Of a stretch of DNA of 33,784 nt, positions 1-33,784 are shown in pieces. The position numbers were made by a program, and so were the translations under genes. The number at the start of each line of letters is the position of its first letter. Within the stretch, counting starts at the first letter, position 1. The stretch covers positions 10,792 to 44,575 of the forward strand of contig JBDOLX010000064.1 in assembly GCA_039832905.1 (NCBI GenBank), given 5' to 3'. The DNA comes from Desulfurobacteriaceae bacterium (GTDB lineage Bacteria > Aquificota > Aquificia > Desulfurobacteriales > Desulfurobacteriaceae). The notes beneath the pieces were generated by a model, which was not told where the DNA came from, did no database searches, and saw nothing but the letters and a program-made list of their open reading frames with translations.

Positions 1-261
1 GCTTTGAACGTTCTTTTAGAGAAGTTAATGCTAGCGAATGGTTATTCAGAAGCTTATGAAATTAGTAGGAGTTTGCTAGGAGATACAGTTTCTGACTGTC
101 GACTTGGAAGTATTGCTGTTATATCAGGGGTTAGAATTGGTAAAATGAAAGATGTAAAAGATATAGTTTCAGCTATCAGGGGGTGTAAGGATAACCTTAG
201 CTTAGTAGCAAAGACAGTTTACGAAAATGCTATTTTGGAGGAGGAACTGAAAGGTGAGTGA
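1..261 (+). CDS. Unidentified protein, C-terminal part only (cut by window start)
   Basis: The reading frame is open from the first base, so the gene begins upstream and only about 86 residues are seen. I do not recognise the family. What remains looks mainly alpha-helical, with leucine/alanine-rich amphipathic stretches, two cysteines, and a charged tail ending in KGE. No membrane segment or motif is visible. The end overlaps the flgB start by 8 bases, and the flgB Shine-Dalgarno sequence lies inside this gene, so the two are very probably co-transcribed and translationally coupled. A flagellar or assembly-related role is possible from position alone, but no residue evidence supports it. Confidence 0.6.
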   Translation, partial: ALNVLLEKLMLANGYSEAYEISRSLLGDTVSDCRLGSIAVISGVRIGKMKDVKDIVSAIRGCKDNLSLVAKTVYENAILEEELKGE

Positions 262-628
262 TCTATTTAAGCACCTTAATCCAATTGCGGAAACTGCTTC
301 ATACTATCTTGAAAGATCTAAAGTTATTCAAGGAAATATTGCTAATGCGGATACACCTTTTTATAAACCAAAAGATCTAGTTTTTGAGAAAGAGCTTGAA
401 AAAGCTCTAAAACTAAAAAGAACGGATCCTAAACATATCGATCCAACTATATCTGGAAAAAAGTTTAAACTTGTAGAACTTAATAACATTACTGGTTATG
501 ATATGAACAGAGTAAATGTGAATGAAGAGCTTGCTAAGCTTGCTGAAAGTGCGATTATGTTTAAGTCTCTAAACGAAGTTCTAAAAAAGGAGATAGGGAA
601 ACTTAAGTTGAGCATTCAGGGGAGGTAA
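254..628 (+). CDS. flgB: Flagellar basal-body proximal rod protein FlgB
   Basis: FlgB is one of the proximal rod proteins that connect the MS ring to the distal rod, and is exported by the flagellar type III system. The 124 residues match the usual length. The N-terminal rod signature is seen (residues about 28-36, NIANADTPF) and the C-terminal helix carries the heptad pattern typical of axial proteins. It starts with GTG at 254, placed 8 bases after GGAGGAGG. It is followed by flgC after 3 bases and fliE, the standard flgB-flgC-fliE order, which supports the call strongly. Confidence 0.95.
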   Translation: MSDLFKHLNPIAETASYYLERSKVIQGNIANADTPFYKPKDLVFEKELEKALKLKRTDPKHIDPTISGKKFKLVELNNITGYDMNRVNVNEELAKLAESAIMFKSLNEVLKKEIGKLKLSIQGR

Positions 629-631
629 TAG

Positions 632-1039
632 ATGATATTTAAAGGTTTAGAGATCTCCCTTACAGGTATGGAGGCTCAGAGGGTTCGTATAGATGTTCAT
701 TCCAGCAACCTTGCTAATGCTAACTCTGTAGATGAAAATGGGCAACCTTATAGACGTAAGATACCTATATTTGAAGCAGTTCTTGAAGAAGCTGGTAAGA
801 CAGAAAGCTATAAAGTAAGAGTTAAAAAGATAGTTGAAGATCCTTCCCCATTTAAGCTTAAGTTTGATCCGACCAATCCTTTAGCAGATGAAAAGGGATA
901 TGTTCGATTACCAAACGTAGACCCATTAAAGGAAATGGTAGATATGATCTCAGCTATGAGAACATATGAGGCAAACCTTACTGCGTTTAACACTCACAAA
1001 GGAATGCTCCTTTCAGCTATGGATATTTTAAAGGCTTAA
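632..1039 (+). CDS. flgC: Flagellar basal-body rod protein FlgC
   Basis: FlgC is the second proximal rod component. The 135-residue product has the N-terminal SSNLANANS motif (residues about 24-32) that replaces the NIANxxTxG signature of other rod/hook proteins, and the conserved C-terminal axial helix (MISAMRTYEANLTAFN, about 104-119). The length is normal. ATG at 632 follows a GGGGAGG Shine-Dalgarno at 619-625. The gene sits 3 bases after flgB. Confidence 0.96.
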   Translation: MIFKGLEISLTGMEAQRVRIDVHSSNLANANSVDENGQPYRRKIPIFEAVLEEAGKTESYKVRVKKIVEDPSPFKLKFDPTNPLADEKGYVRLPNVDPLKEMVDMISAMRTYEANLTAFNTHKGMLLSAMDILKA

Positions 1040-1062
1040 GGTTAAGATAAGAGAGGTAAACC

Positions 1063-1350
1063 ATGAAAGTAAAGTTCTCCACACTTTACTCTCCGATCCT
1101 TAATGTAAAAGAAGAGAAAAAAGAATCAAAAAGTGGTTTTGGCGAAATTTTACAGCGCTTTATAGAGGACGTTAACTCTGACCTTAAAAATGCTAAGAAA
1201 GCAGAAGAAGCTTTAATCGATGGAAATGTAAGTAACTTGGAAGAAACAATGTATAAAATAGAAAAAGCGGATCTTTCCTTAAGGCTTCTTGTAGAAATAA
1301 GAAATAAAGCTATCGAAAGCTATCAAGAAATAATGAGAATGCAAGTCTAA
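1063..1350 (+). CDS. fliE: Flagellar hook-basal body protein FliE
   Basis: FliE is the small adaptor joining the MS ring and export gate to the rod. The 95-residue protein has the expected FliE C-terminal half: a helix around a KAEEAL segment, then KADLSLRLLVEIRNKAIESY, with the conserved R-N-K and the Tyr-Gln-Glu-Ile-Met-Arg-Met end. It begins at ATG 1063 after GAGAGG. The gaps are 23 bases from flgC and 17 bases to fliF, so it belongs to the same operon. Confidence 0.95.
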   Translation: MKVKFSTLYSPILNVKEEKKESKSGFGEILQRFIEDVNSDLKNAKKAEEALIDGNVSNLEETMYKIEKADLSLRLLVEIRNKAIESYQEIMRMQV

Positions 1351-1367
1351 AAAAGGAGTTAAAATAG

Positions 1368-2969
1368 GTGGACGCGAAAGAAATACAAACAAAATTAAGG
1401 GAGTTCTTTAAGGAAAATTTAAATCCAAAGACAATAGTTTTGGTTTTATCAGCACTTACACTTGTTTCTTTCCTTTTTTTTGTAGCATCTAAAAGTCTAT
1501 CGAATAAAAACTATGCAGTTCTCTATACTCAACTGAGTCCTGATGATGCTGGAGCTATTCTATCCGTCCTTCAAGAGGAAAAAATTCCTTACAAAGTAGA
1601 AGGTGGAGGAAGTATTATTCTTGTTCCAGAAGATAAGGTCTACGATGTAAGGTTAAAGCTTGCAGCAAAAGGTCTTCCTCATGGAAAGATTGTAGGATTT
1701 GAAATTTTTGATGATCCAAAATTGGGAATAACTCAATTTCAGGAAAACGTTGAATTTTTAAGAGCTTTAGAAGGAGAACTTCAGCGAACAATAAAAAGAA
1801 TTGGGGCAGTGAAAGATGTAAAGGTAAACATTGCATTACCTAAGGATTCTCTTTTTGTTAGAGAATCTGAAGAGCCTAAAGCTTCTGTTCTTGTGGATCT
1901 GTGGCCTGGAAAGGATTTAACTAAGGAACAGGTTAAAGCTATTGTATTCTTAGTCTCTCATGCAGTTCCAGGGTTGAAACCGGAGAATGTAACGGTTGTT
2001 GATAATAGGGGTAGAGTTCTGACAGACATTTTGGATGAGGAAGATGACTTAGGAACTTCTAAGGAGCTTGAAGTAAAAAGGAAACTTGAAAGAGAGATAG
2101 AAAGAAAAGTCCAATCAATGCTTTCTCAAGTTTTAGGAAGTGGTAAGGTTGTGGTTAGGGCAACAGTGGAAATAGAAACTGGAAGGATTGAGAAGAGGCA
2201 AGAACTTTATGATCCAGATATGACGGCAGTTGTTAGTCAGAGAAAAGTTCAAGAAAAAGAAATTGGAACCGTTGAAAAGCCTCAAGGAGCTCCAGGAACG
2301 ACAACTAACGTTCCTCCTGTACTTGACATTGGAGGAAACGGTAAAGAGGTAATGAAGAAAGAAAAAAAAGACGTAACTACTAACTATAATGTTTCTAAAA
2401 CTCTTCAAACTGTTGTTTCTCCAATTTTCAGAATAAAGAGAATAAGTGTTGGAGTTCTTGTTGATGGAAAGTATCAGAAAGAAAAAGATAAAGATGGAAA
2501 TGAAATTATAAAGTTCGTACCAAGGTCTCAGGAAGAAATAAAAACCTATGAAAACATAGTAAAAAGTGTTATTGGCTTTGATCCAAAAAGAGGAGACACT
2601 GTCACTGTAGCTAGCGTTCCTTTTGAGGCAAGAGAGTTAGTGGGTAAAGGTAGAGAGGAGACACAATTTCCATGGTATTACCTATTAGCTGCTGGATTAG
2701 GTGCTGCAGCCGTTTTCGGATTGGTAGCTCTTAAGCTTCTTAAAGGTAGAAAAGAAGAGGCTGAAGTTGGATCCATTGAACAAGGAGAGTTAACAGGTGC
2801 TCTTGCAGCTGAAATGAAGGCAAGGGCTGAACATAGAAAAGAACTTGATGAAATAGATATAGAGTCCGATCCTACTTATATAAAGATTGTGGAAATTGCT
2901 AAAGACTATCCTGAGCTCATTACCAATGTGATAAGTAAATGGATGAAAGAAGAGGTGCGTGCTAAATGA
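1368..2969 (+). CDS. fliF: Flagellar MS-ring protein FliF
   Basis: FliF forms the MS ring in the inner membrane, the base on which rod, export gate and C ring assemble. The 533 residues match the family. Transmembrane segment 1 is at about 22-41. The ring-building motifs follow (YAVLYTQLSPDDA near 50, the LP-H-G loop near 103). A long periplasmic part contains a low-complexity loop, then transmembrane segment 2 at about 435-457, and a cytoplasmic tail ending in the FliG-binding helix (YPELITNVISKWMKEE). GTG at 1368 is chosen because AAAAGGAG precedes it by 9 bases. The stop overlaps the fliH start (ATGA). fliG, normally next, is absent here although the FliG-binding tail is intact. Confidence 0.97.
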   Translation: MDAKEIQTKLREFFKENLNPKTIVLVLSALTLVSFLFFVASKSLSNKNYAVLYTQLSPDDAGAILSVLQEEKIPYKVEGGGSIILVPEDKVYDVRLKLAAKGLPHGKIVGFEIFDDPKLGITQFQENVEFLRALEGELQRTIKRIGAVKDVKVNIALPKDSLFVRESEEPKASVLVDLWPGKDLTKEQVKAIVFLVSHAVPGLKPENVTVVDNRGRVLTDILDEEDDLGTSKELEVKRKLEREIERKVQSMLSQVLGSGKVVVRATVEIETGRIEKRQELYDPDMTAVVSQRKVQEKEIGTVEKPQGAPGTTTNVPPVLDIGGNGKEVMKKEKKDVTTNYNVSKTLQTVVSPIFRIKRISVGVLVDGKYQKEKDKDGNEIIKFVPRSQEEIKTYENIVKSVIGFDPKRGDTVTVASVPFEARELVGKGREETQFPWYYLLAAGLGAAAVFGLVALKLLKGRKEEAEVGSIEQGELTGALAAEMKARAEHRKELDEIDIESDPTYIKIVEIAKDYPELITNVISKWMKEEVRAK

Positions 2970-3625
2970 TGATAGACCTGGAGGATTTTTCTTCTATTTT
3001 GGAATCAAAGAAAGAAAAGGAGGAGAAAGATAAAGAGAAAAAGTTAACTCCAGAAGAGATTGAAAAGATATATCAAATGAAGTTTTTAGAACTTCAAAGA
3101 GAGTGGGAACTAAAACTGAAAGAGACTAAGAAGATCTTCTTTGAAGAAGGGTTTAAAGCCGGTTATGAAGAAGGGAAAAACGAAGCGGAGAAAGAATATA
3201 AGAAAAAGGTAGAGGATCTTCAGAAAGACTTTTCTCAAAGGCTCCAGAGCTTGAAGTTGGGTTTAGGGAACCTGGAAAAGGCTGTAAATGAGAAATCACA
3301 GGAAGTTCTAAAGAAAATAGAAACCTTACTTCTCTCTTCCATTGAAGAAATACTCAAGTTTCTATATATAGATCCAAAGAACGCTCCCTATGTTGCAAAT
3401 GTAATAAAAGATCTTTTAAAGGAATTTCAGGACGAAAAATTGATAGAAATAGAAGTTGGAAAGGGACTCAAAGATTTTATAGATGGTGAAGTAAAAGTAG
3501 CGGGAGATCTAGCAGATAACGATTTTAGGATTTTGTTTAAAGACTTTTCAATAGAAGCGAAGTTAAAAGAAAAACTTAACTTGTTGAAGGATGAACTTGA
3601 AAGAGAGATTAAAAAGTCTTCCTAG
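2966..3625 (+). CDS. fliH: Flagellar assembly protein FliH
   Basis: FliH is the stator-like regulator of the export ATPase FliI. The 219-residue protein has a very charged N-terminal half and the FliH hallmark of glycines spaced by four, FEEGFKAGYEEGKNEAEKEY (residues about 60-79). A long coiled coil and a C-terminal domain homologous to ATP synthase delta follow. It directly precedes fliI, with a 35-base overlap that suggests tight coupling. ATG 2966 or 2969 are both possible. Sequence conservation in FliH is low, so the call rests on the glycine repeat, coiled coil and neighbour. Confidence 0.87.
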   Translation: MMIDLEDFSSILESKKEKEEKDKEKKLTPEEIEKIYQMKFLELQREWELKLKETKKIFFEEGFKAGYEEGKNEAEKEYKKKVEDLQKDFSQRLQSLKLGLGNLEKAVNEKSQEVLKKIETLLLSSIEEILKFLYIDPKNAPYVANVIKDLLKEFQDEKLIEIEVGKGLKDFIDGEVKVAGDLADNDFRILFKDFSIEAKLKEKLNLLKDELEREIKKSS

Positions 3626-4922
3626 GTATAAAGTTTACGGTAAGGTTATTGGTGTTAAAGGTCCTGTCGTTGAAGCTAAACTTCCCCACGTTCACATAGG
3701 AGATTTCTGTACTGTAAATGGTGATATTGAAGCTGAAGTTGTAGGATTTAAAGATGGTAAAGTGCTTTTAATGGCTTATAGTGACACTACCGGTATTAGT
3801 TTAGGAACCAGTATAGAGGCAAAAATTTCAGGTTTAAAGGTTGGAGTTTCTGAGGATCTTTTAGGACTTGTTTTAGACCCTTTCGGAAATCCTATGAATA
3901 AAGAATCTTTCTTTCCAACGGAGTTTGTTCCTCTTAAAGCAGAGCCTATAAATCCGATGAAACGGGAGAGAATAAAAGAACCTTTAGACCTTGGTATCAG
4001 GGCTATAAATGCTCTTTTAACTGTTGGAAAAGGACAAAAGATAGGGATATTTGCAGGAGCTGGAGTAGGAAAGAGTACCCTTATGGGGATGGTTTCCCGT
4101 TATACGACTGCAGATGTCAACGTAGTTGCTCTTATAGGAGAAAGAGGGAGGGAAGTAAGAGAGTTTATAGAGGATAATCTTGGGGAAGATGGGTTGAGAA
4201 AGTCAGTGGTTGTGGTTGCTACTTCAGACCATCCACCACTTGCCAAGATAAGGGCTGCTTTTACCGCCTGTGCAATTGCAGAGTATTTTGCTTGGAAGGG
4301 AAAAGATGTTTTATTGCTTATAGATTCGCTAACAAGACTTGCAATGGCGCAAAGAGAGATAGGTTTAGCTGTTGGAGAACCTCCTACCTCTAAAGGTTAT
4401 ACACCTTCTGTGTTTTCCACTATGGCTAAACTCATAGAACGGGCTGGAAACTTTGTTGGAGCAGGGAGTATTACAGGAATATATACCGTTCTTGTTGAAG
4501 GAGATGATATCTCACTTGATCCCGTTGCTGACGCTGCAGTTGGTTTTCTTGATGGACACATAGTTTTGTCAAGAGAACTTGCCAACAGAAGACTTTTCCC
4601 AGCAATCGACATTGTTAAAAGTATAAGTAGGCTTGTTCCTCAACTTGTAAGCGAAGAAGTTATAAAGGAACAATCCATAGTCTTTGAAATAGAAAGTACC
4701 TATCGTGAAAATAGCGATGTTATAAATCTTGGGCTGTATAAGAAAGGGACATCTCCCAAGATAGACCTTGCTATTAGTGTTCACTCAAAAATTGAGGAAT
4801 TTATAAAACAAGAGGTTGAAAAGAGAGTTACTTTTCAAGAAAGCTTGTTGCAGCTTTCCGATTTAGTAGAATATATTAGGAAGGAGGGAGATAGATATGG
4901 CTATAGATGGGATAACAACTGA
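3591..4922 (+). CDS. fliI: Flagellum-specific export ATPase FliI
   Basis: FliI is the hexameric F1-like ATPase that drives unfolding and delivery of export substrates at the base of the flagellum. The 443 residues show an N-terminal beta-barrel, Walker A GAGVGKST (156-163), the catalytic GERGRE motif near 185, Walker B LLLIDSLTR near 241, and the FliI/SctN-specific GEPPTSKGYTPSVFS block. The start is uncertain: ATG 3591 abuts a GAAGG, while TTG 3597 has better spacing (6 bases). It overlaps fliH by 35 bases and flgD by 26. fliJ, usually next, is on the opposite strand at 11347-11763. Confidence 0.96.
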   Translation: MNLKERLKSLPRYKVYGKVIGVKGPVVEAKLPHVHIGDFCTVNGDIEAEVVGFKDGKVLLMAYSDTTGISLGTSIEAKISGLKVGVSEDLLGLVLDPFGNPMNKESFFPTEFVPLKAEPINPMKRERIKEPLDLGIRAINALLTVGKGQKIGIFAGAGVGKSTLMGMVSRYTTADVNVVALIGERGREVREFIEDNLGEDGLRKSVVVVATSDHPPLAKIRAAFTACAIAEYFAWKGKDVLLLIDSLTRLAMAQREIGLAVGEPPTSKGYTPSVFSTMAKLIERAGNFVGAGSITGIYTVLVEGDDISLDPVADAAVGFLDGHIVLSRELANRRLFPAIDIVKSISRLVPQLVSEEVIKEQSIVFEIESTYRENSDVINLGLYKKGTSPKIDLAISVHSKIEEFIKQEVEKRVTFQESLLQLSDLVEYIRKEGDRYGYRWDNN

Positions 4923-5559
4923 TTTTATATATTCTGGTGATCAAGAACCAAAAATTGTGAGTGCCAATTATGATAACGCCCAGATGTCCCAAGAAGATTT
5001 CTTAAAGATCCTCTTGACAGACCTTCAATGGCAAGATCCTCTTAATGCAAACGATATTAGTGACCTTATCAACAATACAGTAAAGTTAAGAGAAATGGAA
5101 GTTCTGAATACATTTGAAAGTAGTATCGATAAGTTTGTTTCCTCTTTGGAATCTCAATCTCTATTCTTCGCATCCTCCTTTATAGGAAAGCTTGTTGAGT
5201 ATGAAGGAAACCAGACTTACGTTCAGAACGGAAAAGGATATGCTTCTTTTACCCTTTCGGCTCCTGCAGATACTGTAAAAGTTACCGTTTTTGATCAAAG
5301 TGGTAATATTGTTGAAGAGAACGTTTTCTATAATCTAAATGGAGGAGAGGAATATCCGGTAGAAATAGATAATCCTGACCTTCCTGATGGCTACTATACC
5401 GTTATGGTAGAAGCAACCAATGGTGGTGTTCCAGTTGAAGCTAATGTAAAAAGTTTAGCTTACGTTACGCAAGTTAGAAAAGATGAGACAGGAGAAGTAT
5501 ATGTAGTAACTGATGTTTCTTCTATACCGCTTAGTAAAATTATTGGAATAGGAGGATAG
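4897..5559 (+). CDS. flgD: Flagellar hook capping/scaffold protein FlgD
   Basis: FlgD caps the growing hook and is needed for FlgE polymerisation. The 220-residue protein has the conserved N-terminal FlgD motif (QEDFLKILLTDLQWQDPLNA, about 28-47) followed by a Gln/Ser-rich helix and a beta-rich FlgD Ig/Tudor-like half (about 95-200). ATG 4897 follows a very strong AAGGAGGGAG (4881-4890). It starts inside the end of fliI and ends 2 bases before flgE. fliK, the hook-length ruler usually upstream, is missing. Confidence 0.94.
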   Translation: MAIDGITTDFIYSGDQEPKIVSANYDNAQMSQEDFLKILLTDLQWQDPLNANDISDLINNTVKLREMEVLNTFESSIDKFVSSLESQSLFFASSFIGKLVEYEGNQTYVQNGKGYASFTLSAPADTVKVTVFDQSGNIVEENVFYNLNGGEEYPVEIDNPDLPDGYYTVMVEATNGGVPVEANVKSLAYVTQVRKDETGEVYVVTDVSSIPLSKIIGIGG

Positions 5560-5561
5560 AG

Positions 5562-7130
5562 ATGCTGCAGTCTTTCTACACAGCTTTTACAGGACTAAAC
5601 GCAGATAAAACTTGGCTATCTGTAATTTCGGATAACATAGCCAACGTTAATACAATAGGTTTTAAGGCAGAAAGGGCCGTTTTTGAAGATTTACTTGCTA
5701 AGAGTTTAACAACTTTTAAAAACGGTGCCCCCGTTAACCAAGAAGTAGGAGGAGGCACCTTTGTAGGTTCTACAGTTAAAGACTTTAGCCAAGGTACTTT
5801 TATGAATACAAATAATCCCCTTGACTTGGCTCTAGATGGTGAAGGTTTCTTTATGGTAAAGGATGAAGCAGGGGTTGTGTATTATACAAGAAATGGAGAG
5901 TTTAGGCTAGATGCTAATGGAGATCTTATAAATATGCTTGGAATGAAAGTTCAAGGGTGGATGCTTGATGATAATGGGAATATGGCAGGAGCTATAAGTA
6001 ATATAAATGTTCCAATGGGTATGAATCCTAAAGTAACGACCCAGATTCTCTTTAAAGAACCTTCAAATCTTGATTCTAGGGCGGAAGTGATTACAGCCAA
6101 CTTTGATCCTGCAGATTCTACTACGTTCAACTATGTAAATTCACAAACCATATACGATTCGTTGGGTAATCCGCATGAAATCTCATACTACTTCCAGAAG
6201 GTGGACTCTGGTACGTGGAAGGTTTATACGTTAATAGACGGAACGTTAACACCTGTAACAGATGGAACGAACTATTACGAATATGTCATTCTTAAATTTG
6301 ATGCAACAGGTAGTGTAACAGCTGCGGAAGCCGATACTCAAGTATCACTTACTTCAGAAACTCCGACTGGAACGAGCGGTTCCTTTACTTTGACTTCATC
6401 TCCCGTTATTGGAAGTGTTCACATAAAGTATGTAGATAGCGTTCAAGTTGATATATACGATGTAGGGGACGGAAATGGTGACGGAATAGGAAACTTGGTA
6501 GACGCAAATGGAAATATTGTAGGAACTATAAATTACACTACTGGAGAAATACAGTTAACGGGAGACTATGCCTCCGCAACAAAAATAACAGTTGATTATT
6601 TAAATAACCCTACTACGCTTACTTCAGCAGTAACTCTTGACATAGAGAAAGTAAATATTTCAGGTTACGATCCTAACACAGGCGCAGATTCTAACTTCTC
6701 AATAGCTATTAACTTTAATGATCTCAAGCAGTTAGCGTCTGACTTCATCTTTTATGCTCAACAGGATGGAAACGGCAAAGGAGATCTGCTTTCTATTGCT
6801 GTTAGTGAGGATGGGACAATAAAAGCAACCTATAGTAATGGATCTGTTAAAGATATTGCAAGAATTGCGATCGCAACTTTCAAAGACAAAGAAATGCTTG
6901 TAAGAAAAGGTAGTTGGCTTTACATGCCAAATGTTCAGACGTTTACTCCTATAATCATGCCTGGGGGAGTTATATCTAAAGTAAGAAGTGGTATGCTTGA
7001 GATGTCGAATGTGGATATTGCTAACGAGTTTATTAACCTGATAACCGCTCAGCGTTCTTACCAAGCAAATGCGAGAGTTATTACTACTGATGATCAGATC
7101 TTACAAGAGACTATGAACATTAAGAGGTAA
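5562..7130 (+). CDS. flgE: Flagellar hook protein FlgE
   Basis: FlgE polymerises into the hook. The N-terminal axial motif (SDNIANVNTIGFKAERAVFED, about 23-43) and the C-terminal helix (EMSNVDIANEFINLITAQRSY) are both intact. The D1 segment DLALDGEGFFMVK is seen near 88-100. At 522 residues it is longer than the roughly 400 of enteric FlgE. The extra length is largely an inserted beta-rich module at about 264-347 with an Asp/Gly/Asn-rich turn (DVGDGNGDGIGN) and GTINYTTGEI, placed between the FDATG strand and the next conserved strand. It shares its final base with the fliL-proximal ATG. Confidence 0.95.
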   Translation: MLQSFYTAFTGLNADKTWLSVISDNIANVNTIGFKAERAVFEDLLAKSLTTFKNGAPVNQEVGGGTFVGSTVKDFSQGTFMNTNNPLDLALDGEGFFMVKDEAGVVYYTRNGEFRLDANGDLINMLGMKVQGWMLDDNGNMAGAISNINVPMGMNPKVTTQILFKEPSNLDSRAEVITANFDPADSTTFNYVNSQTIYDSLGNPHEISYYFQKVDSGTWKVYTLIDGTLTPVTDGTNYYEYVILKFDATGSVTAAEADTQVSLTSETPTGTSGSFTLTSSPVIGSVHIKYVDSVQVDIYDVGDGNGDGIGNLVDANGNIVGTINYTTGEIQLTGDYASATKITVDYLNNPTTLTSAVTLDIEKVNISGYDPNTGADSNFSIAINFNDLKQLASDFIFYAQQDGNGKGDLLSIAVSEDGTIKATYSNGSVKDIARIAIATFKDKEMLVRKGSWLYMPNVQTFTPIIMPGGVISKVRSGMLEMSNVDIANEFINLITAQRSYQANARVITTDDQILQETMNIKR

Positions 7131-7135
7131 TGAGG

Positions 7136-7645
7136 ATGGCTGAAGAAGAAAAGCAGGAACAAGAACAACAAGGTGGTGGTAAAAAGAAACTGTTTATACT
7201 TTTGGCTTTGCTCCTCGTTCTCGGTATAGGAGGAGGAATTGCTTATAAGTTTCTTGTCCTTGACAAGAAGAAAGAAGAACAGTCTCAAGAAAAGCAAGCT
7301 CAGAAAATTATTGAGGAGATAAAGGCTACTGAGAACGTAGGAGTAATGTTTGACTTGGGGACTTTTGTTGTAAACTTGGCTGATAATGACATTGAGAGGT
7401 ATTTAAAAGTTTCTGTTGTTCTTGAACTTAAGGATCAGAAAGTTCAAGCAGAAGCTCAAAAAAGGCTTCCTGAAATAAAAGATGCTATTACGACCTTATT
7501 GTTGACTAAGCGTTCTTCAGAGATAAAAACTCCTGAAGGTATAGAGTTTTTAAAAGAAGAAATAGCTAAAAGGGTTAATGCTATCCTGCCTTTAGGTGGT
7601 GTAAAGAACGTTTACTTTACCGAGTTCATAGTACAAACGGGTTAA
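7136..7645 (+). CDS. fliL: Flagellar basal body-associated protein FliL
   Basis: FliL surrounds the stator units and modulates torque. The protein has a Gln/Glu/Lys-rich cytoplasmic start, one transmembrane helix (about 16-40, with LALLLVLGIGGGIAYKFLVL), and a periplasmic FliL domain with the typical pattern: a DLGTFVVNLAD strand, RYLKVSVVLEL, and a C-terminal VYFTEFIVQTG strand. I chose ATG 7136 (169 aa) because AGAGG at 7123-7127 is 8 bases upstream. ATG 7130, overlapping the flgE stop, is only 2 bases from it. It is followed by fliN after 3 bases. Confidence 0.92.
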   Translation: MAEEEKQEQEQQGGGKKKLFILLALLLVLGIGGGIAYKFLVLDKKKEEQSQEKQAQKIIEEIKATENVGVMFDLGTFVVNLADNDIERYLKVSVVLELKDQKVQAEAQKRLPEIKDAITTLLLTKRSSEIKTPEGIEFLKEEIAKRVNAILPLGGVKNVYFTEFIVQTG

Positions 7646-7648
7646 CCG

Positions 7649-7891
7649 ATGGAAAAGAAAAAGGGTAAGTTTGAAAGGTTTAAAGACGTGAACTTAAGGA
7701 TTTCTCTTTCCATAGGAACAAAGACTATGTCGTTAAGTAAGGTTATGAGACTTAGAGAAGGAGACATTATAGAGTTTGATAGAAAAGTAGATGATTACCT
7801 TGATGTTTACTTAAATGGAAGGAAGTTTGGAATAGGGGAACTCATAATAGTTAACGAAAAGTATAGCTTGAGGTTAGTTGACCTTGTTTGA
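7649..7891 (+). CDS. fliN: Short flagellar switch protein FliN (SpoA domain only)
   Basis: This 80-residue protein is essentially one SpoA (FliMN C-terminal) domain. It has LRISLSIGTKTMSLSKVMRL followed by REGDIIEFDR, then VYLNGRKFGIGELIIVNEKYSLRL, matching the FliN C-ring domain. FliN forms the lower C ring and binds FliH. It is close to the minimal size for the domain and lacks the N-terminal extension of many FliN proteins. Being between fliL and fliO is the usual fliN slot, and fliM, normally just upstream, is not there. A FliM fragment is unlikely because no CheY-binding or CheC-like part is present. Confidence 0.87.
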   Translation: MEKKKGKFERFKDVNLRISLSIGTKTMSLSKVMRLREGDIIEFDRKVDDYLDVYLNGRKFGIGELIIVNEKYSLRLVDLV

Positions 7892-8126
7892 GTTCCTCTT
7901 CTCTTCTTTTTTTATTATTTTTCTGCTTCTTGTTATTTACTACCTTGTTAACAAGTATAACTTTATAAATCCGAATCTTAGAAAAGGTTCCTTAATAAAG
8001 TTAGAAGATTTTAGACCAATAGACAGAGATAAAGGGCTTATACTGATAGCTGTTTATGAGAAAAAGCTTTTAATAGGATACGATAAACAAAGGATGTATG
8101 TGCTAAAGGAATGGGAAGAAGAATAA
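7878..8126 (+). CDS. fliO: Flagellar biosynthesis protein FliO (short)
   Basis: FliO is a small membrane chaperone-like factor for FliP ring assembly. The 82-residue product has one N-terminal transmembrane helix (about 4-24, Phe/Leu/Ile-rich) and a short cytoplasmic domain with alternating strands (GLILIAVYEKKLLIGYDKQ) like FliO. Evidence is positional as much as sequence-based: it lies exactly between fliN and fliP. The start is TTG 7878 (4 bases after GAGG 7870-7873) or TTG 7884 (10 bases). It overlaps fliN by 14 bases and fliP by 16. Confidence 0.78.
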   Translation: MTLFEFLFSSFFIIFLLLVIYYLVNKYNFINPNLRKGSLIKLEDFRPIDRDKGLILIAVYEKKLLIGYDKQRMYVLKEWEEE

Positions 8127-8830
8127 TTCTTGCTTTTTTTATAAATTTTTGGCTTGTAATTCCTTCTTATGGAGAAACGGTCAACGATTTTCTTTCTCGT
8201 TTAGGAGAACTAGATATAACTCTAAAAATTCTTTTTCTTATTACTTTCCTCAGCTTAGCACCAGCTCTTCTAATAACAATTACCTCTTTTACCCGTATAG
8301 TAATAATCTTATCTTTGTTAAGGCATGCTCTTGGAACGCCCCAGACACCTCCAAATCAAGTAATCATTGCTTTATCTTTGTTTCTTACGCTCTTTACTAT
8401 GGCTCCTACTTTCAAAAAAATAGATGATGTTGCTTTAAAACCTTACCTTAACGGGGAAATTACAGATGTTGAAGCCATAAGAAGGGCAGGAGCTCCCTTA
8501 AAAGAATTCATGCTTCGCAATACAAGAAAAGAAGACTTAAAACTTTTCCTTGATATAAGGAACGAAAAGCCGAGAGATCCTATGGAAGTTTCTATGATTA
8601 CCCTAATTCCAGCGTTTATGGTTAGTGAGATAAGAACTGCAATGGAAGTGGTTTTTGTCATTTTTTTACCTTTTATAGTGATAGATCTTCTGGTGGCAAG
8701 TATTCTAATGTCTATGGGTATGATGATGATTCCGCCTATGATGTTATCTTTACCTTTTAAGCTTATTCTATTTGTTCTCTCAAATGGTTGGGAACTCTTA
8801 ATAAAATCCATAATATTGAGTTACAGATGA
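8111..8830 (+). CDS. fliP: Flagellar export gate protein FliP
   Basis: FliP forms the core of the export gate with FliQ and FliR. The 239-residue protein has an N-terminal cleavable-type signal (residues 1-21, ending PSYGE), then four hydrophobic segments. The family signature is seen: SFTRIVIILSLLRHALGTPQTPPNQ (about 58-82), the APLKEFMLRNTRKEDL stretch, and the MSMGMMMIPPMMLSLPFKL segment. ATG 8111 directly follows AAGGA, so ribosome delivery is probably by coupling from fliO. The stop overlaps the fliQ start. Confidence 0.97.
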   Translation: MGRRIILAFFINFWLVIPSYGETVNDFLSRLGELDITLKILFLITFLSLAPALLITITSFTRIVIILSLLRHALGTPQTPPNQVIIALSLFLTLFTMAPTFKKIDDVALKPYLNGEITDVEAIRRAGAPLKEFMLRNTRKEDLKLFLDIRNEKPRDPMEVSMITLIPAFMVSEIRTAMEVVFVIFLPFIVIDLLVASILMSMGMMMIPPMMLSLPFKLILFVLSNGWELLIKSIILSYR

Positions 8831-9096
8831 CAGTAGATCAAGTAATCACTCTTGGACAAAAGATGCTGGAAGTTGCTCTCCTTGTGGGAACTCCTGTTTT
8901 ACTTATTACCTTTCTTGTCGGTATTATCATCAGTATTTTCCAGGCGGCAACCCAAATACACGAAATGACTCTTACCTTTATACCTAAAATAGTGGCAGCA
9001 CTCCTTGCAATGTTTTTCTTTGGCGGTTGGATGCTCATAAAACTTATTGATTACACAAGAGAAAACTTTGAATTCCTAATGAACGTTATAAGATGA
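8827..9096 (+). CDS. fliQ: Flagellar export gate protein FliQ
   Basis: FliQ is a small two-helix export-gate subunit. From ATG 8827 the product is 89 residues, the normal length, starting MTVDQVITLGQKMLEVALL. Two transmembrane hairpin helices follow (about 15-38 and 51-74) with the family motif GIIISIFQAATQIHEMTLTFIPK. The frame stays open upstream to 8788, but that part overlaps fliP and adds 13 residues not seen in the family, so the ATGA junction with fliP is preferred. Its own end overlaps fliR by 4 bases. Confidence 0.96.
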   Translation: MTVDQVITLGQKMLEVALLVGTPVLLITFLVGIIISIFQAATQIHEMTLTFIPKIVAALLAMFFFGGWMLIKLIDYTRENFEFLMNVIR

Positions 9097-9875
9097 CACA
9101 AATTTTTGACGTTAATGACTTTTATGCTTACATATTGGTTCTTCTTAGAGTCGCCTCCTTCCTAATGGCTTTCCTTTTCATTGTGGCAAATTTTATTCCC
9201 TTCAATGTAAGGATTTTCCTTGTGCTTGCTTTTTCTTTTTTTGTCTTTCAGATAGTTGAACCTAAAGAAGCTATAAATTTAGAAACATTTTCTCTTGTAG
9301 AATTCTTCTTGTTGGTCTTAAAAGAAGTTTTGGTAGGTGTTTCCTTATCTCTTGTGGTATCCATATTTACTGCTATTGTTGTATTTGCTGGAGAACTTGT
9401 GGGTTATTCGATGGGATTAACAATAGTTAACATATTTGATCCTACTTTTGGTTCTATGTCAGTATTAAGTAGGTTCTTTGTTTACATTTTCTACTTGGTA
9501 TTTTTTGTTTCTGACGCTTATAAAATCTTTATAGCTGCATTAGTGGAAAGTTTTCGACTTATTCCTATTGGAAACTTTCATCTTAGTGAACCATTATTTA
9601 GCTTCATTCTTGAGGAATCTAAACTTATTTTCTTTCTTGGTTTTAAACTAGCTTTTCCTTTTGTGGTTGCCCTGTTTATAACAAATTTAATTTTGGCGTT
9701 AGTTAATAGGCTCATTCCTCAAATAAACGTTTTTATTGTAGGTTTACCTTTGCAAATTTTTGTTGGACTTTTCTTTCTTGCTTCGGGATTTGCAGCTATT
9801 ATTTACTTCTTTAGGTTCTTAACTGAGACCCTTTCCAAAGATATAATTAAACTAATGAAAATTTTAGGAATGTAA
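9093..9875 (+). CDS. fliR: Flagellar export gate protein FliR
   Basis: FliR completes the FliPQR gate. The 260-residue hydrophobic protein has about six transmembrane segments and the family signatures: LLRVASFLMAF near the N-terminus, the VGVSLSLVVSIFTAIVVFAGELVGYSMGL stretch (described by position about 86-114), and PQINVFIVGLPLQIFVGL near 208-225. It begins at the ATGA overlap with fliQ and ends with TAA immediately before the flhB ATG. Confidence 0.96.
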   Translation: MTQIFDVNDFYAYILVLLRVASFLMAFLFIVANFIPFNVRIFLVLAFSFFVFQIVEPKEAINLETFSLVEFFLLVLKEVLVGVSLSLVVSIFTAIVVFAGELVGYSMGLTIVNIFDPTFGSMSVLSRFFVYIFYLVFFVSDAYKIFIAALVESFRLIPIGNFHLSEPLFSFILEESKLIFFLGFKLAFPFVVALFITNLILALVNRLIPQINVFIVGLPLQIFVGLFFLASGFAAIIYFFRFLTETLSKDIIKLMKILGM

Positions 9876-10919
9876 ATGGCAAAAGATCCTTCAAAGACCG
9901 AGAAAGCGACCCCACGGCGGCGCCAGAAAGCAAGAGAAGAAGGACAGGTTCTAAAAAGTCAAGATGTTCCAATAGCTTTTACACTTTTAATTACAGTAAT
10001 TCTTTTTTATTTTTACATTCCCTTTGTCTACTCTAAACTTTTAAAATTTTTTATTTTTAACTTCAGAACTTCGTCTGAGTTAAACATACTAAATAACTCG
10101 TTAATTTCTGCAAAAGTGTTCTTATTAACGGTTTTCCCTTTCTTTTTAGTTTTATTTGTTATGGGAATATTCTCGAATGTAATTCAGTTTGGATTTCTAT
10201 TTACTCTTAAACCTCTGATGCCCAAACTTGATCATATAAACCCTGTAAAAGGTTTAGAGAGGCTAATCTCGATAAAAACTCTTTTTGAAACTTTAAGAAA
10301 TACCCTTAAACTGTTAATAGCTTTAATTATTGGTTATTTTGTTGGTAAGTACATATTTTCGCAACTTTTTTCTTTAAGTTTTGTCTCCTTAGATAGTCAA
10401 GTTTCTCTAATTTTTAAGTACATATTGATACTTTTCTTTGTTTTTGGTCTTCTTTCAATTCCAATAGCTATTGCTGACTTCCTTTTTAGAAGATGGGAAT
10501 ATGAGGAAAACCTGAAGATGTCAAAAGAGGAAGTAAAAGAAGAAAGAAAGCAGTATGAAGGTCATCCTCTTATAAAGTCGGCTATAAGAAGAAGGCAAAG
10601 GGAAATTGCTATGAAGAGAATGATGGCAGAAGTTCCAAAAGCCGACGTTGTTATTACAAACCCTACCCACTACGCTGTTGCCTTAAAGTATGAGAGGGGA
10701 AAAATGCATGCTCCTAAGATAATAGCTAAAGGAGTTGATAATGTAGCTTTGAAGATTAAAGAAATAGCTATGGAACATGGAGTTCCAATAGAGGAGAATC
10801 CGGAACTTGCGAGAGCTCTTTATGAGTCTTGCGAGATTGGAGATTACATTCCTGAAAAGTTCTACAAGGCAATTGCCAAAATCTTAGCTGCTATTTATCG
10901 GAGAAGAAAGTTCTTGTGA
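9876..10919 (+). CDS. flhB: Flagellar export substrate-specificity switch FlhB
   Basis: FlhB gates the switch from rod/hook to filament export. The 347 residues begin with the family motif KTEKATPRRRQKAREEGQ (about 7-24), four transmembrane helices follow (about 28-200), and the cytoplasmic domain carries the autocleavage site NPTH at N262-P263-T264-H265. The C-terminal EIGDYIPEKFYKAIAKILA is also typical. Residues 14-16 use CGG-CGG-CGC, while this genome mostly uses AGA/AGG for Arg. The ATG follows the fliR stop without a gap. The 3' end overlaps the convergent MotE-like gene by 36 bases, and no terminator hairpin is seen after it. Confidence 0.97.
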   Translation: MAKDPSKTEKATPRRRQKAREEGQVLKSQDVPIAFTLLITVILFYFYIPFVYSKLLKFFIFNFRTSSELNILNNSLISAKVFLLTVFPFFLVLFVMGIFSNVIQFGFLFTLKPLMPKLDHINPVKGLERLISIKTLFETLRNTLKLLIALIIGYFVGKYIFSQLFSLSFVSLDSQVSLIFKYILILFFVFGLLSIPIAIADFLFRRWEYEENLKMSKEEVKEERKQYEGHPLIKSAIRRRQREIAMKRMMAEVPKADVVITNPTHYAVALKYERGKMHAPKIIAKGVDNVALKIKEIAMEHGVPIEENPELARALYESCEIGDYIPEKFYKAIAKILAAIYRRRKFL

Positions 10920-11387
10920 TTTTTTAGCCTGTTTCCTTATCTCGGTTAATATTTTGACAATTTTATCAACCATTGGTGGGTCAACGTAGTTTAAAACCTC
11001 GCCAGCAGCTCTCGGTTTCATGTTATAAAGGATGTAGGCTGCTTTTTTAGGATCAGAAAAAGCAGATATTTTTTGTCCAGCAAGTTCTGGATCCATTTTT
11101 TCAAACACTTTTGCAAGTTTTTTATATCTTTCTTTTTCGATCTCTTTAATTCTTTTCTCAAACTCCTCCCTCTCTTTTTTTAAATTTTCTCTTTCTTCTT
11201 CTATTTTTTTCAAAATAGCTTTTTTTTCCTCAAGAAGTTTCTCTACTTCTTTTTTTAACTTTTCAAGCCTTGCTATTTCTTTTTTTGCTTCTTTTCTCTC
11301 TATTTCCTGTCCTTTAACGCTAAGAGTTATAAATCCTATGCTAATACTAAGTACTGTAAATACTGTCAGAATGGCTCCTAACCTCAT
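10884..11387 (-). CDS. MotE-like membrane-anchored coiled-coil protein (MgtE_N/FliG-M-like domain)
   Basis: A 167-residue protein with an N-terminal membrane anchor or signal (about 4-25), a long Lys/Glu coiled coil (about 28-98), and a C-terminal alpha-helical domain of the MgtE N-terminal type (MDPELAGQKISAFSDPKKAA, then MKPRAAGEVLNYVDPPMVDKI). This architecture is that of MotE, a periplasmic chaperone/stator-linked protein described in alphaproteobacteria and often encoded after fliJ. ATG 11387 has GAGG 8 bases upstream. It overlaps fliJ by 41 bases and the flhB 3' end by 36. The function is inferred from architecture and location. Confidence 0.75.
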   Translation of the reverse strand: MRLGAILTVFTVLSISIGFITLSVKGQEIERKEAKKEIARLEKLKKEVEKLLEEKKAILKKIEEERENLKKEREEFEKRIKEIEKERYKKLAKVFEKMDPELAGQKISAFSDPKKAAYILYNMKPRAAGEVLNYVDPPMVDKIVKILTEIRKQAKKSQELSSPINSS

Positions 11388-11763
11388 TTATAAACCTCTC
11401 AAGTAGCAGGTCCTCTCTTTTGGTGTTTTCTATTTCTATTCTTTTGATCTTTTTCTCTAAAAGCTTTATCTCACTGTTTAATATAGCAACTCTTTCTTTT
11501 TGCTTTTCTAAAACTTTGGATAGTATATCTAAATATTTCCTAAGCTTTTCTATTTCTTTAAGCTTCTTATGTTGGAGTTCTTGCAAAAGAGCTAAAGAAA
11601 AAGCATCACTAGGGGTAAACTCTTTAGAATTCTTTAATGCTTCCTCTTCTTTTAGAAGCTTTTCATTCAATTCGGAGTATTTCTTTTCTAAAAGTAGGAG
11701 TTTCCTTTTTTCCAATTCTAAACTTTTATTTTTTAATCTTATGATAAGCTTTAAAAACTTCAC
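11347..11763 (-). CDS. fliJ: Flagellar export chaperone FliJ
   Basis: FliJ is the small coiled-coil stalk of the export ATPase, the counterpart of ATP synthase gamma. This 138-residue protein is almost entirely heptad-patterned helix, Lys/Glu/Leu-rich with no Pro except near residue 50, and ends in a short polar tail. That is the FliJ profile. The start is GTG at 11763 (AGGAG 6 bases upstream), right after the stop of the PilZ gene. FliJ sequence is poorly conserved, so another coiled-coil protein cannot be excluded. The absence of fliJ after fliI and the MotE-like partner favour the call. Confidence 0.75.
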   Translation of the reverse strand: MKFLKLIIRLKNKSLELEKRKLLLLEKKYSELNEKLLKEEEALKNSKEFTPSDAFSLALLQELQHKKLKEIEKLRKYLDILSKVLEKQKERVAILNSEIKLLEKKIKRIEIENTKREDLLLERFINEVRSHSDSIYST

Positions 11764-11765
11764 TT

Positions 11766-12794
11766 TTAACTCCTGTTTTTCATTGCTAACTGTGCAAGTC
11801 TTTGTTGTTCCTTTTTGACGAAGTTGTGAATGAATTTTTGCTCGTCAGGATTTATCTTCTCAAACTTAACTCCGTAACAGTTTGATTTTCGATGAGGTTG
11901 TACGTTAACTATAATTGATTTTAAGTTGAAGCTTTTATCCTCTAAAGAAAAGCGTAAGTTGATCTCTGTCATAGGCACAAGTTCTTCTTTTAGTTCAGAA
12001 AGAGGTATGCAGATCTTTACTCCTCCTGCACTTATATCTACGATTTTTCCTTTTAACCATTTTATCTTGTTTTCCTTTTTATCTAGGATACCTATATCAC
12101 ACGGTAATTCGACTTCAACTCTTGCATACTCGCGTCTTTGATACCTTGAAAGTTCAAACGTGTGAGGGATTTGAAGGATGAGCCTTCCATTATCAGTAAA
12201 AGTTTTTACCACAGTTCCCTCTAGTTTATATATACCATCTCCTTTTCTTATGAATGAGATATTTACTTTTTGGTTAACTATGCTATCTGGTAAGCTTCCT
12301 TTTATCAGTGCCCAGTACATATATCTTTCATCTTTGTCAAAGAGGACAACATCTACTTTTAGATCATCTCCTACCTGTAATTTTGCGGGCTGAAAGAGAT
12401 CTATGTCTTTTGTGCTTGTTAGGGGAACGAAGTAAGGAACGTGGTCAAATCCAAGTTTCATTCTCATATCTTGGATCATTTCTTCTTTTGCGTTTGGATT
12501 GAGCTTAAGGTATAAGTTGATAACTTTTTCAAAAGGTGCCTTAAACTCCAATGCAAGAAAAGGGTCCCTACCAAGCTTTTTAGAATAGAACCATAAGATT
12601 TGGGCTTCTTCCCTAGTAAGACCTCTCTCTTTTGCCTCTTTAAAAAAGGATTCTCTTAATTGTTTCTCCTTTAAGTATTCTTTTATTCTTCCTGCAAACG
12701 TTAAAAATATTATGAAAGCTATGGTGATAAATAGAAACAAAAATACCGTAGAGCTATCCGCCGTAGGAAGTTTGAAGAAGTTAATTCTGTCCAT
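11766..12794 (-). CDS. Membrane-anchored PilZ-domain c-di-GMP receptor (YcgR-like flagellar brake)
   Basis: The 342-residue protein has one transmembrane helix (about 15-34) and a helical segment (about 45-115) with an ERGLTREEA motif found in several PilZ proteins. A beta-barrel YcgR-N-like domain (about 130-212) follows, then a C-terminal PilZ domain (about 215-335). Both c-di-GMP contact motifs are present: RREYAR (R221 and R225) and D253-I-S-A-G-G258. Such proteins slow or bias the flagellar motor when c-di-GMP is high. It is the first gene of a three-gene minus-strand operon with fliJ and the MotE-like gene, and has its own extended -10 promoter. Confidence 0.85.
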   Translation of the reverse strand: MDRINFFKLPTADSSTVFLFLFITIAFIIFLTFAGRIKEYLKEKQLRESFFKEAKERGLTREEAQILWFYSKKLGRDPFLALEFKAPFEKVINLYLKLNPNAKEEMIQDMRMKLGFDHVPYFVPLTSTKDIDLFQPAKLQVGDDLKVDVVLFDKDERYMYWALIKGSLPDSIVNQKVNISFIRKGDGIYKLEGTVVKTFTDNGRLILQIPHTFELSRYQRREYARVEVELPCDIGILDKKENKIKWLKGKIVDISAGGVKICIPLSELKEELVPMTEINLRFSLEDKSFNLKSIIVNVQPHRKSNCYGVKFEKINPDEQKFIHNFVKKEQQRLAQLAMKNRS

Positions 12795-12827
12795 ACTATG
12801 CTCACTAAATAATAAGTTCTCTTTAAA

Positions 12828-12836
12828 ATTATATCA
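12828..12836 (-). promoter_or_regulatory. Extended -10 promoter element for the PilZ-fliJ-MotE operon
   Basis: On the minus strand this reads TGATATAAT, a perfect extended -10 (TGnTATAAT). The -35 region 17 bases further upstream is poor (TTCGCC), as is common with extended -10 promoters. Transcription would start near 12821, giving a leader of about 27 bases before the ATG at 12794, with GTGAG as a possible ribosome site. Confidence 0.6.
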
Positions 12837-12887
12837 GACTGAAACTATGGGCGAAAATGAATTCCATAAAATACTAACCATCCATAC

Positions 12888-12918
12888 TTGACAAATTCTT
12901 AATGAGAATTATTATTAT
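12888..12918 (+). promoter_or_regulatory. Consensus -35 promoter overlapped by a Fur-box-like operator
   Basis: TTGACA at 12888-12893 is a perfect -35. TATTAT at 12913-12918 (spacing 19) or TTATTA at 12912 (spacing 18) can be the -10. The 19 bases 12898-12916, CTTAATGAGAATTATTATT, match the E. coli Fur box GATAATGATAATCATTATC at 14 of 19 positions. A perfect AATTCT-5-AGAATT inverted repeat spans 12894-12910. The operator would cover the spacer and -10, the classic position for repression. PerR or Zur of the same family could bind instead. Confidence 0.62.
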
Positions 12919-12927
12919 TAATAGACA

Positions 12928-12952
12928 CCCCCTATCCCCCTCCCTCCTCCCC
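12928..12952 (-). other. Canonical G-quadruplex motif
   Basis: Read on the minus strand, four G-runs of 4, 3, 5 and 5 are separated by loops of 4 (AGGA), 1 (A) and 3 (ATA) bases, which satisfies the usual G3+N1-7 rule. It is the template strand of the candidate small RNA, so G-quadruplex formation could compete with or be promoted by that transcription. In such an AT-rich genome this is conspicuous. Confidence 0.6.
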
Positions 12953-12962
12953 ACTAGAGTAA

Positions 12963-12992
12963 AGGGGCGCCTCAGGGTGCCCTTCTTTTTTT
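12963..12992 (+). terminator. Rho-independent terminator before mnmA
   Basis: A 9-bp stem including two G-U pairs (AGGGGCGCC at 12963-12971 with GGTGCCCTT at 12976-12984), loop TCAG, then C and seven T (12986-12992). No plus-strand gene lies upstream nearer than flhB (2 kb away), so the terminator must serve a short transcript starting in this intergenic region. Confidence 0.8.
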
Positions 12993-13043
12993 GTCTTTTA
13001 TCGGTTATATTCCACAATCTAAAACTTTGGAAGGGGTTCTAAA

Positions 13044-14096
13044 GTGGCAAAAATTATTCTGGGTTTTAGTGGAGGAGTGGATAGCTTTTATTCAGCTTAC
13101 CTTCTAAAAGAACAGGGATTTACTGTATTTCCTATTCACTTTAGAATGTTTAAGAAGTCTTCAGTTGAAAAAGCAGAAAAAGTAGCGTCCATTTTAGGAT
13201 TAAAGCTTACAGTTATAGATATTAGTGATGAATTTAAAAAACAGGTTATTGATTACTTTATAGAATACTATAAGAGGGGACTAACTCCTAACCCCTGTGC
13301 AGTGTGTAATAGAAACATTAAACTCAAGTACCTTTATAACTTAGCCCTTGAGTTAAATGCAGATTATATAGCTACTGGACATTATGCAAAGGTAAAGTTT
13401 TCTAAGGAGTGGAACAAAAAACTCATCTTCAGGGGGGAAGATAAGAAGAAGGAACAGTCTTACTTTCTTTCTTTAGCCGAGGATGTAGTTATCCAGAGAT
13501 TGATACTTCCCCTTGGTGATTTTTCGAAAAAAGAAGTTATAGAGAGGGCAAGGACTTTAGGTTATCCATTTAAAAGCGAGAGTCAAGACATCTGCTTTAT
13601 AGAAGGTCACTACGTTGACTTTTTGGAAAGGTACATTGAGCCTCAAGCTGGACTCTTTGTTCTTTCTGACGGAACACCTGTTGGAAGACATAAAGGGTAC
13701 TATAGGTATACTATCGGACAAAGAAAAGGACTTGGAATTTCTTACGGTAAACCTCTTTATGTTGTTTCCATAGATGCTGAAAGGAATCAAGTCGTAGTTG
13801 GAGAAAAGAAAGAAATACAGAAAAGAGTTGTTTTTGTTAAAGATATTAACTGGCATCTAGACTTTGAAGAAATTAAAAAGTTTGATACTATTCAGGCACA
13901 AATTAGGTATCGTTCAAAACCTGTAGAAGTTGTGGACATAAACTATTTAAAAAATGGAATTTATTGTGTAAAATTAGCGGCGACAGTTGACGCCCCTACA
14001 CCGGGGCAGATATGCGCCTTTTATAGCAATGAACTCCTCCTGGGAGGAGGTGAAATAACTAAGGAAGGAGAAGGAAGATGGCAGGAAGTATCGTAG
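13044..14096 (+). CDS. mnmA: tRNA-specific 2-thiouridylase MnmA
   Basis: MnmA puts sulfur on U34 of tRNA Lys, Glu and Gln. The 350-residue protein has the PP-loop SGGVDS (9-14), the catalytic nucleophile C85 in TPNPCAVCN, the second catalytic cysteine C184 in SQDICFIEG, the ATP-binding TGHYAK (111-116), and the C-terminal barrel ending in LGGGEI. It starts with GTG 13044 after GGAAGGGG (13029-13036). A weak -10 (TATATT 13006-13011) may give a local promoter. The 3' end overlaps atpF' by 19 bases, so expression of this tRNA-modifying enzyme and the ATP synthase genes is linked. Confidence 0.95.
   Translation: MAKIILGFSGGVDSFYSAYLLKEQGFTVFPIHFRMFKKSSVEKAEKVASILGLKLTVIDISDEFKKQVIDYFIEYYKRGLTPNPCAVCNRNIKLKYLYNLALELNADYIATGHYAKVKFSKEWNKKLIFRGEDKKKEQSYFLSLAEDVVIQRLILPLGDFSKKEVIERARTLGYPFKSESQDICFIEGHYVDFLERYIEPQAGLFVLSDGTPVGRHKGYYRYTIGQRKGLGISYGKPLYVVSIDAERNQVVVGEKKEIQKRVVFVKDINWHLDFEEIKKFDTIQAQIRYRSKPVEVVDINYLKNGIYCVKLAATVDAPTPGQICAFYSNELLLGGGEITKEGEGRWQEVS
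13992..14049 (+). promoter_or_regulatory. Two GC-rich inverted repeats at the mnmA/atpF' junction, one masking a Shine-Dalgarno-like sequence
   Basis: GCCCC (13992-13996) pairs with GGGGC (14003-14007), and CTCCTCC (14034-14040) is a perfect inverted repeat of GGAGGAG (14043-14049). The second repeat hides a strong internal GGAGGAGG about 30 bases before the atpF' ATG, leaving the proper site (GGAAGGAGAAGGA, 14062-14074) free. No T-run follows, so this is not a terminator. The protein sequence (LLLGGGE) partly constrains these bases, so it may be fortuitous. Confidence 0.3.
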
Positions 14097-14518
14097 CTAT
14101 TGACTGGACTTTAGCAGTTCAAGCAGTAAACTTCCTCGTATTTATGGTTCTTATTAACAAATTTCTCTTTCAGCCTCTTCTAAATCTTATGGAAGAAAGG
14201 GAAAAGGAGCTTGGGTCTCATCACTCTGAAGTAGAGGCTTTAAGGAAAAAGGCTGAAGAACTCTTGAAAGAAGTTGATGAACTCTTGAATGGTGCAAAGG
14301 CAAAAGCTAAAAAGATTATTGACGAAGCTGTAAAAGAGGCTAAAGCTGAGAGAGATAGAATTCTCAAGGCTGCTCAAGAAGAAGCTACTGCAAAAGTAGA
14401 GGAAGCAAAGAAAGAAATTTGGCAAGGCTTTGAAAGCGAGAAGGCTAAAATCGAGGCTGAAGCTGAAAAGATAGCAGATGAAGTTGTAAGGAAAATTCTT
14501 GGTAAAAAGGCTGCTTAA
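14078..14518 (+). CDS. atpF': ATP synthase F0 subunit b' (first b-type subunit)
   Basis: A 146-residue b-type peripheral-stalk subunit. It has an N-terminal membrane helix (about 8-28) with the b/b' motif NFLVFMVLINKFLFQPLLNLMEERE, then an uninterrupted Ala/Lys/Glu coiled coil, ending in EKIADEVVRKILG. The heterodimeric b/b' stalk is typical of phototrophs and some deep-branching lineages. It is the first atp gene of the cluster, is directly followed by a second b gene, and overlaps mnmA by 19 bases. Confidence 0.88.
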   Translation: MAGSIVAIDWTLAVQAVNFLVFMVLINKFLFQPLLNLMEEREKELGSHHSEVEALRKKAEELLKEVDELLNGAKAKAKKIIDEAVKEAKAERDRILKAAQEEATAKVEEAKKEIWQGFESEKAKIEAEAEKIADEVVRKILGKKAA

Positions 14519-14527
14519 GGGGGTAAA

Positions 14528-15001
14528 ATGGAGCAGGCACAGAACCTTCTACTTTGGAAAACGGTAAATACAGTAATTCTAGTGGCTATTCTCTACTACA
14601 TTCTTAGAAAACCTGTATCAAAGTTCATTTACGATGGTATCAATTCTATAGCTAGTAAGTTTGAGAGAGTTAAACAAGAAAAAGAAGAAGCATTAAAGCT
14701 TTTGAAGGAAGCTGAGAAAAAATCTCAAGAAGCCAAAGTGGAAGCAGAGAAGATAATTAAATACTCCCAAGAACTTGCTGAAAAAGAAAAGCAACAAATA
14801 ATAGCTGAAGCGAAAGCTACTGCTGAGAGAATTATAAAAATGGCTGATGAAGAAATTGAAAGGGAAGTATTTAAGGCTAAGGAAGAGCTTAAAAAGTTTG
14901 CGGCTATGAAGGCTATAGAATTGGCAGAACAAAAGCTAAAGGGAACTATAGATCCTGAAACAAATAAGAAACTTATTGAATCTAGCCTTCAAAAGCTTTA
15001 G
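14528..15001 (+). CDS. atpF: ATP synthase F0 subunit b
   Basis: The second b-type subunit (157 residues): a membrane helix (about 10-27) with the FliH-like topology of F0 b, then a long charged coiled coil, and a C-terminal AIELAEQKLKGTIDPETNKKLIESSL segment that contacts delta (given here by its location, about 128-153). It forms the peripheral stalk with b'. ATG 14528 follows AAGGGGG after atpF' by 9 bases, and atpH follows after 11 bases. Confidence 0.92.
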   Translation: MEQAQNLLLWKTVNTVILVAILYYILRKPVSKFIYDGINSIASKFERVKQEKEEALKLLKEAEKKSQEAKVEAEKIIKYSQELAEKEKQQIIAEAKATAERIIKMADEEIEREVFKAKEELKKFAAMKAIELAEQKLKGTIDPETNKKLIESSLQKL

Positions 15002-15012
15002 GAGGGATCAAG

Positions 15013-15546
15013 TTGAGACTGGAAGTAAGAGTAGCAAGAAGATACGCTAAAGCTCTAGTGGATGTTCTTTCAGACGAGAAACTGGAGAAGATCTTAAGCG
15101 AAGTTAAAGTGCTTGATTCAGTTATTGATGAGAAAGCAGTTAGGTACTTTAAAAGTCCTGTAGTTCCTTTGGAAAAGAAGAAAGGGCTTATTGAACAAGT
15201 ACTCCAAAAGATAGAAGCTTCTGAAGAACTAAAAAGAGTTCTTGTGCTTATGGCAGAAAAAGATAGGCTCGGAATTATTAAAGAGTTTGTGTCTGAGTTT
15301 GAGAAGTTTGTAAACTTACGTCTTGGGGTGATTAAGGCTGAAATTGTTAGTGCAGTAGAAATTGACGAAGAGACTTTATCTAAAATAAAGGAGAAGATAG
15401 AGAACCTCTTTGGAAAGAAAGCGGAGATAACTACAAAACTTGATCCCTCCATAATAGGTGGCTTTATCATAAAGGTAGGAGATAAGGTTCTTGATGCATC
15501 AGTTAGAACTCAACTTGAGAACTTAAAGAAGGCAATAGTAGATTAA
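15013..15546 (+). CDS. atpH: ATP synthase F1 subunit delta
   Basis: Delta joins the top of the F1 head to the b/b' stalk. The 177-residue protein has an N-terminal helical bundle with RYAKALVDVL (about 10-19) and the conserved C-terminal signature LDPSIIGGFIIKVGDKVLDASVRTQLENL (about 143-171). The start is TTG at 15013 with AGGAGGGA (15000-15007) upstream. That position is supported by the family start pattern, since no ATG lies near. Confidence 0.94.
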   Translation: MRLEVRVARRYAKALVDVLSDEKLEKILSEVKVLDSVIDEKAVRYFKSPVVPLEKKKGLIEQVLQKIEASEELKRVLVLMAEKDRLGIIKEFVSEFEKFVNLRLGVIKAEIVSAVEIDEETLSKIKEKIENLFGKKAEITTKLDPSIIGGFIIKVGDKVLDASVRTQLENLKKAIVD

Positions 15547-15572
15547 CATAAAAAAATTAGCGAGGTGAAGGG

Positions 15573-17081
15573 ATGCAAGTAAGAGCAGAAGAAATTTCCG
15601 AACTAATAAGAAAACAGATTGAGGAGTTTGAAGCATCCGTTAATCTTGATGAGACAGGTATCGTAATCAAAGTAGGCGATGGTGTAGCAAGAGTTTATGG
15701 TTTAGAGAACGTAGAATATGGAGAAGTAGTAGAGTTTGAAGATGGTACAGAAGGAGTTGCTTTCAACCTCGAAGAAGACAACGTTGGTGTAGTTCTCCTT
15801 GGAAAAGGTAAAGGAATTGTAGAAGGTGGAAAAGCAAAGAGGACAGGTAGAATCTTGGATATGCCTGTAGGTGATGGTCTAATTGGAAGAGTTCTTGATC
15901 CTCTTGGAAAGCCTATTGATGGTAAAGGGGATATTGAATACGTAGAAAGAAGAGCTGTTGAACGTATCGCTCCTGGTATTGTTACAAGAAAACCTGTTCA
16001 CGAACCACTTCAAACGGGTATTAAAGCTATTGACGCTCTTATTCCAATCGGAAGAGGACAGAGAGAGCTTATCATTGGTGATAGACAGACAGGAAAAACA
16101 ACAATTGCTATAGATACTATCCTCAACCAAAAAAGAGAAGGAGTTATCTGTATCTACTGTGCTATTGGACAAAAGCGTTCCACAGTTGCTCAAACAATTC
16201 AGCTCCTAAAAGAACATGGAGCTATGGACTATACAATTGTAATAGCTGCTACAGCTTCTGACCCAGCAGCTCTCCAGTATCTTGCTCCATATTCTGCAGT
16301 TACTGTGGCCGAATACTTTAGAGATACAGGAAGGGCTGCTCTTATTATCTACGACGACCTTTCTAAGCACGCTGTAGCTTACAGAGAAATGTCACTTCTC
16401 TTAAGACGTCCACCAGGAAGAGAAGCTTATCCTGGAGACGTGTTCTACCTACACTCTAGACTTCTTGAAAGAGCTGCTAAGCTTAACGACGAACTCGGTG
16501 CTGGTTCTCTAACAGCTCTTCCAATTATTGAAACAAAAGCTGGGGACATCTCTGCTTACATTCCAACAAACGTTATTTCTATTACTGACGGACAGATCTT
16601 CCTTGAAACAGACCTATTCTACAAAGGTCAAAGACCAGCTATTAACGTAGGTCTTTCCGTTTCAAGGGTCGGTGGTGCAGCCCAGATTAAGGCTATGAAG
16701 CAGGTAGCAGGAAAACTAAGACTTGAGCTTGCTCGTTACAGAGAACTTGAGGCCTTCTCACAGTTTGCTTCTGACTTAGACCCTGCTACAAGGGCTCAAC
16801 TTGAACGTGGTAAGAGACTTATGGAACTTCTAAAGCAACCACCAAACAGTCCAGTTCCTGTTGAAAAGCAAATTGTTGCATTCTTTGCTGCAATCAATGG
16901 ATACCTTGATGATATTCCTGTTGAGGCTGTTACAAAGTTTGAAAAGGAACTTTACTCTTTCATGGATGCTAAGTACTCAAACATTCTAAACGAAATCCTT
17001 GAGAAGAAGCAGCTTGACGACGAGCTTACAAACAAACTCCACTCTGCTATTAAGGAGTTTAAGGCTACATTTACTGCCTAA
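15573..17081 (+). CDS. atpA: ATP synthase F1 subunit alpha
   Basis: The regulatory nucleotide-binding subunit of F1 (three per head). Full length at 502 residues: N-terminal barrel, Walker A GDRQTGKT (169-176), the alpha-specific [36 protein letters not shown] region (by position about 255-290), the Arg finger in the [10 protein letters not shown] segment, and the C-terminal helical domain. Codon use is biased to a small favoured set with C-ending Asn/His/Tyr codons, as expected for high expression. Confidence 0.98.
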
Positions 17082-17096
17082 TTAGTGAGGTAAAAA

Positions 17097-19411
<2,315 letters not shown>

Positions 19412-19421
19412 GGGGTGAATA

Positions 19422-19847
19422 ATGGCTACTGTTAGAGGAATTCCAGCAGAGATGGATTTACTCTTAGCTTCCTCTACTGGGAAGCATATTGAAGCGAAAG
19501 TAAAGGAAATTTACATAGAAACCGATGACGGTGACCTTGGCGTTCTGCCAGGTCACCAACCTGAATTCTATTCTGTAAGCGCTGGCGTTTTAAAGTTTAA
19601 GGATGTTGAAGGAAAAGAAGAAGAAAAAGTTCTTTTCAAAGGTTTTGTTCAAATAGAACCTGAAATTGTAAGAATAGGAGTTGAGGACTTTTTTGATCCC
19701 AATAAACTTGATGTTGAAAGGATAGAAAAGGAAATTTCTGCTATCAAAGAAAAGCTTGAATCTTTATCTCCTGAAGGAGAAAGTATCCGCGGAAAACTGG
19801 AAACTGTAGTAGCTAAACTTGAAAATCTATTAGAGAGGTCCCGCTAA
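19422..19847 (+). CDS. atpC: ATP synthase F1 subunit epsilon
   Basis: Epsilon binds gamma and can inhibit ATP hydrolysis. The 141-residue protein has the N-terminal beta-sandwich with DDGDLGVLPGHQPEFYSV (about 34-51) and a C-terminal two-helix domain rich in Lys/Glu. The start is ATG 19422 after GGGGTG. Its stop codon lies in the loop of the operon terminator hairpin, and its end overlaps the convergent gene by 4 bases. An 11-bp bulged hairpin lies at 19530-19557. Confidence 0.94.
   Translation: MATVRGIPAEMDLLLASSTGKHIEAKVKEIYIETDDGDLGVLPGHQPEFYSVSAGVLKFKDVEGKEEEKVLFKGFVQIEPEIVRIGVEDFFDPNKLDVERIEKEISAIKEKLESLSPEGESIRGKLETVVAKLENLLERSR
19530..19557 (+). promoter_or_regulatory. Coding-region hairpin in atpC
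   Basis: GGTGACC (19530-19536) pairs with GGTCACC (19551-19557), and after one bulged T, TGGC (19538-19541) pairs with GCCA (19547-19550), leaving loop GTTCT. It lies in the conserved GDLGVLPGH-coding region, so protein constraint contributes. It has the same architecture (single bulged T) as the atpG hairpin. Confidence 0.25.
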
Positions 19848-19861
19848 GGGCCTCTTTTTTT
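19834..19861 (+). terminator. Rho-independent terminator of the ATP synthase operon
   Basis: AGAGG-(T)-CCC (19834-19842) pairs with GGG-CCTCT (19848-19855), loop GCTAA containing the atpC stop codon, followed by a T-run to 19861. On the minus strand no T-run follows the stem, so it acts for the atp transcript only. Confidence 0.8.
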
Positions 19862-20152
19862 CATTGCTCTTAGACCTACTATTCCTACTATCATTCCAAC
19901 CAGTAAAGTTCCAACAACTACATATAGTGTTTTTGTAGTTCTTTCAGAGAGTCCATTATCAAGTTTAGGGATTTGTTCTTTTGTTAACTTTGGACGAACT
20001 TCGATTATTTTTCCTGATTCCATTCTTATTTTTATAACTTCAACTTCTTTACCATTTTTATCGATCCAAGCTTCTGTAGGTTTGTCTTTTGAAAAAGAAA
20101 AATGCGTAAAGCTTAAGAATATTAGAATAAAGACAGCCAAAAATCTTTTCAT
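19844..20152 (-). CDS. Small exported membrane protein of unknown function
   Basis: I do not recognise a family. The 102-residue protein has a clear signal peptide (residues 1-21, cleavage after FSFS likely), a short polar domain with strands (EAWIDKNGKEVEVIKIRM, GKIIEVRPKL), and a C-terminal transmembrane helix (about 75-95) ending in KKRGP. It would be a periplasmic domain tethered to the inner membrane. ATG 20152 has GGAGG at good spacing. It is a single gene between two convergent/divergent neighbours: its 3' end overlaps atpC, and its upstream region backs on the rplM promoter. Confidence 0.7.
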   Translation of the reverse strand: MKRFLAVFILIFLSFTHFSFSKDKPTEAWIDKNGKEVEVIKIRMESGKIIEVRPKLTKEQIPKLDNGLSERTTKTLYVVVGTLLVGMIVGIVGLRAMKKRGP

Positions 20153-20203
20153 TTTTCCTCCTTAAAAGCTTATTTTCATTTTAACAATTTATAGTTCACT
20201 TTC

Positions 20204-20232
20204 TTGACAATTTCCTTTTACTTTAGTAAATT
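20204..20232 (+). promoter_or_regulatory. Promoter of the rplM-rpsI operon
   Basis: TTGACA (20204-20209), 17-base spacer, TAAATT (20227-20232). The expected start is near 20239, giving a leader of about 56 bases that contains the hairpin at 20255-20274 and GGAGG at 20283-20287. Confidence 0.7.
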
Positions 20233-20254
20233 TCCGTTCACCCGCTACATTTTC

Positions 20255-20274
20255 GGCGTTTTCCCAAAAACGCC
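20255..20274 (+). promoter_or_regulatory. rplM leader hairpin, candidate ribosomal-protein operator
   Basis: GGCGTTTT (20255-20262) and AAAACGCC (20267-20274) form a perfect 8-bp stem with loop CCCA in the 5' leader of rplM, 8 bases before the Shine-Dalgarno. It is not followed by a T-run, so it is not a terminator. L13 operons of other bacteria are regulated through leader RNA structure. Whether this is the same mechanism here is inference. Confidence 0.5.
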
Positions 20275-20294
20275 AAATTATTGGAGGAATACTG

Positions 20295-20723
20295 ATGAAG
20301 ACCTTTATGTTGAGAAAGGAAGACGTTCAGAGGGACTGGTACGTTGTAGATGCTACTGGCAAAACTCTTGGTAGACTTGCAAGTGAGATAGCAAAAATCT
20401 TAATGGGTAAGCACAAGCCAACTTACACTCCTCACGTTGACAACGGAGATTTTGTTGTAGTTGTAAACGCTGAAAAGATCTTTGTAACAGGTAAAAAGCT
20501 TGAAAAGAAGATCTACTACAAGCACACAGGATACATGGGACACCTTAAAGAGACAACTTTAAAAGAGATGCTTCAGAAGAAGCCTGAAGAAGTTATCAGA
20601 CTTGCTGTTAGAGGAATGCTTCCTAAGAACAAATTAAGAAAAAGAAGAATGAAAAGACTTAAAGTTTACGCAGGACCAAACCATCCACACACTGCACAAA
20701 ATCCTAAACCTATCGAGCTTTAA
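20295..20723 (+). CDS. rplM: 50S ribosomal protein L13
   Basis: A large-subunit ribosomal protein of 142 residues with the normal L13 length. Conserved stretches include [20 protein letters not shown] (about 16-35), the HTGYMGHLK segment, the [21 protein letters not shown] core (near 110-130), and the PHTAQNPK end. ATG 20295 has GGAGG 7 bases upstream. It is the first gene of the classical rplM-rpsI pair, with rpsI 11 bases downstream. Confidence 0.98.
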
Positions 20724-20734
20724 CGGAGGAGTAA

Positions 20735-21148
20735 ATGGCTGAAGAAATTAGATATTATGGAACAGGAAAAAGAAAAACAGCTATTGCAAGGGTATGGCTT
20801 ATTCCTAACGGAGAAGGAAAGGTAATTATCAGGCTCTCTAAGAATAAAGAGGTTGATGCTGCTACATATTTTGGGAGACTTGCACTTTTAAAGATAATGG
20901 AACAACCTTTTGAAGTAACAGGAACAACTGGAAGATTTAACGTTCTTTGCACTGTAAAGGGTGGTGGAAAGTCTGCTCAAGCTGACGCTATTAAGTATGG
21001 AATTGCAAAGGCCCTTCTTGCCTTCAATCCTGAGTTAAGACAAACTCTCAAGAAAGCAGGTTTCCTCACAAGAGATGCAAGAATCAAGGAAAGAAAGAAG
21101 TACGGTCAGAGAGGAGCTCGTGCAAGGTACCAGTGGTCCAAGCGTTAA
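20735..21148 (+). CDS. rpsI: 30S ribosomal protein S9
   Basis: A small-subunit protein of 137 residues with the S9 signatures [16 protein letters not shown] (about 7-22), the [21 protein letters not shown] core, and the C-terminal tail ARYQWSKR that reaches the P-site tRNA. ATG 20735 follows CGGAGG. The 3' end overlaps the argC start. Confidence 0.98.
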
Positions 21149-22169
21149 GATATCTATTATCGGTGCTTCTGGATATACAGGGGCGGAACTTCTCCGCCTC
21201 TTATCATTTCATCCAAAAGTGGAAGTTGTTTGTGTAACATCAAGGCAGTTTAAAGGTTCTAAGGTTGGTGAAGTTTTCCCTCACTTCTTGCAAAGTCCTT
21301 ATGAAAACTTAACTTTTGAAGAATTAAACTGTGAAAAAATATCTAAGATTAGTGATGTAGTTTTCTGCTGTCTCCCCCATAAAGCTTCTTTTTCAGTTGT
21401 AAAGGAACTTTACGAACTTAATCCAGATTTAAAGATTATTGACTTTAGTGCCGATTTTCGCTTTAAGACACCTGAAAAATATGAAAAGGTTTACGGAGTA
21501 GTTCATACTGCTAAAGAGCTTTTTAAGAAAGCGACCTATGGACTTCCAGAGATAAATAGAGAGGAAATAAAAAAGAAAAACATAATAGCTAATCCTGGTT
21601 GTTATCCAACGAGCATAATTTTGGGACTCTATCCTGCTAAGGAAAAGGGACTAATAGATACCTCCTTTCCTGTAATTGCTGACAGTAAATCAGGAGTTAC
21701 AGGAGCAGGAAGGAAAGCAACTCTTTCGTTTACTTATTGTGAGGTGAATGAGTCGTTCAAAGCTTACGGAGTAGAAGGACATAGACACGCTCCTGAAATA
21801 GCCGAAAAGTTGGATTTAGGTCTTTTAAGGTTTACTCCTCATTTGGTTCCAATGAACAGAGGAATTCTTTCAACAATTTACTTTAAAACTAAAGCTTCAA
21901 AAGAGGAACTTCAGAAAGTTTATGAAGAATTTTACAAAGATGAATACTTTGTTAGGGTAAGGAATACTCCACCAAAAACTTCTGATGTTGCTGGTACGAA
22001 CTTTTGCGATATTTATGTAACGAAAGATGAGGAAAACGGACTTGGCGTTGTGGTTTCTGTTATTGACAATATAGGGAAGGGGGCTTCTGGTCAGGCTGTC
22101 CAAAACATGAACATAGTTTGCAGTTTCCCAGAAACTACCGGTCTTGAGATTTTTTCAAACTGGATATAG
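21120..22169 (+). CDS. argC: N-acetyl-gamma-glutamyl-phosphate reductase ArgC
   Basis: ArgC catalyses the NADPH-dependent third step of arginine synthesis. The product has the Rossmann start [18 protein letters not shown], the catalytic cysteine C161 in NPGCYPTS (numbered from GTG 21120), [10 protein letters not shown], and the HRHAPEI motif. The frame is open back to ATG 21075, but that lies deep inside rpsI and adds a 15-residue basic tail foreign to the family. GTG 21120, with GGAG at 21112-21115, gives 349 residues, the usual length, and overlaps rpsI by 29 bases. The joining of arginine synthesis to a ribosomal-protein operon is unusual but tight. Confidence 0.93.
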
Positions 22170-22183
22170 TTTTTTCTTTAAGG

Positions 22184-24997
22184 ATGAAGGATAAAATAGT
22201 CATTAAAGGTGCACGTCAACATAACTTAAAGAATATTAATCTTGAAATTCCAAAAAATAAACTAGTGGTTATTACTGGAGTTTCCGGTTCCGGAAAATCA
22301 TCACTTGCCTTTGACACCCTTTATGCTGAAGGACAAAGACGATACGTTGAAAGTCTTTCGGCTTACGCAAGGCAGTTTCTAGAACTTATGGAAAAGCCAG
22401 ATGTAGACATAATAGAAGGTCTCTCTCCTGCAATTTCCATTGAACAAAAAACGGTATCTAAGAATCCCCGTTCAACGGTAGGAACAACTACAGAAATTCA
22501 CGACTACTTAAGAGTTCTCTTTGCAAGGGTTGGAACTCCTTACTGTCCAAAGTGTAACATTCCGATAGAACCTCAAACTGTACAAAGTATAGTTGACAGA
22601 ATATTAAAACTCGAAGGAAAAAGAATAGTTCTTATTTCCCCTGTTGTTAGAGAGAGAAAAGGTGAGCACAGGGAACTTATAGAAAGGCTTTTTAAACAAG
22701 GCTTTAGAAGGCTAAGAATTGATGGTAAAGAGTACAGAATAGAAGAAGCTTTGGAACTTTCTTTAGAGAAGAAGGTAAAGCATACAATAGAAGTCATTGT
22801 TGATAGACTAAAGGTAAGCCAAAAGGACAAAACACGAATTGCCGATTCTGTGGAGATAGCTGTTAGACTTTCTGACGGTCTTATAACGGTTCTTGACTAC
22901 GATACGAAAAGAGAAGAAACCTATTCAACAAAGGGGGCTTGTCCTATTTGCGGTTTTAGTTTCAAGGAAATTTCCCCAAGACTTTTTTCTTTTAACAGTC
23001 CCCTTGGAGCGTGTTCTTCCTGTGGAGGGCTTGGGTTTAGGATGAAAGTTGACGAGAACCTTCTTATTGATTGGGATAGACCTATTTTAGAAGCGATAGA
23101 ACTTACAGAAAAAGCAAAGTTTGAGTATCTTAAAGATTTGCTTTTAACAGGTTGTGAAGTTTTGGGGATATCTCCTTACGCTAAATTTTCTGAACTTTCT
23201 AAGAAAGAAAGAGATTTTCTTCTTTTCAGTGAAAAAACAAATATGCGAGTTTTTAACACCGTTCCATATTCTCGTGGAAACTATAGGCCTTACTACTTTG
23301 AGGGGATTGTAAGACATCTTGAAAGACGTTATATGGAGTCTGAATCTGATTACGTAAAAGAACTTATAGAACCGTATCTTGTAGAAGCTGAATGTGAAAC
23401 TTGTAAAGGAAAGAGGTTAAACCAAGAAGCACTTTCGGTAAAAATAAAAGGTTTTAATATTGCTGACCTTGAATCTATGACGATAAGGAAACTTTACGAA
23501 TTTTTTGAGTCTTTAAAGTTTTCTGGTCAAAAGAAAATAATCGCAGAAAGGCTTATCAAGGAAATTAAGAATAGACTTAAATTCTTGCTTGATGTTGGAC
23601 TTGACTACTTAACCTTAGATAGAAGAGCGTCTACTTTATCTGGAGGAGAATCTCAAAGAATAAGGCTTGCTACTCAAGTTGGGTCGAGGCTTACGGGAGT
23701 TCTATACGTTCTTGATGAACCGAGTATTGGACTTCACCAAAGGGATAATAGAAGGCTGATAGAAACTTTAAAGTCTTTAAGGGATCTTGGAAATACGGTT
23801 ATCGTTGTTGAACATGATATTGAGACTATAGAAAGTGCAGATTTTGTTGTTGATATGGGACCGGGAGCAGGAGTTCACGGTGGGGAGGTTGTAGCTACCG
23901 GAACGCCAGAAGAAATAAAGAAAAACGAAAAATCTCTAACTGGAAAATACTTGTCAGGTGAATTTAAAATAGAATTTTCGCCAAATAGGAGAAAGCCTTC
24001 TGATAAATGGTTAAGGATAGTAGGTGCAAGAGAGCATAACTTAAAAAACATCACTGTAGAAATACCTTTGGGACTTTTTGTCTGTATTACTGGTGTTTCT
24101 GGTTCAGGAAAGTCCACTCTTATAAACGAGATACTTTATAAAGCTTTAGCAAGGGAACTTTACAAAAGTAAAGTAATCCCTGGAGCTTATGACAAAATAG
24201 AGGGATTGGAGTTTATTGACAAGGTTGTAAGAGTGGACCAATCACCTATCGGTAGAACTCCACGTTCTAATCCTGCAACCTACGTAGATGTTTTTACCCA
24301 TATTAGAGAACTCTTTGCTGCAACGCCAGAAGCAAGGGCTCGCGGTTATAAAAAGGGAAGATTTTCTTTTAATGTTCCCGGTGGAAGATGTGAAGCTTGT
24401 AAAGGGGATGGAGTTATAAAGGTTGAAATGCACTTTTTACCTGATGTCTACGTTGTTTGTGATGAATGTGGAGGAAAGAGGTATAACAGGGAGACTTTAG
24501 AAATCACTTATAAAGGAAAGAACATTTACGAAGTTCTTGAAATGACCGTTGAAGAGGCAATGGAGTTCTTTAGAAATCACCAAAGGATATTCCAGAAACT
24601 TAAAACTCTTTACGATGTGGGTCTTGGTTATATAAAACTAGGGCAGCCTGCAACTACCCTTTCTGGAGGTGAAGCCCAAAGGGTAAAACTTGCAAAGGAA
24701 CTTTCAAAGAAAGGGACTGGAAAGACTGTTTACATTTTGGATGAACCAACAACGGGACTTCACATTCACGATGTTAAGAAACTAATTAACGTTCTTCAAA
24801 AACTTGTAGATAAAGGAAATACCGTAATAGTTATTGAGCATAATCTTGACTTTATAAAGTGTGCCGACTGGATAATCGACCTTGGACCGGAAGGGGGAGA
24901 TAGAGGAGGAGAGGTTGTTGCCGTAGGAACTCCAGAAGAAGTAGCAAAAACCGACACTTGGACTGGAAAGTTCCTAAGGGAAGTTCTAAAAAGCTAG
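22184..24997 (+). CDS. uvrA: Excinuclease ABC subunit A
   Basis: UvrA is the damage-sensing ABC ATPase dimer of nucleotide excision repair. The 937 residues are full length: two Walker A motifs ([20 protein letters not shown] near 34, [10 protein letters not shown] near 640), two ABC signatures ([18 protein letters not shown]), and the zinc modules (CPKC near 122, CPIC/CSSC near 250-280, CEAC-CDEC near 740-765). The start is not strongly marked: AAGG abuts ATG 22184. It follows argC by 14 bases and its 3' end overlaps the convergent spoVG-like gene by 12. Confidence 0.98.
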
Positions 24998-25309
24998 GTT
25001 GTACTTTTCCATAACCTTTTTATACTCATCAAGGATTTTTCTTCTTATGTGAAGGTAAAGATCTTTGTTCAGTGGATTAACTATTGGAATGTATTCTCCG
25101 TTTTTTGTTTTCTTAGAAGGCATCTGAATAAAATAACCGTTGTTTGAGTAAACAATCTTGATATCCTTTATTTCCAAAATGTCGTTTATTTTAATAGAAG
25201 CTACAGCTTTTATGTTTCCTCCAATTCCTGTTGTGTCAAAAGGGTATATCTTTACTTCTGTAACTTCTAAGTTCATAACAGGTAATCTTTCAAGTGCCTT
25301 CCTGTCCAT
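24986..25309 (-). CDS. spoVG: SpoVG family RNA/DNA-binding regulator
   Basis: SpoVG proteins are small nucleic-acid-binding regulators, widespread outside spore formers. This 107-residue protein has an 11-residue N-terminal extension and then the SpoVG core: [34 protein letters not shown], and the hallmark [20 protein letters not shown]. The C-terminal helix [15 protein letters not shown] is also typical. ATG 25309 has AGAAGGA at good spacing. It lies 14 bases after the DUF104-like gene and is presumably its operon partner. Confidence 0.92.
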
Positions 25310-25323
25310 CTTTTTCCTTCTAG

Positions 25324-25758
25324 CTACTTTATAGAAATTCCGTTATCTATAGTTTGGTAAACTGGATTTCCTTTCTCCTTCCACCTTTGGAGTCTTCTTT
25401 GAGAAATTACCTGTATTGGAAGGTAAACTCCACTTGATTCGTAGATCTTTAAGGCAGTTTCCATAATAGTTTTTAGAGATTCAAATTCATTCTCAACAAG
25501 GACAAAAACCTCTATTCCCTCTTCATTTTGGGTAACTTTAATATCGTTAAAGATAACTTTTTTAGATATCTCTTTAGAAAAGTTTAAAAGAGCTTCTTTT
25601 TTTCTCTTCTCTAAGTTTAGCTTGTTCCACCAAGATGGTTTTTGTATCTTGACGTTTTTTTCTACATAGACCACAATGCCTTCAGTTCCTTCAGGAACTT
25701 CTAAGTCTTCTAAGGGGATGAAAACACCGTTCTTGAAAACGACTTTGACTGCTTTCAT
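25324..25758 (-). CDS. Two-part protein: DUF104/AF2212-like N-terminus with an uncharacterised C-terminal domain
   Basis: The first 35 residues (KAVKVVFKNGVFIPLEDLEV, PEGTEGIVVYVE) resemble the short AF2212/DUF104 antitoxin-like family (typically: KVxxVxENGVxKPLExxxLPEGTxV). A linker with PSWWNKL follows, then about 80 residues with an EVFVLVENEF strand and ETALKIYESSGVYLPIQVIS, vaguely like the C-terminal half of small nucleotidyltransferases but without the GSxxxG...DxD site. ATG 25758 is chosen over 25776 because AGGGGATAGG precedes it. No toxin gene is adjacent; the downstream partner is spoVG. The function is unknown. Confidence 0.65.
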   Translation of the reverse strand: MKAVKVVFKNGVFIPLEDLEVPEGTEGIVVYVEKNVKIQKPSWWNKLNLEKRKKEALLNFSKEISKKVIFNDIKVTQNEEGIEVFVLVENEFESLKTIMETALKIYESSGVYLPIQVISQRRLQRWKEKGNPVYQTIDNGISIK

Positions 25759-25773
25759 CCTATCCCCTAATTT
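25745..25773 (+). promoter_or_regulatory. Possible promoter for cdd and the downstream response regulator
   Basis: TTGACT (25745-25750), 17-base spacer, TAATTT (25768-25773). The -35 is good and the -10 poor. The only non-coding gap between the divergent genes is 58 bases, so a promoter for each direction must lie in or near it. I could not identify a convincing minus-strand one. Confidence 0.35.
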
Positions 25774-25816
25774 CATTATGAAAGTTACGTTAAAAATTTA
25801 TTTCGAAGGAGTAGTT

Positions 25817-26191
25817 ATGGAAGTGGAAGAGCTACTAAAACTGGCAAGAAAGGTTATAGAGAATTCTTATTCTCCCTATTCTAACTTCCGAGTTTCTGCT
25901 GTATTAATAGGAAGCAAGGGAGTATATAAAGGAGTGAACGTAGAGAATGTTTCTTACGGTCTAACCATTTGTGCTGAAAGAGTTGCTATCTTTAAAGCAA
26001 TCTCTGAAGGTGAAAGAAATTTTTCAGAAATCTTTATTTACTCTCCCGATGGAATGCCTTACCCGTGTGGGGCATGTAGACAGGTGATGAGGGAGTTTTG
26101 TTCCGATGATTTTAGGGTTATGGTCAGTAACGGTTCCGATGTAAAAGAGTTTACTCTTAAGGAGCTATTACCGTTCAGCTTTAAGTTATAA
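25817..26191 (+). CDS. cdd: Cytidine deaminase
   Basis: Cdd deaminates cytidine and deoxycytidine for pyrimidine salvage. From ATG 25817 the protein is 124 residues, typical of the small tetrameric type: SYSPYSNFRVSAVL (about 17-30), the C52-A-E54 catalytic motif with zinc cysteine, and P83-C84-G-A-C87 with the other two zinc ligands. The open frame extends back to 25676 but that part overlaps the opposite gene. AAGGA at 25806-25810 supports the start chosen. The next gene is 28 bases downstream. Confidence 0.95.
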   Translation: MEVEELLKLARKVIENSYSPYSNFRVSAVLIGSKGVYKGVNVENVSYGLTICAERVAIFKAISEGERNFSEIFIYSPDGMPYPCGACRQVMREFCSDDFRVMVSNGSDVKEFTLKELLPFSFKL

Positions 26192-26219
26192 TAACTTACA
26201 ACCTTGAAGGGGTGGCTAG

Positions 26220-26891
26220 ATGATAGTTTTACTTGTCGAAGATGATGAAGATCTTGGAGAACTTGTAAAGTACAACTTGGAGAAAAAGAACTTCAAAGTT
26301 GATTGGGTTTTAGATGGTCAAGAAGCTTTAGAGAGAGCAAAAACAAACAAGTACGATTTAATTATTCTTGATTTAATGCTACCAAACGTAAACGGTTTAG
26401 AAATTTGTGAAAAAATTAGGGAAAGCTCGCAGAATGAAGATACACCGGTTATTGTTCTTACAGCTCTTTCTGATGAAGATACTAAGGTTAAAGGTTTTTC
26501 TTTAGGAGCAGACGATTACGTAACGAAACCTTTCAGTATGAAAGAATTACTTGCAAGAATAGAGGCTATTTTAAGAAGAGCAGGATATACACTTAAAAAT
26601 GTTGTTGAATTTGAAGGAATTGTCTACGACAGAAAATCCAAAAGTGTTTCTGTTGATGGAAAACCTATTTATCTTACAAAAACAGAGTTACAGCTTCTTG
26701 AATTTTTCCTTGAACATCCGGGAGAACTTTTTTCGAGGGAAGAGCTTCTTGAGAGAATTTGGGGACACGATCACAATGAGACAACAAGAACCGTTGATGT
26801 TTACATAAGTAGATTGAGGAAAAAGCTTGGAGAGAAAGGAAAATATTTAAAAACACTTCCGAGATTGGGATATAAACTAACCAAAGAATGA
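26220..26891 (+). CDS. OmpR/PhoB-family response regulator
   Basis: A 223-residue DNA-binding response regulator. The receiver domain (1-118) has acidic D8/D9, phospho-acceptor D51 (LIILDLMLP), T81 and K103. The winged-helix output domain (about 128-222) has KTELQLLEFFLEHPGELFSREELL and TVDVYISRLRKKLGEKGKYLKTLPRLGYKL. No histidine kinase is adjacent, so it is an orphan here. It sits between cdd and hisD. PhoB-like is the closest description, but the regulon cannot be read from the sequence. ATG 26220 follows AGGGGTGG. Confidence 0.93.
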   Translation: MIVLLVEDDEDLGELVKYNLEKKNFKVDWVLDGQEALERAKTNKYDLIILDLMLPNVNGLEICEKIRESSQNEDTPVIVLTALSDEDTKVKGFSLGADDYVTKPFSMKELLARIEAILRRAGYTLKNVVEFEGIVYDRKSKSVSVDGKPIYLTKTELQLLEFFLEHPGELFSREELLERIWGHDHNETTRTVDVYISRLRKKLGEKGKYLKTLPRLGYKLTKE

Positions 26892-26899
26892 GGTGGAAT

Positions 26900-28225
26900 A
26901 TGAGAATTGTAGACCTTAGGACGGAAAATTGGGAAAAGAACCCTGAGCTTCTCAGAATAAAAAACAGAGGGCAAGGACTTGAAAGCAGATATGCCCAGAG
27001 TGTCCTTGAGATAATAGAAAGTGTCAAAAAGTTTGGAGATAGCGCTGTATTCTCTTATGCTAAAAAGTTCGATAGAGTGGAAATTACCCCTGAAAACGTA
27101 AAAGTTTCTGAAAAGGAAATAGAAGAGGCTTTTGAGAAAGTAGAACCAGAGGTTTTAGAGGCTATAAGGGTTGCTGTTGAGAGAGTAAGAAAGTTTCACG
27201 AACACCAAAAAGAAAACTCTTACTTTGTTACAGAACCTGGAATAGTTTTGGGTCAGAAAGTTATTCCTCTTGAAAGTGCTGGAATTTACGTTCCGGGTGG
27301 AAAGGCTTCTTATCCATCTTCTGTAATAATGAATGCTGTTCCTGCAAAAGTTGCTGGAGTTAAAAAGCTTGTAATGATCACTCCAGCTATTGGCTCTTTA
27401 GAGGTTAATCCATACTCTCTTGTAGCTGCAAAACTTTCTGGAGTTGATGAAATATATAGAGTTGGTGGTGCTCACGGCGTTGCTGCTATAGCCTTTGGAA
27501 CAGAGTCAATACCAAAGGTAGACAAGATTGTTGGTCCTGGAAATATTTACGTTGCTCTTGCTAAAAAGTTCCTTTTTGGAACGGTTGATATAGATATGGT
27601 AGCTGGTCCAAGTGAAATTCTTGTAATTGCAGATGAAACTGCAAATCCTGATTGGGTAGCTACTGACCTTCTTTCCCAAGCTGAACACGATGAGCTTGCA
27701 GGGTCATTCCTAGTTACTCATAGTGAAAAAGTGGCAAAAGAGACAGTAAAGGCGATAGAGGAGAAACTCAAAGTATTAAAAAGGAAAGAAATTGCTCAAA
27801 AATCCATAGAAAACTTTGGAACCGTGTTTTTAACAAGAGATGTTTATCACTCTTGTGAAGTTTCAAACCTTATAGCTCCAGAGCACCTGGAAGTTGCTAC
27901 AAAAGAACCGTTTGCTCTCCTTGACTATATAAAGAATGCGGGAGCTATTTTCTTAGGGCATTACACTTGCGAATCACTCGGAGATTATGTCCTGGGACCG
28001 AACCACGTTCTACCAACAGGCGGAAGTGCGAGATTTTTCTCTCCACTTGGAGTTTACGACTTTGTTAAGCGTTCTTCAGTTCTTTATGTTAGTGAAGAAG
28101 GATTTAGACAAGTGGCAAAACATGCTAGGAACCTTGCTGAGTGTGAAGGGCTTGAAGCTCACAGGCTTGCTGTCGAGGTAAGAGAAGGAATCAAGATAAC
28201 CTTGAAACAAGAGGTTAAAAGATGA
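26900..28225 (+). CDS. hisD: Histidinol dehydrogenase HisD
   Basis: HisD carries out the last two oxidations of histidine synthesis using NAD and zinc. The protein has IPLESAGIYVPGGKASYPSSV, the metal and catalytic region LLSQAEHDELAGS, VAGPSEILVIAD, and the EHLEVA and GPNHVLPTGGSARF motifs. I choose ATG 26900 (441 aa), with AGG 6 bases upstream. ATG 26888 overlaps the regulator stop and adds four residues. Its stop overlaps the pyrB start (ATGA). No other his gene is nearby. Confidence 0.97.
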   Translation: MRIVDLRTENWEKNPELLRIKNRGQGLESRYAQSVLEIIESVKKFGDSAVFSYAKKFDRVEITPENVKVSEKEIEEAFEKVEPEVLEAIRVAVERVRKFHEHQKENSYFVTEPGIVLGQKVIPLESAGIYVPGGKASYPSSVIMNAVPAKVAGVKKLVMITPAIGSLEVNPYSLVAAKLSGVDEIYRVGGAHGVAAIAFGTESIPKVDKIVGPGNIYVALAKKFLFGTVDIDMVAGPSEILVIADETANPDWVATDLLSQAEHDELAGSFLVTHSEKVAKETVKAIEEKLKVLKRKEIAQKSIENFGTVFLTRDVYHSCEVSNLIAPEHLEVATKEPFALLDYIKNAGAIFLGHYTCESLGDYVLGPNHVLPTGGSARFFSPLGVYDFVKRSSVLYVSEEGFRQVAKHARNLAECEGLEAHRLAVEVREGIKITLKQEVKR

Positions 28226-29157
28226 AACATCTTATATCCAGTGAAGACATTTCGGTAGAAACTTTTAAAGAAATTTACGAAACCTCTAAAATTGTCAAGA
28301 AGGCTTTAAGGGAAGGAAGAAAAAAGTTTTCTGTATTAAGAAGTAAATGTGTTGTAAACCTTTTCTTTGAACCTTCAACAAGAACAAGATCTTCCTTTGA
28401 AAAGGCAGGAAAGTTTTTGGGGGCTGATGTTATTAACATCAGTGTTTCTACAAGTAGCGTAAAAAAGGGAGAAACTCTTATTGATACTCTTAAAAACCTC
28501 GATATGATGCATCCCGATATTGTCGTTCTAAGGCATCCTTGCGAGGGAGCTCCTTACACTGTTAAAAATCATATTAATGCTTCTATAATTAACGCTGGTG
28601 ATGGTTGTCATCAGCATCCAACTCAAGCTCTTCTTGATGCAGCAACACTTATGGGACACTTAGGAAGTTTAGAAGGAAAAAAGATAACAATAATGGGAGA
28701 TATTTCTCACAGTCGAGTGGCAAGATCAGATGCAATTTTATTTAGAAAACTTGGATCAGAAGTTTTCGTATACGGTCCTTCACCGATGATGCCAAGATTC
28801 CCAGAGAGTTTTGGTGTAAAAGTTCTTTCTTCCTTTGAAGAAGTGGCAGAAATCTCTGACGTTATAATCCTTTTAAGAATTCAACTTGAGAGACAAGAAT
28901 CAAGGAAGGTATTCCCTTCCTTAAGAGAATACGCTGATCTTTTCGGTATGAACAAGAAGAGACTTTCTATGTTAAAAAGAGATACAGTTATTCTGCATCC
29001 AGGACCTTTCAATAGAGGAGTTGAACTTAACAACGATGTGGTTAGTTCTGATCGTTCTTTAATATTTGAACAAGTAGAAACTGGTCTTGCGGTCAGAATG
29101 GTTGTTCTATCATTGCTTGCTGGAAGGCTTTCTAAGCTTAAGGAGGAAATACAATGA
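28222..29157 (+). CDS. pyrB: Aspartate carbamoyltransferase catalytic subunit PyrB
   Basis: PyrB makes carbamoyl-aspartate in pyrimidine synthesis. The 311-residue protein has the carbamoyl-phosphate loop S52-T-R-T-R56 (FFEPSTRTRSSFE), HPCEGAPY, HQHPTQALLDA, GDISHSRVARS, the 240s-loop RIQLERQ, and HPGPFNRGVELN. It is followed, after one intruding cytochrome gene, by pyrC. In Aquifex aeolicus ATCase and class I DHOase form a mixed dodecamer, which the linkage here would suit. No pyrI regulatory subunit is seen. Confidence 0.97.
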   Translation: MKHLISSEDISVETFKEIYETSKIVKKALREGRKKFSVLRSKCVVNLFFEPSTRTRSSFEKAGKFLGADVINISVSTSSVKKGETLIDTLKNLDMMHPDIVVLRHPCEGAPYTVKNHINASIINAGDGCHQHPTQALLDAATLMGHLGSLEGKKITIMGDISHSRVARSDAILFRKLGSEVFVYGPSPMMPRFPESFGVKVLSSFEEVAEISDVIILLRIQLERQESRKVFPSLREYADLFGMNKKRLSMLKRDTVILHPGPFNRGVELNNDVVSSDRSLIFEQVETGLAVRMVVLSLLAGRLSKLKEEIQ

Positions 29158-29498
29158 GAAAGTTGGGGATTGTAGGTGCTATAGCTATTTTGGGGGCTTT
29201 TCTCTTTAGCTGTTTTGAAGGTGGAATTTTAAATAGAGACCTTGTTTTTAAGAATAAGCAGGGAGACGTTGTTTTTAGTCACGTTTACCATGTAAAAGTT
29301 AAGAAACAAAGGTGTTCATACTGTCACCCAAAGTTATTTACCCAAAAGTTTGGTTATGACAAGTTTACAATGAAGGACATTTGGGAAGGTAGATACTGTG
29401 GGGCTTGCCATAACGGTGTAAAAGCTTTTGACGCTAAAAAGACTGAAAATTGCACAAAATGTCATAAAACAAAAACCCAAAAAGGAGAAGGCAAGTAA
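29154..29498 (+). CDS. Triheme c-type cytochrome lipoprotein (cytochrome c7-like)
   Basis: A 114-residue exported protein. The N-terminal hydrophobic segment ends in a lipobox LFSC with C20, so it is probably a lipoprotein. Three heme-binding motifs follow: C54-S-Y-C-H58, C82-G-A-C-H86, C100-T-K-C-H104. VVFSHVYHVK (His43 and His46) can give distal ligands, as in c7/c3 cytochromes. It acts outside the cytoplasmic membrane in electron transfer. It overlaps pyrB by 4 bases and touches pyrC by 1 base, so it is embedded in a pyrimidine operon whose other products are cytosolic. The AGGAGG ribosome site at 29141-29146 is strong. Confidence 0.9.
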   Translation: MRKLGIVGAIAILGAFLFSCFEGGILNRDLVFKNKQGDVVFSHVYHVKVKKQRCSYCHPKLFTQKFGYDKFTMKDIWEGRYCGACHNGVKAFDAKKTENCTKCHKTKTQKGEGK

Positions 29499-30781
29499 TG
29501 GTGTCTCTTTTAATAAAAGGCGGAAGAGTAGTAGATCCTTCTCAAAAGATAGATGGTCAATTTGATATTCTGATTGAAAATGGGCGTATTCTCAGGCTTG
29601 AAAAGAACATAAAAAGCTCTGAGGCTTCTGAAGTTATAGAAGCAGATGGTCTTATTGTGTCTCCTGGATTTATAGACCTTCACGCTCACTTAAGAGATCC
29701 TGGTTATGAGTGGAAAGAGGATATAGAGACAGGTTCTTTAGCCGCTGTCGCAGGGGGAATAACTTCTGTCTGTGCAATGGCAAATACTGAACCTGTCAAC
29801 GATAATCCTGCCATTACAAGGTACATAATTGAAAAAGCTGAAAAGGTAGGGCTTTGTGATGTATTTCCAATAGGTGCTATTACAAAAGGTCTTAAGGGTG
29901 AAGAACTTGCAGAAATAGGATTAATGGTAAAAGCTGGAGTTGTTGCAATATCCGATGATGGGGAAACCCCAAAAGACTCAAAGCTTTTAAGAAACGCTAT
30001 GGATTATGCAAGAAGCCTTGGTATTCCTGTTTTCTGCCATAGTGAGGATAAGAGTCTATCAAGTGGTGGTCATATGAATGAAGGTTACCTTTCAAGTTAT
30101 CTTGGTGTTCCTGGTATGCCGAAAGAAGCCGAAGATATAGGAACTATGAGAGATATTCTGCTGGCAAAACTTACAAAAGCTCACGTTCACATCTGCCACG
30201 TTTCAAGTTCAGGAGCTCTAAAGATAATAGAAAAGGCAAAGAAAGAAGGAGTAAACGTAACCTGCGAAATTACTCCGCACCACTTTACCCTTACAGAAGA
30301 GGCTGTGAGAAACTTTGATACAAATGCAAAGATGTGTCCTCCGTTAAGGACAGAAGAAGACGTTAAATCCTGTAAAGAAGCTCTTAAAACAGGCATTGCT
30401 GATGTAATAGCAACTGACCACGCTCCCCATACTGTAGATGAGAAAAATGTTGAATTCTGTAAAGCTCCGTTTGGAATTATTGGCTTTCAAACAATGTTGT
30501 CTTTATCTTTAAATCTTGTTAGGGAAGGCTATTTAACCCTTTCTCAGTTAATAGAAAAACTTTCGACTAAACCCGCAAGAATAATAAGGAAGAATGATAT
30601 CGGAACTTTGAAAGTAGGAAGTAGAGCGAACATTACAATTTTTGATGAGAATGAAGAGTATGTCTTTACGAAAGAAATGATAAGGTCTAAGAGCCTTAAT
30701 ACACCTTTCTTAGGTTGGAAATTAAAAGGAAAAGTTAAATTTACCATTTATAATGGTAAAATAGTTTATAAAGATTTGTAA
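29498..30781 (+). CDS. pyrC: Dihydroorotase PyrC (class I)
   Basis: PyrC cyclises carbamoyl-aspartate to dihydroorotate. The 427 residues show the amidohydrolase metal motif DLHAHLRDPG (H62, H64), substrate Arg in the same motif, ISDDG with D153 where many amidohydrolases use a carboxylated lysine (as reported for Aquifex aeolicus class I DHOase), CHSED, HICHVSS, and ATDHAPHT. It shares one base with the cytochrome stop (TAATG). The length and motifs fit class I rather than the short E. coli type. Confidence 0.96.
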   Translation: MVSLLIKGGRVVDPSQKIDGQFDILIENGRILRLEKNIKSSEASEVIEADGLIVSPGFIDLHAHLRDPGYEWKEDIETGSLAAVAGGITSVCAMANTEPVNDNPAITRYIIEKAEKVGLCDVFPIGAITKGLKGEELAEIGLMVKAGVVAISDDGETPKDSKLLRNAMDYARSLGIPVFCHSEDKSLSSGGHMNEGYLSSYLGVPGMPKEAEDIGTMRDILLAKLTKAHVHICHVSSSGALKIIEKAKKEGVNVTCEITPHHFTLTEEAVRNFDTNAKMCPPLRTEEDVKSCKEALKTGIADVIATDHAPHTVDEKNVEFCKAPFGIIGFQTMLSLSLNLVREGYLTLSQLIEKLSTKPARIIRKNDIGTLKVGSRANITIFDENEEYVFTKEMIRSKSLNTPFLGWKLKGKVKFTIYNGKIVYKDL

Positions 30782-30790
30782 GGAGTTTAT

Positions 30791-31648
30791 ATGCCGCAAG
30801 GAACCAGTTTTTTTGATTTATTTTTCATATTTCTCTTATTTTTCTCTTTGTGGCCCTTATTCCAACAGAAAAACCTTGAATGGGCAAGGCTAAGACTCAT
30901 TAAAGACTTAGAGAAAAAGAGAAAATCAAGAGTAATAACAATGATCCATCGCCAGGAACGTCTTGCCCTTATGGGATTCCCCCTGATGAGATATATCACC
31001 ATAGAAGATTCTGAAAGGATATTAAGAGCTATTAGAATGACTCCAAAGGACATGCCTATAGACCTAATAATCCATACTCCAGGAGGACTTGCTCTTGCAG
31101 CAACACAAATAGCTTCTGCTCTTATAAAACATAAAAGTCCTGTAAGGGTGATTGTTCCTCACTATGCAATGTCTGGTGGAACTCTTATAGCTCTTGCTGC
31201 TGATGAAATAATAATGGATGAGAATGCGGTACTTGGTCCTCTAGATCCTCAGCTTGGTCAATTTCCTGCACCATCCATTCTAAAGGCTTTTAAAATGAAA
31301 AAAGAGAATTTAAAAGATGAGATGCTAATACTTGCAGACGTTGCAGAAAAATCGTTGGCACAGATGAAAAATACAATCATGAAAATCCTTTTAGCAAAAG
31401 GACACAGTAAAGAGAAGGCAGAAGAGATAGCCGATCTTCTAACCTGTGGGTATTGGACTCACGACTATCCGCTTACTGCTGATGTTATAAAAGATTTAGG
31501 ACTTAATGTGTCAACAGAAGTTCCAGATGAGGTTTATGACCTTATGGAACTTTACTATCAGCCTTCTGGGCAAACTTCTGTTCAGTACATTCCAGTACCT
31601 TATGGAGAACCTAAGAAGGGAGAAATTCCTGTTAAGAAACCCCATTAG
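30791..31648 (+). CDS. Membrane-anchored ClpP-class serine protease (SDH_sah family)
   Basis: The family (PF01972-type serine dehydrogenase proteinases) has a SppA/ClpP fold. The 285-residue protein has an N-terminal membrane helix (about 6-24), the oxyanion motif HTPGG (95-99), the nucleophile region YAMSGGTLIALAADEI with S128, and the family-specific LGPLDPQLGQFPAPSI. The C-terminal part has the usual HDYPLTADVIKDLGL, then a Pro/Gln-rich tail. The substrate is not known from sequence. It is 9 bases after pyrC and 8 before the CarD gene. Confidence 0.85.
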   Translation: MPQGTSFFDLFFIFLLFFSLWPLFQQKNLEWARLRLIKDLEKKRKSRVITMIHRQERLALMGFPLMRYITIEDSERILRAIRMTPKDMPIDLIIHTPGGLALAATQIASALIKHKSPVRVIVPHYAMSGGTLIALAADEIIMDENAVLGPLDPQLGQFPAPSILKAFKMKKENLKDEMLILADVAEKSLAQMKNTIMKILLAKGHSKEKAEEIADLLTCGYWTHDYPLTADVIKDLGLNVSTEVPDEVYDLMELYYQPSGQTSVQYIPVPYGEPKKGEIPVKKPH

Positions 31649-31656
31649 GAGTAAGA

Positions 31657-32145
31657 ATGTTCAAGGTAGGAGATAAGGTTGCTTGTCCTCCCCATGGCGT
31701 AGGAGTAATTGAAGGAAAAGAAGAAAGAGAAGTGGGAGGGAAGAAAGTTCTATACTTTAGGATTTCTTTAGTAGGGAAGAACATGTCAATTCTTGTTCCG
31801 GAAAGTAGTATAGAGGTTTCGGGGATTAGACCGGTATTATCAACGGAAGAGGTGGAAGAGATACTTAGATTCTTAAGTGAAGTTCCTACAAATATAAGTG
31901 AAAAATGGACGGTAAGGCATAGACTTAATGTTGATAGACTAAAGACAGGAGAGATAAAAGAACTTGCAACTGTTGTTAGAAATCTATCCTATAGATCAAA
32001 AGATAAAGAACTGTCCTATTCAGAAAAGAGAATGTTTGAGGAGGCGTTTAGTAAACTTTCTGAGGAAATAGCTCTTGTCCTTGGAGAACCGGTAAGAAAA
32101 GTAAAGCAAAAGATAAGAAAAATCCTCAAAGAGGTTCAAAAGTAG
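31657..32145 (+). CDS. carD: CarD-family RNA polymerase-binding transcription regulator
   Basis: CarD/CdnL proteins bind the RNA polymerase beta subunit and stabilise open complexes, particularly at rRNA promoters. The 162-residue protein has the N-terminal Tudor-like RID (KVGDKVACPPHGVGVIEGKE, VLYFRISLVGKNMSILVPES) and a C-terminal helical DNA-contacting domain (about 65-160). ATG 31657 follows TAGGAG. The stop abuts the next gene with no gap. Confidence 0.93.
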   Translation: MFKVGDKVACPPHGVGVIEGKEEREVGGKKVLYFRISLVGKNMSILVPESSIEVSGIRPVLSTEEVEEILRFLSEVPTNISEKWTVRHRLNVDRLKTGEIKELATVVRNLSYRSKDKELSYSEKRMFEEAFSKLSEEIALVLGEPVRKVKQKIRKILKEVQK

Positions 32146-33129
32146 ATGCTGATGTCAAAGCTTCTAGGGGGATTTTTCTTACTCTTACTGTTCATATCTA
32201 CTGTGATTTTTAAGAACTATGGGTTTACTTTAACTCAATCTTTAATTATTGGAATATTTCTTACAGCAGCTTCCTTTCTCTTTTATCAATTTGTAATGAA
32301 GAGAAGACTTAAGGTAAAAATAGTTCTTCTCTTTTTAGCTGGATTTTTCCTAGGGCTTTACCTTGCCAAGGGTATTACTCTTTCTCTCTATTCAATATTT
32401 ACAAACTTTCCATACCTTCAAGAAATAGTCTTCTTGACCCTGCCGTATCTTTTGGGTTTTACTGCTAGTGAAATAGGGAAGGATAAGTCTTTTTCAGAGC
32501 TTTTAAAAGATGAACAAGGACTATACTGCACTTCTAAAGTTGTTGATACAAGTGCACTCATAGATGGTAGGATTGTGGAGATTGCAAAAGTTGGTTTTGT
32601 AGAAGGAAAGCTAATAATTCCAAGGTTTGTCCTTGAAGAACTACAATCCCTTGCTGATTCTACTGATCCTATGATAAGAACGAAAGGAAAAAAAGGTCTT
32701 GAAATAGTTTCAGAGCTGAAGACTTTAAAGTACGTACCTGTTGAGATCTTTGAAAGAGATATTCCGTGGATAAAGGACGTTGACTCAAAGCTTGTAGAAC
32801 TTTCAAGAAGGTTAAAGGCAAAACTTATTACTACTGACTATAACCTTAACAAGATTGCTTCAATTAAAGGAGTTGAGATTCTAAATATAAATGACCTTGC
32901 AAACGCCCTAAAACCTGTAGTTGCAGTAGGGGAAGAGCTTGTTGTTTTCCTTGTAAAAGAGGGTAAAGAGAAAAACCAAGGTGTTGGTTATCTTGACGAC
33001 GGAACAATGGTAGTTGTTGACAATGCCAAACACTTAATAGGTCATAAAGTAAAGGTTCTCGTTAATAATCTTCTTCAAACTTCTTCTGGAAAGATAATCT
33101 TTGCAAGACCTAAAGAGGTTATCAAGTGA
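32146..33129 (+). CDS. PIN/TRAM-domain membrane protein (YacL-like)
   Basis: The 327 residues contain four hydrophobic segments (about 1-110), a PIN-type nuclease domain with acidic residues (VVDTSALIDGRI near 130, LEELQSLADSTD, the KLITTDYNLNKIA end), and a C-terminal TRAM RNA-binding domain (about 262-322). B. subtilis YacL has this architecture and likewise sits between carD and ispD. The substrate is unknown. ATG 32146 or 32152 can be the start. The stop overlaps the ispD GTG. Confidence 0.9.
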   Translation: MLMSKLLGGFFLLLLFISTVIFKNYGFTLTQSLIIGIFLTAASFLFYQFVMKRRLKVKIVLLFLAGFFLGLYLAKGITLSLYSIFTNFPYLQEIVFLTLPYLLGFTASEIGKDKSFSELLKDEQGLYCTSKVVDTSALIDGRIVEIAKVGFVEGKLIIPRFVLEELQSLADSTDPMIRTKGKKGLEIVSELKTLKYVPVEIFERDIPWIKDVDSKLVELSRRLKAKLITTDYNLNKIASIKGVEILNINDLANALKPVVAVGEELVVFLVKEGKEKNQGVGYLDDGTMVVVDNAKHLIGHKVKVLVNNLLQTSSGKIIFARPKEVIK

Positions 33130-33784
33130 GATTTGCTGTAATTCCTGCTGCTGGTTTGGGGAGAAGATTCGGAGGAAAAAAGCAATTTTTTGAAATGGAT
33201 GGAAAGCTTATAGTTGAGTTTCCTCTTTCCGTTTTTCAAGCATCAAAACTTATTGATGGAATTATCTTAGTCCTTCCAAAAGAGGATATCCTCGTAGGAG
33301 AACGTTTAAGAGAAAAATATCCAAAGATAACAAAAGTTGTTGCAGGTGGGGCTGAAAGGCAAGAGTCAGTTTATAATGGGCTTAAAGCGATTAATCAAAA
33401 TGTAAAAGAGGTAATCGTTCATGACGGTGTAAGACCTTTCATCTTTGAGAGTACGATAGAAAGTCTTGTAGAAAGCTTTCAAATCTTGAATTTTGATGGT
33501 TTAATACTTGGTGTGAAACCCAAAGAAACTGTAAAAGAAATTAAGGGTAATCATCTTGTGAGAAAAACACTAAACAGGGATAGGTTAATCTTAGTTCAAA
33601 CACCGCAAATTTTTAAATTTCCTGTTTTGTTAGATTCTCATGAAAAGGCGAGAAAAGAAAATTTCTTAGCTACCGATGATTCTGCTTTATTAGAAAGATA
33701 CGGTTATACAGTTGGTGTAGTAGAGGGGGACTACAGGAATATAAAAATTACAACCCCCGAAGATTTGGAAATAGCAAAACTTTT
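33126..33784 (+). CDS. ispD: 2-C-methyl-D-erythritol 4-phosphate cytidylyltransferase IspD (cut by window end)
   Basis: IspD transfers CMP to MEP in the non-mevalonate isoprenoid pathway. About 219 residues are visible. The N-terminal nucleotide-binding motif AVIPAAGLGRRFGGKKQFFE, GGAERQESVYNGL, VIVHDGVRPF, and the QTPQIF and TDDSALLE motifs are all present. It begins with GTG 33126, overlapping the PIN/TRAM gene stop (GTGA). The frame is open to the last base, and only the end of the last helix is missing. Confidence 0.96.
   Translation, partial: MRFAVIPAAGLGRRFGGKKQFFEMDGKLIVEFPLSVFQASKLIDGIILVLPKEDILVGERLREKYPKITKVVAGGAERQESVYNGLKAINQNVKEVIVHDGVRPFIFESTIESLVESFQILNFDGLILGVKPKETVKEIKGNHLVRKTLNRDRLILVQTPQIFKFPVLLDSHEKARKENFLATDDSALLERYGYTVGVVEGDYRNIKITTPEDLEIAKL

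Follow-up and report, generated by a model that had tools for sequence, protein, structure and literature searches.

Does the C-rich stretch that lies between a TTGACA box and a T-tailed hairpin in the 33,784-nt piece of Desulfurobacteriaceae DNA analysed here (the window) belong to a small RNA gene, and, if so, what does the RNA act on and what controls it? A sequence-only reading had described a TTGACA promoter, a hairpin followed by seven T, and the anti-Shine-Dalgarno (anti-SD) motif CCCTCCTCCCC at 12942-12952, and all of these coordinates were exact when we rechecked them. The features of the locus are as follows.

12888-12893, plus strand: -35 box TTGACA, which also precedes the core in the family copies of the alignment
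12903-12917, plus strand: Fur-box-like operator TGAGAATTATTATTA, which overlaps the -10 box and agrees with TGATAATNATTATCA at 12 of its 14 fixed positions
12910-12915, plus strand: -10 box TATTAT, kept in the Desulfurobacteriaceae copies
12923-12991, plus strand: predicted small RNA (covariance model match of 84 bits, E 3.3e-27)
12928-12953, plus strand: C-rich core CCCCCTATCCCCCTCCCTCCTCCCCA, predicted to be unpaired and complementary to Shine-Dalgarno (SD) sites
12963-12992, plus strand: intrinsic terminator, with a stem at 12963-12984 and then seven T at 12986-12992

A conserved small RNA gene

The TTGACA and TATTAT boxes are separated by a 16-nt spacer and together match the promoter consensus at 11 of 12 positions, which makes this the top site within 11-15 kb. 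Shuffled sequence contained 10.0 +/- 3.0 promoter-like sites, compared with 12 in the real stretch, so the promoter score carries little weight by itself. The start of the RNA is predicted at about 12922-12925 from the position of the -10 box, and its end falls within the T-run. The hairpin of the window is by itself ordinary (fold z -0.62), so the case for the element rests on comparison with relatives.

We therefore searched with a 121-base query, which gave matches in all but one of the 21 other family genomes (20 of 21; E 2e-15 to 5e-27); the element is thus kept in 21 of 22 Desulfurobacteriaceae genomes, covering seven genera. The query found no match in G010, whose assembly is 83% complete and in 300 contigs, and one copy (L018) is incomplete, ending at a contig edge. 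The 24-nt core CCCCTATCCCCCTCCCTCCTCCCC (12929-12952) is identical in 21/21 copies, while the linker, stem and flanks vary. In the predicted folds the core has an unpaired fraction of 0.97; it would thus be a single-stranded C-rich segment complementary to SD sites, as in the C-rich anti-SD sRNAs. On a structure-fitted alignment, 97.7% of the stem cells of the terminator were paired over 19 distinct sequences, with one pair altered on both sides. The covariation score of this stem was equalled by 2 of 500 shuffled-letter controls and also by one slid register (+3), so that the statistical weight lies in the paired percentage. Among paralogues and families the stem sequences differ and the pairing is retained. 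It is therefore conservation, not the hairpin alone, that raises the feature above chance. The sequence-only reading had made its proposal depend on promoter, C-runs and terminator being conserved in close relatives, and all three are.

A coding RNA was rejected, as no ORF within the 69 nt is conserved across the family copies, and so was a known Rfam family: among 4227 models at the gathering threshold none matched the window, and the relatives' loci gave only tRNA. We are nearly certain that 12923-12991 is a real, free-standing small-RNA gene. Judged from its sequence features, its product is probably a conserved anti-SD sRNA repressed by Fur.

A Fur-box-like operator at the promoter

The operator, which was missing from the sequence-only reading, lies across the -10 box in almost every family copy. 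It reaches at least 11 of 14 positions in 14 of 18 copies, compared with 1.8% of shuffled upstream regions; scores against TGATAATNATTATCA range from 9 to 12 of 14, none being perfect, and in one genome (L005/L259) the operator is duplicated in tandem. Its placement would put a Fur operator at the sRNA promoter, as in the Fur-repressed iron-sparing sRNAs RyhB, PrrF, FsrA, IsrR and IsaR1. Almost all genomes of the family encode two Fur-family proteins, and Pfam recognised both of those in the genome that the window comes from; Hfq is encoded in the genomes as well. In addition, the stretch of the query that holds the operator matched further Fur-box-like sites in the family; these precede a sufC/sufB-like operon, a desulfoferrodoxin gene and a glutamate synthase gene, which fits an iron-related regulon. 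Taken together, these sequences make Fur control of the sRNA promoter quite likely, although the operator could instead belong to the other Fur-family member.

Similar C-rich elements across Aquificota

We searched 136 Aquificota genomes with a covariance model made from 20 copies, which gave matches at E <= 0.1 in 120 of them, many of the weak ones being terminators only. The exact pattern CCCCCTCCCTCC-N18..48-CTTTY was found in 96 of the 136 genomes and 26 of 30 genera, with about 150 matches listed, compared with a single match to the reversed pattern in the same genome set. Some of the pattern matches do not resemble RNA genes (e.g. G000:C33, G009:C2:933849 and two matches in f5). The pattern was absent from both f2 genomes and occurred in only 2 of 7 genomes of f5. 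The CCCCCTCCCTCC core followed by an intrinsic terminator is what unites this set, to which Aae-65 and its relatives belong; since the core is of low complexity, common descent of the Aquificota forms is inseparable from convergence.

The loci that we read fall into several forms. Desulfurobacteriaceae have two, the window type with its Fur box and a second one; Aquificaceae have one and Hydrogenothermaceae two, of which one has a palindrome, ATGATNNNNATCAT, about 60 bases upstream. The second Desulfurobacteriaceae form consists of GTCTTCATAATCCCCCCTTTTCCCCCTCCCTCCCC..GGAGAAAG and a terminator, and lies in the window's genome at G000:C93:51740-51809 on the minus strand (L091). It stands directly behind tRNA-Glu(UUC) in 15/15 loci scanned (L091, L092-L105), the two being only a few bases apart in G010, and looks like a tRNA 3'-trailer RNA; a Fur box was not found in the loci read.

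One member of the set is known to be transcribed, because the homologue in Aquifex aeolicus coincides with an RNA detected earlier. The covariance model matched what is very likely the genome of this bacterium (G041) at 989751-989816 on the plus strand (E 1.9e-8), and the gene downstream encodes a Mem_trans permease (Pfam). Lechner et al. (2014; PMC4227106) listed ncRNA candidate 68 of A. aeolicus at 989704-989840 (+) with 476/756 reads, next to aq_1392/permease, and equated it with Aae-65 of an earlier RNomics study. As coordinate, strand and neighbour all agree, our match is very likely n68/Aae-65, a probable homologue of the window sRNA. The two share CCCCCTCCCTCC and a terminator, whereas the leader and terminator differ and no Fur box was found in the family type of Aae-65. 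The main text of PMC4227106 mentions neither C-richness nor iron for candidate 68 and gives it no function; the present analysis offers a function-level hypothesis for this Aquifex RNA. The finding is accordingly broader than the sequence-only reading, extending to a phylum-wide set, a tRNA-Glu-linked paralogue and an A. aeolicus member already on record.

Outside the phylum, a scan of the genome collection gave five matches, and none of the four inspected had a promoter-core-terminator unit. In Fibrobacter succinogenes/Fibrobacterales (L080, L088), a C-rich stretch, CCCCCTCCCTCCCCTCCTCC, apparently falls within the loop of a long hairpin that resembles a terminator and is possibly a C-rich RNA of an unrelated phylum.

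Predicted pairing with Shine-Dalgarno sites and candidate targets

The sequence-only reading had named five sites in the window to which the C-rich stretch is complementary (flgD, 9 nt; atpH, 8; flgC, 7; atpD, 7; a cytochrome gene, 6). All five complementarities were exact; flgD, atpH, flgC and atpD mostly do not encode iron proteins. We then compared the core with the SD regions of 278 predicted genes from 17 loci, using 200 shuffled cores and the region from -70 to -42 as controls. The core matched 79 SD regions over at least 7 nt, compared with a shuffle mean of 36 +/- 13, a level reached by 1 of the 200 shuffled cores being as high as 79, and the control region gave five such matches. The core is therefore an anti-SD sequence beyond its composition; because shuffled cores often lose CCTCC, the test mainly shows that it mimics an anti-SD. 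Perfect 12-nt matches at SD sites were rare and not enriched over controls, 9-nt matches did not exceed the reversed-pattern control, and the base after GGAGG (A 38, G 20, T 10, C 8) stayed near the genome-wide order with no clear signal.

Among individual genes, usp (mean 8.8 nt; at least 8 nt in 17 of 18 orthologues) and likewise nuoK stand out. Both surfaced in a match search, so their high scores are partly selected, and their sites partly encode the ...RREE end of the upstream protein, so that coding constraint explains part of the match. The pairing of atpH is conserved (at least 7 nt in 13/13 orthologues) yet equally explained by SD selection. None of these best conserved matches is an obvious iron target, and constraint on the SD or on coding confounds them. 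Aconitase (mean 6.5 nt, mostly 6-7) and leuC (mean 5, mostly 5), chosen beforehand as classical iron-sparing candidates, showed no pairing beyond that of an ordinary SD.

At the usp start of the window's own genome (L356, G000:C6) the ribosome site, AGATAGGGGGATACT, is not of the GGAGG type of the family, and the site there (GATAGGGGG) has a 9-nt match to another part of the core. In five species of genus g6 (L031, L032, L033, L043, L044), a 13-nt sequence, GGGGGATAGGGGG, that complements the 5' core without mismatch (over 20 nt in L031) lies upstream of a gene for an unknown 165-aa membrane-like protein behind a prefoldin gene; the intergenic region around the site is also conserved, which leaves it as a lead only. 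One-mismatch GGGGGATAGGGGG sites were mostly inside genes and chance-like, and were rejected as long seed-target matches.

Proposed mechanism and alternatives

From these features, we propose the following mechanism. When iron is plentiful, Fur would occupy the box over the -10 hexamer and keep the promoter off. Under iron shortage, an RNA of about 68 nt would be made, ending at its own terminator, and its single-stranded 5' half would pair through CCCCCUAUCCCCCUCCCUCCUCCCC with purine-rich SD sites, blocking ribosome binding on a set of mRNAs as a trans-acting sRNA. As a whole, this Fur-gated, trans-acting anti-SD mechanism has in our view a somewhat better than even chance of being correct; Fur binding, the iron response, the direction of regulation, the target set and any Hfq role are what we infer. 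The pairing of the core with SD sites is likely in its own right, and iron sparing as the function is put forward more tentatively, at somewhat below even chances. If the mechanism is true, a thermophilic phylum that branches deeply has evolved, or retained, C-rich sRNAs that spare iron or block SD sites, here with a 24-nt seed of exceptional invariance.

A broader possibility is that the RNA is a general anti-SD brake, which would mimic the 3' end of 16S rRNA and lower initiation on many mRNAs with strong SDs simultaneously instead of saving iron via a fixed list of targets, iron and the tRNA-Glu-linked paralogue each being just one of its inputs. The core does fit SD regions in general, its best conserved matches belong to respiratory, ATP synthase and stress genes (nuoK, atpH, usp), and the second C-rich RNA carries the same core behind tRNA-Glu, without a Fur box. 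However, the invariance of the non-SD part CCCCCTAT exceeds what a plain anti-SD needs, and the conserved matches are confounded by coding in the upstream gene (e.g. ...RREE*) and by SD selection. We regard a general brake as unlikely, if deserving of attention. About as speculative is a two-channel anti-SD system in Aquificota, in which paralogous C-rich RNAs with one 12-nt core would act on the same ribosome sites. In one channel (the window type, perhaps together with one of the Hydrogenothermaceae types) iron shortage would release the RNA by way of Fur; in the other the RNA would derive from the 3' trailer of the tRNA-Glu transcript. Were this so, initiation in a lineage among the deepest-branching of bacteria would respond both to iron state and to tRNA/translation state. 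The two paralogues, which would share a seed yet differ in their input (a Fur promoter in one, a tRNA-Glu trailer in the other), lend themselves to a natural comparison.

The conserved segment might instead act as DNA. The minus (template) strand of 12928-12952, GGGGAGGAGGGAGGGGGATAGGGGG, matches a G-quadruplex pattern with four G-runs of at least 3, and the paralogues are similarly rich in G-runs; the C-rich transcript would then be incidental, much as a G4-linked transcript is reportedly found at pilE of Neisseria. A quadruplex has no need of fixed loop letters, yet in 21/21 copies these (TAT and the single T positions) vary no more than the runs do, and in full-length copies a promoter and a terminator bound the element. 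This explanation seems very improbable to us. We give equally little credence to a protein-binding C-rich RNA that would serve as a sponge for Hfq or another RNA-binding protein. The extreme invariance of the single-stranded segment and the presence in each genome of several proteins with an Hfq domain, two of them long, would suit a sponge, but we know of no C-rich-binding partner in these bacteria, and the anti-SD fit of the core would be left unexplained. The two long proteins, of 179 and 164 aa, are encoded side by side at L256:7586-8125 and 8141-8635 (G000:C23), each ending in an Hfq domain and having an additional stretch at the N-terminal side; the pair lies about 7 kb from a fur gene, occurs besides an Hfq of normal size, and is present in most Desulfurobacteriaceae genomes searched.

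The gene next downstream is mnmA in most copies examined, and another gene takes its place in genus g7 and in G009, G014 and G017; in G013 and G008 a selA-like gene is next and convergent, and mobB-like, ruvX/yqgF-like and more genes also flank the element (names were read from translations, save those with a Pfam call). A leader or attenuator of mnmA, in which the C-run (CCCC) could pair with the G-run of the terminator (AAGGGG) and switch read-through, is scarcely credible and is refuted as a general explanation, because the neighbours change while core, operator and terminator stay unchanged, and the core is free in the predicted fold.

Comparison with known C-rich sRNAs

The preferred reading, a Fur-gated trans-acting anti-SD sRNA, has parallels in other bacteria. 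FsrA of Bacillus subtilis is an iron-sparing sRNA whose C-rich motif binds SD sites with the helpers FbpA/B/C (PMC9410917); as far as descriptions allow comparison, the window sRNA would likewise direct a C-rich motif to SD sites, whereas its core is one 24-nt invariant block. IsrR of Staphylococcus has Fur boxes at its promoter and single-stranded C-rich regions that cover the SD and start codon (PMC9410917), both features being predicted here, but it has three stem-loops and three short C-rich regions where the window RNA has a single long C-rich 5' arm, its only hairpin being the terminator. IsaR1 of cyanobacteria, an iron-stress sRNA, is compared by description as well; it is also of 68 nt but comes from a different phylum, with Fe-protein targets demonstrated (PMC6202907). 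By analogy, the window RNA would work like FsrA, IsrR or IsaR1; nothing in the evidence points to descent from any of the three. The idea of an analogue of FsrA/IsrR in a deep-branching thermophile, put forward in the sequence-only reading, thus gains a conserved free-standing sRNA gene, a predicted unpaired anti-SD core and a Fur-box-like operator; of the iron-rich targets that it would predict, aconitase and leuC had no extra pairing. As a lead only, CCUCCUCCC also occurs in the window sRNA at 12943-12951. The CcsR or 'cuckoo' RNAs of alphaproteobacteria are said to carry this motif in hairpin loops and to be linked to DUF1127 ORFs.
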